64,000 nt of DNA from Nesterenkonia ebinurensis. Lineage in GTDB: Bacteria; Actinomycetota; Actinomycetes; Actinomycetales; Micrococcaceae. The DNA is taken from contig NZ_VWNF01000045.1 of assembly GCF_008711175.1 (NCBI RefSeq), forward strand, positions 1-64,000, given 5' to 3'. Both the position numbers and the translations under genes were made by a program. The notes below the pieces were generated by a model that did not search any database, was not told the origin of the DNA, and worked only from the letters and a program-made list of their open reading frames with translations. Shown here piece by piece: positions 1 through 64,000 of this stretch (positions within the stretch are counted from its first letter, which is position 1; each line of letters starts with the position of its first letter).

Positions 1-75
1 CTCTCCTGTCACAGGATCGATCATCTCCTGCGGCAACTGCTCAGCTATGGATTCGGTGGTGGTGTCTTCAGACAT
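1..75 (-). CDS. Unknown protein, 5' end only
   Basis: Reading leftward from an ATG at 75-73, 25 codons stay open to the window edge and begin MSEDTTTESIAEQLPQEM. A purine-rich GGGA ribosome-binding site lies a few bases upstream. The visible part is acidic and shows no motif, so I cannot assign a family. Confidence 0.45.
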   Translation of the reverse strand, partial: MSEDTTTESIAEQLPQEMIDPVTGE

Positions 76-248
76 GATTCCCTTTCGGATCATGCCAAAC
101 CATTTCCACCGTTAATCAGACAGTCCCTCGAGGTATCTCTCGGTTCTCACCTGCTGACCATGGCTCCTTAGCCCGCGTCTGGAAGAACGGGGCTGATCCA
201 GGGTGAGGGTGTGCGCCTTTGGGCGATCGACGTGCGGATCGGCCCGGG

Positions 249-1115
249 TCAGGCAGCCAGGTTGCTGGAGGCTCGACGGTAGGCGTCGGGGGTGATGCCG
301 GTGGCGGTGCGGAAGTCACGGGTGAGGTGAGATTGATCGGTGTAGTCCAGGTCTGCGGCGATGGCAGCCAGGTCCTTGTCGGGCCGGGTCGCCAGGGCGA
401 GGGCGACCTCTTGGAGACGGATGCGACGGCTCAGCCACTTCGGCCCGTACCCCAGCGTGTCGATGCAGGCGCGCTGGATCGTCCGCTCACTCCGCGCGAA
501 GCGTTCGGCGAGGGTAGGACCGGTTCTGCGGTGGATGCGCTCGCGCAACTCACCCAGAACGTCGTTCGCAAGCAGTCCTGCCGGGGTCGGTGAGCGCTCG
601 GCGAGGACCAGCCCAATTGCCCGGTCTGCGATCCGTGCGCGTTCGGCGGGCTCTGAACCGATAGCGATGGTGCGCATGAGCGTATGCAGGCGCGAGTCGA
701 GTTTCGCGGTGAGCGGCACGGTGGCATCGGCTACTTGCGCGGGGATGAGGGCGCTGAGCACGGCAAGCCCTGCTGGTCGTAGCCGGATCGCGAACACCTG
801 CCCGGTGCCGTGGATAGTGCGTCGCCATGCGCGAGCGTGGACCCCGGTTACTACGAGCGGGGCGGGCACGTCGCCCTCCTCGACGGTCAGTGTCACAGCG
901 GGTAGGTCGATGATCGGCTGGTCCAGTTGTTCGCCCTCATCCAGCATCCACGAGACATACCAATACTGATCGACCACTGCCGACACAGCGGGGTCGGGGG
1001 TGATCCAACCTGCCGCATAACGTGCCAGCCGATCCGGGTAGAGCACACCGGATCGCTCTGAGGCAGCGATAGGGCGTTCCCGCGGTGCATCACCGGTGGC
1101 GGTCATAGCCTCCAT
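249..1115 (-). CDS. AraC-family transcriptional regulator
   Basis: A 288-residue protein. The N-terminal half (about residues 20-170) resembles the ligand-sensing domain of AraC proteins related to those annotated DUF6597. The C-terminal third carries the two helix-turn-helix units of the AraC DNA-binding domain; the segment around AAIAADLDYTDQSHLTRDFR is the signature second unit, followed by the usual G-x-TP-x-x-YR end. It is divergent from the DUF6157 gene, so it may control that gene or itself. The effector cannot be read from sequence. Confidence 0.9.
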   Translation of the reverse strand: MEAMTATGDAPRERPIAASERSGVLYPDRLARYAAGWITPDPAVSAVVDQYWYVSWMLDEGEQLDQPIIDLPAVTLTVEEGDVPAPLVVTGVHARAWRRTIHGTGQVFAIRLRPAGLAVLSALIPAQVADATVPLTAKLDSRLHTLMRTIAIGSEPAERARIADRAIGLVLAERSPTPAGLLANDVLGELRERIHRRTGPTLAERFARSERTIQRACIDTLGYGPKWLSRRIRLQEVALALATRPDKDLAAIAADLDYTDQSHLTRDFRTATGITPDAYRRASSNLAA

Positions 1116-1188
1116 TCTCTCAGGCAGCCGCGTTAATCTGTCGGTTTTTTGCTATTGCGGGTCTCTACCTCGGGGTGAAGGTGGAAGC

Positions 1189-1599
1189 ATGGGAAGCACG
1201 AACTACGCCGGCACGTTCATCCAGGTGGCAGACGATTGCCCGGTCGAGGCGGCCGAGCAGCCGCCTGTCGGCGGCAAGGCTCCGTCGGTGGCGGCGTTGC
1301 AGTACGCGCTCATCTCGGAGCATCCTTACGAGTTCACCAGCGACGATGTGCTGTTCGAGGTGCACGCGACCCGGCTCTCCATCCCCGCCGAGACACGAAC
1401 CGAGGCGCGCAAGGCATTCTTCGCCAAAGACCATGCGTGCCTGCGAGCCTCCCCGCTCGGCAAGCGGTACGGCTGGGGTATCCATCACGATGCCGACAGC
1501 CGTGTTGCTCTCGTACCGCTCGGATCCGACGAGTACCGATCGCTGGCCGCTGACCCCGCGGTGAAGCAGCTTAAAGCGATGCGCTCCAAGCGGGCCTGA
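1189..1599 (+). CDS. DUF6157 family protein
   Basis: A 136-residue cytosolic protein. I start it at the ATG at 1189, not at an in-frame ATG at 1096. Position 1189 follows an AAGGTGGA ribosome-binding site, and the family normally begins with a short (S/T)TNY-x-x-TFI-x-VA-x-DCP motif, which here directly follows the ATG. The 1096 start would also overlap the divergent AraC gene. The end has the family's GWGIHHD and SDEY segments. Its biochemical role is unknown. Confidence 0.85.
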   Translation: MGSTNYAGTFIQVADDCPVEAAEQPPVGGKAPSVAALQYALISEHPYEFTSDDVLFEVHATRLSIPAETRTEARKAFFAKDHACLRASPLGKRYGWGIHHDADSRVALVPLGSDEYRSLAADPAVKQLKAMRSKRA

Positions 1600-1630
1600 T
1601 CGAATCGCCCTCATACTCGCCGACTTTGTT

Positions 1631-1744
1631 CACCTGAACTGGCTCGCCGTTGCCCTGGCCGCCCTCGCACCATCGGGTTTCGGAGAGGCGCTGATTATCG
1701 GTGTGGTCATCGGCCTCGGTGTCTCAGCGGGCGTTCGGCTCTAG
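1631..1744 (+). pseudogene. Possible remnant of a small membrane protein (DUF1761-like)
   Basis: An open stretch of 37 codons reads HLNWLAVALAALAPSGFGEA and continues into a second hydrophobic, glycine-rich helix ending in a TAG. The NWLAV start resembles the first helix of DUF1761 membrane proteins, but no start codon or full-length frame exists. It may be a decayed gene or chance. The TAG abuts the operator of the next gene. Confidence 0.25.
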
Positions 1745-1760
1745 TTACGTTCTAACGTAA
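1745..1760. promoter_or_regulatory. Perfect 16-bp palindrome, probable operator of the winged-helix/secA2 operon
   Basis: TTACGTT-CT-AACGTAA is a perfect inverted repeat with a 2-bp centre, ending 10 bp before the ATG of the winged-helix regulator. Such placement fits an autoregulatory operator. That the downstream protein binds it is inference. Confidence 0.6.
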
Positions 1761-1770
1761 AATTGTAGGT

Positions 1771-2301
1771 ATGAGCGTTGGTGAGGATTTTGAGGCTCGA
1801 TTAAGTGCTCTCGAGCGGACCGTGGCTGAGCTGGTCGCCCAGGGAGCAGATGCCCAAGACCCCGGCGCAGGGGACAGCGACCCAAGTCTCGGTGAGGTGT
1901 TCTGGGCGTTGGAGGGGTTGCGGCATCGGGCCCCGGAAGGAGGGGCGGTGCTCTACACGGGTATCGTCGATCTCCCGCCGGGAGGGACGGTGCAGTGGCA
2001 GTACGGGCTGCCGGGTCCGGCGGTGTTCGAAGAAGATTGGGCGGAACAGGCGCCGATACTGGCTGCGCTGGGGCATCCGGTGCGACTGTCGATTCTGCAT
2101 GCGGTGCTGCACGGCACCACGAGTGCTGCCGGTCTGGTGGAGGAGTTGGACAGTGGAACCAGTGGTCAGATCTACCACCATCTGAAGGAACTCACCACAG
2201 CGGGCTGGCTCACCTCTGGCAAGCGCGGGATGTATGAGGTTCCCGATGCGCGGGTCGTGCCCCTGCTGGCGATCCTGGTAGCGGCGGGGACCCCGGGATG
2301 A
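1771..2301 (+). CDS. ArsR-like winged-helix transcriptional regulator
   Basis: A 176-residue protein. The C-terminal ~80 residues are an ArsR-type winged helix (ILAALGHPVRLSILHAVL, then YHHLKELTTAGWL before the wing). The N-terminal part has a short amphipathic, possibly coiled-coil helix (residues 5-28) and an unassigned middle domain. The stop overlaps the start of the SecA-like gene by four bases (ATGA), implying translational coupling. No metal-binding cysteine pair is visible, so it is probably not a metal sensor. Confidence 0.8.
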   Translation: MSVGEDFEARLSALERTVAELVAQGADAQDPGAGDSDPSLGEVFWALEGLRHRAPEGGAVLYTGIVDLPPGGTVQWQYGLPGPAVFEEDWAEQAPILAALGHPVRLSILHAVLHGTTSAAGLVEELDSGTSGQIYHHLKELTTAGWLTSGKRGMYEVPDARVVPLLAILVAAGTPG

Positions 2302-4634
2302 GGCGGTCGGTGCCGACCTGGGCGGCGAGGGTGTTGGGGCTTCCCGGAGCGGTGTCGTTCCGCCGGTTCGAGCCGCTGGTGCGCGATGCGGCAGAGCTAG
2401 CCGAGCAGGTGCATGACCTGGATAACGAGACTCTGCGCAGCGAGGTCCGCGCACTGCGGATGCAGACTGGAGACAAACGCCTTGATCGCGGCGTGACCGC
2501 TCGGTACTTGGCTTTGGCCAGGGAGGCTGCTGCACGCACAGTAGGTCTTCAGGCCTTCGATGAACAACTACTCGCGTGCTGCGCCCTGCTCTCAGGCCAC
2601 GCGGTGGAGATGGATACCGGGGAGGGCAAGACACTGGCAGGGGCTCTGGCTGCTGCCGGTCACGCCGTGGCGGGCAGGGGTGTGCATGTGATCTCGGTCA
2701 ACGACTATCTCGCCGAACGCGACGCGGCCTGGATGGCCCCGTTCGCTGACCTGCTGGGGGTCAGCGTGGGCTGGGTCGGCCAGCACACCCCATCGGAGGA
2801 ACGGGCAGCGGCGTATCGGTGCGATGTGGTCTATGCCCCGGTCAGCGAGATCGGTTTCGATGTGCTCCGCGACCGGTTTGCCCTCACGCCCCAGGAGCGG
2901 GTGGACCCGGTCTTCGATGTCGCGATCATCGACGAGGCCGACGCGGTGATGATCGATGAGGCGATGGTGCCCCTGGTGCTGGCAGGCACCTCGGATGACC
3001 AGGCCGAGGAGTTCAGTGAGGCCACCACCCTGGTGGAGGACCTGATCCCGGTTGAAGACTTCACCGTCGATGCCGATCACGCCACGGTGAGCCTCACTGA
3101 TGCCGGGCTGGACAGGCTCGAAGCACGATTGGGCGGAATCAACCTGTATGACGCGGAGAACATTCCTATGCTCACCAGGATCAATCTCGCCCTGCACGCA
3201 CGGGTACTGGTCCACCGGGACGTGGACTACCTTGTCACCGACGGGACCATCAAGCTGATCAACACCGCCCGCGGACGTATCGCGCACCTGCAACGCTGGC
3301 CCGATGGGCTTCACGCGGCACTGGAAGCGAAAGAACGCCTCGCGGTCTCGGCCCCCGGGGAGATTCTCGACACCATCACGATCCAGGACCTCATCCTGGG
3401 CTATGAGACCCGCTCCGGGATGAGCGGCACCATCACCGCCGTGGCCGAAGAACTCCTCGAGTTCTACGACCTCGCCGCAGGACGGGTGGAGCGCCACAAG
3501 TCCAACCGGCGCTTCGATGAACCCGACACCATTCTGCTCACTGAAGCGGAGAAGATTCAGGTTGTCATTGATGAGGTCACCGCCCGTCACCGCACCGGGC
3601 AGCCGGTGCTGGTGGGAACCCAGAGCGTGGCCGAGTCAGAAGACCTTGGAGCTCGGCTGCGTGCTGTCGGTATCGCAGCGCAGGTGCTCAACGCGAAGAA
3701 CGACGCCGAGGAAGCCGCAATCATCGCACGGGCAGGAGAGTTCACGGCGGTGACAATCTCTACCCAGATGTCCGGGCGCGGAACCGACATCTGCCTCGGC
3801 GGACCCGATGAGCGAGACCGCAACCGGGTGGTGGATGCCGGTGGGCTTGCGGTCATCGCCACCGGCCGGTACCCATCCCGACGTCTCGATGTCCAGCTTC
3901 GCGGACGTGCCGGACGGCAAGGCGACCCCGGGGTCAGCCACACCGTCCTCAGTTGCGATGACGACCTGGTGCAGATCAACGCGACACCAGCGATGCTCAC
4001 CCGGATCACCCGCCGCAAAGATGCCCTCACCCCGCGCCAACGGCAGCACATCATAGATGCATGCCAGGCGATCGCCGAAGGCCTCCGCACCGACCGCCAC
4101 CGCGCCACCTGGACCTACAACCGCGCCATCGCCGCCCAGCGCGCCACCGTCCTGGCCCACCGTGCCACGGCCATCCGCAGCCAAGCCGCAGATGAACGGC
4201 TGCACGAACTGATTCCGGAGCACATCGAAAGGCTCCAAGATTCCTGCGGGCCGGCACCGGTCGCTGCCACCGTACGAGACGCCGCCTTGTACTATCTCGA
4301 TGAGCACTGGGTGACACATCTGGCGCTGCTCCAGGAGATCCGCGACGGCATTCACCTCAGAGCACTGGCCGGGCAGAAGCCTTCCGATGAGTTCCACCGC
4401 ATCGCTCTTCGCGAGTTCCATGGCTTCTTCGGCCGTACCTACCGCGACGCTGCCGACTTCATCGAAACCCTCACCGCCGAGGACATCGGAGGCGACCTCG
4501 AAGCACTCGGCCTACGACGCCCTTCTGCCACCTGGACCTACATGATCACCGATGACCCCTTCGGCAGTCCCGGAGACCGATTCGCCCGCCACGTCGGGAG
4601 ATTCGTCCGATCCAGAACCCTGAGCCTCGAATAA
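2298..4634 (+). CDS. secA2: SecA2-like accessory preprotein translocase ATPase
   Basis: A 778-residue SecA homologue. Walker A is MDTGEGKTLAGAL (about residue 103), Walker B/DEAD is IIDEADAVMIDEA (about 210), and the second helicase domain has the SecA signature STQMSGRGTDICLGG (about 492). It lacks the C-terminal cysteine zinc tail of housekeeping SecA, and its length fits actinobacterial SecA2, which exports a small set of substrates. Its start overlaps the upstream regulator's stop, so the two form one operon. No substrate, SecY2 or glycoprotein gene is adjacent, which makes the dedicated regulator unusual. Confidence 0.85.
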   Translation: MRRSVPTWAARVLGLPGAVSFRRFEPLVRDAAELAEQVHDLDNETLRSEVRALRMQTGDKRLDRGVTARYLALAREAAARTVGLQAFDEQLLACCALLSGHAVEMDTGEGKTLAGALAAAGHAVAGRGVHVISVNDYLAERDAAWMAPFADLLGVSVGWVGQHTPSEERAAAYRCDVVYAPVSEIGFDVLRDRFALTPQERVDPVFDVAIIDEADAVMIDEAMVPLVLAGTSDDQAEEFSEATTLVEDLIPVEDFTVDADHATVSLTDAGLDRLEARLGGINLYDAENIPMLTRINLALHARVLVHRDVDYLVTDGTIKLINTARGRIAHLQRWPDGLHAALEAKERLAVSAPGEILDTITIQDLILGYETRSGMSGTITAVAEELLEFYDLAAGRVERHKSNRRFDEPDTILLTEAEKIQVVIDEVTARHRTGQPVLVGTQSVAESEDLGARLRAVGIAAQVLNAKNDAEEAAIIARAGEFTAVTISTQMSGRGTDICLGGPDERDRNRVVDAGGLAVIATGRYPSRRLDVQLRGRAGRQGDPGVSHTVLSCDDDLVQINATPAMLTRITRRKDALTPRQRQHIIDACQAIAEGLRTDRHRATWTYNRAIAAQRATVLAHRATAIRSQAADERLHELIPEHIERLQDSCGPAPVAATVRDAALYYLDEHWVTHLALLQEIRDGIHLRALAGQKPSDEFHRIALREFHGFFGRTYRDAADFIETLTAEDIGGDLEALGLRRPSATWTYMITDDPFGSPGDRFARHVGRFVRSRTLSLE

Positions 4635-4904
4635 CCCTCACCGAGAACCGGTAGTAGTGATCATCCTCAGCAGGACACCGAAGTTCACCAAAGTAGGAAA
4701 AAGCCACTCAGGACAGCACCACTTTCTTGTACCCATCACCTGGATCGAACCCCTCATGCAGACCAGATGAACTCGGTCAGCACGAAAGGGTCTGTGCGTA
4801 ATTCTGAACGGGCCCTCTGTTCAGTTGCGCCGCGAGTATGTCCTCCTTGGCGTGGCTTTCTTGTATCCGAAGTTCGCCCAGAGGTAGACCCTCAGACATG
4901 ACCA
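4635..4904. other. Intergenic spacer with a short hairpin
   Basis: No convincing gene here. An inverted repeat CTGAAC-N9-GTTCAG lies at 4804-4824 and could be an operator or a weak hairpin ahead of the DUF998 gene. I see no run of T typical of a terminator for secA2. Confidence 0.4.
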
Positions 4905-5564
4905 ATGGCACTGTTTCGCGACGGATACGGGTGCTGTGATGGCTTCATGCCTCTTACGAGTATCGAGGACTACCTCCTATGGATCGGAGCCATTGGGGCC
5001 AGCGGATTCCTCATCGTCGTTCTCATCGAAGGCTGGATAAGACCCGGTTACTCGCCCGTCCGCCACCCTGTGAGCGCGCTTGCGCTGAGCCGTCGCGGAT
5101 GGATCCAGATGGCGAACTTCGCGGTCGCGGGTATCGCGATCACTGTAGGAGCCATCGGTGTGCTCCTGCAGGGAATAGGCCTGATCTTCGCGCTGAGCAT
5201 CATGGTTTTCGGCGTTGGGCTGGCCTGTTCTGCGTTTTCTATGGACCCGAGTCGAGGCTATCCACCCGGCGCCCCGGCGGGCGACCCTGCCCAGCCGAGC
5301 TGGAATCACCGTCTTCACGATCTTGCAGGCGCAGTGGTGTTCTTCTCACTGCCGGTTGTTGCCTTGGTCGCGGTGTTCGCACTACCCGTGTGGTGGATGA
5401 AGCTCATTGCCGGTGCAACGGTCGCATGGCTGTGTGTGGCGATCCACTTTTGGGACAAGGCCTGGGAGAACGACTCTCCCCGAACTGGACTCGCCCAACG
5501 GGCCTTCATCGTTCCCGGGTGGTTGTGGCTTGCCTCGGTGTTTTCGGTTCTAGCCGCTGCGTAG
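4905..5564 (+). CDS. DUF998 family integral membrane protein
   Basis: About 205-219 residues with roughly six transmembrane helices. The layout matches DUF998: a first helix, then a loop with YSPVRHPVSALALSRRGWIQ, a helix pair, a conserved FSMDPSRGYPPG loop and an H-x-L-HD motif. The start is uncertain. The ATG at 4905 gives 219 residues; the ATG at 4947 (MPLTSIEDYLLW) begins close to the first helix and may be the true start. Function of the family is unknown. Confidence 0.8.
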   Translation: MALFRDGYGCCDGFMPLTSIEDYLLWIGAIGASGFLIVVLIEGWIRPGYSPVRHPVSALALSRRGWIQMANFAVAGIAITVGAIGVLLQGIGLIFALSIMVFGVGLACSAFSMDPSRGYPPGAPAGDPAQPSWNHRLHDLAGAVVFFSLPVVALVAVFALPVWWMKLIAGATVAWLCVAIHFWDKAWENDSPRTGLAQRAFIVPGWLWLASVFSVLAAA

Positions 5565-5729
5565 GGAGAGAACGTGCAGGGAAACCGGCAGCCCGATGGT
5601 CATCACCGCTAACATCACGCGCCTGGAAGCTGCCACAGCTACCGGGTGTACCAGGTGCACTCTGTCAGCAGTGTGCGGACCTGGCACTGTTCGTGGAGTT
5701 GAGACGACACCGGCGGGTGGTGAGGGACA

Positions 5730-6302
5730 TCACTCGAGGAACCGCAGCTCAAGGAGGGACTCCAGGCCTGGACGGACCACGCTGGCGTCCAGATGCTGGG
5801 TTGAAACCAGCACCGCCAACCCGTGCACTGCCCCCCACAGCGCCGCTGCCGTGGTTCGTACGTCGGTCTCGGCGGTCTCCTGCGGGAGGGCCGCGCGTAC
5901 CGTCTCGGCGAGAAACTCATCGTTTGCCTCGATCAATGGACCAGTCACGGGGTTGGGCTCTTTCGGGTTGCAGATCTCCGGGTCGAAGATGAGCTCGAAT
6001 AAGGGCCTATTTTCGCTGGCGAAGTCCACGTAGGCGAAGCTGGCAGCCAGGAGTCGCTGTTTCGGACTGCTTGTAGAGTCGCGGGCTGTGACCATCGCGG
6101 CGAGCAGATCTCGCAGTCCTCGCGCCGCAACCGATTTCAGCAGGCCCTGTCGGTCACCGAAGTGGTGGTATGGAGCGTTATGGCTCACACCGGCGCGCCG
6201 CGCAACCGCGCGCAGACTCAACGCCGAGGATCCCTCCTCGACCAGCAACGCGAGCGCTGCCTCTTCCAAGGCGACGGCAAGGTTTCCGTGGTGGTAGCTC
6301 AC
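5730..6302 (-). CDS. TetR-family transcriptional repressor
   Basis: A 190-residue protein if started at the GTG at 6302; an upstream TTG at 6323 would lie inside the first operator copy. The N-terminal helix-turn-helix follows the YHHGNL opening and includes ALSLRAVARRAGVSHNAPYHHF. The C-terminal part resembles the WHG-type TetR ligand domain, with AALWGAVHGLAVL near the end. It is divergent from the oxidoreductase gene with three probable operators between them, so it likely represses both. Confidence 0.88.
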   Translation of the reverse strand: MSYHHGNLAVALEEAALALLVEEGSSALSLRAVARRAGVSHNAPYHHFGDRQGLLKSVAARGLRDLLAAMVTARDSTSSPKQRLLAASFAYVDFASENRPLFELIFDPEICNPKEPNPVTGPLIEANDEFLAETVRAALPQETAETDVRTTAAALWGAVHGLAVLVSTQHLDASVVRPGLESLLELRFLE

Positions 6303-6309
6303 ATTCGAT

Positions 6310-6370
6310 CTTGACACAGACAAGATTCTACGCCTATCTTGGCATTGACAAGATACTTGACAATGTCAAG
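6310..6370. promoter_or_regulatory. Three-copy 15-bp TetR operator array
   Basis: A perfect palindrome CTTGACA-A-TGTCAAG lies at 6356-6370. CTTGGCATTGACAAG at 6338-6352 matches in six of seven arm pairs, and CTTGACACAGACAAG at 6310-6324 in five of seven. Centres are 28 and 18 bp apart. The array fills the divergent gap between the tetR and oxidoreductase genes, so one repressor could shut both promoters. Binding is inferred. Confidence 0.75.
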
Positions 6371-6399
6371 ATTCATGCTCTGAACACCTGGAGGAATCT

Positions 6400-6996
6400 A
6401 TGTCCACAGTTCTCGTCATTGATGGCCATCCGAATCCGGATAGCCTGAGTGCCGCTATCGCGCGCGCCTACGCTGACCATTGTGCCGATGCCCGACTGCT
6501 GGCCGTTCGGGACATGGACTTTGATGTGCACATGCGCTTCGGCTACACCCAGCGCATGCCGACCGAGCCCGATCTGGCCGACGCCCGTCGAGCGATCCGA
6601 GCTGCCCAGCACCTGGTGATCACAACCCCGGTGTGGTGGCGGTCCACCCCGGCGATGCTGAAGGGCTTCCTGGACCGGGCGCTGCTGCCGAAGGAGGATT
6701 ACCGATACACCAAGCGAGGTCTACCTGAGGGACTTCTGACCGGTCGCAGCGCACGAGTCTTTATCACTGCCGACACCCCGCGCGTACTGCAGGGCATGAT
6801 GCCGGATAGCCGCTTGCGCTCGCTCACCCGGGGCACCCTTGGTTTCTGCGGGTTCAAGCCTGTACGGGTGACTCGGTTTGCCCCGGTGAAGGGGTCGACG
6901 GCGCAGCGTCGCGATGAATGGCTTGCCACCGTTCGGCATCTGGCTGGCGAGGACGCCGCCCGGCTCACACCACAGGCCTCGTCGATGCCACAATGA
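6400..6996 (+). CDS. NAD(P)H-dependent oxidoreductase, flavodoxin-like fold (Flavodoxin_2)
   Basis: A 198-residue cytosolic protein of the KefF/MdaB/NQO-type quinone reductase superfamily. It opens with beta-1 and the flavin-phosphate loop (VLVIDGHPNPDSLSAAI). It has the conserved TTPVWWRSTPAMLKGFLDR segment around residues 75-95, which packs on the flavin, and a later G-x-CGFKP motif. An AGGA ribosome-binding site precedes the ATG. The likely role is two-electron reduction of quinones or other electrophiles under the divergent TetR protein. Confidence 0.88.
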   Translation: MSTVLVIDGHPNPDSLSAAIARAYADHCADARLLAVRDMDFDVHMRFGYTQRMPTEPDLADARRAIRAAQHLVITTPVWWRSTPAMLKGFLDRALLPKEDYRYTKRGLPEGLLTGRSARVFITADTPRVLQGMMPDSRLRSLTRGTLGFCGFKPVRVTRFAPVKGSTAQRRDEWLATVRHLAGEDAARLTPQASSMPQ

Positions 6997-7242
6997 GTCC
7001 ATCATCACGGCAGACGCCCTCTGTGTCCGTCTTCTAAGACCTCCGGTGCGTCCATGCTGGTGCAAAATACTGGATCTTACCGCCCCTGAGCTGCTCTTTC
7101 TGAGGCGCTCAGGTCGTCCACCCCCATCACGGAGGACGGTCAGGACCAGCCGACACTCACATGGTGGGAGTCCACCTTGGAGACTGTCTGCTGGCATGAC
7201 CGCAAGACGCAACTGCTGGTTGCACATGAAAAGGGGGCACCT

Positions 7243-7703
7243 ATGGAGTTCGGAAGCATTGAGCGTGAGGTCTACATCGAGGCCTCTGCGGAGGTCGTGT
7301 TCGAGGTGATCAGCAGTCCAGAGCACATCAGTCACTGGTGGAACGGTGCGGAGACCGAGCTCTCGGCCACGCCGGGTCAGGTCACCGAGGTGGCCTGGGG
7401 GAGGACACGAACGAGTCCTATATCCAGCGGATTACTGTTGTCGATGCTGAACCGCCTCACCGACTCTCGTTCCGATGGGTCTACGAGGACGCCGTAGCGA
7501 CACCCGCGAACTCGCTGCTGGTGACCTTCGAACTCGTCCCGTCCGGAGTGGGTACCCTGCTCCGCTTCACCGAGACCGGGTTCCGGGAGAAAGGATGGGA
7601 GATCGCGACCCTGGAGGCGAAGTACGCCGATCACTCGCGAGGCTGGGATACTTTCCTGGGCAACATCGTCGATTACGCCACCCGGCTGGCGTCGACGCCA
7701 TGA
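7243..7703 (+). pseudogene. SRPBCC (AHSA1-like) protein, frameshifted
   Basis: The first ~52 codons from the ATG at 7243 read FGSIEREVYIEASAEVVFEV and continue through ISHWWNG, typical of the AHSA1/SRPBCC ligand-binding fold. The frame is lost at a run of five G at 7397-7401. The rest (EDTNESYIQRITVVDAEPP onward, ending WDTFLGNIVDYA) continues in another frame to 7703. One missing G would explain it: either a mutation or a sequencing error. The end overlaps the next gene by ATGA, so this was a two-gene operon. Confidence 0.8.
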
Positions 7704-8037
7704 GCGTGGTGGTCGACGACGACCTCTGGTCAGCGGTCGGTGACCCGAGTGACGCCGGATACTCGACATCCTGACCGCCGAGAGCACCGGTACGGCCATG
7801 ACGCTCAGCGCACGTTTGCCGGTGACTCGACAGGCGGTGGCTAAGCATCTCATGGTCTTGCAGCGTGTGGGACTGGTGCACCCGGTGTCTGTCGGACGTG
7901 AACGGCGTTACCACATTGACCAAGCTCAACTTGCGCGCGCGATCGCCCAGCTCGCGGAGGTAGATACAGCCTGGGATGCGCGCCTTGGGCGGATCAAGCA
8001 GATCGCGGAGGCGATCCAGCGCGATCAGGCGACGTAG
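7700..8037 (+). pseudogene. ArsR-family regulator, frameshifted
   Basis: From the ATG at 7700 the frame reads MSVVVDDDLWSAVGDPS, then hits a stop. The expected continuation RRILDILTAESTGTAMTLS is in another frame starting near 7752 and runs through a clear ArsR helix-turn-helix (PVTRQAVAKHLMVLQRVGLV) to 8037. One missing base near 7749-7753 accounts for this. It overlaps the SRPBCC gene by four bases. ArsR plus AHSA1-domain pairs are common. Confidence 0.8.
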
Positions 8038-8182
8038 CTGATCGCCCGCAACCGAAAACGATGTGAGAGAAATAGGGGAATCGCCCTGAAGGTGGGTGGG
8101 ATCGCGACTCCCCATATGGAAGACAAAGATGCCACCCTTGAGTCGGATCAAGCAGTGCTTGAGTGGGGGAACCCAGTTGCGT

Positions 8183-9358
8183 TCAGTACCAAGCTGCCAG
8201 CACTGCCGTGAGGCCTTCTTGCAGATCTTTGACGAAATACTCGGGAACTTCGAGCGAGGGGAAATGCCCTCCGCTTTGAGGTGTTCTCCATCGGATGATC
8301 TGTCGGTAGCGTTCCTGTGCCCAGGGACGCGGAGCTTTCGAGGCGATGTCACGGGGATACATGGTGATCGCTGAGGGGACGTCGACCCGGAGGTCGGGGT
8401 CGAGTGAGTTGTGGCTCTCGTAATAGATGCGGGCCGATGATGCGCCGGTTCGGGTCAGCCAGTACAAGGTGACGTTGTCGAGCACTCTGTTTTTAGAGAT
8501 CGTCTCGAACGGGCTGTCTTCGGTATCTGTCCATTCAGCGAACTTGTCGAGGACCCAGGCGAGCAGTCCGACCGGTGAGTCGACGAGTGAATAGCCGATG
8601 GTCTGTGGTCGGGTGGCTTGCTGTTTGGCGTATGCAGCGTGGTGTGTCCAGAAGGTGTGGTGCTCCTCTACCCACTTGTGTTCGACAGCGGTAAGCCCTT
8701 TTGTTGAAAGTCCAGGCGGTCCTTCCGCGAATGTGGTGTGGATGCCGATGACGTGTTCCGGGAACCTGCTGCCGAGGATTGTGGTGATCACACCTCCCCA
8801 GTCGCCGCCGTGGGCTGTGAACCTGCTGTAGCCGAGCCTTCCCATCAGTTCCACCCATGTGGCTGCGATCTTGTCGGTGCCCCACCCTGTGGTGGCCGGT
8901 TTGTCGCTGTATCCGAAGCCTGGCAGCGAAGGGACGACGACGTGGAATGCTGGTGCGTCTGCATTTTTCGGATCTGCCAGTTCGTCGATGACGTGGGTGA
9001 ACTCTGCGATGCTGCCTGGCCACCCATGGGTCAGGATCAGAGGAGTGGCATCTGAGCGGGCGGACCGGCGGTGGAGGAAATGAATTCCCAGACCATCAAT
9101 GGTTGTGCAGAACTGGCTGATGCGGTTCAGGCGCGCTTCGAACGACCGCCAGTCATACTCGGTGCGCCAGTAGTTCACGAGATCCACGAGGTCGGCAAGG
9201 GGAACGCCCTGTTCCCATCGGTGAGGGTCGGGTGCGGCGTGGTAGACCGTCTCAGCTTCTGGTAACCGCGCTGCGTCCAGCCGTGCGCGTAGATCGTCGA
9301 GGTCCGCATCGGTTGCGTGGGCTTCGAACGCTTGTACATCGCTGAGTGGACAGGGCAT
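8183..9358 (-). CDS. Epoxide hydrolase (alpha/beta-hydrolase with EHN domain)
   Basis: A 391-residue protein. An N-terminal EHN lid domain (residues ~1-95) is followed by an alpha/beta-hydrolase core. The oxyanion motif is HGWPGS (111-116), the probable nucleophile is Asp186 in GGDWGG, and the catalytic His is His365 in SGGHFPSLE. These match microsomal-type epoxide hydrolases, which open epoxides to diols through an ester intermediate. It is divergent from a CGNR regulator with two shared operator copies, suggesting induction by a xenobiotic or lipid epoxide. Confidence 0.9.
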   Translation of the reverse strand: MPCPLSDVQAFEAHATDADLDDLRARLDAARLPEAETVYHAAPDPHRWEQGVPLADLVDLVNYWRTEYDWRSFEARLNRISQFCTTIDGLGIHFLHRRSARSDATPLILTHGWPGSIAEFTHVIDELADPKNADAPAFHVVVPSLPGFGYSDKPATTGWGTDKIAATWVELMGRLGYSRFTAHGGDWGGVITTILGSRFPEHVIGIHTTFAEGPPGLSTKGLTAVEHKWVEEHHTFWTHHAAYAKQQATRPQTIGYSLVDSPVGLLAWVLDKFAEWTDTEDSPFETISKNRVLDNVTLYWLTRTGASSARIYYESHNSLDPDLRVDVPSAITMYPRDIASKAPRPWAQERYRQIIRWRTPQSGGHFPSLEVPEYFVKDLQEGLTAVLAAWY

Positions 9359-9379
9359 GTGACCTCCTGATTGTCATGG

Positions 9380-9438
9380 AACCGGCTAAGACGGTTCTAC
9401 CATGTCTCGATGTCAGTGGACAACCGGCTAAGGTGGTT
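9380..9438. promoter_or_regulatory. Two 17-bp operator copies between epoxide hydrolase and CGNR genes
   Basis: AACCGGCTAAGACGGTT (9380-9396) and AACCGGCTAAGGTGGTT (9422-9438) are near-identical direct repeats, each an imperfect palindrome (AACCG/CGGTT in the first). They start 42 bp apart, about four helical turns. The second ends two bases before the CGNR start, where a ribosome-binding site would be, so that gene may be leaderless and directly blocked by its own product. Confidence 0.7.
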
Positions 9439-9440
9439 CC

Positions 9441-10016
9441 ATGCGTGCTCAGTTCCCTGAATTTCGCCTCGGTAACGTGCTGGCGACCAGTTTCACCGCG
9501 ACTCTGACGGAACGTCATGGCGACGCTGTGGAGCGCATTCCCACGCCGCAGCGACTCATGGAATGGCTGGCAGTAAACGGCCTCCCCGTGCAGTTCTGCA
9601 CCATCAGCCAGCTCGAACGCGCTCGGAACCTGAGGGAATCAATTCACACCGTCGCGACAGCGGCCGCGATCCAGGACGCTCTCCCCGCATCCGCTGTCCA
9701 AGTCATCAATGGCTGCAGCGCACAGGGTCGGGCTGCAGCTCACCTGACGCCCGAGGGTAAGCGGCAATGGCGACTTGGCGCGGCTTCCTGCGTAGAGGAT
9801 GCCCTGAGCGTGATCGCCGCCGATGCGATTAGCATCATTGCAGGCGAACGAGACGGAAAATTGGCCTTGTGCGCATCGCCAACCTGCCAAGCCGCCTTCT
9901 TCGACACCAGCCAAAGTCGTACCCGCAAATGGTGTGACATGAACACCTGCGGGAACCGTCAGAAGAAAGCGCGCTTCAGGGCCAACCGAGGAAAGAACTA
10001 CAGATCCGCGGGGTGA
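9441..10016 (+). CDS. CGNR zinc-finger transcriptional regulator
   Basis: A 191-residue protein with an N-terminal ABATE-type stress-associated domain. It has a C-terminal CGNR zinc finger: CASPTCQAAFFDTSQ, then KWCDMNTCGNRQKKARFR, giving four cysteines and the family-naming CGNR. Such proteins are actinobacterial and proteobacterial DNA-binding regulators. Its position facing the epoxide hydrolase gene, with two operator copies between, makes it that gene's likely regulator. Confidence 0.88.
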   Translation: MRAQFPEFRLGNVLATSFTATLTERHGDAVERIPTPQRLMEWLAVNGLPVQFCTISQLERARNLRESIHTVATAAAIQDALPASAVQVINGCSAQGRAAAHLTPEGKRQWRLGAASCVEDALSVIAADAISIIAGERDGKLALCASPTCQAAFFDTSQSRTRKWCDMNTCGNRQKKARFRANRGKNYRSAG

Positions 10017-10150
10017 TCGTTGCTTCGGTACATCCAAGTGGGGTCCACCTCTGCAGCACATCTGTCGCATTGTGGGTTCCTACGTAGCGCGTTTGGCAAT
10101 ATTTCCCCAAAGACTCAGATCCGCGTAACCCGCTGGAATCCTAGGCGCTA

Positions 10151-11407
10151 TCACGATCGGCGGTGTGCCCCAAAGCCGCCGACGAACGATGCTCGGGGGC
10201 AGGTCGTCCGGAGAATGAGTTGTGTGTAGCGGCTGGCTGGGGCGGCTGCGATGGTGAAAATGAGTGCCAGGGCGGCCACTGCGATGAGTGCCAGGCGTAG
10301 TCCGGCGAGGTCAGCCAGCAACCCCACATAGGCCGGACCGAGAAGGAATCCGAGGTAGGCGGTGGTGGTGATGACCGAGATGGCTCGTCCTCGTCGCGCT
10401 GGCTCGATGTGCCGCAGACTGTGACTGAGCAGGGTGGGGAATAAGACCGCTGTTCCTGCGGCGGCGATCGCCAGTCCAAGGAGACCTGTGGGTGCGTTGG
10501 GTGCGGCGGCGAGGATGAGGCTGCCCGCGGTCGCGACGGCTCCCCCGGTGAGTAGCAGTGCGATCGGATGGCTACGAGACAGTGGGGCAAGGGCGAATCT
10601 GGCCAGCGTGGCCGCAGCGGCGAAGGTCGCTGGGGCGAGCGCGGCGAGTTGTGGTGATGCAGCGAAGTTGTCGGTCATGAACACCGCACCCCAGCTCTGG
10701 TGCGCGTTCTCCGTAGCATAGGCCAGTGCCCCGATCACGCCCAGCAGCAGCAGTGCATGCACGCTGGTCGTACCACGCATGGGGCGGATGACTGCGGAGT
10801 CCACCGCAGTCTCCGGATGAGCAAAATGTACTCGTTCCGGGACTTTGGCCCAGACAGCTGCCGCAAGGGCAAGCATGATGGCTGCGATGACTGTGAATGT
10901 GACCGTCAAACCAAGATTCTGGGTCAGGAGTGCACCGGTGCCGAGGCTGGAGACGACGACGGCTAAGGAGAACACACCGTGGGAACGGGTGAGTACAGCG
11001 CGAGAGCTCTGATGTTCGGATTGGCCGGCTAGGGTGTTGATCGCAACATCTGCGGCCCCCGATGCCGCCCCGACCAAGAGCATGCTCACCACGACGGAGA
11101 CGAATCCCTGTGCGCTGACCGCGACACCGACTCCCGCCGCACCCAGGAGCGCGAGTATTAACGCAGCCGGTCGCGCGCCGAAACGGTCCAACATTCGCCC
11201 GGTCAGCAGCATGGCAGGCAGGGCACCCGCGCCCACGAACAACAATGCGGTACCGAGCTGGCCATCGCTGAGGAGAGCCTGGGCTCGGATCGACGGCAGG
11301 GCTGCGCCCCACCCACCCCAGAACATCCCGAACGCGGCGAACGCCGCATAGGCGACCACTGACGGTGACGATGCGGCTCGTTGAGACAGATGTGTAACGT
11401 TACGCAT
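10151..11407 (-). CDS. MFS transporter (12-helix, sugar/drug type)
   Basis: About 418 residues from the ATG at 11407 (MRNVTHLSQRAA), with some 12 transmembrane helices and the MFS loop-2-3 motif LTGRMLDRFGARP. An upstream ATG at 11443 would run through the LacI operator and overlap the lacI start. Overall pattern resembles fucose-permease-like and drug-efflux MFS proteins; substrate unknown. The start codon sits between two operator half-copies, so the LacI-type protein encoded divergently is the likely repressor. Confidence 0.85.
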   Translation of the reverse strand: MRNVTHLSQRAASSPSVVAYAAFAAFGMFWGGWGAALPSIRAQALLSDGQLGTALLFVGAGALPAMLLTGRMLDRFGARPAALILALLGAAGVGVAVSAQGFVSVVVSMLLVGAASGAADVAINTLAGQSEHQSSRAVLTRSHGVFSLAVVVSSLGTGALLTQNLGLTVTFTVIAAIMLALAAAVWAKVPERVHFAHPETAVDSAVIRPMRGTTSVHALLLLGVIGALAYATENAHQSWGAVFMTDNFAASPQLAALAPATFAAAATLARFALAPLSRSHPIALLLTGGAVATAGSLILAAAPNAPTGLLGLAIAAAGTAVLFPTLLSHSLRHIEPARRGRAISVITTTAYLGFLLGPAYVGLLADLAGLRLALIAVAALALIFTIAAAPASRYTQLILRTTCPRASFVGGFGAHRRS

Positions 11408-11424
11408 AATCTTAACGTTACACA
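11391..11424. promoter_or_regulatory. Double TAACGTTA operator between MFS and lacI genes
   Basis: TAACGTTA, itself a perfect 8-bp palindrome, occurs at 11395-11402 and 11413-11420, 18 bp apart. They are flanked by TGTG and CACA, so the whole 34-bp block is symmetric. LacI proteins typically bind palindromes with a central CG, which fits. Binding is inferred from position. Confidence 0.75.
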
Positions 11425-11436
11425 TATACTGGTGGC

Positions 11437-12483
11437 ATGTCACCTGCGAGCAAGCGCCCCACTGTGAAGGACGTCGCCGCCGAAGCCGGCGTGGGAGTCA
11501 TGACCGTGTCCTACACGTTCAACAAACCTGAGCGTGTGGCCGAGAAGACACGTCAGCGCGTGCGGGAAGCGGCCGAACGGCTGGGCTACCACCGCCCCGA
11601 CAGCACTGCGCGCGCACTGCGTTCGGGGCGTACAGGCCAGCTCGGCGTCGTCTTCGGCGAACACCTCTCCTATGCCTTTGACGACCCCCAAGCCGCACTG
11701 TTCCTGGCCGGTGTCGCCGATGTCTGTGTCGAAGAGGATCTGGGTATGGTGCTGATCCCCACCCGCGGAGACGCCACAGACACTGAGCGCATCCTTAATG
11801 CGGCCGTCGATGGGTACGTGCTGTGGACCACCACCGACGACGACCCGGTGCTCGAGGCCGTGGTCCGCAGCGGCAGGCCGGCCACGATCCAGGGCGGTCC
11901 TGTCGTTGAGGGCATCACCTGCATCGGACCGGACGACCACGCCGCGGCAGAGGCCGTCGCCGCCACGGCACTACAGTACGGCGATTTCCCCATCATCCTC
12001 AGCCTCCCCCTGGATCGACGACGACAACCAGCTCTGACCCGCGGCAGTGAACTGCCTGAGACTATCTCATTCCCCGTCACCCGCCACCGACTCACCGGGT
12101 ATCGCGAGAGCATCACCACCGTCGGCCACGACTGGGACCAGACACCCATCGCAGTAGTAGAGCGTAATCACCGCGACCACGGCACAGCGGCAGTGCGCGC
12201 CATTCTGCCCTCAGTACCAGCACAGGCTTCGTCAGTGGTGCTCGCCATGAGCGATGAACTCGCGCTCGGAGCGTGCGACGCCCTCGCGGTCGAGGGAAGA
12301 AACGCCATGCTGACAGGATGGGACGGTTCACCGGCGGCGCTGACGGCAGGGATCATCACGGTAACCAACCCCCTGCGGGATCAGGGACGCCTATGCGCCC
12401 GCACCGCGCTCGACCCCTCAACAGCACAACCCGAGATCACGTGGAACATCAACAACCCCGCCAGCCAGAAGGACCCGCAATGA
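11437..12483 (+). CDS. LacI-family transcriptional regulator
   Basis: A 348-residue protein with the LacI N-terminal DNA-binding domain: PTVKDVAAEAGVGVMTVSYT, then the hinge YHRPDSTARALRSGRTGQLG. A periplasmic-binding-protein-like sensor domain follows and ends with the GWDGSPAA motif. It probably controls the divergent MFS gene through the double TAACGTTA operator. The sensor part has diverged (the usual D-N-x-x-A region is weak), so the effector is unclear. Confidence 0.88.
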   Translation: MSPASKRPTVKDVAAEAGVGVMTVSYTFNKPERVAEKTRQRVREAAERLGYHRPDSTARALRSGRTGQLGVVFGEHLSYAFDDPQAALFLAGVADVCVEEDLGMVLIPTRGDATDTERILNAAVDGYVLWTTTDDDPVLEAVVRSGRPATIQGGPVVEGITCIGPDDHAAAEAVAATALQYGDFPIILSLPLDRRRQPALTRGSELPETISFPVTRHRLTGYRESITTVGHDWDQTPIAVVERNHRDHGTAAVRAILPSVPAQASSVVLAMSDELALGACDALAVEGRNAMLTGWDGSPAALTAGIITVTNPLRDQGRLCARTALDPSTAQPEITWNINNPASQKDPQ

Positions 12484-12599
12484 CCACGCCGTCCCCATCA
12501 CTCAATGCACAACTGCCCTGGTCAGCAGGTCAGTGGACCAACCTTCCGTCTCCGCGGTAGCCGAGGAGGGATGAGATCTTATCGTCACCGCGGAGCCAT

Positions 12600-12726
12600 G
12601 ACCAGGGACTCCATGGGGCCGGTCGTGCGTGAAATCGGGAAGATGGGAACTTTCCTCACGGCCGCTGAGGTCGATTGTCTGGTGGCTGACTACGAGGCCG
12701 GGGCGGTGGTCAACGAGCTTGCGTGA
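12600..12726 (+). pseudogene. Serine-recombinase C-terminal helix-turn-helix relic
   Basis: The stretch encoding KMGTFLTAAEVDCLVADYEA and VVNELA matches the FLTASEIDSLVGDYLAGATV segment of the relic at 18,766, and actinobacterial serine recombinase tails generally. It stops abruptly after ELA, just inside the 3' end of the convergent glycosyltransferase gene. There is no recombinase catalytic domain nearby. It looks like debris of a mobile element that ended here. Confidence 0.6.
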
Positions 12727-14002
12727 CCTCGGCGAGCTCTCGATCGATGGCGTCGTACGGATCATACTTGGCCATCTGCGCCGCCAACTCGCGAGCGGCG
12801 ATGCGGTAGCTCTCATCGCGGAGCACCGCGCGCACTGCGTCAGCCACGGCCGGTGCGGATGGGGTGCCGGTGCGTAGGTCGATGCCCACACCCGCCCACC
12901 CGACACGCGCGGTGACCTCGGGCTTGTCCTCGGTGTCGCCGGCAGCGACTACGGGTACGCCTGCCCCCAGCGCTTGTTGCACGCCGCCGAATCCGCCGTT
13001 GGTCACGAACACGTCGAGGAGCGGGAGGAGCTGGTTGTACGGCAGGAACCGCGCGACCCGCACGTTCGCCGGCACTTCGCCGAGCTCTGCCGGATCGCGC
13101 CCGCCCGTGGTGACTACGACCAGCGCGCCGCTGTCCTGCAGGCCGGCGATCGTCGGCCTGACCAGCCGATCGAAGTCCCGGTTGTCGATCGTACCTTGTG
13201 TCACGTGCACGACCGGGCGGGTCCCGTCGAGTTCGTGCCACCAGCTGGGTTCGGGCGCATCGCTCACTGTCGGCGGAAGCGCGCCGATGAAGACCGTGTT
13301 CGCGGCGAGGTCGCTGCGCGGATACTCGAACTCACTCGGACTCAGCTGCAGGAAACGGTCGAGGAGTCTCGAGAAGTCCATGATCGGCTCTCGCAGCGGT
13401 GGGGTGCCGGGTGGGCTCGCCTGAGCGACCACCTGCCGAGCGAGACGCTGCGTCTGGGCGAACAGGATGCGTTGGGCGACGACGTTGAGCGCTCTGTTGC
13501 GCAAGCGACCCAGGATGCTCGACGCCGGTGCTAGGCCCATGCCTGCTGGAGCGACATCGCGGCTGGCCTGGGCGAGTGGAGAGACACCGAGCGCGAGGAT
13601 CGGAGGACGGTCCTCTCGCGGGCCCAGCAGCAACGGAACGACGCCGGCGAACATCCCGTCGACCATGATCGCGTCGGGGGAGTCGCACTCAACGATCTCC
13701 GCCACCGCGCGGGCCTGCGCGGGAATGGGTCTTACGAAAATCGTCTGAATATCGTATTGCGCGCGAGCAAGGCCCCGTTTGTCGCCTTGATCGGGCAGAT
13801 AGGAATCGACATCGCGATCGTCGTAGTCGGCCCCCGGGCCCAGCGGCCGGAACTCGAGCTTTCTCGACCGGATCCCCTGCTCGAAGCGTGATCCAGTGAG
13901 CAGGATCACGCGGTGCCCGCGGCGACGCAGGTCAGCTCCGACCTCCTGAAGCGGCCCGACATGTCCATGGATGGGATTGCTGCAGAGCAGGTAGGTCGCC
14001 AC
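12710..14002 (-). CDS. UDP-glycosyltransferase, MGT/UGT type (GT1 family)
   Basis: A 430-residue GT-B protein. The N-terminal acceptor domain starts ATYLLCSNPIHGHVGPLQEV. The C-terminal donor domain has VVHVTQGTIDNRDFDRLVRP and the sugar-nucleotide motif region FVTNGGFGGVQQALGAGVP, then TEDKPEVTARV. This matches macrolide and flavonoid glycosyltransferases that add a hexose to small hydrophobic acceptors. It is divergent from a TetR gene, so it may be an inducible detoxifying or resistance transferase. The usual donor-motif His is replaced by Asn (TNGGFGG), which could affect donor preference. Confidence 0.88.
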   Translation of the reverse strand: MATYLLCSNPIHGHVGPLQEVGADLRRRGHRVILLTGSRFEQGIRSRKLEFRPLGPGADYDDRDVDSYLPDQGDKRGLARAQYDIQTIFVRPIPAQARAVAEIVECDSPDAIMVDGMFAGVVPLLLGPREDRPPILALGVSPLAQASRDVAPAGMGLAPASSILGRLRNRALNVVAQRILFAQTQRLARQVVAQASPPGTPPLREPIMDFSRLLDRFLQLSPSEFEYPRSDLAANTVFIGALPPTVSDAPEPSWWHELDGTRPVVHVTQGTIDNRDFDRLVRPTIAGLQDSGALVVVTTGGRDPAELGEVPANVRVARFLPYNQLLPLLDVFVTNGGFGGVQQALGAGVPVVAAGDTEDKPEVTARVGWAGVGIDLRTGTPSAPAVADAVRAVLRDESYRIAARELAAQMAKYDPYDAIDRELAEVTQAR

Positions 14003-14074
14003 GGTCCTCCATCTCGGTGCTGGTCACGAATCGACTAGACTGTGATCATAGCGAATCGGGGGGAGGCGAGAGTC

Positions 14075-14710
14075 ATGGCCGGGAGACGCTCCTATTCCTC
14101 TCCATTGCGCGCGGCCGACGCCGCGCAGACGCGCGCTCGGATCGTCGACGCGGCCGCGGAGCTGTTCGTCCGCGATGGATACGCCGCGACCCCGATGCGC
14201 GCGATCGCGCAGCGCGCTGGCGTGTCCGTGCAGTCGGTTCACCTGGCCGGGCCCAAATCGGCATTGCTGATCGCCGCGTTCGAGCGCGCCTTCGCGGGCG
14301 ACGAGGGGAGGCACTCCCTCCTCGAGCGTCCTGCTATCGCTGCGATCGTCGCCGAGCCCGATCCCGGCGTCCTGCTTGACCGCTATGTCGAGTTCCTGGT
14401 CGAGGCCAATCGCCGAGCGGCGGGCATCATCCACGCGCTGCGCGCGGCCGCCGATGCCGACCCGCAGGCGCGCGCCGCCTACGACGACCTCGAGCAGCGT
14501 CGCGCACGAGACATGCGTATGGGCGCGGAGCTCTTCGTCGAACGCGGGCTGGTGGCGCCGGAGGACCTGCAGCGCACCGCCGATGTGCTGGGCTACCTCA
14601 CCGGCCCCGAAGCGTATCTCCACTTCGTCGAAAGCGCGGGCTGGAGTTTGGACGCGTACGCGGCCTGGCTGCGCGAGTCCCTCGGAATGCTCGCTTTCGG
14701 GCAGCGATGA
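14075..14710 (+). CDS. TetR-family transcriptional regulator
   Basis: A 211-residue protein started at the ATG at 14075, preceded by GGGAGGCGAGAG; an in-frame ATG at 14042 lacks such a site. The helix-turn-helix is TRARIVDAAAELFVRDGYAA through MRAIAQRAGVSVQSVHLAG. Two CGAATCG repeats (14027-14033, 14052-14058) flank a TGATCA palindrome upstream and may be its operator. It probably controls the divergent glycosyltransferase gene. Confidence 0.85.
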   Translation: MAGRRSYSSPLRAADAAQTRARIVDAAAELFVRDGYAATPMRAIAQRAGVSVQSVHLAGPKSALLIAAFERAFAGDEGRHSLLERPAIAAIVAEPDPGVLLDRYVEFLVEANRRAAGIIHALRAAADADPQARAAYDDLEQRRARDMRMGAELFVERGLVAPEDLQRTADVLGYLTGPEAYLHFVESAGWSLDAYAAWLRESLGMLAFGQR

Positions 14711-14738
14711 GCTGCTGGGCTCCGTGCAGCGCTGATCG

Positions 14739-14762
14739 ACGGCGCCCCTTTTAGGGGCGTCG
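14739..14762 (+). terminator. GC-rich hairpin after tetR
   Basis: GGCGCCCC-TTTTA-GGGGCGTC forms a 7-8 bp GC-rich stem 28 bp after the tetR stop. There is no U-tract, so it is at best a weak intrinsic terminator or mRNA end-stabiliser. Confidence 0.4.
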
Positions 14763-14881
14763 GCCCCCGGCCTTCAACGCTGCTCCATAGACCCGCTGCG
14801 AGCGTCTTGGCGCATCGAGATGCGAAGTGTTAGAGTCTGTGACTAACGATTAGATCTACACACTAATGAAATGAGATAACG

Positions 14882-15352
14882 GTGATCGTGAACAGCCTTT
14901 CGACAGCCCGCGACGGCGTGCGCCCGCCGCGGGCCCGCGGGGTGATCATCCGCCCGCTCTTCCGCATCGTGGTGGTTGTCTCCGCCGTGCTGCTGCTCAG
15001 CCAGGCAGTGCTGGCCGGCCTCAGCCTCGAGGGCGACAGGAACGCCCTCGACCTGCATATGCTCGTCGGCACGGCCTTTCTCGGCGTCGCGATCGTGCAG
15101 GATGTGCTCGCGATCCTGTGGTGGAAGCCCGGCGGCGGCGCGGGCTGGCTGCCCATCGTCGCGGTGCTGTCGCACGTGCTCGGGCTGCTGCAGATGGAGG
15201 CCGGCCACGCCGGGCTGTTCGCCCTGCACCTGCCCATGGGGCTCACGCTCGTACTGTTCGCCGCCGCCCTCGTCGTCGGCGCCTTCAGCCCCCTCGGTCG
15301 TCGACGTCGAACTGGCCACCGGCGCGGATCTGCCGCCGTGGCAACCTCATGA
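14882..15352 (+). CDS. DUF6220-like four-helix membrane protein
   Basis: About 156 residues with a GTG start. It has a cytoplasmic Arg/Pro-rich N-terminus and four hydrophobic helices. DLHMLVG in the second and ALHLPMGL in the fourth contain conserved histidines, as in small cytochrome-like or DUF6220 membrane proteins. The C-terminus is basic. It lies just upstream of the multicopper oxidase gene (47 bp gap) in the same direction and is probably co-transcribed. Haem binding by the two His is speculative. Confidence 0.7.
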   Translation: MIVNSLSTARDGVRPPRARGVIIRPLFRIVVVVSAVLLLSQAVLAGLSLEGDRNALDLHMLVGTAFLGVAIVQDVLAILWWKPGGGAGWLPIVAVLSHVLGLLQMEAGHAGLFALHLPMGLTLVLFAAALVVGAFSPLGRRRRTGHRRGSAAVATS

Positions 15353-15398
15353 CCAGCGCCTTATCCTCGCCCGAAGTCGGACCGGAGGGCACGCAACG

Positions 15399-16910
15399 GT
15401 GACATCCGGAGTGCCCTTCAGTCGGCGTGCCATGCTCACTGCGGGCGCGGCAGCGCTGAGCACCGGCCTACTGGGCTGCAGTCTGCGCCGCCGCCCGCTG
15501 CTCGACACGGTCGGGGCCGTGCCGTTCGACAAGCCCCTGCACATCCCCCCGCTTGCGGCATCGACGCTCAACAGAGGTGCGCGCGTCTTCGACCTCGAGC
15601 TGCGCTCCGGTCAGACCGCGCTGGTCGCAGGCGGGACAGCCGATACCTGGGGCATCAACGGCACCTTCTTGGGCCCGACCGTGCGTGTGGCTCGCGGCGA
15701 GACCATACGGATGAACGTGCACAACGCGTTGCCGGAGGTGACCTCGCTGCACTGGCATGGCATGCATCTGCCGCCGAGCGCCGACGGGGGGCCGCGCCAG
15801 CCGATAGAGCCTGGCACGTCCTGGTCACCGGAGTGGAAGGTGGAGCAGGAGGCCGCGACTCTCTGGTATCACCCGCACCCGCACGGTCGCACCGAACAGC
15901 ACGTCTATCGAGGACTTGCGGGCCTTCTCCTCGTCGACGACGATTATGCCGCTGCTCTGCCTCTCCCGGCGCGGTACGGCGTCGACGACATCCCGCTTAT
16001 CGTGCAGGATAAGACCTTCGCCGATGACGGTTCGCTCATCGAGGGCGAGCGCACCGACGCCGGGCTGCTCGGCACCACGGTGCTCGTCAACGGGACGGTC
16101 GGACCCGTGCTCACGCTCACAGCCGAACGCACGCGCCTTCGCATCCTCAACGGCTCGACCGCCCGAAGCTATGCGTTCGGGTTCGACGACGACCGCGCCT
16201 TCGTGGTGATCGCCGGCGACGGCGGTTTGCTCGACGCCCCCCTCGAGCTGCGTCGCGTCCTGGTGAGCCCGGGGGAGCGCGTCGAGATCGTGGTCACCGC
16301 CGCCCCATCGGATCTCGTCGCGCTGCGCTCCTTTCCGCATGACCTCGGAGTGTCGGACCGGGCAGCGGTCGATGCGGGGGCAAGGGACGAACTCGACGTC
16401 CTACTGCTGCGTGCATCGCCCGTGCTCGAGCCTTCGCCGCAGCTGCCCTCGCACTTGGCTGCCGAGCGCGAGGAAGCCGACTCCCAGCCCACCGCGCACC
16501 GTTCCTTCACCCTGCGCAACGACCGCATCAACGGCCTGACGATGGATGCGACGCGGGTCGACTTCGATGTCGCGGTGAACACCTCGGAGATCTGGGAGAT
16601 CGAGAACACCGACAACGCGCCGCACAACTTCCATGTGCACGGGGTGCAGTTCCAGGTCCTCGACATCGCCGGGCGGCCACCGGCACCGGAACTGGCGGGT
16701 CCGAAAGACACGGTGTATACGCCGCCCGATCAGCCGGTGCGCATCGCTGTGCGGTTCACGGATCACGCTGATCCGCAGGTGCCGTTGATGTACCACTGCC
16801 ATCTGTTACAGCACGAAGACCGCGGAATGATGGGCCAGTTCGTTGTGCTCGCCCCAGGGCAACAGCGTGTGCCCCTGCCGCCCGTCGTCGGGGGCGATCA
16901 CGATCACTGA
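15399..16910 (+). CDS. Multicopper oxidase, secreted or lipid-anchored
   Basis: A 503-residue protein from the GTG at 15399, preceded by GGAGGG; longer in-frame starts would overlap the DUF6220 gene. An RR pair and hydrophobic segment lead to LLGC, suggesting a Tat-exported lipoprotein. Copper motifs are complete: HWHGMH (118-123), WYHPHPHG (156-163), HNFHVHG (from 409) and HCHLLQHEDRGM (466-477), giving type 1, 2 and 3 sites. It most resembles CueO/CotA-type oxidases that oxidise Cu(I), metals or phenols with O2. It is probably in an operon with the DUF6220 protein. Confidence 0.92.
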   Translation: MTSGVPFSRRAMLTAGAAALSTGLLGCSLRRRPLLDTVGAVPFDKPLHIPPLAASTLNRGARVFDLELRSGQTALVAGGTADTWGINGTFLGPTVRVARGETIRMNVHNALPEVTSLHWHGMHLPPSADGGPRQPIEPGTSWSPEWKVEQEAATLWYHPHPHGRTEQHVYRGLAGLLLVDDDYAAALPLPARYGVDDIPLIVQDKTFADDGSLIEGERTDAGLLGTTVLVNGTVGPVLTLTAERTRLRILNGSTARSYAFGFDDDRAFVVIAGDGGLLDAPLELRRVLVSPGERVEIVVTAAPSDLVALRSFPHDLGVSDRAAVDAGARDELDVLLLRASPVLEPSPQLPSHLAAEREEADSQPTAHRSFTLRNDRINGLTMDATRVDFDVAVNTSEIWEIENTDNAPHNFHVHGVQFQVLDIAGRPPAPELAGPKDTVYTPPDQPVRIAVRFTDHADPQVPLMYHCHLLQHEDRGMMGQFVVLAPGQQRVPLPPVVGGDHDH

Positions 16911-17296
16911 TGTCGGTCGGTCGAGCGCGAGCTGCCGAGGTCGAGCCCGCGCGAGCTGAACCGTATGCCCAGCGCAGCGCACTCATCGCACTCGCCCCGG
17001 GATGGTGCTGCAGTTTCTCGTGTCGGTCGGCGGAGGGGAGTAGATCGCAAGGTCGTGCGAGTTGCGTTGATTGACGCGAAAGTTGAGATTCGAAGCTAAC
17101 ACTCGATCTAGGGCAGCTACCCGGGTCACCTTCACAGGAGTTCTCGACGCGCTGAGGCCGAATGCGCCGACGTCGCGACCGCCCCGGCCGACGCATGGCT
17201 GGGAATCCTACGGGCTCGTGTCCGCTGGTAGCCCGCCAAAGTAAGCAAGGTCCGGAGTACAGCTCAATTGATCAACGTCCGGGCATGGGCACAATG
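16911..17296. other. Intergenic region, no gene seen
   Basis: 386 bp between the multicopper oxidase stop and the CGNR gene stop. No frame gives a recognisable protein, and I see no strong hairpin with a T-run. It may hold decayed sequence. Confidence 0.5.
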
Positions 17297-17872
17297 TCAT
17301 TCCGGGGGCCTCGACGTACGTCGGTCGCGGTAAGTGCGGATCTTGTCCCGGTTGCCGCAGGCCGCCATCGAGCACCAGCGCCGGGAGCTGTTCTTGGACC
17401 GGTCGTAGAAGACGGCTTGGCAGGTGCCGGCACGGCACTTTTTGAGCCGGCGCCAGGTTCCCTCGTGGTTGGCGAGCACGACGGCGGAGAGCACCTCACC
17501 GAGCACATGGGCAACGCCGGTCGCGGCCGGGGCGAGCCCGATTCCCTCGTTGTCGATGCTCATACGCAGTGGGACCTGTCCCAAGGCTCCTGTCAGGCTG
17601 GCCCGACGATCGATGTCTGCTGACGTCGTCGTCGGCGAATCACCACCGTGACCGCCGAGGAGTTCCCGCAGTCCTGCCCGTATCTTCCGGGCGAGTGCCA
17701 GGTCAGCCTCAGAGACGCCCTTCGCCGCAACGGGCCGGTGGTGGTCGTGCAGCCAGCGCCGGAAGCGGCCCACCGAGTAGAGGTCGTCCTGGCCGCTGTC
17801 GACATCAATTGAGTTCAGGAACGACTCGACCAGCCACAACTGGTCCGGAGTCCTGTCTGTCATCGTCACCAC
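17297..17872 (-). CDS. CGNR zinc-finger transcriptional regulator
   Basis: A 191-residue protein with an N-terminal ABATE-type domain and the C-terminal zinc finger CRAGTCQAVFYDRSKNSSRR, then WCSMAACGNRDKIRTYR. It is a distant paralogue of the CGNR protein at 9,441. It is divergent from the VOC-family gene with a 57-bp gap containing an ACCTG...CAGGT inverted pair. It probably regulates itself and that neighbour. Confidence 0.88.
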   Translation of the reverse strand: MVTMTDRTPDQLWLVESFLNSIDVDSGQDDLYSVGRFRRWLHDHHRPVAAKGVSEADLALARKIRAGLRELLGGHGGDSPTTTSADIDRRASLTGALGQVPLRMSIDNEGIGLAPAATGVAHVLGEVLSAVVLANHEGTWRRLKKCRAGTCQAVFYDRSKNSSRRWCSMAACGNRDKIRTYRDRRTSRPPE

Positions 17873-17929
17873 CTGACACCAGTGAAAGTATTTGACAGGT
17901 TACCAGCCTGCTCAGTAGCGTGATCCGTC

Positions 17930-18304
17930 ATGAGTTCTCCAAGCGTGTTCAACATCGCCTTCGACTGTGCCGATCCTTATGGGCTGGCGCGGTTCTGGAG
18001 CGCGGTGACCGGCGACCCGGTCGACGGCGAGGACGGTCCTGGTGCTCGTGAGACGGCGATCACCCTGAGCAACGGCATCAACCTGTACTTCCAACAAGTG
18101 CCGGAGCCCAAGACCGTGAAGAACCGCGTGCACGTCTGCCTCCGCCCGGACGCACCGCGAGACGATGAGCTCGAGAGAGTGCTGGGCCTCGGCGCCACCG
18201 TTGTCGAGGATTGCCGAGGTGACAGTGATGATGGTTGGGTTGTGCTGGCCGACCCGGAGGGTAACGAGTTCTGTATGTTGCATCACAACGTTGGCCGAGC
18301 GTGA
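17930..18304 (+). CDS. VOC-superfamily (glyoxalase-like) protein
   Basis: A 124-residue single-domain protein with the beta-alpha-beta-beta-beta repeats of the vicinal-oxygen-chelate fold. FNIAFDCADPYGLARFWSAV opens it and WVVLADPEGNEFCMLHH closes it. The latter is the Glyoxalase_6-type end with a metal-ligand Glu. Such small actinobacterial VOC proteins act in antibiotic binding, isomerisation or dioxygenation; the substrate here is unknown. It is divergent from a CGNR regulator. Confidence 0.85.
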   Translation: MSSPSVFNIAFDCADPYGLARFWSAVTGDPVDGEDGPGARETAITLSNGINLYFQQVPEPKTVKNRVHVCLRPDAPRDDELERVLGLGATVVEDCRGDSDDGWVVLADPEGNEFCMLHHNVGRA

Positions 18305-18405
18305 TCGGCCAGCGCACGATCGATGGCCGGTCAGAGTGCAGCTCAGGTGCACTTGGAGGACTCACTGAACCTGCTGGAGAGCACTGCGCCGGTATCTAAG
18401 CCCGC

Positions 18406-18633
18406 TGCGACGACGCAAACCGCAGACTGTGCAACCAGGCGTTCTTCTCAACGATCTACGTCGATGAGGACAACGACATCCATGTTGGCTACGCCCGGCC
18501 CTTCGATGCCCTGTGCGACGCCGAGACCCAGGCCGACGCGTTGACCTGGGCGCAGAACGCCCGCAACGAGAACGAGGCCCGAACCCCGTCCAAGAGTGGT
18601 CCCTTGGTCGAAAGTTCGAACCTCATTCGATAG
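18406..18633 (+). pseudogene. C-terminal relic of a large serine recombinase
   Basis: Seventy-five open codons read CDDANRRLCNQAFFSTIYVD, then continue through the PFDALCDAETQADAL segment and end TPSKSGPLVESSNLIR. This is the C-terminal coiled-coil/beta-ribbon end of actinobacterial large serine recombinases. The catalytic domain and most of the zinc ribbon are missing. It lies just after the VOC gene, so an element once ended or integrated here. Confidence 0.7.
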
Positions 18634-18765
18634 GGGTCCCTACGTGACACGTTCGCAAATTTTCCCCCTCGGACGAAAACCCTGGCAACTCGCTGGTATC
18701 GGGGCGTCTATCGGGATGCGAGACGCCCCAGCGGACCTCCCTCGAACGATGTTCGGGGTCCGATC

Positions 18766-19107
18766 GTGCAGAGGATCGAGACGGCTCAAACATTTCTGAC
18801 GGCCTCCGAGATCGACAGTCTTGTCGGGGACTACCTCGCGGGTGCGACCGTTCAGGAGCTCGCGCAGAAGTACGGGATTCATCGGGCGACGGTGTTCGCC
18901 CATCTGCGTCGTCGGAACACCCCGCGCCGGGTCCCGGGGCTGGATGTGGACGAGAAGGCGGAGACTGGTTCGCTTGTTCCGGGCCAGGGTCTCGATGCGC
19001 GCGATCGCTCGACGCCTGAGGGTCAGCCGCAAGGCCGTACGGAGGGTTCTGGTCGAAGCCAGCGCGAACTGGGAGCCCGAACGAGCTGCTACTGCGAGGG
19101 GACCTGA
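18766..19107 (+). pseudogene. Recombinase-like helix-turn-helix protein, frameshifted
   Basis: The frame reads RIETAQTFLTASEIDSLVGD and then a clear helix-turn-helix (ELAQKYGIHRATVFAHLRRR). Near 18,965-18,972 the sense continues in another frame with a second helix-turn-helix (LFRARVSMRAIARRLRVSRK). Two tandem units like this are seen in recombinase tails and in the intact protein at 26,564. One indel has broken it. It shares its first segment with the relic at 12,600. Confidence 0.6.
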
Positions 19108-19165
19108 TCAGCCATCGTGGACACTTGATCGTGCGTAAGTGGTCACGGTCGAGTACGCTGGAGGC

Positions 19166-19495
19166 ATGGAGAGCATGACCGTGAACCCGGCACACCTGTC
19201 GAGCGACGACTGGGCGCGCGTGCGCGCGTTCCTGGACTCGGCGAAGAAGCGCGGCGAGGTCGTCGACTTCTCCACCCGTGTGGAGCTGCTGACCCCGGCG
19301 GAGGTCGCCCGGCGGCTCGGGATGTCGCGGTCTACGGTGCTGCGCCGGATCGCCGAGGGCGACATCCAGGCCACCAAGGTCGGCACCCACCACCGCATCC
19401 CGCTGAGCGAGTACGAGCGGTACAGCCGTGAGCTTATGCGTCGCATGGCCGAGGCATCCGCGGCTGACATCGAGGCCGAACTGTTCGGTGAGTGA
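19166..19495 (+). CDS. Helix-turn-helix (excisionase/MerR-like) antitoxin
   Basis: A 106-109 residue protein. A GGAGG site lies one base from the ATG at 19166 and ten from an ATG at 19175, so the second may be the real start. Its centre is an excisionase-type winged helix: LLTPAEVARRLGMSRSTVLR, then IQATKVGTHHRIPLSEYERY. It overlaps the PIN gene by eight bases. HTH_17 plus PIN pairs are known type II toxin-antitoxin modules, so this is most likely the antitoxin and autorepressor. Confidence 0.8.
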   Translation: MESMTVNPAHLSSDDWARVRAFLDSAKKRGEVVDFSTRVELLTPAEVARRLGMSRSTVLRRIAEGDIQATKVGTHHRIPLSEYERYSRELMRRMAEASAADIEAELFGE

Positions 19496-20201
19496 AGCAG
19501 CGCTGCTCTTCCTGGACGCCAACGCGCTCGCCTCGCCCGTCACTCGCACACTGCTGATCGCCGGAGCGCGGGCAGACAGTCTGCGGTGGACATGGTCGAA
19601 GCACGTCGAGGCCGAAGCCGACCGACACGCACGCGGTCAGGCATCGAGAACCTCCCTCGTGCGTACGGAGATTCTCGGCACCGAGCTGTCACCCACTGCG
19701 TCGAACACAGAAGGGCTGCTGACCAGCACCCTTGAGGATCGGCAGGTGGTGGCTGACGCGATCCGCGCGGGAGCTCGCTACCTCATCACGACCGACGTCG
19801 ACGACTTCGCCTTCGACGATCTCGCGGCATATGGGATGAGCGCGGTGAACCCTGACTACTTCATGGCGTCACGGTTCACCGAACAGGCCTACCAGGAAGG
19901 CATCGATCTGCTCGCAGCCGTGCAGAGGAATCCGGCGCGCACCGCACCCGAGATCCACCGGATGCTCGGCCGCCGACATCCCCGCTTGGCCGCGCGCCAC
20001 TCCAAGGCCTATGGCGCGATTCCAGTTCCGGCCGATCCTGACCAGCCGAGCATCATCTTCCGGGGAGCGGCCTGCATTCGTTGCGCGGCGCGTCTTGATG
20101 ACACGGTGGGTTTGCAGCACGGGCTGTGCCCGGAGCACCTGAGTCTCGGATCGGGCAACAATGTCAGTGGCGCCAGCTACGGTTCTGGGTATGGCGAGTA
20201 G
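19488..20201 (+). CDS. PIN-domain toxin-like ribonuclease with C-terminal Cys/His extension
   Basis: About 237 residues from the GTG at 19488, which overlaps the antitoxin stop. The PIN fold shows LLFLDANALASP at the start, acidic residues mid-domain and ITTDVDDFAF near residue 105, the metal-binding set of PIN nucleases. The C-terminal ~90 residues are unusual. They carry CIRCAARLDD, then LCPEH, a possible small zinc site not found in short VapC toxins. It probably cleaves RNA and is held by the upstream helix-turn-helix protein. Confidence 0.8.
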   Translation: MSEAALLFLDANALASPVTRTLLIAGARADSLRWTWSKHVEAEADRHARGQASRTSLVRTEILGTELSPTASNTEGLLTSTLEDRQVVADAIRAGARYLITTDVDDFAFDDLAAYGMSAVNPDYFMASRFTEQAYQEGIDLLAAVQRNPARTAPEIHRMLGRRHPRLAARHSKAYGAIPVPADPDQPSIIFRGAACIRCAARLDDTVGLQHGLCPEHLSLGSGNNVSGASYGSGYGE

Positions 20202-20209
20202 TTCTCACA

Positions 20210-20314
20210 TGAGCCCATACGGCTCGGCATGCGATCTTCCTTCTGTCAAGGAGGTGGAGCAGCAGATGGCTGCGTTCAGGCTGCTCGGTTTCCTGCTGCC
20301 GCGCGCGGTGTGAG
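20210..20314 (+). CDS. Short hypothetical ORF
   Basis: A 34-codon frame from the ATG at 20210 (MSPYGSACDLPSVKEVEQQM), ending TGA just before the next frame. It could be a broken 5' part of the following HEPN-like fragment or chance. I do not recognise it. Confidence 0.2.
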
Positions 20315-20317
20315 GAC

Positions 20318-20713
20318 ATGGTGGCTTGGGACAGCGTGGCTGGGCATCACTTGGGTCTGAGTCACGCTCACCAGTCGTTCGTCAAAGGTTTCTACAAGAC
20401 GGACACGGTCGAAGTGACCGAGCTATTCCGCAACGGCATCATGCACGGCACTTTGGTCAACTTTGACAACGAGGTCGTCGCCACCAATGCCTGGAACCGT
20501 CTCTTCGCCGTTGCTGATTGGGCGGACGCACGGGAACGGCAAGTGAAGCCGGTCGAACCGACCCCCACGCTGCGGGAGTCCCTGAATCGATGGCAAGACA
20601 TCCAGGACCAGAAGGCCAGGATCGCAGGGTTCAGGCCTCTGCCGTTGCACGATGAGAGGCGCATCTACTCGAACGTCAAGAGCGTAAGCACGCCGCGAGG
20701 CGTCATTCAGTGA
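20318..20713 (+). pseudogene. Probable C-terminal fragment of an R-x4-H (HEPN-like) protein
   Basis: A 131-residue frame. Residues 35-46 read TELFRNGIMHGT, an R-x4-H motif (R38-H43) of the kind that forms the HEPN ribonuclease active site. It is followed by NFDNEVVATNAWNRLFAVAD. Proteins with this ending are usually longer, so the N-terminal part seems lost; no good ribosome-binding site precedes the ATG. It lies after the PIN module in a region rich in relics. HEPN membership is my inference. Confidence 0.5.
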
Positions 20714-20813
20714 TGCAAGGCCAGAACCCCGCTCCATAGCTCCTATCCTCGGCGGCCTAGAGGCAGCCGGGTGCCACATCGTGGCATCACACTTTCTCCT
20801 CATGCCCGCGGTG

Positions 20814-21392
20814 TCAGTCTCGCTCATCATTTTCGTCTAGGACGTCGGCGAGAGCTCGTAGACCGGTGGCGATGTCTGCCCCGGTGGGAGTGGTGTCGGG
20901 GTCGATGAGCCATTGCACGACAAGCCCGTCGGCCAAGATGTTGGTGACTGCCGTGACCGCGCGGGCGGTCGGCTCGTCAAGTGCGGGGTGGAGCGTGCGG
21001 GCGTGCTCACTTCCTCGTGCCAGTTCTTCGGTCTGGAACGCGGCGAGCCGCTCGCGCAGCTCGGGTGAGCGTTCGACCTGCGCCCAGGCTTCGACCTGGG
21101 CGATGAGCAGAGGCCGGTACTCGGCGAAGGTGTCGATGATCCGTTGCCATGCGGCTGGGAACGCGCCTCGGGCATGCTCGTCCTGGGTGTGCTGAAGCAG
21201 GGCGGCGTTCATTTCGCTGACCGCGGACAGCAGCGCGGCGTCCAGGAGGGCTTCCTTGGTTCCGTAGTGGTAGCCGATCGAGCCCAGGTTGGTCCCCGAC
21301 GCCGCAACAAGATCCCGCGCGGTCGTGCGGGCATAGCCCTTGTCGTACAGGCAGCGTTTCGCCCCCTCCAGCAGTGCTTCGCGATGTCCCAT
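20814..21392 (-). CDS. TetR-family repressor of the divergent MFS exporter
   Basis: 192 residues from the ATG at 21392 (MGHREALLEGAKRCLYDKGY); an in-frame ATG nine codons upstream is also possible. The helix-turn-helix is TTARDLVAASGTNLGSIGYH. The C-terminal domain looks like the TetR_C type of multidrug regulators. The gap to the exporter gene contains a tandem 13-bp repeat and a TATAC...GTATA palindrome over a good promoter, so repression of the pump is the likely role. Confidence 0.88.
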   Translation of the reverse strand: MGHREALLEGAKRCLYDKGYARTTARDLVAASGTNLGSIGYHYGTKEALLDAALLSAVSEMNAALLQHTQDEHARGAFPAAWQRIIDTFAEYRPLLIAQVEAWAQVERSPELRERLAAFQTEELARGSEHARTLHPALDEPTARAVTAVTNILADGLVVQWLIDPDTTPTGADIATGLRALADVLDENDERD

Positions 21393-21417
21393 AACTCGGC
21401 ATTCTACCGAACCCATC

Positions 21418-21469
21418 ACACGAACGTCTTACACGAACGTCTTGACAGAGATTTATACGCACGTAGTAT
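21418..21469 (+). promoter_or_regulatory. Promoter and operators of the DHA2 exporter gene
   Basis: ACACGAACGTCTT is repeated perfectly in tandem at 21418-21430 and 21431-21443. The -35 TTGACA is at 21442-21447 and a -10-like TAGTAT about 16 bp on. A palindrome TATAC-N7-GTATA (21453-21469) covers the -10. The 13-bp repeats end at the -35, so one factor could sit at either place; the palindrome suits the TetR dimer. Confidence 0.65.
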
Positions 21470-21506
21470 ACAAACGTCCTAATCTTTTGTCTGACCCTGG
21501 AGAACC

Positions 21507-23051
21507 ATGACCGACGACGCCGCCGCCCGTGCCGGACGCAAGGAGTGGATCGGGCTGGCTGTCCTGGCCGTACCCGCTCTGCTGGCCGCGACCGATCTAT
21601 CGATGGTGTTCATGGCCGCGCCATGGATCAGCGCTGATCTGGAACCCACCGGCAGCCAACTGCTGTGGATCATGGACATCTACGGCTTCGTGCTCGCCGG
21701 GCTGCTGATCACCGTTGGAACCCTGGGAGATCGCATCGGCCGGCGGCGACTCCTGATGATCGGCGCCGTCGTGTTCGGCGGAGCCTCGCTGCTGGCCGCC
21801 TTCTCCACCAGCGCCGAGATGCTGATCGCGGCGCGAGCACTCCTCGGTGTCGGAGCGGCGACACTTGCTCCGACCACCCTGGCTCTGGTGCGCCAGCTCT
21901 TTCGCGACGAACGGCAGCTTCGGACGGCGATCGGCATCTGGGCGGCCTCGTGGAGCGCCGGTTTCCCGCTCGGAGCCCTGCTGGGAGGTCTGCTCATCGA
22001 ACACTTCTGGTGGGGCTCGGTGTTTCTCGTGAACGTCCCCGTCGCTGCGCTGCTGCTGGTACTCGCACCACTGCTGCTGCCCGAGTCCACCGACCCTCGA
22101 CCCGGCAGACTCGACTTGTTCAGCGCGGCGTTGGCCATGGCGTCCGTGCTCACGCTGATCTGGGCACTGAAGCAAACTGCCGAGCACGGCTGGAACCTCG
22201 GGCCCATCGCGGTAGGCATCGTGGGACTGGTATCCGCGACGGCTTTCGTCCGTCGCCAACGCCGGCTGACAAGCCCGTTGATCGACGTCACCCTCTTCCG
22301 CCGACCAGCCTTCTCCGGGGCGATCGGGGCCAACACGATGCTGGCGCTGTCCAGCGCCGCTTTGGGCATGCTCGCTTTCCAGCACCTCCAGCTCGTGCTC
22401 GGCTACCGACCCTTCGTCACCGCGCTGTGGATGGTCCCCGTTGTGGCTGCCACCATGGTCGGCATCGCTGTGGCAACCGGGGTGGTTCGCCATCTTCGCC
22501 CAGCAATCGTCGTCGGCACTGGGCTTGTGATCGCCGCGATCGGCTTTGCCTTGTTCATCCGACTAGAGGCCACTGACACCCTGGCCACAGTGCTCCTCAG
22601 CTACGGCATCCTCAACTTCGGCATGGGCATGGTCACCACTTTGGCCTATGACCTGATGATCGCCGCCGCACCCCGAGAACAGGCCGGCGCCGCCACCGGT
22701 GTCAATGAGACCGGCACCGAACTCGGTAGCGCACTGGGCATAGCCGTCCTGGGCACCATCGCCACCACCGCCTACCGCAATCGCATCCTCGACACCATGC
22801 CCGACAGCGTGCCAGCCGAAGTTGCCGACATCGCCAGCGGATCGCTCGGCGGCGCGACCGCAGCCGCAGAAACACTACTCCCGACACGTGCTGCCGAACT
22901 GCTCACGCACGCCCACGATGCCTTCACCGCCGGGATCAACGTGACCGCGAGCATCGCCACCGTACTCCTGACGGTCACCGCGGTGACCGTCACCATAGCC
23001 CTGCGCAACGTTCGCCTCGACGACACACCAACGCAACGCCGCGACCGATGA
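21507..23051 (+). CDS. DHA2-family multidrug MFS exporter (14 helices)
   Basis: A 514-residue membrane protein resembling QacA/SmvA/LfrA proton antiporters. Helix 1 has the DLSMVFMAAPWISADLEP type motif with a membrane Asp, the loop 2-3 motif is GTLGDRIGRRRLL, and motif C-like AASWSAGFPLGALLGG is in helix 5. About 14 helices fit DHA2. It should expel cationic drugs or biocides. Expression is probably controlled by the divergent TetR gene. Confidence 0.9.
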   Translation: MTDDAAARAGRKEWIGLAVLAVPALLAATDLSMVFMAAPWISADLEPTGSQLLWIMDIYGFVLAGLLITVGTLGDRIGRRRLLMIGAVVFGGASLLAAFSTSAEMLIAARALLGVGAATLAPTTLALVRQLFRDERQLRTAIGIWAASWSAGFPLGALLGGLLIEHFWWGSVFLVNVPVAALLLVLAPLLLPESTDPRPGRLDLFSAALAMASVLTLIWALKQTAEHGWNLGPIAVGIVGLVSATAFVRRQRRLTSPLIDVTLFRRPAFSGAIGANTMLALSSAALGMLAFQHLQLVLGYRPFVTALWMVPVVAATMVGIAVATGVVRHLRPAIVVGTGLVIAAIGFALFIRLEATDTLATVLLSYGILNFGMGMVTTLAYDLMIAAAPREQAGAATGVNETGTELGSALGIAVLGTIATTAYRNRILDTMPDSVPAEVADIASGSLGGATAAAETLLPTRAAELLTHAHDAFTAGINVTASIATVLLTVTAVTVTIALRNVRLDDTPTQRRDR

Positions 23052-23487
23052 GAAGCCGTCCAACCGCGTGTTCCTGCGCTTCGCTCGACGAGTACCGACC
23101 GCCGGCTCGCAACCGTGCCGATGACGTCACGATCCACCTGACCTTGCGTGAGGAAGGTCGGAACGCATTGGGGCGAAGACCACGAACGGCTCGAACGGCA
23201 CTTGGAGGTGTGCCGTGAACTGGCTGAGTCGTCCGAGCCGGACCTTGCGCGGCTCGGAGCGCGAGGCGTCGAGAACTTTGAACCGCGTCTGCTCGAGGCG
23301 AGAGCCTCTGCACGACGGGCCGCGGTGCGTGGGACACTGGGCTGGTGACAGCGCCGCCGACGTCTGCTAACGAACGGCACAGCGCCCAGAATGAAGCGCG
23401 CCGATCAGATTCAGATAGGCTCGAACGCGCTCTGAGATCGCAGCTGGACGGCGTCTAGCTCACCATCGCCAACGGTAACTCGCTCAC
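23052..23487. other. Degenerate stretch with a 66-codon fragment
   Basis: A GTG-started frame at 23148-23348 reads KVGTHWGEDHERLERHLEVC and ends in LLEARASARRAAVRGTLGW. The composition is that of real coding sequence, but the frame is closed just upstream and there is no ribosome-binding site. It is probably the tail of a lost gene. The rest shows no coding sense. Confidence 0.35.
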
Positions 23488-23643
23488 CTATGCAGCTTTC
23501 TCAGCGGCGGCGAGGCAGAAGTCGTCGTTCATCTTGATGACTAAGGCCACGGTCAGCCGCAACGCGATCATGTAAGTGTGGAAGTGCGCGTCTTCTCCTT
23601 CAGCGTTGTCCTGGGACCCATGCGAATACTTGTTCCGCAACGC
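23488..23643 (-). pseudogene. Detached HEPN-like C-terminal segment of the 619-residue protein
   Basis: In the -1-type frame relative to the gene at 23,600, codons from 23,643 down to a TAG at 23488 read ALRNKYSHGSQDNAEGEDAH and then TYMIALRLTVALVIKMN up to EKAA. L-RN-x-x-x-HG is the R-x4-H signature typical of HEPN domains (R-N-K-Y-S-H). It joins smoothly to FSNGP of the upstream protein if one of four C (coding strand, 23644-23647) is removed. The separate stop at 23600 is therefore probably due to a +1 frameshift. Confidence 0.7.
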
Positions 23644-25459
23644 GGGGTCCGTTGCTGAAATCAGCCGCGTTGAGGAAGTAGTTGAAGTACTCTCCTTCGG
23701 CTCCAGAGAGCAGCGACGACTGTCGTTTCACCCAACCCTTGGCGACCATCGCGTCTGCAACGGCGCGTCCGCGGTCCGAGAGACGGAAGTAGTTCGCGCA
23801 CTGCGTGTTGAAGATGGCCGACAGGATTCGAAACTGCTCGACGTTGACGAGCTGCACCCTGGTCCCGTCGTTATCAACAATCCCGAGTTTGATCAGATGG
23901 TCGATCGCTGGCTTCTGGTAGTCGTGGAAGTCGTCGTACGCGACCTCGTTCTTTAGCAGGAGCATCGCGCCGTTGTCACCTCGCAGCTCTTTACTGATGT
24001 AGTTCACCGATGCCTGGTCGGAGAACAACAGGTTCAGGATGCTTGTAATCTCGTCGGTCTCAGTCGCGTAGAGGTACTTGCCATCAAGAAGGCTTGGTAT
24101 GTACTTGTACCGAACCTGTTCCGACCCCATGGCGAGCAGGTCGCGGTCGAGTTCACAGTCTTTGGCGAACAGGCTGAACTGGCTCGCGACGCTCTCCATC
24201 TCCGCGAAGAGATGCCGCACCTTCTGAAGATACGAAGCTCCGGCGCCAGACGGGGTGAAGGAGAAGTTCTCGACCCGGAACTCCTCTACGAGGTACTCCT
24301 CGAAAAACCAGGAGATCACCTGCTCCAGGTCGATGTCCTTGGACTCTAAGAAGTGATGGTACATGCGGATCTGGAGGAGCGAACTCATGTCGGTCGTCCA
24401 GAACACGGTGCCGGTCCTGTACTCGGTCCTTCCTGGCGTCCCCATGAACCGTTCCATCACGCCAAGGCTCGCCGGGTATGACGGCAGAGTCAAGAGCCCA
24501 TTCCGGTCGACGAACCCGAACAGGTTGATGAAGTTGTTCAAGATGCTGGGGTTGTCGCAAGTTTCCTCAAGCCAACGTCGGCTGTACGTGTAGCGGCACA
24601 CCAAGCCGTCCGACTTATCAAGTTCCATGGCGGCCGCTTCTTCCTGATCAGCGATGCTCACTTCGCAGCCGGTCCTAATGCCGTCGTTGTCCTTGAAGAA
24701 CTTCGAGCTCAATTCTTCGTCACGCCGCTTCGCGCGCAACTTGAGTCGCGCGTCAATTCCTGCCGCTGGCGTCTCCTTGGCAGACGCGATCAGTCCGACA
24801 TAGTTCGGATTGGCCTCCTCACCATCGATGTACTGCTCCAGAAGCACTTGAGAGTCTTCGGGGGTGAAGCTCCGCGGAAGGTGGATGTCATCACGCACAT
24901 CCTCTTGGAGGTACTTGCGCATCACATGCTCCGCCCCCTGAGGCGAGGTCAGCAACTTCGTGCGAACCTCGGCGTCGTAGGCCTGAACCAACTTCTTGCA
25001 CCCGAGAATCTCGCCAAGATGTACCCCGGCCGCCGAGAGCGCAGGCAGGACTGTGGCGGCGTCACAGCGCTCGTATGCCTTGTTCCGACCAAGGAGCTCG
25101 AGAAGGTCTCCGTGGTAGTCGTACCTGCCCTCTGCCACACCGTCGATCACGGTCGCCACACTCGTGTCGTCGACGCCCGAGAAGAACCGCGCGACCGCAC
25201 CACGAATCTGCGGGATGCGCGCCTTTGCCCGGGCGTACTGTTCCTCGTTGTAGGTCTGCGGCAAGAAGCCGTGCTCAAGATACTGCTGAACGTTATGCAG
25301 CTCGAGGATGTCGACAGTGCTCGTAGGTGCGTTCTCGGGGTCGAACTGTTCAGCGAGATCGGCTGCCCGCTGGACGAACACGCCTGCCGCTAAGTCGTTC
25401 GGGCCGAAGAACTGAACCCTTCGAACTTCCTCGTCCTCTTCACTCACTTGCAGGCTCAT
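23600..25459 (-). CDS. Large unknown protein, probable HEPN-containing defence/RNA protein (C-terminus frameshifted)
   Basis: A 619-codon frame with a strong GAGGAG ribosome-binding site before the ATG. I do not recognise the family. It is hydrophilic, has no signal or membrane helices and no P-loop. A winged-helix-like segment sits near residues 510-560 (IDHLIKLGIVDNDGTRVQLV). The last 14 residues are nonsense-like; removing one C restores 51 residues with an R-N-x3-H motif (see 23488-23643), for about 656 in total. It is followed upstream, after a terminator, by an NYN gene. A role in phage defence or RNA cleavage is inference. Confidence 0.6.
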   Translation of the reverse strand: MSLQVSEEDEEVRRVQFFGPNDLAAGVFVQRAADLAEQFDPENAPTSTVDILELHNVQQYLEHGFLPQTYNEEQYARAKARIPQIRGAVARFFSGVDDTSVATVIDGVAEGRYDYHGDLLELLGRNKAYERCDAATVLPALSAAGVHLGEILGCKKLVQAYDAEVRTKLLTSPQGAEHVMRKYLQEDVRDDIHLPRSFTPEDSQVLLEQYIDGEEANPNYVGLIASAKETPAAGIDARLKLRAKRRDEELSSKFFKDNDGIRTGCEVSIADQEEAAAMELDKSDGLVCRYTYSRRWLEETCDNPSILNNFINLFGFVDRNGLLTLPSYPASLGVMERFMGTPGRTEYRTGTVFWTTDMSSLLQIRMYHHFLESKDIDLEQVISWFFEEYLVEEFRVENFSFTPSGAGASYLQKVRHLFAEMESVASQFSLFAKDCELDRDLLAMGSEQVRYKYIPSLLDGKYLYATETDEITSILNLLFSDQASVNYISKELRGDNGAMLLLKNEVAYDDFHDYQKPAIDHLIKLGIVDNDGTRVQLVNVEQFRILSAIFNTQCANYFRLSDRGRAVADAMVAKGWVKRQSSLLSGAEGEYFNYFLNAADFSNGPRVAEQVFAWVPGQR

Positions 25460-25691
25460 CTCTCCTCGCGAACTGGAACAGCGTCAATGTGGCCCACAGG
25501 ACCGACACAACTGGTCACAGGACGCGTAATCGTTGATGCACCCTCGGTTCTCCCAGCAGCGGCCGCAGCCTGTCTAGCTGACACTCGATTCGCTCCTCCG
25601 CAGCGCACCGTGATGCGTTCCTCCTTCCGCCGCTTATGGCTCACATGTACTGAAGGCAGCAGTGTGGCCAACAGAAGCGCTGAGACGAAAG

Positions 25692-25716
25692 AAAACCCGG
25701 CCCCAGAGGGGCCGGG
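25692..25716 (-). terminator. Rho-independent terminator of the NYN gene
   Basis: On the minus strand CCCGGCCCC-TCT-GGGGCCGGG is followed by TTTT. This 9-bp GC stem lies about 36 bp after the NYN stop. It separates NYN transcription from the large unknown gene downstream. Confidence 0.85.
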
Positions 25717-25752
25717 TGGTATGGAAGAAGCATAGCAGTCTGACAGGCTTGA

Positions 25753-26487
25753 CTACCACTCTGGTGGCTTCGTGATGCGCGGAGCGATGGTTGGTGGAAG
25801 CTGGTGCTCATACCAGTCGGAAGGCTGCATCTGGTACCACCAGTGGTCGCCCACGCCATCGGTGTGCTCGCCAGCGAGCTTACCGGCTCGATAGCCCTTC
25901 GTGGGGTTGACGAGTCCGATTGGCACTTGATCACGCGCGTAGGTGACAGGGTAGGACAGGTCGCTGTCGTTGGAGATGACCACAGCTGCGTCTACTGCGT
26001 CGGTGAGAATATCGATGAGCAGGTGTGAGGCGACGTTGACATCGGAGCCTTTCTCTTCGCGGCGAGCGACTGATGCCATGAACCGGGCGTCAGGGACGTC
26101 TTGCTCGGCTCCGTCCTGCACCATTAACGGCCATTGAGGGTTGCTGATGACAGGTTTGCCGTTCCGGCCGGCGGTCGCGAGCGGTGCTGTGGCGACCCGA
26201 GCGACGTAGTTGCCGTAGCTGATTTGAGTGACAGAGCCGGAGCGTTGCAGTGCACGCAGGTAGACATCCTGTTCGCGCTGGCCGGCGGGGTTACTGGCTC
26301 CACTCACTCTTGCGGTGCAGTAGGTAATCGTTTCGACCGTCGAATTCTCCCAGCGAGAGTGCGTGCTGATGAGACCGTGCGCCAACGATCGCAGATCGAG
26401 CCAACGCCATCCAGGCGTCGAGCGCCCGCACAAGCCTCGACCACCGTAGTAGAGGTTGTAGCCGTCTATGTAGATCCCGACTCGCAT
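25753..26487 (-). CDS. NYN-domain (PIN-like) ribonuclease family protein
   Basis: A 244-residue protein started at the ATG at 26487, because the NYN fold begins [16 protein letters not shown] at once; an upstream in-frame ATG at 26679 would overlap the divergent gene. Conserved acids are Asp8 and Asn11, then [13 protein letters not shown] and [13 protein letters not shown], the metal site of the LabA/NYN family. The C-terminal ~50 residues are specific to this branch. A divergent helix-turn-helix gene faces it across 76 bp, and a terminator follows. It may act in RNA decay or defence. Confidence 0.85.
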
Positions 26488-26492
26488 GTTGG

Positions 26493-26530
26493 TAATGGTA
26501 CGTGGAACATCCGATAGACGATGACCATTA
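26493..26530. promoter_or_regulatory. Inverted repeat in the NYN/HTH divergent promoter region
   Basis: TAATGGT (26493-26499) and ACCATTA (26524-26530) are perfect inverted 7-mers 24 bp apart. They lie in the only gap between the two divergent starts and may be operator half-sites for the helix-turn-helix protein. Confidence 0.45.
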
Positions 26531-26563
26531 GCTACTCCAGCCAAAGCCTCGGAGAATATCGAT

Positions 26564-27133
26564 ATGAATGCCGCCAGACCTGACAAGCATGTCGTTGAGG
26601 ATGGAGCTGAGGTGAGCAGGTCGCTGGTCGACATTTTCTCGCGCCCAACACCTGCTCTGACACGGCTGATCGAACACATCCGTCAAAACCCCGAGTTGAC
26701 GGAAAGCCTCGCCGCTGGCCACTCGCTAACGTCGTCGCGCTGCCGATACCGTCAAGGACGATCTACAGGTGAACCGAATTCCGGTGCTGGCTCCACTGCG
26801 CGACGAGAATTGACGAAGCAAAGTCGTCGCACGGTTTCACCCGGGATAGAGAAGGCCAGAGCATCGGTTCTTCTTCCGCTCGTCGTGGACTACGCCAATG
26901 GCTTGACTCAGGCAGAGATTGCCCGGAAGCACGGTGTCCACGCTCAGACTCTGCGAAAGCGGCTCCGGGAAGCTGGGGTCAATACCCGGGTACGTGTCAC
27001 GGCCCTCAGTGAGAGCGAGGTGCAGGCGACTCGTGCTGTCATCTCTGAGGGTGCGAGTGTTCGGGCGGTCGCTCGTCGTCTTGGTGTTGCGCACACGACG
27101 TTGCTGCGGGCGCTCAAGCGAAGCTCGGAATAG
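26564..27133 (+). CDS. Protein with two recombinase-type helix-turn-helix units
   Basis: A 189-residue protein. The N-terminal 100 residues are polar and unassigned ([20 protein letters not shown]). The C-terminal part has two tandem helix-turn-helix units: [20 protein letters not shown] and [20 protein letters not shown]. These resemble the DNA-binding tails of serine recombinases and the broken gene at 18,766, but no catalytic Ser domain is present. It is divergent from the NYN gene and likely regulates it. It could be a domesticated recombinase tail. Confidence 0.7.
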
Positions 27134-27245
27134 GGGAGAGGATCACCATTGCGCACCACTTAGGTAGCGCTCTTCGTGAGCAGTCATGAGGGTCGATCAC
27201 TGTTGTGCACCAGTATCGAAACAGGGTCTGACCAGGGGATATGTG

Positions 27246-27284
27246 AAAAACATTGCCCCCGGCTCGAAAGCCGAGGGCAATGTT
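27246..27284 (-). terminator. Rho-independent terminator of tRNA-His
   Basis: On the minus strand CATTGCCCTCGGCT-TTCG-AGCCGGGGGCAATG is followed by TTTTT. The 14-bp stem with one mismatch lies five bases past the tRNA 3' end. Confidence 0.9.
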
Positions 27285-27289
27285 GCCTG

Positions 27290-27362
27290 GGTGAGCGACG
27301 GGGCTTGAACCCGCGACCCTCGCGACCACAACGCGATGCTCTACCAGCTGAGCTACGCCCAC
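27290..27362 (-). tRNA. tRNA-His (GTG anticodon)
   Basis: The minus strand folds as a 73-nt tRNA: acceptor GTGGGCG/CGCTCAC, D arm with AGCTCAGCTGGTAGAG, anticodon loop TTGTGGT with anticodon GTG, T loop GGTTCAAGC. The base before position 1 is G and the discriminator base is C, the G-1:C73 identity pair of bacterial tRNA-His. CCA is not encoded. tRNA-His next to orn is a common arrangement in Micrococcales. Confidence 0.95.
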
Positions 27363-27460
27363 CATGTGCTTCTCAGGAGATCAAACCCCGGGCAAAGCAA
27401 CCAATACATCATACATCTGCGGTGCCGCAGCGTCGAGTTGCACACGGTGCTGTTAGAGGT

Positions 27461-28039
27461 TCAGCGCAGCATGTGCTCCCGGTAGTGCTTTAGCTCAGTG
27501 ATGGAGTCCTGGATATCACCCAGCGCCCGGTGATTGCCGGTCTTCTCAGGAGCCGAAGCTCGCACCTGGGGATACCAGCGCTTGGCCAGCTCCTTCAGTG
27601 TGGACACATCAATGATCCGGTAGTGCAGGTATTGAGTCAGAGCAGGCATCCCCAGCCGCAGGAAAGCCTTATCAGCATGCACCGTGTTCCCCGCCAGCGG
27701 GGCTCTGCCAGCCTCAGGAACCCAGGTCTGCACATACTCCAGCACCTTCTTCTCAGCAGATTCCAGGGCAATCCCGTCCTCAAGCTCGGCCAGCAGGCCT
27801 GATGAGGTATGCATCTCCCGCACCACCTTCTCCATCCCGGCCAGCGCCTCCGGGCCAGGGCGGATCACCACATCCACACCCTCGCCCAGCACATTGAGGT
27901 CAGAATCGGTGACCAGAGCGGCCACCTCGATCAGCGCGTCCTTCTCCGGATTCAGTCCGGTCATCTCACAGTCGATCCACACCATCCGGCCGGACCAATC
28001 GCCCCCAGCTGCGGGGCTCTGAGCAGTCGATTCAGTCAC
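27461..28039 (-). CDS. orn: Oligoribonuclease
   Basis: A 192-residue DEDDh 3'-5' exoribonuclease that degrades di- and short oligonucleotides, including pGpG. Motifs are VWIDCEMTGLNPEKDALIEV (ExoI, Asp-Glu), GNTVHADKAFLRLGMP (ExoII), and NHRALGDIQDSITELKHYRE (ExoIII with the His). A 20-residue N-terminal extension precedes the domain; a later ATG (MVWIDCEM) is possible but would trim the first strand. It is divergent from the mannosyltransferase operon and upstream of tRNA-His. Confidence 0.95.
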   Translation of the reverse strand: MTESTAQSPAAGGDWSGRMVWIDCEMTGLNPEKDALIEVAALVTDSDLNVLGEGVDVVIRPGPEALAGMEKVVREMHTSSGLLAELEDGIALESAEKKVLEYVQTWVPEAGRAPLAGNTVHADKAFLRLGMPALTQYLHYRIIDVSTLKELAKRWYPQVRASAPEKTGNHRALGDIQDSITELKHYREHMLR

Positions 28040-28081
28040 AGAGGAACACTCTACTACCGGTGCCCGCGTAAACTCAGGCGG

Positions 28082-29587
28082 GTGAACACAGCGCCGCGCG
28101 GAGTGATCCTCTACGGCCTACTCGGCTCGGTGCTGATTCTGCTCGGCTCGCTCGGAGCAGGCTGGCTGGTCAGCGACTCCCCGCTGAACCGCTGGGAGCC
28201 CACCATCTGGCTGCGAGCCGAGACAGGCGGCGTCGTGCTCTCCGTGACTGCCCTGACCGCCGGCTGCTGGATCCTCTTCCATGCCTGGCTTCGGCTAAAA
28301 CACATCACAGACGACGACGCCCGCCCTACCGGACTACACACCGTCACCGCCGCGGCACTGATCTGGTCCATCCCGCAGCTGCTGGCCGTGCCGATCTTCT
28401 CCCGGGATGTCTTCGCCTACCTGAACCAAGGCCGGCTGGTGCTCATGGGGGAGAACCCCTACACCACCGGAGTCTCCGCACTGGAGAACTGGTTCCAGCT
28501 GGGCACCGACCAGGTGTGGGCCGAGGATCCCACCCCCTACGGGCCCCTGTTCCTGTGGATCGCCGCAGGGGTGATGGACCTCTCCGGGGACTCCGCAGAG
28601 CTGGCGATTCTGCTCTTCCGGCTGGTCTGCGTGCTCGGCGTGCTGCTGATCCTGGTGATGGTTCCATTGCTGGCCCGGACCCTGGGTGCCGAGCCGGCGA
28701 AAGCCCAGTGGGCAGCCTCCGCCAACCCGCTGCTGATCATCAGCTTCGTCTCCAGTGCGCATAATGACGCGCTGATGGTGGGTCTGGCCCTGGTGGGCAC
28801 CTGGCTGGCCATCCGTGCCGGTCAGCGGTGCAGCACCGCCCACCTGCTGTTGGGCTTAGCGGCGGTGCTGTGCATGGTGGCCTCCATCGGTACCAAGCTC
28901 ATCACCCTGGTGATGCTGCCCTTCATCGCCCTGCTCTGGGCAGGTGCATCAGCCAGTTGGGCTAAACGGTTCAGCTACTGGGCGTTAACCGCAGCACTTG
29001 CCGGGGCCGCGCTGCTGGGTATTGGAGCCCTCGGCGGATACGGGCTCGACTGGGTCACTGTGCTGGCCGGGGCAGGGTCCGGGGCCAGCTTCTGGGCCCC
29101 GCTGACTATCCTGACCGCCCCCTTCGCCGGTCTGCTTCTGCTGATTGGTCAGTCCCCGGATGCCGCTTACGATATCGCCGGTGTGATCGGCCGGCTCGCT
29201 GCAATCGCGGTGGTGCTCTACCTGATGTTCCGCGGCAGCGCCGACCGGATCTACCACCGCATGATGTGGGCGTTCGCAGCAGTGGTGCTGCTCTCCCCGC
29301 TGATCCAGCCCTGGTACCTGCTGTGGATCCTGCCGCTGTTCGCCGCAGCAGGGGCACTGACCGGCACCTCCAGGCGCTGGCCGCTGGCCGCAACTGTGGC
29401 CGTCACCGGGTTCTTCCTGGCCCAGGGGGCGGCCGACCAGCTGTTCGTCCACCAGTTCCTGGAACTCGACACCGCGATGGTGCTGCTCTCGGTGGGCATC
29501 TCCGTGCTCAGCGCCACAATCATCTGGTTCACCGATTCTCAGGCCCGCTCGGTAGTGTTAAGCAGTGCCCCAGACCCCGCCCAGTAA
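28082..29587 (+). CDS. MptB-like polyprenol-phosphomannose-dependent alpha-1,6-mannosyltransferase
   Basis: A 501-residue membrane protein from the GTG at 28082; upstream in-frame codons would overlap orn. About 12 hydrophobic helices are visible. The GT-C/MptB features include IFSRDVFAYLNQGRLVLMGE (first luminal loop with the catalytic-type Asp) and SSAHNDALMVGLALVG. Such enzymes extend the lipomannan core using C35/C50-P-mannose. It overlaps the next gene, a paralogue, by 23 bp, heading a three-gene GT-C cluster. Confidence 0.85.
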   Translation: MNTAPRGVILYGLLGSVLILLGSLGAGWLVSDSPLNRWEPTIWLRAETGGVVLSVTALTAGCWILFHAWLRLKHITDDDARPTGLHTVTAAALIWSIPQLLAVPIFSRDVFAYLNQGRLVLMGENPYTTGVSALENWFQLGTDQVWAEDPTPYGPLFLWIAAGVMDLSGDSAELAILLFRLVCVLGVLLILVMVPLLARTLGAEPAKAQWAASANPLLIISFVSSAHNDALMVGLALVGTWLAIRAGQRCSTAHLLLGLAAVLCMVASIGTKLITLVMLPFIALLWAGASASWAKRFSYWALTAALAGAALLGIGALGGYGLDWVTVLAGAGSGASFWAPLTILTAPFAGLLLLIGQSPDAAYDIAGVIGRLAAIAVVLYLMFRGSADRIYHRMMWAFAAVVLLSPLIQPWYLLWILPLFAAAGALTGTSRRWPLAATVAVTGFFLAQGAADQLFVHQFLELDTAMVLLSVGISVLSATIIWFTDSQARSVVLSSAPDPAQ

Positions 29588-31226
29588 CCGGTTTTCGCGT
29601 GCGGCAGACTCCGCCCGCGAAATCCTCGGCAATTTTAAGGGCACCTCCTGGCTGATCGGCGGCCCCGAGGGCCAGGTCTCCCATACTCTGCGCCAGGGCT
29701 TCCTGGCTGCGGTGCTGATCATGGTCGGCTCCTGGGGTGTGGGCTGGCTGGTCATGGTCCCAGGCTCCTGGCTGCAGCTGCACCAATGGCTGCTGCCGGT
29801 GCGCACCACCACCGCCGGAGTGATCATCTGCGCAGTGCTGCTGGTGTTCGGCGCCCTGCTGCTGCTGCGCTCCTGGCTGAGGCTCTCCCAACGGATCACC
29901 GGATGGGATCACGACGTCGCCCTGCCCACTATGCGCAAAGCAGTCCTCCTCTGGGGGGCACCACTGCTGGCCTGCTTCCCGATCTTCTCCCGTGACGTCT
30001 TCTCCTACCTTGCCCAGGGAGGCCTGCTGCAAGCCGGACAGAACCCTTACGAGGCCGGAGTCTCCGAACTGCCCGGTTGGTACGGCATCGGCGCAGATGA
30101 GCTCTGGGCGGAGTCCCCCTCACCCTACGGTCCGCTGTTCCTGCTGTTGGCCCGGGGCATCTGGTTCCTCTCCAACGGCACCCCGGAGTTGGCGGTGCTG
30201 CTGTTCCGGGCACTTTCGGTCTTCGGAGTGGCCCTGATGCTGCTGATCATTCCCATGCTGGCTCGGGCCTTCGGCTCCCAGCCGGCCTGGGCCATCTGGC
30301 TGTGCCTGCTCAACCCGGTCAGTCTGATCGTTTTCATCCCCGCCGCCCATAATGACGCCCTGATGATGGGCCTGGCACTGGCCGGCATCTGGTACGCGCT
30401 GCGCCGCCGCAGACTGGCCTCCTGGCTGCTGCTGATCGCCGCAGTGGCCATCAAACCGGTGGCCATGGTGCTGCTGCCCTTCGCTGTGCTGCTGCCGCTG
30501 AGGGACACCGGAAACTACCTGCACCGGATCCGGGAGTGGGCTCTGGCGGGGTGTCTGGCCGCCGGGCTGCTGTTCGGCGGCGGCTGGCTGATCGGGGTGG
30601 GTATCGGCTGGTTCACCACCGCACTGGGGGCCGGGGGTGAGGCCTTCCAGGCTGCACCGGTGGGGCTGCTCGGGCTGGGACTGGGCTGGCTCATCGAGGC
30701 TGCCGGCGGGCCCGGCCACCAGGAGACGGCAGGCTGGTTCTATGCCGCAGCCCGGATCCTCTCCGCAGTGGTGCTCACCGTGATGCTGCTGCGCCCGGCG
30801 TTGGGCAACCCAGTGCTCTGGGCGGCCTACGGACTCACCGTGGTGATCCTGACCTCCTCGATCATCCAACCCTGGTACCTGCTCTGGCTGCTGCCGCTCT
30901 ACGCGGTGGTCCACGTCTACCGCGGTCGGGCGCTGATGCTGGTCACCCTGCTGATCACCGTGATGACCCTGCTGGCTATGGTGGGCCAACTCTCCGTAGC
31001 CCAATGGCTGGACAGCGTACTGGTCCAGCTGATCGCCCTGGGCGTGGCCGCAGCCTATCTCATCTACATTGTGCTGCTGGATCCCAACACCGCCGCCATG
31101 TTCCAGCTGCGCGAACGCTCCGAGCGGTGGAACACCACCGACGGCTGGCTGAGACTGAACCGGCTCTCCACCCCGGAGACCTCCTGGTCGGTGACCAGCC
31201 TCACCCATAGGGCTGGGCAGACATGA
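29565..31226 (+). CDS. MptB-like mannosyltransferase, paralogue of the preceding gene
   Basis: A 553-residue GTG-started membrane protein. It repeats the MptB marks of its neighbour: IFSRDVFSYLAQGGLLQAGQ, AAHNDALMMGLALAGI and IQPWYLLWLLPLYA. It has a longer soluble N-terminus (~55 residues) and a polar C-terminal tail with RERSERWNTTDGWLR. The pair looks like a tandem duplication that diverged, perhaps for backbone priming and elongation (MptB and MptA roles). It overlaps the GT87 gene by ATGA. Confidence 0.85.
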   Translation: MPQTPPSNRFSRAADSAREILGNFKGTSWLIGGPEGQVSHTLRQGFLAAVLIMVGSWGVGWLVMVPGSWLQLHQWLLPVRTTTAGVIICAVLLVFGALLLLRSWLRLSQRITGWDHDVALPTMRKAVLLWGAPLLACFPIFSRDVFSYLAQGGLLQAGQNPYEAGVSELPGWYGIGADELWAESPSPYGPLFLLLARGIWFLSNGTPELAVLLFRALSVFGVALMLLIIPMLARAFGSQPAWAIWLCLLNPVSLIVFIPAAHNDALMMGLALAGIWYALRRRRLASWLLLIAAVAIKPVAMVLLPFAVLLPLRDTGNYLHRIREWALAGCLAAGLLFGGGWLIGVGIGWFTTALGAGGEAFQAAPVGLLGLGLGWLIEAAGGPGHQETAGWFYAAARILSAVVLTVMLLRPALGNPVLWAAYGLTVVILTSSIIQPWYLLWLLPLYAVVHVYRGRALMLVTLLITVMTLLAMVGQLSVAQWLDSVLVQLIALGVAAAYLIYIVLLDPNTAAMFQLRERSERWNTTDGWLRLNRLSTPETSWSVTSLTHRAGQT

Positions 31227-32494
31227 CCGTCACCCGGCTCTCCCCGCGCACCATCACTGTGCTGCTGGTCGCCACGGCAATCGGCGCGCTGCTCTCGGTA
31301 CTGGCCGTACAGTGGTGCCGGGTCAACGGCTGGACCGACCCAGCCCAGCACCTGGCCATGTGCTACTCCGACTTCCCGCTGCTCTTCGCCGAGCGTGGCC
31401 TGGCTGCCGGCGCGTTCCCCTTCATCACCGAGGTCTCGGCGGAGCAGACCATGGAGTACCCGGTCCTCATCGGGGTGGTGGCAGGACTCATCGCTGCAGT
31501 CATCCCTGGTCAGGACGCCACCGAGCTGCGCACCCTGGCCTTCCACGACCTCAACCACCTGGCCGTCATCGGCTGCTGGGCAGCCCTGGTGCTGATCACC
31601 GCAGCCTGCCTGCCACCAGCACGACGCCGCCACGCCCTGTTGGTTGCCCTGGCCCCAGGGATCATCCTCACCGTCTCGATCAACTGGGATATGTGGGCCA
31701 CAGCCTTGGGAGCAGCCGCCCTGCTGGCCTGGGCAAGGAACCGCCCAGTGCTGGCCGGGATACTGATCGGACTCGGGGCGGCGATGAAGCTCTATCCGCT
31801 GCTGTTCCTGGGGGCGATCATCGTGCTGTGCCTGCGTGCCGGCACATACCGGCCCCTGGGCGGCGTCGTCATTTCGGCAGTGACCACCTGGCTGGCGGTG
31901 AATCTGCCGTTTATGCTCAGCCAGCTTCAGCAGTGGCGTCTCTTCTATCAGTTCTCCTCTGAACGTGAGCCCGGGTTCTCTTCAATCTGGCTGGCCTTGG
32001 CGCCCACCGGCTGGTCGGGGGAGACCTTCTCACTGCTGTCCAACGGGCTGTTCCTGCTCTGCTGCCTGGCCATCCTGGCCCTTGGTCTGCGAGCGCCCCA
32101 AGCCCCCACCGTCGCCCAGCTGTGTCTGCTGATTGTGGGCTGCTTTGTGCTGCTGGGCAAGGTCTACTCCCCGCAGTTCGTGATCTGGCTGATCCCGCTG
32201 GTGGTGCTGGCAGTCCCGAGGGTGCGGGTGTTCTGGATCTGGCAGGCTGCCGAAGTCTTCCACTGGGCCAGTGTGTGGCTGATCAGCGCAAAGATCACAG
32301 CGGAAGAGACCGGCGGGGACTTCGGGCAGGGTCACTATGTGTTCGAGACGCTCTACGGGCTGGGCATCGCCGCGCATATGCTCACACTGATCTGGATCCT
32401 GGCCCTGGTGGTGGGCGAGATCATCAGACCCGCGCAGCCAGAACCGGATCCGCTGGCCGGACCCGCCGCAGAACAGAGGTACACCCATGGTTGA
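31223..32494 (+). CDS. GT87 family (DUF2029) membrane glycosyltransferase
   Basis: A 423-residue protein with about 10-12 helices. The long first loop has a Tyr/Asp-rich segment (CYSDFPLLFAERGLAAGAFP), and ISINWDMWATAL plus IGLGAAMKLYPLLFL are the usual GT87 features, as in PimE-type mannosyltransferases. It starts inside the stop of the MptB paralogue (ATGA) and overlaps the AEC gene by 8 bp. With its neighbours it probably builds lipomannan or a related mannan using polyprenyl-phosphate sugars. Confidence 0.82.
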   Translation: MTVTRLSPRTITVLLVATAIGALLSVLAVQWCRVNGWTDPAQHLAMCYSDFPLLFAERGLAAGAFPFITEVSAEQTMEYPVLIGVVAGLIAAVIPGQDATELRTLAFHDLNHLAVIGCWAALVLITAACLPPARRRHALLVALAPGIILTVSINWDMWATALGAAALLAWARNRPVLAGILIGLGAAMKLYPLLFLGAIIVLCLRAGTYRPLGGVVISAVTTWLAVNLPFMLSQLQQWRLFYQFSSEREPGFSSIWLALAPTGWSGETFSLLSNGLFLLCCLAILALGLRAPQAPTVAQLCLLIVGCFVLLGKVYSPQFVIWLIPLVVLAVPRVRVFWIWQAAEVFHWASVWLISAKITAEETGGDFGQGHYVFETLYGLGIAAHMLTLIWILALVVGEIIRPAQPEPDPLAGPAAEQRYTHG

Positions 32495-33464
32495 GATGCT
32501 CACCGTGATCGCCCCGCTGTTCGCGATCATCCTATTGGGCTTCGGGGCCGGGTTCGCCCCGCGCATCCTGGCCGCCTCCGGCCACCTGAACGCCTTCGTG
32601 TTCTACTTCGCCCTGCCCTGCTTCATCTATACCGCGATCATCTCCGCACCTCCGGTGGGGCATTTCCCGTGGGTGATGCCGTTGATCGTGCTGGTGGTCA
32701 CCCCGGCCCTGGCCATCGGGCTCTACTGCCTCTGCCGGGCCCTGGGCGGACTGAGCCGGGATCTGGCCGCACCGGTCTCGCTGGCAGGAAGCTTCGGCAA
32801 CGTGGGTTACTTCGGCATCCCCATCTCCATCGGGGTGCTGGGTCCGGAGGCCGGGCTCACTGCCGGTGTGGTGCATATGGTGCACAATATCTTCTTCATG
32901 AACGGCTACCCGCTGGTGCGCACCGCAGTACGCACCCGGGAGCTTGAAGGGGCTGCAGCCAGTTTCGGGGAGCTGTGGCGCCGCCAGCTCTGGCCCATTC
33001 TGCGCCGCGGACTGGTGCTGAACCCAGTGTTCTGGTTCATGGGACTCTCCCTGCTGGTGGTACTGACCCCGCTGAGCATGCCGCAGCTCTTCGACGAACC
33101 GGTGGCCATGCTCGGGACGACCGCGGTGCCGCTGGCCCTGTTCTGTGTGGGCCTGGCCCTGCATCCGGCGCTGCAGGGGGTGCGCAGCGGGGCTGTGCCG
33201 GTGCTTCCCATTGGCTTCGGCACCGCCGCTAAGCTGCTGATCCTGCCCGCAGCCACCTGGCTGGCGGTACTGCCGTTCTCAGACCAGCTGGGCCCGGTAT
33301 GGGCTGGCACACTGATCATCCTGGCTGCCACACCCTCCTCCACCACGGCGTTCATCTTCTCTGAGACCTACGACGGCGATGGCCGGATGGCGGCTGCCGT
33401 ACTGGTGGCGACTACCGCAGTCTCCCTGCTCACCCTGCCGCTGGTGGCCGCGGTTCTGCTGTAA
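32487..33464 (+). CDS. AEC-family (auxin efflux carrier type) transporter
   Basis: A 325-residue protein of ten predicted helices in two inverted repeats. FVFYFALPCFIYTAII lies in repeat one, with the conserved SLAGSFGNVGYFGIPISIGV helix break (helix 4 Gly-Asn) and, in repeat two, AATPSSTTAFIFSETYDGD. The family exports organic anions such as malate. It overlaps the GT87 stop by eight bases, so it is in the same transcript although no functional link is obvious. Confidence 0.88.
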   Translation: MVEMLTVIAPLFAIILLGFGAGFAPRILAASGHLNAFVFYFALPCFIYTAIISAPPVGHFPWVMPLIVLVVTPALAIGLYCLCRALGGLSRDLAAPVSLAGSFGNVGYFGIPISIGVLGPEAGLTAGVVHMVHNIFFMNGYPLVRTAVRTRELEGAAASFGELWRRQLWPILRRGLVLNPVFWFMGLSLLVVLTPLSMPQLFDEPVAMLGTTAVPLALFCVGLALHPALQGVRSGAVPVLPIGFGTAAKLLILPAATWLAVLPFSDQLGPVWAGTLIILAATPSSTTAFIFSETYDGDGRMAAAVLVATTAVSLLTLPLVAAVLL

Positions 33465-33474
33465 TTTGGAGCAT

Positions 33475-34326
33475 GTGATTCCGAACATCCTCTCCATCGC
33501 CGGCACCGACCCCACCGGAGGTGCCGGCATCCAAGCCGACCTGAAGTCCTTTGCCGCCCACGGCGGCTACGGCATGTGCGTGGTCACCGCCCTGGTGGCA
33601 CAGAACACCCAGGGGGTCCGGGAGATTCACGCCCCGCCGGTTCAGTTCCTCCGTGCCCAGCTGGATGCGGTCAGCGAGGATGTCACCGTCCACGCTGCGA
33701 AGACCGGGATGCTCGGCACCGCCGAGATCATCGAAACAGTCTCAGATTGGTGGGACACCAATTATGGAAACGAAGGCCGATCGAGCCGAGCGAAGACCCG
33801 CACCGGTGCCGTCGCACCAGTTCTGGTGGTGGACCCGGTGATGGTGGCCACCAGCGGGGACCGACTGCTGGAGGCCGAGGCTGAGCAGTCACTCATCGAG
33901 TTCCTGCACCGGGCTGACCTGATCACCCCCAATGTGCCCGAACTGGCCATCCTGGCCTCAGCTGAGCCCGCGGCGTCCTCGACTGAGCTGATCAGCCAGG
34001 CACAGCAGGTCGCTGATGCACACCACACCGTGGTGCTGGCGAAGGGCGGGCATATGGGGGCCCCTACGGTCACCGACACTCTGGTGTTTCCCGCAGACCA
34101 CGGCACCCGCCCCGAGGCCTATTCGGTGAGCACCCCGCGGATCGAGACCCCCAACACTCACGGCACCGGCTGCTCGGTCTCGGCAGCCTTCGCCACCCTG
34201 CGGGCCAGAGGCCTGAGCTGGGAGCAGTCCCTGGACCGGGTGAAGGAGTGGATGCAGCGTGCGCTGATCGGCGCAGAGCAGCTGGATGTAGGCCAGGGCA
34301 ACGGCCCCATCAACCACTTTCCCTAA
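33475..34326 (+). CDS. thiD: Hydroxymethylpyrimidine/phosphomethylpyrimidine kinase
   Basis: A 283-residue ribokinase-fold enzyme from the GTG at 33475, preceded by GGAG. Motifs are LSIAGTDPTGGAGIQADLKS (substrate loop), AAKTGMLG, VLVVDPVMVATSGDRLL, and the anion hole NTHGTGCSVSAAFA near the end. It phosphorylates HMP and HMP-P for thiamine. A ~15-residue polar insertion (NEGRSSRAKTRTGAV) before the VDPVM strand is unusual. It follows the AEC gene by ten bases. Confidence 0.93.
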   Translation: MIPNILSIAGTDPTGGAGIQADLKSFAAHGGYGMCVVTALVAQNTQGVREIHAPPVQFLRAQLDAVSEDVTVHAAKTGMLGTAEIIETVSDWWDTNYGNEGRSSRAKTRTGAVAPVLVVDPVMVATSGDRLLEAEAEQSLIEFLHRADLITPNVPELAILASAEPAASSTELISQAQQVADAHHTVVLAKGGHMGAPTVTDTLVFPADHGTRPEAYSVSTPRIETPNTHGTGCSVSAAFATLRARGLSWEQSLDRVKEWMQRALIGAEQLDVGQGNGPINHFP

Positions 34327-34413
34327 GCAGCCGCCTCCCATCAGACCGGCGCTGCGCTTTCCTAGAGCGCGTGTTGAGCAAACCTGCAGGTCAGCGACTT
34401 AGATTCGGGGTCC

Positions 34414-36144
34414 ATGGAGTCAACGTCATCTGTTCGCACCGCTGCACATCCGGCTATCCGGCCACTGGCGGCACTGGGCATCACAGCGCTGCTGCTCAGC
34501 GCCTGCGGCACAGCTGATCCGGAAGCCCCGGAACCCGACGCCACTGAGGAGATCCCCGGCCAGCAGCTGGAAGAGCACGAAGTCCCCGAAGCCACTGGGC
34601 CAGCAGAGAATGTGCCCGAAGAGGATGAGGACGAGGAGACCGAGCAGGACCTAGAACCATACGGCTACCTGGACCAACAGGCGGTCAGCGCCGGCAATGA
34701 ACTGGCCGTCGATGCCGCCGAGGAGACATTCGAGGCTGGCGGCAATGCCGTGGATGCTGCAGTGGCGGCTTCTTTCGCCATCGCCACCGTGGAACCTGTG
34801 GCCTCCGGGATCGGCGGCGGAGGCTCGGTCATCCTGGCCGGCCCCGAGGGTGAGCCCGTCTTCTACGACTATCGCGAGGTAGTCAATAATGACGGGCAGA
34901 TCCCAGAGACTGATATCGGCATTCCCGGGTTCGTGGCCGGGATGGGCCAGCTGCATCAGGACTACGGGGAGTTGGACTGGGAGCAGGTGCTGGCCCCCTC
35001 CATCGAACTGGCCGAAGAGGGCTTCGAGGTCACCGAGTACCACGCGGAGCGGATCAACACTGGCAGCGGTCCGGAATACCTGGCGGAGAACGAGGCCTAT
35101 TCGCCTGACGGTGCACCGCTGCAGGCCGGGGACACCCTAATCCAGCCCGAACTGGCCGAGACCATGCTGCGTCTGGCCGATGCGGGCTGGGAGGACCTCT
35201 ATACCGGCGAGCTGGCCGACTCCCTGGCTGCTCAGGTGAAGGGTGTAGACACTGAGTCTCTGGCCGACTATGAGGTGATCACCGCTGAGCCGGTCACCGG
35301 TGAGGTGGGGGACTACCAGGTGGTTTCAGCTGCTCCTGCCCTTCCCGGGGCCGCACTGATCCAGATGCTGCAGGTCGCTGAGGCTCAGGGTGCCGCTGAG
35401 GCCGAGCCAGGCTCCGCTGCCTACATTGACGCGATGTCCCAGGCCTGGGCCGTAGGGGAGGGAACCATACGCACCGACCTGGGGGATCCGAACTTTGTCG
35501 ATGTGCCGGTGGAGGAGCTCACCGACCCGGAGGCCAATGCGCAGATCGAGGTGGACGCCCAGGGCGGCGTTGTGCCGCGGACCCCCGATGAGGAGGGCAA
35601 CACCACCCATCTGGTGGTGGTGGATGAGAACGGACTGATGGTCTCGATGACCAACACCGTCACCGACTTCTGGGGCTCCGGGGTCGCAGTGGACGGCTAC
35701 TTCATGAACAACGCGCTCTACCGGTTCCAGGACATCGACTCACCTGCCAACCAGCCCGAGCCGGGCCGGCGCAGCGTGACCTGGTCCAACCCCACTATGG
35801 TGCTCGATGATCAGGGCCGTCCGGTGCTGGGCATCGGCACCCCGGGTGGGATCCAGATTGTGCCCACCACCGGACATGTGCTTGCGCAGTGGATCTTCTC
35901 CGGGAAGGATCTGCAGGCCGCTGTGGAGGCCCCGCGCTTCCGCGGCGACGCGGACACCATGCGCCTGGAGATGGGCCAGCCTGCAGAAGTCATCGCAGAG
36001 CTCGAAGAGATGGGCTGGAGCTACGAGGAATCCGAGCCCGGTCAGTGGGGTTCCATCCAGTCCCTGGAGATCGACTATGAGACCGGTGAGATCATCGGCG
36101 CCGACGACCCACGCCGCGACGGCGCCCACCGCATCATCGACTGA
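34414..36144 (+). CDS. ggt: Gamma-glutamyltransferase, lipoprotein
   Basis: A 576-residue Ntn-hydrolase. A signal peptide ends in LLLSAC (lipid-anchored Cys31), then an acidic Pro/Glu linker (to ~80), then the GGT fold with ASGIGGGGS near 130. Autocleavage should occur before Thr397 in NTTHLVVVDENG, giving large and small subunits. SMTNTVTDFWG and NQPEPGRRSVTWSNPTMV line the active site. It may hydrolyse glutathione or gamma-glutamyl peptides outside the membrane. A paralogue lies at 58,925. Confidence 0.92.
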   Translation: MESTSSVRTAAHPAIRPLAALGITALLLSACGTADPEAPEPDATEEIPGQQLEEHEVPEATGPAENVPEEDEDEETEQDLEPYGYLDQQAVSAGNELAVDAAEETFEAGGNAVDAAVAASFAIATVEPVASGIGGGGSVILAGPEGEPVFYDYREVVNNDGQIPETDIGIPGFVAGMGQLHQDYGELDWEQVLAPSIELAEEGFEVTEYHAERINTGSGPEYLAENEAYSPDGAPLQAGDTLIQPELAETMLRLADAGWEDLYTGELADSLAAQVKGVDTESLADYEVITAEPVTGEVGDYQVVSAAPALPGAALIQMLQVAEAQGAAEAEPGSAAYIDAMSQAWAVGEGTIRTDLGDPNFVDVPVEELTDPEANAQIEVDAQGGVVPRTPDEEGNTTHLVVVDENGLMVSMTNTVTDFWGSGVAVDGYFMNNALYRFQDIDSPANQPEPGRRSVTWSNPTMVLDDQGRPVLGIGTPGGIQIVPTTGHVLAQWIFSGKDLQAAVEAPRFRGDADTMRLEMGQPAEVIAELEEMGWSYEESEPGQWGSIQSLEIDYETGEIIGADDPRRDGAHRIID

Positions 36145-36173
36145 TTGAGCGCTATGCTCACAGGCGATGGAGC

Positions 36174-37082
36174 TCAGTTACTGCGGTTCTGGAGGTCCTG
36201 CCAGGTAAACGGGGGCGTCTGCGAGTCTGAGGCGGTAGCGGCGTCGTCGTTCCCCCGGAACCAATGGGCAGGATCAGGCCGATCCGAAGGAGTGGGCCCG
36301 GTGGCGCCCTGGCCCGAGGCTGGCGCCTGCTCGCGCAGCGCAGTGACCTTATCCCGGATCTCCGCCATCTGCCTATCCAGGGCGGCAGCTTGCTCGGCGG
36401 CACTGCGTAGCTCGTCCAGGATGTCAGAGGGCACCTCGCCCTCATAGGTGTAGTAGATCTTGTGCTCCAGGGAGGCCCAGAAGTCCATGGCCACCGTACG
36501 GATCTGGACCTCCACGTAGACGAACTCGGTGCGGTTGGACAGGTAGACCGGCACCTGCAGGATCACGTGCAGAGACTGGTACCCGTTGACTTTGGGTGCC
36601 CGGATGTAGTCCTTGACCTCCACCACGCGTAAGTCCGGCTGGGAGCAGAGCATCTCAGCCACCCAGTAGGCATCGGAGACAAAGCTGGTGGTGATCCGGA
36701 TCCCGGCGATATCCCGGATCGCGTGCCGGATACCCTCCAGGCTCGGTTCGCTGCCGTAGCGCTGCACCTTGTCCAGGATCCGCTCCAGGGACTTCAGCCG
36801 GTAGTTGACGTGCTCAATGGGGGAGTAGTCCCGGGTGTGCTCGAACTCCTCGCGCAGCACATTGATCTTGGTGAGCACCTCATCCATACCGAACTTATAG
36901 TGCAGCTGGAACTCGGTGAGCTGTCGACGGATATCGATCATCCGGTTGACTGCTCCGGGCTGGCCATTGGCATCCGCCTTGGAGTTCAGCTGGTCCAACA
37001 GCTGTCGGTAGAGGTCAATATCAGTCTTCTTGACCAGCTCATCGGCGGGGATCTCCTCAGTGGGCGTGAGGCCAGCGGGCAT
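36174..37082 (-). CDS. Small alarmone synthetase (RelA/SpoT-domain GTP pyrophosphokinase)
   Basis: A 302-residue protein with a single synthetase domain (residues ~65-240). DIAGIRITTSFVSDAYWVAE, the KVNGYQSLHVIL substrate loop, VEVQIRT and WASLEHKIYY are RelP/RelQ-type motifs. There is no HD hydrolase, TGS or ACT domain. A coiled-coil-like helix (residues 237-265, AEQAAALDRQMAEIRDKV) and a Pro-rich tail follow. It should transfer pyrophosphate from ATP to GDP/GTP. The gene faces glpD. Confidence 0.92.
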   Translation of the reverse strand: MPAGLTPTEEIPADELVKKTDIDLYRQLLDQLNSKADANGQPGAVNRMIDIRRQLTEFQLHYKFGMDEVLTKINVLREEFEHTRDYSPIEHVNYRLKSLERILDKVQRYGSEPSLEGIRHAIRDIAGIRITTSFVSDAYWVAEMLCSQPDLRVVEVKDYIRAPKVNGYQSLHVILQVPVYLSNRTEFVYVEVQIRTVAMDFWASLEHKIYYTYEGEVPSDILDELRSAAEQAAALDRQMAEIRDKVTALREQAPASGQGATGPTPSDRPDPAHWFRGNDDAATASDSQTPPFTWQDLQNRSN

Positions 37083-37224
37083 GGATAACTCCTCATCAGG
37101 TCGGTCAACGGCGCAACGTTGAAGCAGCAGTTTTGACGTCCAGTCTCGACCCTAGAGGTGCAATCTGTGAAGAGGCTAGGAGATCACGATTCGGCCACCA
37201 GAGATGATGGCTTAGGCTGAGAGG

Positions 37225-39018
37225 GTGAAGCCCCAGCCGCTGAACGCAGCATCCCGCAATGACGCTCTGACCCGCCTGAGGGCTACCGCTGGTCCTGAGG
37301 GTGAGCCTCTTGATGTGCTGGTGATCGGTGGCGGTGTAGTGGGAGCCGCCGCGGCCTTCGACGCTGCTGGGCGGGGGTTGAGCACCGGCCTGGTGGAGGC
37401 CCGCGACTTTGGTGAGGGCACCAGCTCGCGGTCCTCCAAACTGGTCCACGGGGGGCTGCGCTATCTGCAGATGCTGGACTTCAAGCTGGTGGCTGAGGCG
37501 CTGCGCGAGCGCGATCTGCTGCTGCGCCGGCTGGCCCCGCACCTGGTGCGCCCCCTGCCGTTCATCTTCCCCTTCGACAAACCAGTATTCGACCGGGCCT
37601 TCATCGGCTCCGGAGTCACCCTCTACGACACCCTGGCCTCCGGGTCCAGCCTGCTGCGCGGGTCGCGCGGACGGGCCGTACCCTTCCACCGGCATCTGGG
37701 CCGGACCGGACTGCGCGAACGCTTCCCCGCCCTGGACACCGAGAGGTACCACGGCGGCCTGGAATACTACGACGCACAGGTCGACGACGCCCGGCTGGTG
37801 CTCACCCTGGCCCGCTCCGCCCACAGCCTGGGCGCAGCAGCGGTCTCTCGTGCCGAAGCGGTCGAATACCTCAGGGCCCCAGAGGCAGATCACGCCGCTG
37901 AACCGCGGATCACCGGGGTGCGGTTGGTCGACCACCTGACCGGGGAGAGCTTCGAGGCCTATGCTAAAGAGATCATTCTGGCCGCCGGGGTCTGGACCGG
38001 TCAGGCCCAGCAGGCCGCCGCCACTGACTCCGGGCTGAAGGTGCTGGCCTCTAAGGGCATCCATATCACTGTGCCCCGGGATCGGATCAGCGCCGAGGGC
38101 ACGGTGGGAATCATCACCCAGACCGAGAAGTCGGTGCTGTTCCTCATCCCGCTGCGCGATGTGTGGGCCATCGGCACCACGGATACCGCCTGGCACCAGG
38201 CAGTGGACTCCCCGGCAGCCACCTCGGCGGATATTGATTATGTGCTCGAACACGCCAATGCGGTACTGGACGAGGACCTCACCCGCGAGGATATTCTGGC
38301 CACCTGGGCGGGCCTGAGACCATTGGTGCAGCCGGTGGCCACCGATGAGTCCGCCTCGGCCAAGGTCTCCCGCGAGCACACCGTGATGCAGCTGGCCCCG
38401 GGCCTGACCGGGATTGCCGGCGGAAAGCTGACCACCTATCGGGTGATGGCTGAGGATGTGGTGGACTTCGCCGCCGAAGGCACGTTCAAGGACCGGGCCT
38501 CCATCACCCATGTCCTGCCGCTGCTGGGCGGGCAGGGATACGGCGAATGGGTGGACCGGGCCGAGGATCTCGCTGCCCGCTACGGCTGGGACCACCAGCG
38601 GGTGGACCGGCTGCTCAACCGCTACGGCTCCCTGCTCGCCGAACTGCTGGACCTGATTGATGCTGACCCGAGCCTGGGCACGTCCCTGGAGCGGGCACCG
38701 CAGTACCTGCGCGCCGAGATCGCCTATGCCGCCCAGTACGAGGGCGCCATGCATCTGGATGATCTGCTCTCCCGCCGCACCCGTCTGGTCCACGAAACCG
38801 CCGACCGCGGCCTGGCAGCCCTGGATGAGGTCTTACAGATCGCCGCCCCGCTGCTGGGCTGGGACCCCGCCCGGGCCGAGGACGAACGCAGCGCCTACAT
38901 TCGTTATGTGGAGGCGGTCCGTGCGGCAGAGGCGGTCACCGACGACGCGGCGGCCGCTGAGCTGATCGCCGCCAGCTATCCGGTCCCGGGCCAGGACGTG
39001 GAGGCGCGCCCGCTGTGA
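37225..39018 (+). CDS. glpD: Aerobic glycerol-3-phosphate dehydrogenase
   Basis: A 597-residue FAD flavoprotein at the inner membrane. The dinucleotide fold is [20 protein letters not shown], followed by [20 protein letters not shown], the classic GlpD motif, and [17 protein letters not shown] near residue 395. The C-terminal domain carries the DAO_C signature. It oxidises G3P to DHAP and passes electrons to menaquinone. The start is a GTG after an AGAGG site. glpK follows after ten bases. Confidence 0.95.
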
Positions 39019-39028
39019 AGGACTCGCT

Positions 39029-40540
39029 ATGAGTGATTACATCCTCTCCATTGACCAGGGCACCACCTCCACCCGGGCCGTGGTGTTCGATCACTCCGGG
39101 GCCATCGTCTCCTCCGCGCAGAAGGAGCACGATCAGCACTTCCCGCAGGCGGGCTGGGTGGAGCACGATGCCGCCGAGATTTGGGTCAACACCCAGGAGG
39201 TCATCTCTGGAGCCCTGGCTGAGGGTGAGCTGGCCGCGGAACAGATCACAGCCCTGGGCATCACCAATCAGCGCGAGACCACCGTGGTCTGGGATAAGAG
39301 CACCGGTGAGCCCATTTACCGCGCGGTGGTCTGGCAGGACACCCGCACCCAGAGCCTGGTCGATGAGCTGGCAGCAGCCGACGCCGCAGCCGGCACCGAC
39401 CGCTTCAAAGAGCAGACCGGCCTGCCCCTGGCCACCTACTTCTCCGGACCCAAGATCGCCTGGATTCTGGACCATGTGGACGGCGCCCGGGAACGCGCCG
39501 AGGCCGGGGAGCTGCTCTTCGGCACTATGGACACCTGGCTGGTGTGGAACCTCACCGGCGGAACCGAGGGCGGGGTGCACCTCACTGATGTCACCAATGC
39601 CTCCCGCACCCTGCTGATGAATCTGGAGACCCTTGACTGGAATCCTGAGATCTGCGCCGCCATCGGCGTACCGGAGGCTGTGCTGCCTCAGATCCGCAGT
39701 TCCTCCGAAACCTACGCTGAATGCGCAGCCTCCAGCGGCATTCCCGGGGTCCCGATCGCCGGCATTCTGGGTGACCAGCACGCCGCCACCGTGGGTCAGG
39801 CCTGCTTTGAGCCCGGACAGGGCAAGAACACCTACGGCACCGGGAACTTCATGCTCATCAACACCGGCCATGAGCCGGTGCACAACGACCAGGGACTGCT
39901 CACCACCCTGGCCTATCAGTTCGGCGACCAAGCCCCGGTCTACGCCTTGGAGGGCTCCATCGCGGTCACCGGCTCACTCATCCAGTGGCTGCGCGACAAC
40001 CTGGGGATCATCAGAACCGCCCCGGAATCCGAGGACCGCGCCAAGAACGTCAAGGACCACGGGGGCGCCTATATTGTGCCCGCCTTCTCCGGGCTCTTCG
40101 CCCCCTACTGGCGTCCGGAGGCCCGCGGCGTCGTCGTCGGTCTGACCCGGTATGTGACCGCAGATCACTTGTGCCGAGCTGCTCTGGAGTCTGTGGCCTT
40201 CCAATCCGCCGAGGTGGTGGAGGCGATGAACGCCTCCGCCCCGGAGGACCTGACCGAACTGAAGGTGGACGGCGGCATGGTGGTCAATGAGACGCTTATG
40301 CAGTTCCAAGCCGATATTCTCGGCGTGGAGGTGGTACGCCCTGAGGTCATCGAGACCACCGCTCTGGGTGCCGCCTACGCCGCGGGACTGGCCACCGGCT
40401 ACTGGTCCTCCACTTCAGCGCTCACCAGCAACTGGCGTGAGGGCGCCCGGTGGAGCCCCACTATGGACGCCGCCGCCCGGGCTGAGCGCCTGGCCGAGTG
40501 GCGCAAGGCAGTGGAGCGCACCTTGAACTGGGTTGAATGA
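39029..40540 (+). CDS. glpK: Glycerol kinase
   Basis: A 503-residue FGGY kinase. It has [17 protein letters not shown] (ATP-binding phosphate loop), [25 protein letters not shown], and the second FGGY signature [20 protein letters not shown] near residue 411. It phosphorylates glycerol to G3P for GlpD, encoded just upstream in the same operon. No glpF lies nearby. Confidence 0.96.
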
Positions 40541-40802
40541 TGCACACAGTGCACAGTAGGTGCCCCTCTGCCGCCCCTTCCTCCTTTGTTCGCTGAACCG
40601 CCTGACAGCGGTGTCGGCGAACCATCACGCCATCTGATGCGACACGCCGAACACGCCGGGCTCTCCAACTAATTTTTCTGGGGATAGGACTGTGCACGGC
40701 TGTGGAGAGGGGAGCCGGCGTCGTCGTACTTCCGCGTGCTGGTGCCGGACACGCCATCCACAGTCCTTGTGCACAGGCAGTGGAAAACTACACTGGTGTG
40801 AG
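40541..40802. other. Intergenic region with hairpin and several DnaA-box-like 9-mers
   Basis: An inverted repeat GTTCGC...GGCGAAC with inner ACCGC/GCGGT lies at 40588-40622 and may be the glpK terminator, although no T-run follows. Nearer nrdH are sequences close to DnaA boxes: ATCCACAGT (40756-40764), TTGTGCACA (40767-40775) and AGTGGAAAA (40779-40787). DnaA is known to bind upstream of ribonucleotide reductase genes in some bacteria; a role here is only suggested. Confidence 0.35.
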
Positions 40803-40849
40803 TACAGCATCTTGTGGCTGCTGACATCGGCCAACACAAGATGTAGTAT
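40803..40849 (+). promoter_or_regulatory. nrdHIEF promoter with two NrdR boxes
   Basis: TACAGCATCTTGTGGC (40803-40818) and ACACAAGATGTAGTAT (40834-40849) both resemble the NrdR palindrome ACACWATATNTWGTGT. Their starts are 31 bp apart, three helical turns, as in known NrdR regulons. A -35 CTGACA (40821-40826) and -10 TAGTAT (40844-40849) with 17-bp spacing lie between and under them, so NrdR-dATP/ATP should block RNA polymerase directly. Confidence 0.85.
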
Positions 40850-40898
40850 CGAAGGGTCTTCAACCCCCACGGAACTACCTCTGAAAGGAACCTTCCCC

Positions 40899-41150
40899 AT
40901 GAGCGTCACCGTCTACACCAAGCCCGCCTGCGTCCAGTGCAACGCCACCTACCGCGCCCTGGACAAGAACGGCGTCACCTACAAGACCGTCGACATCTCC
41001 CAGGACGCCCAGGCTCTGGAGCGGGTCCGTGCTCTGGGCTACATGCAGGCACCAGTGGTGATCACCGAATCCGATCACTGGTCAGGGTTCCGGCCCGACA
41101 AGATCTCTGAGCTGACTGCCGCTGCAGCACCCCAGGCCGCAGCAGCCTGA
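40899..41150 (+). CDS. nrdH: NrdH-redoxin
   Basis: An 83-residue glutaredoxin-like, thioredoxin-reductase-dependent electron donor for class Ib ribonucleotide reductase. The redox site is [14 protein letters not shown] (C-x2-C), and WSGFRPDKI near the end is the NrdH-specific W-S-G-F-R-P-D motif. The start is the ATG at 40899 after GAAAGGAA. It is the first gene of nrdHIEF. Confidence 0.96.
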
Positions 41151-41172
41151 TCATCCTCCAGGAGGGCCCAGC

Positions 41173-41610
41173 ATGCTCACCTCAGCCAGGCTGATCTACT
41201 TCTCCTCGGTGTCGAACAACACCCACCGGTTTGTGGAGAAGCTGCGCATGCCTGAGGAGGAGACCGCCCGGCTGCCGGTGCACACCGGGGCTGAGACCCT
41301 CCAAGCCACTGAGCCCTATGTGCTGGTCCTGCCCACCTATGGGGCCAATGGCGGCAGGGGATCGGTGCCCAAGCAGGTCATCAAGTTCCTCAATGTGGAG
41401 TCCAACCGGAGGCTGCTGCGAGGCGTGATCGGGGCGGGCAACACCAATTTTCACGAAAGCTACTGCATCGCCGGTGACATCGTCGCCGCCAAATGCAATG
41501 TGCCGCACCTGTACAGGTTCGAGCTGATGGGCACTCCAGAGGATGTGTCCAAAGTCCACAAAGGATTGGAAGAGTTTTGGAAACAGCAGTCAAGCCTCTC
41601 AGCCGTGTAG
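41173..41610 (+). CDS. nrdI: NrdI flavodoxin-like protein
   Basis: A 145-residue flavodoxin that supplies superoxide or oxidant to assemble the Mn(III)2-Tyr cofactor of Nrd[19 protein letters not shown] is the FMN phosphate loop; LPTYGANGG and [15 protein letters not shown] are conserved NrdI signatures. A GGAGG site precedes it. It overlaps nrdE by 34 bp. Confidence 0.96.
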
Positions 41611-43754
41611 CCGAGCCGGCCCTGGCCAAGGAGTTCCCCCCGGAGTGGGCGGAGTTGTCCTACCAGGACCTCAACGCCATGCTCAACCTCTATGGCGCAG
41701 ACGGAAAGATCCAGTTCGAAGCCGATCAGCTGGCTGCCCGGAAGTACTTCCTGGACAACGTCAACGTCAACACCGTCTTCTTCCACGACCTGGACGAGAA
41801 GCTGAAGTACCTGGTGGAGAACGACTATTACGAGGCCGAGACCCTGGCTCAGTACAGCGACGAGTTCATCCATCGGCTCTGGGCCGAAGCCTACGGGCAC
41901 AAGTTCCGGTTCCCCACCTTCCTGGGCGCCTTCAAGTTCTACACCTCCTACGCGCTGAAGACCTTCGACGGTAACCGCTACCTGGAGCGGTTCGAGGACC
42001 GGGTGTGCATGGTGGCCCTCTACCTGGCTCGCGGCAATGAGGAGCACGCTATTGCCCTGATGGAGGAGATCATCTCCGGTCGCTTCCAGCCGGCCACCCC
42101 CACCTTCCTCAACGCCGGCAAGAAGCAGCGCGGCGAGCTGGTCAGCTGCTTCCTGCTGCGCATCGAGGACAATATGGAGTCCATCGCCCGCGGCATCAAT
42201 TCAGCCCTTCAGCTCTCCAAGCGAGGCGGCGGCGTCGCCCTCTCGCTGACTAACATCCGTGAGCACGGGGCGCCGATCAAGCAGATCGAGAACCAGTCCT
42301 CCGGGGTGATCCCGGTGATGAAGCTGCTGGAGGACTCCTTCAGCTATGCCAATCAGCTCGGTGCCCGGCAGGGGGCCGGTGCGGTGTACCTCAACGCTCA
42401 CCATCCGGACATCTACCGGTTCCTGGACACCAAGCGCGAGAACGCCGATGAGAAGATCCGCATCAAGACCCTCTCCCTGGGCGTGGTGATTCCGGACATC
42501 ACCTTTGAGCTGGCTAAGAAGAACGAGGATATGTACCTGTTCTCGCCCTATGACGTGGAGCGGGTCTACGGCAAGCCGTTCACCGAGATCTCGGTCACCG
42601 AGAAATACTACGAGATGGTCGACGACGCCCGGATCCGTAAGTCCAAGATCAATGCCCGGGAGTTCTTCCAGACCTTGGCCGAGATCCAGTTCGAATCCGG
42701 CTACCCCTACATCATGTTCGAGGACACGGTGAACCGGGCCAACCCGGTGGCCGGCCGGATCACCATGTCCAACCTGTGCTCCGAGATCCTGCAGGTCTCC
42801 GAGCCCAGCGAATACGCTGCCGACCTCGGCTATGCCACCGTGGGCAAGGACATCTCCTGCAATCTCGGTTCGCTGAACATCGCCAAGACTATGGACTCCC
42901 CGGATTTCGGCTCCACCATCGAGACCGCCATCCGCTCGCTGACCGCGGTCTCGGATATGTCCTACATCGAGTCGGTGCCCTCGATCGCCGAGGGCAATAA
43001 GCGCACCCACGCCATCGGGCTGGGTCAGATGAACCTGCACGGCTACCTGGCCAGGGAGCGGGTGCACTACGGCTCCGAGGAGGGCCTGGACTTCACCAAT
43101 ATCTACTTCTACACGGTGCTCTACCACTGCCTGCGCGCCTCCAACCAGATCGCCAAGGAGACCGGGGAGACCTTCGACGGTTTCGAGAACTCCACCTACG
43201 CCGCTGGGGAGTTCTTCGACAAGTACACCGAGCAGGCATGGGAGCCTAAGACCGCCAAGGTGCGTGAGCTCTTCGCCCATGTGCACATCCCCACCCAGGA
43301 GGATTGGCGCCGGCTGAAGTTCGAGGTGCAGACCCACGGTATTTACAACCAGAATCTGCAGGCGGTCCCGCCCACCGGCTCGATCAGCTACATCAACAAC
43401 TCCACTTCCTCCATCCACCCGGTGGCCTCCAAGATCGAGATTCGCAAAGAAGGCAAGATCGGCCGGGTCTACTACCCGGCGCCCTATCTGACCAATGACA
43501 ACCTGGAGTACTACCAGGACGCCTATGAGATCGGGTACGAGAAGATCATCGATACCTACGCGGCGGCTACCCAGCATGTGGACCAGGGACTGAGCCTGAC
43601 CCTGTTCTTCAAGGACACCGCCACCACCCGGGACATCAACAAGGCGCAGATCTACGCGTGGAAGAAGGGCATCAAGACCCTCTACTACATCCGGCTGCGC
43701 CAGCTGGCCCTGGAGGGCACTGAGGTTGAGGGCTGCGTCTCCTGCATGCTGTAG
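41577..43754 (+). CDS. nrdE: Class Ib ribonucleotide reductase, alpha subunit
   Basis: A 725-residue catalytic subunit that reduces NDPs to dNDPs. I use the TTG at 41577 (then ETAVKPLSR) after a GGAAG site inside nrdI; no ATG or GTG gives the family length without running far into nrdI. Visible motifs are [18 protein letters not shown] (redox Cys), MSNLCSEI (active-site N-C-E), [16 protein letters not shown] and the C-terminal EGCVSCML. It lacks the ATP-cone of class Ia, as usual for NrdE. Confidence 0.96.
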
Positions 43755-43800
43755 GGGATTCAGCAGGAGCGAAACAACGCCGCTCCACCGGCTTTACTGA

Positions 43801-44872
<1,072 letters not shown>

Positions 44873-44889
<17 letters not shown>

Positions 44890-44915
44890 GTTTCTGCAGG
44901 TCCGGGCCCTTTTTC
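44873..44915 (+). terminator. Rho-independent terminator of nrdHIEF
   Basis: GGGCCCGGATCCGCAG-GTTT-CTGCAGGTCCGGGCCC is followed by TTTTTC. The long stem has one mismatch. The 5' arm lies inside the direct repeat; the second repeat copy has lost the 3' arm. Confidence 0.93.
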
Positions 44916-45030
44916 GTGCCTCCTCCCAACGAACACAGGAGGACGGACATGAAAGTTGCACCTAATTAGGGTCAGCTGCTCACGGCAAGATTGAGGATAG
45001 AGGGCCAGGCGCGTTAAAAAGGAGCGAGCT

Positions 45031-45186
45031 GTGAAACGTGGTGCGGTGAGCAAAGAGACGATTAAGCAGTTCGCTGTGCGGTCCACCAAAGAGTCGGCCA
45101 AGCTTGAGAGGCGGGCAGTTCCTCATGATCATGTTCGGTCGGAGCGGGTTCAGTTCTTCCTGGCTGAGCGCCGCAAGGGTGTCTGA
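45031..45186 (+). CDS. Small basic hypothetical protein, 51 residues
   Basis: A GTG start behind AAAAAGGAGCGAGCT (a strong ribosome-binding site) opens a frame that begins VKRGAVSKETIKQFAVRS and ends FFLAERRKGV. It is rich in Lys/Arg and has no membrane helix. It sits inside the segment bounded by the 67-bp repeats and is convergent with the parE toxin, 15 bp from its stop. The upstream site makes it likely real. No family is recognised; it could be a small nucleic-acid-binding or third TA component. Confidence 0.5.
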   Translation: MKRGAVSKETIKQFAVRSTKESAKLERRAVPHDHVRSERVQFFLAERRKGV

Positions 45187-45201
45187 AGCTTCAGTGCTTA
45201 G

Positions 45202-45513
45202 TTACGTCGAAAAGTGGTGGTCAATGTCGCTGCTGGTATGCAGCATTCGTTCAACCCGGATGACGTGAGGATGCTCGAGATAGAAGATGAGGTACGGAAA
45301 ACGCGGTGGAGTGATGTACCGAAGACCCGGTACCTCAAGAATCTCGACATAGCGCAGAGATCCGACGCCAGGAGATTCGGTGATCGTGGTCACAGCTTCG
45401 TCCACCATGTCGGAGAATCGATTGGCGACTTCGGGTCCGGCATCCAGGAGGTACTGGCGATAAGTACTGAGAAAGTCTTCTCGGGCAAGGGGAGAGAGCT
45501 CTACCGGCTTCAC
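45202..45513 (-). CDS. parE: ParE/RelE-superfamily toxin
   Basis: A 103-residue protein with the ParE fold: MKPVELSPLAREDFLSTYRQ, then VGSLRYVEILEVPGLRYITP and the C-terminal strand pair YLIFYLEHPHVIRVERMLHT. ParE toxins poison gyrase and RelE toxins cut mRNA; which applies is not clear. It lies 15 bp after its antitoxin gene. Confidence 0.88.
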   Translation of the reverse strand: MKPVELSPLAREDFLSTYRQYLLDAGPEVANRFSDMVDEAVTTITESPGVGSLRYVEILEVPGLRYITPPRFPYLIFYLEHPHVIRVERMLHTSSDIDHHFST

Positions 45514-45528
45514 GGGATCACGGATGGA

Positions 45529-45762
45529 TCAGGTGGAAGATTGAGCTTCGGTCCGAACCGCTGACCAGGGCACACCAGGACCTGAGTTCATACCGTCCAG
45601 GATCTTCTGGCGAAGAGCTTGGTGCTGAACTTCATACCGGTCGCGATCTTCACGAGCCTTCTCGGCCAGATACTCCTCGGCAGAGGCGTAATCCCCGCGG
45701 GCAACCCTCTGATCGATGTACTCTTTGAGCTCATCGGGAACCGAAACACTGATGGTGACCAT
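45529..45762 (-). CDS. parD: ParD-like antitoxin
   Basis: A 77-residue ribbon-helix-helix protein: VTISVSVPDELKEYIDQRVA, then GDYASAEEYLAEKAREDRDR, and an acidic/hydrophobic tail that should wrap the toxin. It is the first gene of the module and probably binds its own promoter at 45763-45790. A decayed copy of this gene is at about 51,990-52,205. Confidence 0.9.
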   Translation of the reverse strand: MVTISVSVPDELKEYIDQRVARGDYASAEEYLAEKAREDRDRYEVQHQALRQKILDGMNSGPGVPWSAVRTEAQSST

Positions 45763-45867
45763 GCCTCTAGTCTAGAACTCCGATACACACCTGTCACTGA
45801 ATCGATGGTCCATCTTCAGCCAAGGGGAGTAGACTCGAGCGCGTGAAAGAACTCCACTCTCACAGCG

Positions 45868-46010
45868 AGACGCTGCTTCTTCCCACGAGTGGCACGCAGG
45901 GGCACGAGCAACTGGTGCCGCCTCAGAAACCTCGAGATTCCGCCTCACCCAGGCCGCTTGGCAAGAGCTGGGACTTCTGAGACCGATGTCCTGAGTTGTC
46001 GCCGCAAGGC
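45868..46010. repeat. ParDE-flank repeat, copy A
   Basis: The region upstream of parD holds a block with core GATTCCGCCTCACCCAGGC (45936-45954), also at 52,301 (copy B) and 63,652 (copy C). In copies A and C the similarity runs on rightward into the nrdF-tail-like sequence GACTTC...ACCG.TGTC. In copy A a frame from a GTG at 45843 runs in phase into the duplicated WDF-stop, probably by chance. Confidence 0.7.
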
Positions 46011-46034
46011 CTGGTAAGGGTCCCGGATCCGCAG
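45968..46034 (+). repeat. 67-bp direct repeat, copy 2 (nrdF tail duplicate)
   Basis: Matches 44823-44889 in 66 of 67 bases, offset 1,145 bp. It contains the codons for WDF and stop of nrdF without the rest of the gene, and only the 5' arm of the terminator. The two copies bracket the small ORF and the ParDE module. Confidence 0.95.
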
Positions 46035-46186
46035 ATGTGCTCATCGCCGATAAGGCCGCGGATCTTGGCGAGGTCTTGGAGATTGTCGAATCCGCTGAAG
46101 CTGGCAGGAAGGCGGGCCGGTCGATGATCACGCCGAATCCTTGGGGAAAGTCTCGTCCGGCGGAGAGGTTTTTTCGTAGATAATCA
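46031..46186 (+). pseudogene. Fragment of an unidentified protein
   Basis: Directly after repeat copy 2 an open frame reads ADVLIADKAADLGEVLEIVE and continues through AGRKAGRSMITPNPWGKSRP to a stop near 46,186. It has coding-like composition but no start. A following stretch in another phase encodes KKAPTAESTLKKSSSSGGSV. These look like remains of the gene that originally followed nrdF, or of the inserted element. Confidence 0.35.
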
Positions 46187-46283
46187 CAGCAGGTGCGAAG
46201 AAGGCTCCGACTGCCGAGTCGACGCTCAAGAAGAGCTCCAGCAGCGGCGGTTCCGTCAGCGGCACCGGTGACACACTGAAGCC

Positions 46284-47138
46284 ATGACCAATATGCGTAG
46301 AGCGATGTTCGGACTATGGGGCTCCTCCCATCCAGGGCCTACCGTCGTGGTGACCGTGCTTGCGGCGGCGCTCTCGGTGGCTGTGGGGTTGGAACTCGGG
46401 CGAACGATGCTACTGATGATGGCGGTCTTCGTCGGGCAGCTCTCGATAGGTATCTCCAATGACGCCATCGACGCTGACCGGGACCGCGCCGTGGGACGAG
46501 CAGATAAGCCCGTGGCGCGCGGTGATGTCAGTATCCGGACCGCCTGGGGCGCTGCGATCGGATGCTTCTTCCTCGCTCTGGTCTTATCGGTGCCACTGGG
46601 CTTTGGGGTGATGGTGGCACACGCCCTCGCGCTCGTATCGGCGTGGTCCTACAACGCCGGCCTGAAGGCGACTCCGTGGTCCATCGTCCCCTTTCTCATC
46701 ACCTTCGGGATATTCCCTTCCCTTGCCACCCTTTCAGCCTCCGAGCCCGAACTTGCAGCCACGTGGGCGTGGCTGGCTGGCGGATCACTGGGTGCTGCTA
46801 TCCATCTGACGAATGTGCTGCCTGACCTCGACGACGACGCGCGTACGGGGATACGCGGACTGCCGCACCGGATCGGTGGGCAGGGATCCGTCTGGCTCGC
46901 CGCCGCAGCCGTGTTGGTCGGAGCGTTTGCGGCCACGCTCGGGCCGAGCGGGGGCCAAGCTGCCGAGGTGCCCGTTGTCTCGTGGGTGTTCTGTGGCGTC
47001 GTCGTCAGCGTGGTAGTGATGACCCTGGTCCTCGCTGGTCTGGGACGACCAGGACGGATACTGTTTCGCTTGGTGATGCTGGCAGCACTGCTGCTGGCGG
47101 TTCAGCTGATTGTCTCCGGGGGCTCGTTGGCCGGCTAG
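46284..47138 (+). CDS. UbiA-family prenyltransferase
   Basis: A 284-residue membrane protein with about eight helices. The first Asp-rich motif is SNDAIDADRDRAVGRADKPV and the second NVLPDLDDDARTGIRGLPHR. Both bind the Mg-prenyl diphosphate, so it should be active on an aromatic acceptor. It is convergent with, and directly abuts, the FAD oxidoreductase gene of the type III PKS operon. It may prenylate that product, or make a menaquinone-type lipid. Confidence 0.88.
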   Translation: MTNMRRAMFGLWGSSHPGPTVVVTVLAAALSVAVGLELGRTMLLMMAVFVGQLSIGISNDAIDADRDRAVGRADKPVARGDVSIRTAWGAAIGCFFLALVLSVPLGFGVMVAHALALVSAWSYNAGLKATPWSIVPFLITFGIFPSLATLSASEPELAATWAWLAGGSLGAAIHLTNVLPDLDDDARTGIRGLPHRIGGQGSVWLAAAAVLVGAFAATLGPSGGQAAEVPVVSWVFCGVVVSVVVMTLVLAGLGRPGRILFRLVMLAALLLAVQLIVSGGSLAG

Positions 47139-48296
47139 TTAGTGGTCAGGGAGGGTGTCCGCTGAGCCGTTTACCCGGTCGAACCCCATCGAGTAAGCCC
47201 GTGCGAAGAGTGCGCCGGTCCCCGGACCTAGCATGATCCGGAGCCCATGGCGCCGTACTGCGTCAACTGGTGCTGGGGCGGGGCGCCCCAGAAGGGTATT
47301 CATCCCGGCAAGCTTGGCTGCACGATAACTGGAGGTGAGCCGGGCCCGCTCCCACGTGTGGAGAGCCTCCAGAGGAGGAACGCGGGTAGCGAGCCACTGC
47401 CCGAGGAGCGGGGCCAGAGTCGCCGCGTCGAGCAGCCCCAAGTTCATGCCCTGTCCGCCGATTGGACTCACCTCGTGGGCCGCGTCTCCAATCACAATAA
47501 TGCGTCCGTTGCGCATTCGTGGAGCTACGTAGCGGCGGACACCGAATCCCGAGGTGCGGCCAATGACCGTCTCTCCCCGTGCGGTCAGCGCGCGTTCCAT
47601 ACGGTCTTGCTGCGCTTGGGGATCAGTGGAGGATCCCGGTCGATCCCACGCAACGAATCGCCGCTGCCCCCCGGGAAGGGGGAAGGACTCCAGTACGCCG
47701 ATGTCATCGAGGTGCACCACTGCCGTGGTGGCACTTGCTTGATCGGCTACAGGCACGTCAGTCATCAGGTATCGGTCACGGTAGGTGTGACTCTCAGGAT
47801 TCTTGTACACCAGGTGCCGAGAGCGAGCGCCCCCTGCCACGATGACCAACCCGGCCCTGCGTTTCCCGGCCGTGGTGTGGACGTAAACCTGATCCGCAGC
47901 GGGCTCCAGAGCGGTGGCCTGCACTCCGCGGCTGACAGGCGGAGCCGCCTGACTGAGCACCTGTTCGGTCACGGACTGCGGCAGCGTAGCGACAAAAGGG
48001 AACCGGACGGAGAGCTTGTCAAAGCGCACTGTGCCGAGTAGGCGACCCTGTGAACGAGCTTCACCACCCGTCACACGGTGGGCCTGATCTAACAGGACAC
48101 CGGTCAGTCCTGAGGCCTCAAGTGCGGCCAGCACTGGGGCATGGACCCCGATGGCCCGCGTGCCAGGGCTGGCCATCGGGCGTTGTTCCAGGACTTCAAC
48201 AGTGATGCTGCGGCGGGCCAGCTCGGCCGCCATCAGAAGACCTACCGGACCCGCGCCGATGATGATGACCTCAGGCGCGGCCACTTGTTTCAGCAA
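47139..48296 (-). CDS. FAD-dependent monooxygenase/oxidoreductase of the type III PKS operon
   Basis: A 385-residue protein. It has an N-terminal FAD fold (EVIIIGAGPVGLLMAAELAR), the aromatic-hydroxylase motif region VIVAGGARSRH, and the C-terminal GD motif GDAAHEVSPIGGQGMNLG. This is the PHBH/UbiH-like class. It overlaps the methyltransferase stop by 26 bp. In the srs operon of Streptomyces griseus, SrsC hydroxylates the methylated alkylresorcinol to a quinone-forming product; the same role is inferred here. Confidence 0.88.
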   Translation of the reverse strand: MLKQVAAPEVIIIGAGPVGLLMAAELARRSITVEVLEQRPMASPGTRAIGVHAPVLAALEASGLTGVLLDQAHRVTGGEARSQGRLLGTVRFDKLSVRFPFVATLPQSVTEQVLSQAAPPVSRGVQATALEPAADQVYVHTTAGKRRAGLVIVAGGARSRHLVYKNPESHTYRDRYLMTDVPVADQASATTAVVHLDDIGVLESFPLPGGQRRFVAWDRPGSSTDPQAQQDRMERALTARGETVIGRTSGFGVRRYVAPRMRNGRIIVIGDAAHEVSPIGGQGMNLGLLDAATLAPLLGQWLATRVPPLEALHTWERARLTSSYRAAKLAGMNTLLGRPAPAPVDAVRRHGLRIMLGPGTGALFARAYSMGFDRVNGSADTLPDH

Positions 48297-48975
48297 TCAG
48301 TCGAAACGGTACAGGTGAGGTGACATTCCATTCGGATCCCAGTGCGGCAGAGAGCTCGTGGCGCGAATAGCTGCGCCTGATGGATCGCAGACCATCCACC
48401 CGCAGGAAGGTTCCCGGGGCCAGTGGGATGATGCCCACAGCGAAGAGACAGTACGCGAGCCTGCCACGAGCAATATCGCTATGGATGACCTTGCCGGAGG
48501 ACAGGTCCCGCGAGGTCTGCGTAAACTCCAGCAGCTCCTCCGGTTCGAGGTGATGGAGGACGTGGTTTGATATCACGACATCGAACCTCTGGCGATGATC
48601 AATCAGGGCTTGGGCATCGGCACAGAGGAACGTTGCCTGGGGTACTTCTCTCCGCCGTGTCACCGTGTAGGCTCGCGGATCAGGATCTGCACCGGTCCAG
48701 TGCACGTCGAAACCATCGCCTGCGGCCAGACCGGCCAGTCGCTCGATGACATCCCCTCCTCCAGAGCCCAGATCCAGCACGCGGGCGGGGCGCTTCAGGT
48801 CTGAGAAGGTCGGGCGGAGAGAGGTGCGGTAAACAGTGTCCCAACCCGCCACAAGGCGGTTCACCAGTCCGAAGCGACGCAGCGTGGCGTGCAGCCGTTG
48901 GGGATCACAGTGAGGATCATCCATCAGCTCACGTAGTTCGGCGTCCCGCTTGGAAAGATTCACGGACCGGCTCAC
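48271..48975 (-). CDS. SAM-dependent methyltransferase of the type III PKS operon
   Basis: A 234-residue class I methyltransferase. Motif I is ARVLDLGSGGGDVIERLAGL and motif IV VVISNHVLHHLEPEELLEF. It overlaps the PKS stop by four bases (ATGA) and the FAD gene by 26. By comparison with SrsB it probably O- or C-methylates the resorcinol or pyrone made by the PKS. Confidence 0.88.
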   Translation of the reverse strand: MSRSVNLSKRDAELRELMDDPHCDPQRLHATLRRFGLVNRLVAGWDTVYRTSLRPTFSDLKRPARVLDLGSGGGDVIERLAGLAAGDGFDVHWTGADPDPRAYTVTRRREVPQATFLCADAQALIDHRQRFDVVISNHVLHHLEPEELLEFTQTSRDLSSGKVIHSDIARGRLAYCLFAVGIIPLAPGTFLRVDGLRSIRRSYSRHELSAALGSEWNVTSPVPFRLIAETSGRA

Positions 48976-50054
48976 GGACCTTTGCGCAAAAGGGCAGTCT
49001 CCACGGTGAGCCCCGGGCCGAACGCTATGGCAGCGATCGGCCCGCTGATGGCGGTGTCCCGCAGGAGTCGGCGCAGAATGAACAGAATAGTGGCGCTGGA
49101 CATGTTGCCGTACTCGTGAAGAACAGCACGGGAAGCAGCAATAGCCGAGCTGTCCAGATCCAGACCGGCCTCAACTCGATCGAGAACGCTGCGTCCGCCG
49201 GGGTGTATCGCCCAGATATCTGGCGGTGGTTCGCCGTCGAGAAACGAGTCCACGGCTCCGCGGATTTCATGTCCTATAATTCGTGGCACTTCGGCAGAGA
49301 GCGTCATCTCGAATCCCTGGTCGCCAATGGTCCAGACCATGTCCGTTTCGCCCGCTTCCGTCAAGGTAGTCGCGAAGCGGTCAAGGAAGATGCCTCCCGC
49401 CACACCGGTCGTCTCATCAGCGGTGATAAGCACTGCAGCAGCCCCGTCGGCAAAGACTGACGCTGAAACGATCTGCTGGGGGTCGGGACTGTTGCGCACG
49501 TGGAGGGAGCACAGTTCCACGCAGACGACCAGAACGACCGCCTCGGGCTGTGCTGCAGTGATCTGTGACGCCGTACGCAGTGCCGGCAGTGCAGCGGCAC
49601 AACCTATAAAGCCCAGATGGCTGCGCTGAACCTGTGTGGATAGGCCAAGGTCGCGCACCAGGCGGTAGTCGAGTCCCGGGGCGAAAAACCCGGTGCAGGA
49701 GACAGTGACGACATGCGTGACTTGGTGCGCCGCAACCTGCCCCTCACGCAACGCTTTGCTTGCAGCCTCCGCAGCGAGCGGGGGTGCGGCGTGACGGTAG
49801 AGATCGTTGCGCTCGCCTGTGGAAGGGACCAGCAGCTCGCCTTCGGCAGAGATAAAGGTGCCATCCGGAGTTCCCCCTAGTCCGCTGAGCACCGTGTGCC
49901 TGGTCGCGATCCCCGCCGCGTCGAAGGCGGCGCTGATGTAGCGACGTGCGAGCTTTCCCGTGGACGGCTGTTCCGCAAAGAAATCACGCAGGTCCGGCTG
50001 CGAGACGGACGTGGCAGGCACAGCAGTACCGATCGAAACGATGCGCGCGGGCAT
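48972..50054 (-). CDS. Type III polyketide synthase
   Basis: A 360-residue chalcone-synthase-fold enzyme. The catalytic triad is visible: Cys152 in HLGFIGCAAALPALR, His284 in WAIHPGGRSVLDRVE, Asn317 in HEYGNMSSATILF. The C-terminal GFGPG-like loop reads AFGPGLTVETALL. It condenses malonyl-CoA on an acyl-CoA starter. Gene order PKS, methyltransferase, FAD hydroxylase matches srsABC (phenolic lipids), so an alkylresorcinol or alkylpyrone is the best guess. It is the first gene of the operon. Confidence 0.92.
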   Translation of the reverse strand: MPARIVSIGTAVPATSVSQPDLRDFFAEQPSTGKLARRYISAAFDAAGIATRHTVLSGLGGTPDGTFISAEGELLVPSTGERNDLYRHAAPPLAAEAASKALREGQVAAHQVTHVVTVSCTGFFAPGLDYRLVRDLGLSTQVQRSHLGFIGCAAALPALRTASQITAAQPEAVVLVVCVELCSLHVRNSPDPQQIVSASVFADGAAAVLITADETTGVAGGIFLDRFATTLTEAGETDMVWTIGDQGFEMTLSAEVPRIIGHEIRGAVDSFLDGEPPPDIWAIHPGGRSVLDRVEAGLDLDSSAIAASRAVLHEYGNMSSATILFILRRLLRDTAISGPIAAIAFGPGLTVETALLRKGP

Positions 50055-50278
50055 GTCACCACTAAACCATGCCCGCTGGGAGGTTGTATCCAGGCGGAAC
50101 CTGGAAGGACTGAAAAACGCCCAAATGACACTGGAACGTCACGAGACAGCCAGCTTCTGTAAAGCCCGTCTTCGTAATCGTCAGGTATCACCTTCCTGCC
50201 GCAGCACACCCCGCTGTGCTCAGCGCCAGCATCGCGAGGGGGTGCCTCTCGGTTCCGTTCGGGCGTACAGTGCATCAC

Positions 50279-50761
50279 GTGACTGAGCACGCGAGAACCG
50301 ACGACGGACGATACATCATTGTTGGGGGACGGAAGTGGCGCACATCGGACCCTGCCATCCCAGAACAGCTCCGTGCAGAACTTGTGAAGGAACTTATGGC
50401 CGCGCGCAGACTAGTCAAAACTCGTGGAGACGACGTGCGGTTTCGCGTCCGGGATGCCAAGGTTGCGTTGGGGGAGCGCGGGGAGCCGTGGTGGGAGCCG
50501 ACAGACGATGGCCGGCGCGATCGTCTCTCGGCGACGATCCGTGCCTTGCTTCGGCACCGAGAAGGTTCCACGATATGCCCCAGCGACGCGGCCCGTGTGG
50601 TCGGAGGCGAGGACTGGCGTGAAGTGGTGCAGTTGGCCCGCGAGGTGGCCGGTGAGCTTTCAGCCGAGGGTCATGTGTGCATCACTCAGAACGGCCAGCC
50701 CGTTGGAATCGATGCTCGAGGACCGATTCGTTTGGGCGCCGGGCCGGACCTCGCGCTCTGA
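50279..50761 (+). CDS. DUF3253 (winged-helix-like) protein
   Basis: About 160 residues from a GTG at 50279. The N-terminal motif RYIIVGGRKWRTSDPAIPEQ is the short domain often found with DUF3253. The second half is DUF3253: RLSATIRALLRHREGSTICP, SDAARVVGGEDWREVVQLAR and GHVCITQNGQPV. The family is of unknown function. It is divergent from the PKS operon; a link is not evident. Confidence 0.85.
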   Translation: MTEHARTDDGRYIIVGGRKWRTSDPAIPEQLRAELVKELMAARRLVKTRGDDVRFRVRDAKVALGERGEPWWEPTDDGRRDRLSATIRALLRHREGSTICPSDAARVVGGEDWREVVQLAREVAGELSAEGHVCITQNGQPVGIDARGPIRLGAGPDLAL

Positions 50762-51042
50762 CCGCCGACAGGTCGGCGACCCGGCAAGCTCCAGCGGTGC
50801 CCCGTGCTGGGCCACGCGTCACCGAGTCCCTGGGCCGCCGTCGAACGCTGTCTTCTTCTCTGCCTGCGGCCCGGGTACGCCGGTCAGCTCAACATTCAGG
50901 GGGCGCGGTGACGCCAGCGGCTGCAGGGCACGGCGCTCCTCGGCGGCAGGGTTCGTCATCTCGTCAGACTAGCTATTCACCCGTAGGCTGTTTTTATCCG
51001 CGCCTCCTACGAGTCCCCGCGGAGGCTCTGATCTGGAGTGAT

Positions 51043-51546
51043 ATGGCCGGCCAGACCCGCACTGTCCAAATTCTCGGGCTCGCCGTGATGATCGCCGTCC
51101 CTCTGCTCGTGGGATTCCTCGGCAGCCAAGCCACCTCGGAGCATACCGACGGTTGGTATTCCGAGGCCGACGTCGCACCGTGGAACCCGCCCAGCTGGGT
51201 CTTCAGCCCGGTATGGACAACGCTATACATCATGATGGGCGTCGCAGCCTGGCTGGTCTGGCGACGACGCCTTACGTTTGCGGTCTGGGCGGCGCTCGGC
51301 CTCTACATCGCCCAACTCGTCCTGAATAGCATCTGGTCCCCGCTGTTCTTCGCCGGCTACCCTGCCTGGGGAACCGCCGCGCTCTGGGCCGCCATGGGAG
51401 TCATCCTGATGCTGATCGTCCTGCTCGCACTGACCATCCGCGCGTTCTGGCCGATCAGCCGACTCGGAGCAGTTCTTCTGCTTCCCTATCTGGCATGGGT
51501 GATCTACGCCGCCTCGCTCAACCTCTACATCGCGATGGCGAACTGA
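51043..51546 (+). CDS. TspO/MBR family membrane protein
   Basis: A 167-residue, five-helix protein from the ATG at 51043, preceded by GGAG. Conserved TspO residues are WYSEADVAPWNPPSWVFSPV, the W-x-x-LY-x-x-MG helix and LVLNSIWSPLFFAGYPAWGT. These proteins bind porphyrins and sterols and respond to light or oxygen. It is monocistronic. Confidence 0.93.
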   Translation: MAGQTRTVQILGLAVMIAVPLLVGFLGSQATSEHTDGWYSEADVAPWNPPSWVFSPVWTTLYIMMGVAAWLVWRRRLTFAVWAALGLYIAQLVLNSIWSPLFFAGYPAWGTAALWAAMGVILMLIVLLALTIRAFWPISRLGAVLLLPYLAWVIYAASLNLYIAMAN

Positions 51547-51789
51547 TCCGAACGTCCCACACCTGCCACACTCTCCATCGGCCACACTGACCATGATCAA
51601 ACCGACAACGGGCCTCAGTATAGGGAGCACTATACGTCACATGAATGCTAGGCAAAGTGCGAGTAGTTGTTTCAGCAGGGGCCTCACCGGGCCGATCCAC
51701 AGCATTTCCGTAGTATTCCAAATACCAAGGGCAACCAGCGAATGAAGCCGACCAGGGCGACCGTCCTGGATGTGCTGGACACGGATTGC

Positions 51790-52205
51790 TTTATCGAGCT
51801 AGGGGAGAGCCAGGAGCATCAACCCCCATCTCGGAGCTCGGCGATACTCCAGTTCGAGACATCGATCTCAGTATCCCCTTATGCTTTGGAGAGTAGTCGA
51901 GCGAGTCTATGAGGGATAGAAGCTTCACGCGGTAGAATCCAGAGAACTCTACGGGCGCAACGGGAAGATCAGGTGGAGGACCCAATTTCGGCCCGAACAT
52001 CTGACCATGGCACGCCAGGTCCTGCGTCCATCCCATCAAGGACCTTCTGGTGAAGTGCATGCCGCTGAGTCTCATACCGGTCGCGGTCTTAGCCGGCTTT
52101 CTCAGTCAGGTACTCGTCGGCCCAGCCATAGTCACCGCGGGCAACCCTCTGATCGATGTAGTCCTTGAGCCCATCGGGAACCGAAACGCCAATGGTGGCC
52201 ATGCC
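51790..52205 (-). pseudogene. Decayed second copy of the ParDE module
   Basis: The 51,990-52,205 stretch aligns base by base with parD (45,530-45,762): the shared GGGCAACCCTCTGATCGATG and CATCGGGAACCGAAAC remain, but a TAG and indels break the frame. To its left, VEFSGFYRVKLL and other patches may be the remains of the toxin. So the whole module was once present here. Antitoxin similarity is certain; toxin similarity is weak. Confidence 0.75.
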
Positions 52206-52227
52206 TCTAAACACATCCACTCCAACG

Positions 52228-52345
52228 GCCAGACGCCACTTCTTTGCCTAGAGGGGAACGCGTGGGGCCGAACAACAGGTACCGCCGCAGAAACCGCGCG
52301 AATCCGCCTCACCCAGGCTCCCGGAAAGAACTAAGACTCTAGTAC
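52228..52345. repeat. ParDE-flank repeat, copy B
   Basis: Core AATCCGCCTCACCCAGGC (52301-52318) with partial similarity to copy A on both sides, in the same position relative to the decayed parD as copy A has to the intact one. The 68-bp palindrome follows within ten bases. Confidence 0.7.
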
Positions 52346-52354
52346 TTCCAAAAG

Positions 52355-52422
52355 GGTGTGTCAGAATCCCGGGAACTCATGGCCCGGGGACCTGAGTTCC
52401 CGGGATTTCGGCACACCATCTC
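52355..52422. repeat. 68-bp palindromic element, copy 1
   Basis: GGTGTGTCAGAATCCCGGGA opens and GGGATTTCGGCACACCATCT closes it. The arms AATCCCGGGAACTCA and TGAGTTCCCGGGATT are perfect inverted repeats around GGCCCGGGGACC. A second copy at 61211-61278 differs at only two positions in the 68. It has the form of a tiny non-autonomous insertion sequence or a paired transposon end. A CT/poly-C tract (52,420-52,440) follows. Confidence 0.85.
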
Positions 52423-52529
52423 TCTCCCCTCCCCCCCCCAACCTGGCACGCTGATGGCACAGGGGGCTAGTCCGGCTGTACGTGACATCACATATCGCCT
52501 GCTTCTGCAGCAGCGGACCGACTAGGAGA

Positions 52530-53180
52530 CTATCTATCTGAGTACAGCCTGGCTCGGTGTGCCAGCAACGCAAGTTCAGTACGGTCCCTAAGCCCGAGCT
52601 TCGTCAGGATCCTGCTGACATAGGTCCGGGTGGTCGCGGGACTCAGGAACAGCTCCGCGGCTATCTCCAAGTTGTTTTGCCCCAATCCGACCCCGCGCAT
52701 GACCTCAATCTCTCGACCGGTCAATGAGGACAGATCGACATCGGACTCGTCCTGACCACCTGAGGCCGCATGGTCCATGAGCTTCCGCGTGATCTGCGGA
52801 GAGAGAAGGCTGACCCCTTCTGCGGCGGCTTTCACCGCACGGCGGAGTTCATCCGGTGGGCTGTCTTTGAGCAGATAACTGCAGGCACCGGCGCGTATGG
52901 CGTTGAACACTTCGGTGTCGTCGTCGAATGTGGTCAGGATGAGCACGTTCGCTCGATTCTCCGGTTCTTTGAGAATCCTGCGGGTGGCCTCGATACCGTC
53001 CATTATGGGCATGCGGATATCCATCAGCACGACGTCGGGGGCAAGCTCTGCTGCTTTCCGCAGGGCTTCTTTGCCATTCCCAGCTTCCCCGACTACTCGG
53101 ATATCCGGGTCATTACTCAGCAAAGCTTTGATTCCGGCTCGCAGAAGGTCCTGGTCATCGACAAGGAGAATGCGAATCAT
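52530..53180 (-). CDS. NarL/FixJ-family response regulator
   Basis: A 216-residue protein with a receiver domain (acidic pocket VDDQDL, phospho-acceptor Asp54 in VVLMDIRMPIMDG, then Thr/Lys positions ILTTFDD and LLKDSPPDELR) and a C-terminal LuxR helix-turn-helix (LTGREIEVMRGVGLGQNNLE). It begins one base after the histidine kinase stop, so the two are co-transcribed and the kinase is its partner. Confidence 0.93.
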   Translation of the reverse strand: MIRILLVDDQDLLRAGIKALLSNDPDIRVVGEAGNGKEALRKAAELAPDVVLMDIRMPIMDGIEATRRILKEPENRANVLILTTFDDDTEVFNAIRAGACSYLLKDSPPDELRRAVKAAAEGVSLLSPQITRKLMDHAASGGQDESDVDLSSLTGREIEVMRGVGLGQNNLEIAAELFLSPATTRTYVSRILTKLGLRDRTELALLAHRARLYSDR

Positions 53181-53181
53181 C

Positions 53182-54372
53182 TCATACTCCTGTCACAGCG
53201 GTTTTCAGCGGTAACGATGCGCTCACACGGAACCCATCATTCAACGGCTCTGCCTTCAGCCGGCCACCGAGAGCTTCGCACCGTTCAGCCATGCCAATCA
53301 GCCCGAAACCTTCAGTCTCCCCTCGGACCCTGGAGTATCGGGGTCCGTCATCCTGGACGCTGATAGCAAGTTCTTCGTCTTCTTCGGTGATAGTTACCCG
53401 TGCCTGACGGGCTCTGGAATGTTTCGCGATGTTGTTCAGTGCTTCCTGAATGATCCGGTAGGCCGCACGACTGACTGGTTCAGGAAGAGTGGACGAAATG
53501 CTGATCTCTGGCCGGACCTCAATGGGCGAGCCTTTGAAGAGTGTGGATTCCAGGTTTTCGAGGGACACAGGCGTGGGGGCGAGGTTTCGGCTGCGCAGGG
53601 TGCTTACTGTCTGGCGCAGTTCGGACATCATGCGCCGACTGGTTTCCCCGATGATAGCCAGTGATGATTCGGCGGCAGCTGGGTCCTGTCGAATGGCTTC
53701 ACGTGCAACGTGCGAATGCGTAGAAATCAGTGTGACCTGATGGCCCAGCGCGTCGTGGAGTTCTTGGGCGATACGGGTTCTCTCTTCGGCCGAAGCGGCT
53801 TGGGCCTGGCTGCGTTCCTGCTCGGCGGTCACCTCCAGAAGACGCTGTGTCCGCAGTTTCATGGACCGGCGAGCTCGCACGCTGTCTCCGAGAGCAATCA
53901 CTGCGGCCATCAGTGCGATATCCGGCCCGGCGTCGGTGACGAAATCAGTGGGCGGTTTCTCCGTGGTGGAGGTCACGACTTTCCAGACCAGGAACGTGAA
54001 CACTAATGTCACGGCCGCCCATCCCGGCCACTTGCTGCGGTGAAACTCTGCCGTGGAATAGAGCGCAGGGGCTAAGGGTAAGGCGAGTCCTATTCCGGGG
54101 TATCCCATCAGGTGATAAATGATCAGTATCCCGAGGCTGGCAAAGAGGATCGCGGGAGCCCATCGACGCCTCAGCAGTAACAAGGCACCTAGTCCAAGAA
54201 TAAGCATGTAGGAAAACTTGTCAGCCGGACGTTCATACGGTTCAGAGACATAACTGATCCAGCTCAGTACCAGTACGAGCCCGGCGGCGAGAAACACATC
54301 AACCAGTTGGGAGCGTTCTCTCATGGTGCCCATGATTCGCCCGCTCACCATGCGGTCAGGTTTCAGCCTCAT
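53182..54372 (-). CDS. DesK/NarX-type sensor histidine kinase
   Basis: A 396-residue membrane kinase. About five or six N-terminal helices (residues 25-165) without a large extracellular domain suggest membrane sensing. Dimerisation/HisKA_3 carries the phospho-His206 in RIAQELHDALGHQVTL, and the HATPase domain has EALNNIAKHSRARQARVTI and GFGLIGMAERCEALGGRL. The start may be an internal ATG such as residue 14 or 17. It is the first gene of the pair and close to the divergent PBP gene. Confidence 0.92.
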   Translation of the reverse strand: MRLKPDRMVSGRIMGTMRERSQLVDVFLAAGLVLVLSWISYVSEPYERPADKFSYMLILGLGALLLLRRRWAPAILFASLGILIIYHLMGYPGIGLALPLAPALYSTAEFHRSKWPGWAAVTLVFTFLVWKVVTSTTEKPPTDFVTDAGPDIALMAAVIALGDSVRARRSMKLRTQRLLEVTAEQERSQAQAASAEERTRIAQELHDALGHQVTLISTHSHVAREAIRQDPAAAESSLAIIGETSRRMMSELRQTVSTLRSRNLAPTPVSLENLESTLFKGSPIEVRPEISISSTLPEPVSRAAYRIIQEALNNIAKHSRARQARVTITEEDEELAISVQDDGPRYSRVRGETEGFGLIGMAERCEALGGRLKAEPLNDGFRVSASLPLKTAVTGV

Positions 54373-54678
54373 CCCTCCAGTCTAGGCTGGGCCTTATCCA
54401 GTCAGGGAGTCACCCAAAAGCGATGTGGCTGTCGCTTCAGGGCGAACGAGATATCGATCTGAATCCGATGTGCCCACAAGTCCTAGCTCATAAAGTCGAT
54501 GACGTCCTTGAACCCTGAGCGCATCAATAACCGTAGACGAGGGGCCTTCTTGAACAGCACAGAGAATGCCCTCTCCAGGCTGGTGCAGGGTATGTGTTCG
54601 TAGCAGTCACCCCTCCAAGGTGCGTGGTCTGCGTCTGCTGGTTCTCGTTTTACGGTCAACGATGAAGGAGGCCTTCCC
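54373..54678. other. Divergent intergenic region between kinase and PBP genes
   Basis: 306 bp that must hold both promoters. A GGAGG ribosome-binding site lies just before the PBP ATG. A minus-strand frame ending 54483 (LERAFSVLFKKAPRLRLLMR) has a protein-like look but no start and I do not call it. Confidence 0.4.
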
Positions 54679-56877
54679 ATGTCGCGTATCGCTTTTTTGG
54701 ATACGGCCTTCACTACCGGCCGTATCGTGGCGTTCCTTAGCGTCAGCGTGCTAAGCGGGACGATTCTGGCCGGATTAGTGCTGCCCGCGGCACTGACGGT
54801 TGGTGCCGCAGCGTCCATGAGTTCGACGGTGCTGGATGAGAATCAGCCTGAACTCAGGTCGGCTCCGCTGAGTCAGCCATCTGTGGTCTATGCAGCAGAT
54901 GGGTCAGAACTCACGCGTTTTTATTCAGAAAACCGCACACCAGTAGATATCGATGAGATTTCTCAGCCCATGCAGAATGCCATCGTCGCGATTGAGGATG
55001 AGCGGTTCTATGAGCACAACGGCACCGACCCGCAGGCTATCATCCGGGCGGCGGTAAACAACCTCACCAGCGACACCACCCAGGGCGGGTCCACCATTAC
55101 ACATCAGTACGTCAGCCTGATCCTGCTCAATGCGGACTATCTGGAAGGTCGAGAAGATCTCGTGATGGGAGGCACGACCACGCTCGGAGATCGCCTGAAT
55201 GAGGCACGGCTGGCAGTTCAACTGGAACAAGAAATGACCAAGGAAGAGATCCTTGCCGGGTATCTCAACATCGTGCTGCTGGGCCGTCAGAACTACGGGG
55301 TCGAGGCTGCCGCCCAATATTATTGGGGCATCCCAGCCGCTGAGCTGAATATTCAACAGTCAGCATTGCTGGCAGGCATGGTGCAGTCGCCAAATTTTTA
55401 TGACCCTTTGACCAACCCGGACGCAGCGACCGACCGACGCAATGTGGTGCTGGGCACCATGCTGCGTAATGAGTACATCACCCAGGATGAGTACGAGCAG
55501 GCGGTGGCCTCGGACCTCGGTCTTGAGAACGTAAACCCGCCGGCATCAGGGTGCATCGCAGCACAGACGGCCCCGTACTTCTGCGATTACATCGAACGGC
55601 TGATTCTTGCCGATGACACCTTCGGAGACACCGAAGAGGAACGTAGAGCACTGCTGGAGCGCGGTGGACTGCGCATCCACACCACCCTAGAACCCGATAT
55701 CCAGGAGGAGGCTGAACGGACTTTGCGCACCAACGTTCCCGTCGGCGATGATTCCGGTGCAGTTGGCACCATCGTGACCCTGGAGAACGGTACCGGAAAC
55801 GTGCTGGCCATGGCCCAGTCCACCAATTACAACCCGGACGGGGAAGATCTTTCAACGGGCAACACCACGGTGAACTACAACATGGAACAGGCGTGGGGTG
55901 AATCCAGCGGGTTCCCGGTGGGATCGACGCTGAAGCCCTTTGTCGCCGCGGCCTGGGTCGAGGGCGGCGGATCAATGGATGACGTCGTCACCTCCTCAGA
56001 GAACGAATACCCCTACGGGGAGGAATGGGAAGCCGGCTGCATGCCAGGTGGCAGCGTTCAACTGCTTGGTGAAGAGGACGAAGCCTGGGAAGTGAGCAAT
56101 GTGATCGAGGCTCTGGATGGACAGGACACCACGGTGGACTTCGGACTGTACTACTCACTGAACACCGCCACTGTGGCCACAGCGTACGGGATGGATTTGT
56201 GCCGGATCAACGAAGTCACTGAACGGATGGGAATCCAACGGGCGACCTCGACCAGCCAAGGTGGGCGCACGGTGGACTTCGTGGAAACGCCCTCTGCTGT
56301 CATCGGCGGTACAGAGCTTTCCCCGATGACCCTGACAGAGGCCTACACCGCGTTCACCTCCGACGGGCAACGGTGCCAGCACCGGGTGATAGAGGAAATC
56401 ACTGATGTTCATGGCAACGAATACTCCGGACAAGACATCGCCTGCGAGCAGGTCTTAGACCCGGATATTGCAGCCCAGGTCAATGACACTCTGATCAATA
56501 TCGCCGAGGACATCCCCGATACTGCCCCAGCCTTCCCGATGCTGGGCAAGACTGGCACCTCGCACAACGGCACCAATACCTGGTTCGCCGGGGGCACTGA
56601 AGGGATCACCAGCACCGTTCATGTCGGTAGCTGGCAAGGCACCGGCCCCGCCTACAGACTTGCCGATGTCACCATCGGCGGCCGTTATTACGGCGGACAG
56701 CTATACGGAGGGACCCTGGCCGCGCCTATGTGGTACCAGTACACCTCCAATGTGGCCGGAGACTACCCCACCGGTGACTTCACCGAAGCAGAGGATTCAC
56801 CCTTCGAGGACCGACGAGCTTGGCGCTATAGCTTCAGCCAATCCGAAGGAACACAGATCACTAACGACGACGCCTGA
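54679..56877 (+). CDS. Class A penicillin-binding protein (transglycosylase/transpeptidase)
   Basis: A 732-residue protein with one N-terminal membrane anchor (residues 12-50). GT51 domain: Glu106 in AIEDERFYEHNG, QGGSTITHQYV, and LNIVLLGRQNYGVEAAAQYY. Transpeptidase: Ser416 in GSTLKPF, S493-L-N in YYSLNTAT, and K624-T-G in GKTGTSHN. Both active sites look intact. The two-component system divergent upstream may regulate it. A haem protein and a lipoprotein gene follow in the same direction. Confidence 0.94.
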   Translation: MSRIAFLDTAFTTGRIVAFLSVSVLSGTILAGLVLPAALTVGAAASMSSTVLDENQPELRSAPLSQPSVVYAADGSELTRFYSENRTPVDIDEISQPMQNAIVAIEDERFYEHNGTDPQAIIRAAVNNLTSDTTQGGSTITHQYVSLILLNADYLEGREDLVMGGTTTLGDRLNEARLAVQLEQEMTKEEILAGYLNIVLLGRQNYGVEAAAQYYWGIPAAELNIQQSALLAGMVQSPNFYDPLTNPDAATDRRNVVLGTMLRNEYITQDEYEQAVASDLGLENVNPPASGCIAAQTAPYFCDYIERLILADDTFGDTEEERRALLERGGLRIHTTLEPDIQEEAERTLRTNVPVGDDSGAVGTIVTLENGTGNVLAMAQSTNYNPDGEDLSTGNTTVNYNMEQAWGESSGFPVGSTLKPFVAAAWVEGGGSMDDVVTSSENEYPYGEEWEAGCMPGGSVQLLGEEDEAWEVSNVIEALDGQDTTVDFGLYYSLNTATVATAYGMDLCRINEVTERMGIQRATSTSQGGRTVDFVETPSAVIGGTELSPMTLTEAYTAFTSDGQRCQHRVIEEITDVHGNEYSGQDIACEQVLDPDIAAQVNDTLINIAEDIPDTAPAFPMLGKTGTSHNGTNTWFAGGTEGITSTVHVGSWQGTGPAYRLADVTIGGRYYGGQLYGGTLAAPMWYQYTSNVAGDYPTGDFTEAEDSPFEDRRAWRYSFSQSEGTQITNDDA

Positions 56878-56919
56878 ATCGCGCTCATCGTTGCAGCACA
56901 TCCCAAGGAGTAGTCACCC

Positions 56920-57717
56920 ATGAAGATACTCTCCGGCAAAAGACGCCACCCAGCGGCGTACCTCATGCTGCTTTTTACAGCGCTGCTGGTGACTGGAGGC
57001 ATCTATGCCACGGCAATCACCATCAATCAAGCCCAGGCATCCAATGTGCCTGATGGCTATACAGCAGATCAGGTGGAAGGAGGTCAGCGACTCTACGTGG
57101 CCAACTGCGCCACCTGCCACGGAATGAACGCAGAAGGGACCGGGGCTGGACCTTCACTGGTGGGCGTGGGCGCGGCATCGGTTGACTTCCAGGTCGGGAC
57201 CGGACGGATGCCGATGCAGATGAGCGGCCCTCAGGTCCGGGCCACAGACCCGGTCTTCAACGATGAGCAGACTGCCCAGCTGGCCGCCTACGTGGCGTCT
57301 CTCGGCGCGGGACCAGCTGTGCCCGAGGAGGAATGGCTGGACACGGACCAGGGTGATGCTGCCCGTGGCGGGGAGTTGTTCAGGATCAACTGCGCCATGT
57401 GCCACAACGCCGCCGGAGCTGGAGGAGCGTTGCCAGAAGGTCGTTTCGCTCCCAGTGTCCAGAACATCGAGGCACGTCATATCTATGAGGCCATGAGAAC
57501 GGGCCCGCAGCAGATGCCGGTCTTCAATGAAGCCAATATCCCACCCTCTGACGCCAGAGACATCATCACCTACCTACATACCTTGGATACACAGACCAAT
57601 CCTGGTGGCTTCAGTCTGGGGTCCCTCGGACCCGTCCCTGAAGGTCTGCTGATCTGGACGTTGGGGCTTTCCCTGGTAATCGGTGGCATGGTGTGGCTGA
57701 CCTCGCGGGCATCATGA
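56920..57717 (+). CDS. QcrC-like dihaem cytochrome c (stand-alone paralogue)
   Basis: A 265-residue protein with an N-terminal anchor (13-35), two c-type haem sites (CATCH at 63-67, CAMCH at 158-162) and a C-terminal helix (243-261) after FSLGSLGPVPEGLLIW. The layout is that of actinobacterial QcrC, cytochrome cc of the menaquinol:cytochrome c oxidoreductase, normally in ctaE-qcrCAB. Here qcrA, qcrB and oxidase genes are absent. It follows the PBP gene by 42 bp with an AAGGAG site. Confidence 0.88.
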   Translation: MKILSGKRRHPAAYLMLLFTALLVTGGIYATAITINQAQASNVPDGYTADQVEGGQRLYVANCATCHGMNAEGTGAGPSLVGVGAASVDFQVGTGRMPMQMSGPQVRATDPVFNDEQTAQLAAYVASLGAGPAVPEEEWLDTDQGDAARGGELFRINCAMCHNAAGAGGALPEGRFAPSVQNIEARHIYEAMRTGPQQMPVFNEANIPPSDARDIITYLHTLDTQTNPGGFSLGSLGPVPEGLLIWTLGLSLVIGGMVWLTSRAS

Positions 57718-57727
57718 GGACCAGCAG

Positions 57728-60619
57728 ATGATGACATCGCCTGCCCTCGGACCGCTCTCCGGCACAGACTGCCAGAAGGAGGGTGCTCACCAAGCAAAGG
57801 GGAGACTGGTCGCCCTTGATGCTGCCCGATCCGTGGCGATCTTGGGCATGATCATCGTCAACACGGGGCCTCTTCTTCTGGACGGACCAGCTTCTTATGC
57901 GATCCGATCCATGTATGGGCGAGCTTCCATCTTGTTTGTTGTTCTCGCCGGCGTCAGTGTGGCCCTGATGACCAGTCGGTCAACATCCCCCGTGTCTAGC
58001 CACACTGTCAGTCCCGCTGTCGGACTGGCCTGGCGGGGACTGGTCCTGCTGTTCGTCGGGCTTCTGCTACAGCCCCTGCCGCACGGAGCCAGTGTGATCC
58101 TGCCCCTTTATGGGGCGTTATTCTTCGCAGCCATTCTTCTGGAGAGATTGCCTTCCCGATGGTTGCTCAGGATGTCTGCAGCATGGATTGTCCTAGGTCC
58201 GTTGGCCTGGATGCTGGTCAATAACGATGGGCCTGCTACTCAAGGGCCAGCCAGCTTAGGGAACACCCCCACCGGCATCGTTGAGGCAGTTCTGATCACC
58301 GGCCCCTACCCGCTGCTGGTATGGGCTGCCCCCTTCGTCTTCGGCCTATGGCTGGGCAGACAAAACCTCCGGCAACCCCTGATCCAATGGACAATACTAG
58401 TCTCGGGGACAGTGGCGGGCTTCGGAGCTTTCCTCACAGCCCAGGCACTAATGCGATGGTTGGGTGAACCTGACATTTCCGCTGTGGGCTTCGACTGGCT
58501 GCGAACCGCTTATGGACACTCGCACACCCCCCTGTGGCTGGTCAGCGCCATCGGAACGGCCCTCATGATCCTCGGCGGGTTCCTGTTGCTCAGTCCCTAC
58601 CTGGGCCGCGTAATCGTCCTCTTCTCAACGGCAGGGAGGATGCCGCTCAGTGCCTATGTGATCCATCTGCTGGTCTTGGCAGTCTGGGTTCAGCAACCCC
58701 CGCCGACAACAGCGCGAGGTCTGTTGGTCAGTATCGTCATCTTCGCTGGCATCCTCGTTTTCGCGATGCTTTGGTTCCGTATGCCCCGCAGGGGACCGCT
58801 GGAGCTTGTTATTGCTGCACCATTGGGGTGGCTGACGCAACAGAGTCCACGCCAGGCCTCCACCACTCATCCAACGACCGAAAACGACCCAGATGCATCT
58901 GGGACTCAAAAGAGGAAAATACCCATGAAAACCACCAGCCTCTTCACCGGTACCAGTATTTTTGCCATCGCCACGATCGTGGTCACGGCCTGCGCGTTGC
59001 CCGTAGATGAAGACCCTGAGCCTCCTGCTCCTGCTGGTACCCAGCCCGGCCAGCAGATAGACGATATGTCACCTACCCCGGAAACGGAGATCGAGTCAGG
59101 GCCTCTCCTAGAGCAACAAGGCGTCAGCGCCGGGCACCCCCTTGCAGCAGAGGCTGGGGTACAGATCCTGGCTGAGGGCGGCAACGCAGTGGATGCGGCC
59201 ATTGCAGTGGCTTTCGCCGTGTCTGTGGTTGAACCCTTTGCCTCAGGGATCGGGGGTGGTGGCTCAGCGATTCTGGCTGGTCCCGCTGGTGAACCGGTCG
59301 TCTACGATTACCGCGAAGTGGTTGACAACAACGGTCAGATTCCCAGCAGCAATACCGGGATACCCGGTTTCGTGGCAGGCATGGGGCAACTGCATGCTGA
59401 TTATGGAGAGTTGGAATGGTCCCAGGTGCTCGCCCCCGCTTATGTCTTGGCGGCTGAGGGCTTCGAAGTCTCTTCGTTCCTCTCAATACGCATGCAGCAG
59501 CCCGACGGCATGGCGGCGGTCAGTGGACTTGATCACTATGCACCGGGTGGGCAGTCTCTCTCAGTTGGGGAGATCCTCATTCAGGATGACCTCGCCACTA
59601 CTTTGAATGCCATCAGCGAGAACGGGTGGCAGGACTTCTACACCGGTCCCCTGGCTGAGTCTCTTGTCTCCTCGGCAGAAGGAATCGACGCAGGGTCCTT
59701 GGCCGATTATGAGGTCATCGTCACCGAACCAGTCACTGGCTCGTTTGGAGACTACGAAATCCTGGGGCCCCCGCCGGCCTTACCCGGGGCGCCGATGATT
59801 CAGATGCTGCAGGTCGCAGAGGCCAACGGGATCGCTGATATGGACCCGGCCTCTGCCGAATACATTGACACGCTTTCGCAAGCTTGGCTCATCGCTGAGG
59901 AGTCTGTGTTCACCCAACTGGGCGATCCCAACTTTGTCGACGTTCCAGTGGATGAGATGACTGACGCGGAAACCAACGCACAATTGATGTCTTCCACCTT
60001 CCAGTCGGAGAACCCCCTGGAGATACAAACAGCCAGTTCTGCTGATGCACCCAACACCACCCATATCAGCGTGGTAGATGAGAACGGGCTGGCGGTCTCC
60101 ATGACCAACACCATCATGTCCTTCTGGGGTTCTGGTCAGATGGTCGATGGATACTTCCTCAACAACCACCTTTCCCGATTCGAAGCCATCAATTCCCCGG
60201 CCAACCAGCCAGAGCCAGGGCGGCGTACAGTCACATGGTCCAACCCCGTGATGATCCTCGATGACCAGGGGCGTCCAGAACTGGTTATTGGTAGCCCTGG
60301 CGGGCGCCAGATCCTCAACATCGTCGGCACGGTGCTTACACAATGGGCTCTACAAGATCGCACTCTAGAGGAGGCCATCAATACTCGCCGCTTCCGGGCA
60401 GATAACAACGTAATCTATTTGGAAGAAGGCCATGGCCCGCAGACCATCGGCGGACTTGAGAGTCTCGGCTGGGGCACACAGGTATGGCCAGATGCACAGG
60501 CCAGCTTTGGTTCAGTGAATCTGCTGCATATCGACTATGACACAGGGGAGATCAGCAGCGCTGATGACTTCCGCCGAGAAGGCACCCACCGTATCATCAG
60601 CGGTGAGGGCAGTCCCTAA
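57728..60619 (+). CDS. Membrane acyltransferase-like domain fused to gamma-glutamyltransferase
   Basis: A single 963-codon frame. Residues ~25-370 form about ten helices with the HGSNAT/DUF1624-like opening RLVALDAARSVAILGMIIVN. At codon 400 an ATG (58925) begins a complete lipoprotein GGT: MKTTSLFTGTSIFAIATIVV then TAC, followed by the GGT fold with nucleophile Thr777 (Thr378 of the GGT) in NTTHISVVDENG. No stop lies between. An AGAGGA site eight bases before the internal ATG suggests a separate GGT is also made. It is close to the GGT at 34,414. Confidence 0.8.
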   Translation: MMTSPALGPLSGTDCQKEGAHQAKGRLVALDAARSVAILGMIIVNTGPLLLDGPASYAIRSMYGRASILFVVLAGVSVALMTSRSTSPVSSHTVSPAVGLAWRGLVLLFVGLLLQPLPHGASVILPLYGALFFAAILLERLPSRWLLRMSAAWIVLGPLAWMLVNNDGPATQGPASLGNTPTGIVEAVLITGPYPLLVWAAPFVFGLWLGRQNLRQPLIQWTILVSGTVAGFGAFLTAQALMRWLGEPDISAVGFDWLRTAYGHSHTPLWLVSAIGTALMILGGFLLLSPYLGRVIVLFSTAGRMPLSAYVIHLLVLAVWVQQPPPTTARGLLVSIVIFAGILVFAMLWFRMPRRGPLELVIAAPLGWLTQQSPRQASTTHPTTENDPDASGTQKRKIPMKTTSLFTGTSIFAIATIVVTACALPVDEDPEPPAPAGTQPGQQIDDMSPTPETEIESGPLLEQQGVSAGHPLAAEAGVQILAEGGNAVDAAIAVAFAVSVVEPFASGIGGGGSAILAGPAGEPVVYDYREVVDNNGQIPSSNTGIPGFVAGMGQLHADYGELEWSQVLAPAYVLAAEGFEVSSFLSIRMQQPDGMAAVSGLDHYAPGGQSLSVGEILIQDDLATTLNAISENGWQDFYTGPLAESLVSSAEGIDAGSLADYEVIVTEPVTGSFGDYEILGPPPALPGAPMIQMLQVAEANGIADMDPASAEYIDTLSQAWLIAEESVFTQLGDPNFVDVPVDEMTDAETNAQLMSSTFQSENPLEIQTASSADAPNTTHISVVDENGLAVSMTNTIMSFWGSGQMVDGYFLNNHLSRFEAINSPANQPEPGRRTVTWSNPVMILDDQGRPELVIGSPGGRQILNIVGTVLTQWALQDRTLEEAINTRRFRADNNVIYLEEGHGPQTIGGLESLGWGTQVWPDAQASFGSVNLLHIDYDTGEISSADDFRREGTHRIISGEGSP
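58911..58927 (+). promoter_or_regulatory. Internal ribosome-binding site and start of the GGT lipoprotein
   Basis: AGAGGA at 58911-58916 and ATG at 58925 have ideal spacing, and the encoded segment is a complete lipoprotein signal peptide. This supports internal initiation within the fused frame. Confidence 0.65.
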
Positions 60620-60792
60620 CAGAACCCCCAGATGGCCACCATCAAAGAAGCTAGGCATACAACCTTCGCGTTCTGGCGCTTCTCCACGTCCCGACAGTGC
60701 AAGGTGGCGCACTCTTCCTCTCGTGATCGTCCACGGAGCCCTTTGATATCGATGTGGGTAACCACACCTACAATCCGATACGGAAGTCTCCT

Positions 60793-61210
60793 ATGGTTCA
60801 CCCTAGATCACCGGCTGACCCATGAGGGAAGGCGACCCCTGGTAGCACTAGTCATTGACCACCGGTGGCCCCAACCCCGGTCGCTGAACGATTCCAGATA
60901 TCACCAGCCACAGTCTCCAATTGGGTCAACCGCCACCGGCAGGGACACGGGTTCGAGGGTCGCTCCAGCCGCTCTCACCGCAGTCCCCGGTGGCTGGAGC
61001 AACGTACTGAGCGGGGATGATCGCGTTGCGGTTCACCCGCCAGTGGGGACCCCACCGCATTGGTACCCATCGGGGTATCCCGCGCTCCACAGTGGGTCGG
61101 GTGCTTCAGCGATATGCCATGCCGAGGCTGGAGTACATGGACCAAGCCACCGGGCCTCCGGTCCGTCGTCCGGCACCGAATCGCTATGAGGCCAGTGCTC
61201 CTGGTAAAAC
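60793..61210 (+). pseudogene. IS481-family transposase relic
   Basis: Starting at an ATG (60793), pieces in three frames read LTHEGRRPLVALVIDHRWPQ, then VAERFQISPATVSNWVNRHR, then LRFTRQWGPHRIGTHRGIPR and YEASAPG. This is the N-terminal helix-turn-helix half of an IS481 transposase with at least three frameshifts. The DDE catalytic half is missing, and the sequence stops at the 68-bp palindromic element. Confidence 0.85.
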
Positions 61211-61278
61211 GGTGTGTCAGAATCCCGGGAACTCATGGCCCGGGAACCTGAGTTCCCGGGATTTCGGCACACTATCTC
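61211..61278. repeat. 68-bp palindromic element, copy 2
   Basis: Nearly identical to 52355-52422, with the same flank CATCTC/TATCTC. It lies exactly at the broken end of the IS481 relic, with a fragment of a LysR gene on the other side. This position supports a mobile element or a deletion end. Confidence 0.85.
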
Positions 61279-61286
61279 GCTCCGAT

Positions 61287-61492
61287 GCGCGGCAGTCGGG
61301 CTGGGCTGGACCGCCCTGCCGGCAATTACCGCCACTGAACAGATCAGCAACGGCTCCCTCCAGGTACTGGACGGCCCGGTCCTGCCGGACTGCGAAGTCC
61401 ACGCACTGCTCCACTCTCGCCGGTACCTCACCCCGGCAACCAGCGCGGTGCTTCAGCAGCTCCGTCACACGTGGAGTCTTTGTGCAAGCTGA
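61287..61492 (+). pseudogene. C-terminal fragment of a LysR-type regulator
   Basis: The frame reads AVGLGWTALPAITATEQISN and continues to LLHSRRYLTPATSAVLQQLR before a TGA at 61490. This is the end of a LysR effector domain. No DNA-binding domain precedes it. It is not part of the intact LysR gene next door, which has a different C-terminus and the opposite strand. Confidence 0.55.
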
Positions 61493-61543
61493 TCCTCCGG
61501 CCGAAGAGATGCTGCCTGGGCGTATGGCCCAAGGAGGGTGCTT

Positions 61544-62446
61544 TTATTCTTTTGCCACTTGTCTGAGAAGTGCTAGGAGGCGCTGGACTGCGGGGTTGGA
61601 GGACAGGCTGCTTTTGGTACGTACCGCAATAGTGCGGCTCGGCGTGGGGTTGACCAGTTCTCTGACCGCGACGCGTTCGGAGTCGGCGCGAGCGGAGAAA
61701 TAGCTCAGTCGCGGCATCACGGTGATTCCTACCCCTGTTTCGACGAAAGCCACTGCGGTGGCGTGGTCTTGGGTCTCCACCTGGAAGGCGGGAGTGAAGC
61801 CTGAGGCAGCGCAAGCATCGAGCAGAATCTCTCGACAGGGCCCTTGTGTCAGATCGTTGTCCACCCAGGTCTCATTCTCCAGTTCAGAGAGCGAGATCTG
61901 AGGACGGTCAACGAACCGGTGACCCGTCGGAAGCACAGCCACGTACGGTTCGGTCAACAACGAATACGACTCGTAGATGCTGCTCTGGCGTGGGCTTGTG
62001 CTTCTGCGGTCCGTATCTTCGATGTAGATCTCCACATCGGGATCGTCCGTTTCATCGGCGAGTTCCCAAAGTCGCAGGTCAAGCCTGAGTTCGGGAAACT
62101 CTTGGGCCAGCCTCGCTACGATGCCGGGCATCCACGCTGCACCGACCGAGCTGATGTGAGTGATGGATAAAGACCCTGTGCGCCCCAGGCGCAGGTCTTC
62201 GGCGAGGGCAGTGGCATATGAGACCTGTTCCAGTAGGGGCTGGGTGCCCTCGGCGAACCGTCGCCCTACAGCGGTGAGTCTCATGCCTCTGCCATGACGC
62301 TCCACCAGCTGTAGCCCAGTTTCCTTCTGCAACGCCTGCAACTGCTGACTCACCGCAGAAGTGGTGTACCCAAGGGTTGCCGCTGCCTTGTTGACTGACC
62401 CTTGAGCCACCACTGCGCGGAACGTTCTCAGCCGTGTCAGGTCCAT
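61544..62446 (-). CDS. LysR-family transcriptional regulator
   Basis: A 300-residue protein with an N-terminal winged helix (MDLTRLRTFRAVVAQGSVNK, TTSAVSQQLQALQKETG) and a two-lobed effector domain (LSITHISSVGAAWMPGIVAR, AVAFVETGVGITVMPRLSYF). It is divergent from an EamA transporter gene across ~83 bp, so it probably controls that gene. Confidence 0.92.
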   Translation of the reverse strand: MDLTRLRTFRAVVAQGSVNKAAATLGYTTSAVSQQLQALQKETGLQLVERHGRGMRLTAVGRRFAEGTQPLLEQVSYATALAEDLRLGRTGSLSITHISSVGAAWMPGIVARLAQEFPELRLDLRLWELADETDDPDVEIYIEDTDRRSTSPRQSSIYESYSLLTEPYVAVLPTGHRFVDRPQISLSELENETWVDNDLTQGPCREILLDACAASGFTPAFQVETQDHATAVAFVETGVGITVMPRLSYFSARADSERVAVRELVNPTPSRTIAVRTKSSLSSNPAVQRLLALLRQVAKE

Positions 62447-62529
62447 GCCTCCAACTGTAAAGCAAAACTGAACTATTGATGACCGATTTTCGCTTGTCCT
62501 GCACAGTTGCTGAGCGGGATGATCATCTC

Positions 62530-63465
62530 ATGACTCTTCACACTGAACCTGCTCAACCTCAGAGCAGGGCCGCTTCAAGTGCTTCACCTGTCCCTGTCCT
62601 TCCCGTGATTGCCATCGTGCTCACCGTGCTGATGTGGGCCTCAGCCTTCGTCATTATGCGCTGGGCCGCCACCGACATCTCACCCGGGCCCCTGGCCCTG
62701 ATCCGACTCATCGCCGGCTCTCTCACGCTCACCGGACTGGTGCTCTGGGTCCGCCGCGGCAAACCCTCGATTCCCCGGGGAAAGGCTCTGGGGCTGACGA
62801 TCGCTTTCGGTGTCAGCTGGTTCGCCCTCTATACGCTGGTGTTCAACTGGGCCGGGCATTTCCTTGACGCAGGAACGGTCGCCATGGTGGTCAACCTCGC
62901 CCCGCTCATGGTTGGCATTGGTGCCGTTGTCCTCTTCAAAGAGGCTTTCTCCCGCAGACTCTTCATCGGGATGCTGATCTCCCTCTCCGGCGTCGGTTTC
63001 ATCACCGCCTCCGGGGCCACGGGGCAGTTGGCATGGGCAGGGCTGGTGATCGCATTCGCCGCCGCAGTCCTCTACGCCGGAGGGATGCTGCTGCAAAAAC
63101 TGGTTCTGCGCGATGTGGACCCGCTGACCGCCACCTGGCTGGGGTGTATCTCCGGTGCGGCTGCGCTTCTGCCTTTTCTGCCTCAGACGGTCAATGAAGT
63201 CAGCGAAATATCGACCGGCACAATCATCGGTGCGATCTACATGGGTGTAGGTCCCACCGCTTTGGGATTCTGGTTCTGGGGATACGCCATGAACCACTTC
63301 GCCACCGGACGGGTCGCCTCGGCAACGCTGGCAGTACCCGCCGTCGTCGTTCTCATGTCCGCACTCACCCTCGGAGAACTCCCACCCCTGCTAGCAATAC
63401 TCGGCGGCGCGATCTGCCTCGCCGGTGTGGCCCTAGCCCAAATGCGACAGCGCCGCGGAGAATAA
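62530..63465 (+). CDS. EamA-family (DMT) transporter
   Basis: About 311 residues from the ATG at 62530 (MTLHTEPAQPQS). It has ten helices in two EamA repeats: TVLMWASAFVIMRWAATDIS in the first and WAGLVIAFAAAVLYAGGMLL in the second, ending ALTLGELPPLLAILGGAICL. Members export amino acids and other metabolites. An upstream in-frame ATG at 62476 lies within the LysR promoter region and is less likely. Confidence 0.9.
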   Translation: MTLHTEPAQPQSRAASSASPVPVLPVIAIVLTVLMWASAFVIMRWAATDISPGPLALIRLIAGSLTLTGLVLWVRRGKPSIPRGKALGLTIAFGVSWFALYTLVFNWAGHFLDAGTVAMVVNLAPLMVGIGAVVLFKEAFSRRLFIGMLISLSGVGFITASGATGQLAWAGLVIAFAAAVLYAGGMLLQKLVLRDVDPLTATWLGCISGAAALLPFLPQTVNEVSEISTGTIIGAIYMGVGPTALGFWFWGYAMNHFATGRVASATLAVPAVVVLMSALTLGELPPLLAILGGAICLAGVALAQMRQRRGE

Positions 63466-63586
63466 CCAGCCCATACCGGGCGCCCCATCCGCCTAGCTGT
63501 GAAAATCAGCGCCACTTCTTCGAGACCCCATCACTCAGGGAAGCGCCTCTGGTATCCGCTGTGGCCACGTCTCTTGCCGACCAAAA

Positions 63587-63715
63587 GCCGGTTCTTCCGG
63601 CGAGTGGCAGGCAGAAGGCGCGATAAGACCGCACTGCCGCAGGAACTAGGAGATTCCGCCTCGCCTAGGCTGTCCGGCAAGGACTTGGACTTCCAGAACC
63701 GGTGTCTTAGCTGCG
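63587..63715. repeat. ParDE-flank repeat, copy C
   Basis: Core GATTCCGCCTCGCCTAGGC at 63652-63670, with GAGTGGCAGGCAG to its left and GGCAAGGACTTGGACTTCCA to its right. The right side resembles the nrdF-tail repeat through ACCGGTGTC. No toxin or antitoxin gene is attached, so this is a solo remnant in the gap after the EamA gene. Confidence 0.6.
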
Positions 63716-63806
63716 TAGTCCACAGGTCTGGTGAGAGGTATGAGCGCGGATGCCGTATGTCCTGTTGCTTCGCGGAACCACGGTGAGCTCATTTCCATGG
63801 GCAGGC

Positions 63807-64000
63807 TCAGCTCATGGTGAGGACCAGCTTGCCTGTGGTGCGGTTCGTATCGCCGAGGCGATGCGCCTCTGCGGCCTGGGCGAGCGGGAAAGTCTCCGCG
63901 ATCCTTGCGCGCAGTTCACCCGCCGCTGCCAGCGCGGCGATGGAATCCATGGTGCTGCGCGAGGAGTCCACGAGCATTCTGACGGCGCGGACACCGAGCT
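63807..64000 (-). CDS. NAD(P)H quinone oxidoreductase / zinc-type alcohol dehydrogenase-like protein, 3' end
   Basis: The last 63 codons run from the window edge to a TGA at 63809-63807 and read SIAALAAAGELRARIAETFP, then AQAAEAHRLGDTNRTTGKLV. This is the usual C-terminus of MDR-superfamily NADPH:quinone reductases. The catalytic and cofactor domains lie outside the window. Confidence 0.8.
   Translation of the reverse strand, partial: LGVRAVRMLVDSSRSTMDSIAALAAAGELRARIAETFPLAQAAEAHRLGDTNRTTGKLVLTMS

What the first reader, a model, noticed from the sequence alone, without database searches (positions are those of the whole stretch)
23488..25459. Unrecognised ~656-residue protein with a HEPN-like C-terminus, hidden by one extra base
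The 619-codon gene ends in 14 nonsense-like residues. Deleting one C from the C4 run at 23644-23647 (coding strand) joins FSNGP to ALRNKYSHG and 42 more sensible residues. R-N-x3-H-G is the classic HEPN ribonuclease signature, and the upstream ~600 residues match no family I know. Together with a nearby PIN module, an NYN nuclease and relics, this could be a new RNA-targeting defence protein. Either the gene is a recent pseudogene, phase-switched, or there is a sequencing error.
Basis: partly seen in the sequence, partly recalled or inferred. Interest (0 to 1): 0.85.

Follow-up and report, generated by a model that had tools for sequence, protein, structure and literature searches.

The report
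Frameshifted copy of phage-defence candidate
A bacterial gene of a known but untested phage-defence candidate family has lost its last fifty codons, which carry the likely RNA-cutting site, through a one-base frame change; intact relatives in other bacteria suggest how the family works.

Summary
The 619-codon ORF at 23600-25459(-) is a PADLOC PDC-S56 phage-defence candidate (E 3e-218, model positions 4-597 of 649). The missing positions 596-645 lie in the neighbouring frame at 23497-23646 (E 3.1e-17). All 21 fetched homologues that reach this region carry R-N-x3-H in frame; the window ORF does not. The tail frame keeps coding-like G+C and a low dN/dS (0.06-0.09), so the frame change is recent, or a sequence error. 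The family is thus not unrecognised, though it matched no Pfam or NCBIfam model over cut-off and no held paper names it. HEPN identity rests on the invariant motif, an invariant upstream Glu and weak profile hits; structure searches were inconclusive. The gene lies in a probable 8.65-kb island at tRNA-His, beside a HEC-09 gene and a relic of a large protein that is whole in Corynebacterium pacaense. Other copies are broken too. Most likely: a decaying, horizontally acquired abortive-infection gene whose family ends in a HEPN-type RNase.

The parts
23600..25459 (-). 619-codon ORF: N-terminal helical region, middle and winged-helix part of a PDC-S56 protein; the last 14 codons are out of frame; native start may be GTG at 25447
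   Evidence: (PDLC05039 E 3e-218); start:
23488..23646 (-). C-terminal tail of the same gene in the neighbouring frame, with the R-N-x3-H-G motif
   Evidence: (profile positions 596-645, E 3.1e-17)
23154..23345 (+). relic: last 64 residues (78% identity) of a 1169-aa protein (P-loop-like motif by eye) that lies whole and convergent with PDC-S56 in C. pacaense (L002 10103-13612)
25753..26679 (-). protein matching PADLOC HEC-09 (E 3.9e-27) and, just under its cut-off, Pfam NYN (23.9 of 24.2 bits)
20814..23051 (.). TetR regulator (20814-21419, -) and MFS transporter (21507-23051, +) next to the relic
18637..27289 (.). probable island of about 8.65 kb between the old flank of tRNA-His and the tRNA's 3' end; in genome G006 a 95-bp stretch (80% identity) like window 18543-18637 abuts the tRNA directly
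20351..25673 (.). 5.3-kb part (small ORF body, TetR, MFS, relic, PDC-S56) absent from genome G013, whose two matching flanks lie 36 bp apart
27289..27362 (-). tRNA-His, right border of the island

Best explanation
This is a recently frame-shifted copy of a horizontally acquired PDC-S56 gene in a decaying defence island at tRNA-His. Intact PDC-S56 proteins (about 650 aa) are most likely single-protein abortive-infection effectors: an N-terminal alpha-helical region of about 340 residues senses infection; the C-terminal part is a helical bundle with a winged helix between its first and later helices; its R-N-x3-H site cuts RNA once the sensor is triggered and stops the infected cell. Shown: homology, frame break in the given sequence, motif invariance, defence-gene neighbours, horizontal spread. 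Inferred: HEPN identity, RNase activity, sensing, abortive outcome. As it stands the window ORF ends before the motif, so it should be inert as a nuclease.
For: PDC-S56 profile E 3e-218, tail E 3.1e-17 in the next frame. R, N and H of the motif and a Glu 20 residues upstream are invariant in 15 of 15 aligned homologues, down to 21-22% identity to L002, from the window's phylum (named ones Actinomycetota), a Pseudoalteromonas plasmid, an Enterococcus plasmid and two phage contigs; R-N-x3-H is in 21 of 21. These fit published HEPN features: Rx4-6H, polar residue after R, acidic residue in helix 2 (PMC3710099, passages). C-terminal fragments weakly hit HEPN_Swt1 and DUF4209, 2 of 15 members each, best E 0.062 and 0.1; that paper lists DUF4209 as HEPN. 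120 neighbouring ORFs in 10 genomes include IetA, IetS, AbiD (two), AbiEi, Old/GajA and ShosA hits; the first 25 families of the 116-ORF control are GajB (UvrD-type helicase), mad3, mad8 and RTasHel models. Other copies lie within about 5 kb of PglZ, HsdR, MmeI or AbiEii genes. Two copies are in phage contigs. dN/dS 0.17-0.19 for the main part, 0.06-0.09 for the tail. Nearest copies are of Nocardioidaceae and Corynebacteriaceae, and 1 of 30 same-genus genomes (the window's own) has it.
Confidence: 0.68

Rival explanations
1. The frame change is a sequencing or assembly error and the strain carries a working gene.
For: Tail with low dN/dS and coding-like G+C at codon position 3; a single-base difference in a short run.
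Against: Long neighbouring ORFs at 27809-33464 are intact in the same contig; the island shows other decay, a 64-codon relic of the partner gene; other copies of the family are broken too, though each of those could itself be an error.
Confidence: 0.3
2. Switchable or recoded expression: slippage at the run makes some full-length protein (phase variation or +1 ribosomal frameshifting at CCC-C).
For: The frame change sits in a CCC-C context, which I recall as prone to +1 slippage; no call tested slippage.
Against: Four bases are short for phase variation; 19 of 21 homologues lack a four-C run there, and the two that have one (L011, L012) read through in frame.
Confidence: 0.04
3. The C-terminal part is not a HEPN RNase but another helical, nucleic-acid-binding or dimerisation module; the motif is structural.
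For: No HEPN structure among the rows shown and no significant profile match; the confident part of the model is a winged helix resembling MarR/ArsR/PadR regulators.
Against: R-N-x3-H with invariant R, N and H over proteins down to 21-22% identity; weak hits to two HEPN-type families.
Confidence: 0.2

Closest known systems
PDC-S56 (PADLOC-DB PDLC05039), single-gene phage-defence candidate
   Same: profile match over both pieces; same ending in intact members
   Different: this copy is split by a frame change; no held paper contains the name, so nothing on its mechanism was found
Tha (tail-activated HEPN anti-phage system, S. aureus prophages; PMC11087260, passages read)
   Same: C-terminal R-N-x3-H effector after an N-terminal part without a recognised domain; carried by phages, as L038 and L039 are
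   Different: 301 aa against about 650; no winged helix in the passages read; sequence relation not tested here
DUF4209 / C6orf70 and Swt1-like HEPN families (PMC3710099, passages read)
   Same: R-N-x3-H motif followed by a helical tail; weak profile hits
   Different: no significant profile support; hhalign against Swt1 negative
HEC-09 (PADLOC; the NYN-like neighbour)
   Same: sits beside PDC-S56 in the island
   Different: separate gene; no evidence that the two form one system

Membership tests
PDC-S56 | match to the family profile over its length | tested here: met
   positions 4-597 (E 3e-218) and 596-645 (E 3.1e-17)
PDC-S56 | one open reading frame through the C-terminal tail | tested here: not met
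   the two pieces are in different frames; intact in L002, L004 and others
PDC-S56 | setting among defence genes | tested here: met
   HEC-09 next door in the window; relatives: with the limits told under Tried and rejected
PDC-S56 | anti-phage activity | not testable with these tools
   no experiment; no held paper names the family
HEPN superfamily | Rx4-6H motif | tested here: met
   21 of 21 homologues and the window tail
HEPN superfamily | polar residue (N, D or H) right after the R | tested here: met
   N in 21 of 21
HEPN superfamily | conserved acidic residue in helix 2, often Ex3[KR] | tested here: inconclusive
   E583 invariant in 15 of 15 and in a predicted helix before the motif, but no K/R at +4 in L002
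HEPN superfamily | four-helix bundle with the motif at the end of helix 3 | tested here: inconclusive
   predicted helices fit that order but the motif loop has pLDDT under 50; no HEPN chain among the Foldseek or VIA-align rows shown
HEPN superfamily | profile similarity to a known HEPN family | tested here: inconclusive
   Swt1 and DUF4209 at best E 0.062 and 0.1; hhalign with Swt1 under 1%
HEPN superfamily | RNase activity that depends on R and H | not testable with these tools
   needs a bench assay
Tha | sequence homology to Tha-1 or Tha-2 | not tested
   no Tha sequence was fetched

The most novel reading that the evidence does not exclude
PDC-S56 is a one-protein immune switch in which a winged-helix domain is inserted into an RNase bundle (between the helix at residues 405-429 and the motif-bearing helices at 581-650, L002 numbering), so that binding of a nucleic acid or phage factor by the winged helix or the N-terminal helical array directly closes the HEPN site. 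The site costs the host enough that copies are repeatedly broken in independent lineages.
Probability: 0.22. Interest if true: 0.62.

Novelty: new member of a known kind. Interest (0 to 1): 0.42.

Why it matters
It gives a testable mechanism (a C-terminal HEPN-type RNase) to a single-gene defence candidate seen here in actinobacteria, a Pseudoalteromonas plasmid, Enterococcus plasmids and two phage contigs, and by profile in Bacteroides ihuae. It also shows a frame change hiding the likely catalytic end, so a survey that counts PDC-S56 hits may count a broken copy as whole (inference).

Tried and rejected
Chance or a spurious ORF: rejected. Homologues that end like the window ORF: none of 21. 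Pfam and NCBIfam identity: only sub-threshold hits such as Nitrophorin at E 0.048. PHROGs: nothing convincing. PDB sequences: nothing relevant. Structure: the full-length model was searched by VIA-align only (its Foldseek jobs met a busy machine), the C-terminal model by Foldseek and VIA-align; no HEPN structure is among the rows shown, only winged helices, generic bundles and other unrelated folds. Both models rest on shallow alignments (6 and 7 rows). hhalign against a Swt1-HEPN alignment that I built: probability under 1% for the tail (P 0.036 to 0.14) and for other parts of the protein (P 0.6-0.83). Direct repeat at tRNA-His: none found. INPHARED phage records: no match. Later viral scans: two gave no new contig, two found nothing. 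Limits of the neighbour comparison: a crude ORF picker, near-identical copies (G144, G133, G172), one other region per genome, and only the first 25 of 76 and 25 of 55 families shown. My first wording that homologues lack the C run was checked and changed: 2 of 21 have it.

Full report
Observation. The ORF at 23600-25459 on the minus strand has 619 codons and ends in 14 residues unlike the rest. In the window's own genome the PADLOC PDC-S56 profile hits two stretches, 23642-25429 (model 4-597) and 23497-23646 (model 596-645, E 3.1e-17), in different frames. Third-position G+C is 0.77 in the main frame, 0.79 in the tail frame and 0.44 in the out-of-frame ending. A frame change at 23642-23646 is therefore certain for the sequence as given.

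Identity. hmmscan against PADLOC-DB gives PDC-S56 (PDLC05039) at E 3e-218, and a second PDC-S56 model at E 5e-13. No Pfam or NCBIfam model passes its cut-off (NCBIfam was run on three homologues). 'PDC-S56' occurs in the main text of none of the held papers. A paper on archaeal immunity says that PDCs were identified by a guilt-by-embedding approach and that validation is pending for most of those in the core defensome; it cites Payne et al. 2024, bioRxiv 10.1101/2024.01.29.577857, which I saw only as that reference (PMC12988326, passages).

Distribution. Matches were found in 1 of 30 same-genus genomes, 11 of 295 of the family, 3 of 347 of the order and 3 of 396 of the phylum, each count including the window genome; the order count includes the G469 fragment. 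Named relatives are Corynebacterium pacaense (82%), a Pimelobacter MAG (cut at its contig end), a Marmoricola MAG and Cellulosimicrobium. Five plasmid records hold relatives, four of Enterococcus and one of Pseudoalteromonas; two IMG/VR contigs do; no INPHARED record matched at E 1e-5. In the tree the window copy groups with the Pimelobacter and C. pacaense copies (100/100), ahead of copies from its own family, which points to horizontal acquisition. DNA similarity to the C. pacaense locus spans window 23155-25589.

The tail. 21 of 21 fetched homologues that reach the region carry R-N-x3-H, with 40-63 residues after the H; a fragment in G469 also has it. In 15 full-length homologues R603, N604 and H608, and E583, Y586, Y589, N592, Y624 and K637 (L002 numbering), are invariant. 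dN/dS against C. pacaense is 0.17 for the main part (599 codons) and 0.09 for the tail (48 codons); against L004 it is 0.19 and 0.06 (46 codons). The intact pair L002-L004 gives 0.17 and 0.08, so the window tail shows no relaxation. The tail is short, so its values are imprecise. At the codons of the frame change 2 of 21 homologues have a four-C run and still read in frame.

Defence setting. In 10 genomes, 120 neighbouring ORFs gave PADLOC hits (E 1e-10 or better) to IetA, IetS, AbiD (two), AbiEi, Old/GajA, ShosA and others, along with generic-looking mad3 and AriA hits; 116 ORFs from other regions of the same genomes gave, in the part of the list shown, GajB (UvrD-type helicase), mad3, mad8 and RTasHel hits. 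Other copies lie near PglZ (E 1.1e-303), HsdR, MmeI, AbiEii and a kinase, and in E. hirae beside a TIR protein and recombinase genes. The phage-contig copies lie by a HipA-like gene and an HNH gene.

The island. The window gene lies beside a protein that matches HEC-09 (E 3.9e-27). At 23154-23345 on the plus strand are the last 64 residues (78% identity) of a 1169-aa protein that is whole and convergent with PDC-S56 in C. pacaense; that protein has no Pfam or PADLOC hit. Six same-genus sites were fetched. In five, the main match ends at the 3' end of tRNA-His (27286-27289). In one of these, G006, a 95-bp match (80%) to window 18543-18637 directly abuts it, so about 8.65 kb is probably inserted here; this rests on that one short match. 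The sixth, G013, keeps 18531-20351 and 25673-31503 but lacks the 5.3 kb with TetR, MFS, relic and PDC-S56. Whether G013 lost it or the window gained it is open.

Broken copies. Besides the window, G162 is split near model position 88, Cellulosimicrobium near 345, G168 has only positions 353-640 and G469 only a fragment. On the tree four broken rows (window, G162, G168, Cellulosimicrobium) need four changes. Any single one may be an assembly error.

Mechanism. By analogy to Tha, where a C-terminal HEPN (R265NSIMH270) acts when a tail protein of the infecting phage is made (PMC11087260, passages), I propose sensing by the N-terminal helical part and RNA cleavage by the C-terminal site. The window product would have the sensor without the site. 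All of this is inference beyond the sequence facts above.

Verdict. A real and well-observed frame change in a known candidate family; a plausible RNase mechanism that intact relatives make directly testable; no new kind of system.

Noticed in passing
window 20318-20713 (+): Small ORF with an RNGIMHG motif; a relative (37% over 101 aa, E 2e-15) lies at L051 13665-13964, in a genome that also carries PDC-S56. Possible relic of another HEPN-like protein.
   Followed up: partly
L002 10103-13612 (-): 1169-aa protein with a P-loop-like motif (by eye), convergent with intact PDC-S56 in C. pacaense, without Pfam or PADLOC match; its end survives in the window.
   Followed up: partly
window 25753-26679 (-): Protein matching PADLOC HEC-09, 83% identical in G013, where the 5.3-kb segment is missing.
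   Followed up: partly
   Followed up: no
G210 (L033 and L034): One genome holds two PDC-S56 copies on different contigs, with some similar neighbouring genes.
   Followed up: no
L024 (G469): A 166-aa fragment with the middle and motif regions of the family lies beside an ORF that looks like the start of an MmeI-type restriction enzyme (the MmeI call is by eye).
   Followed up: no
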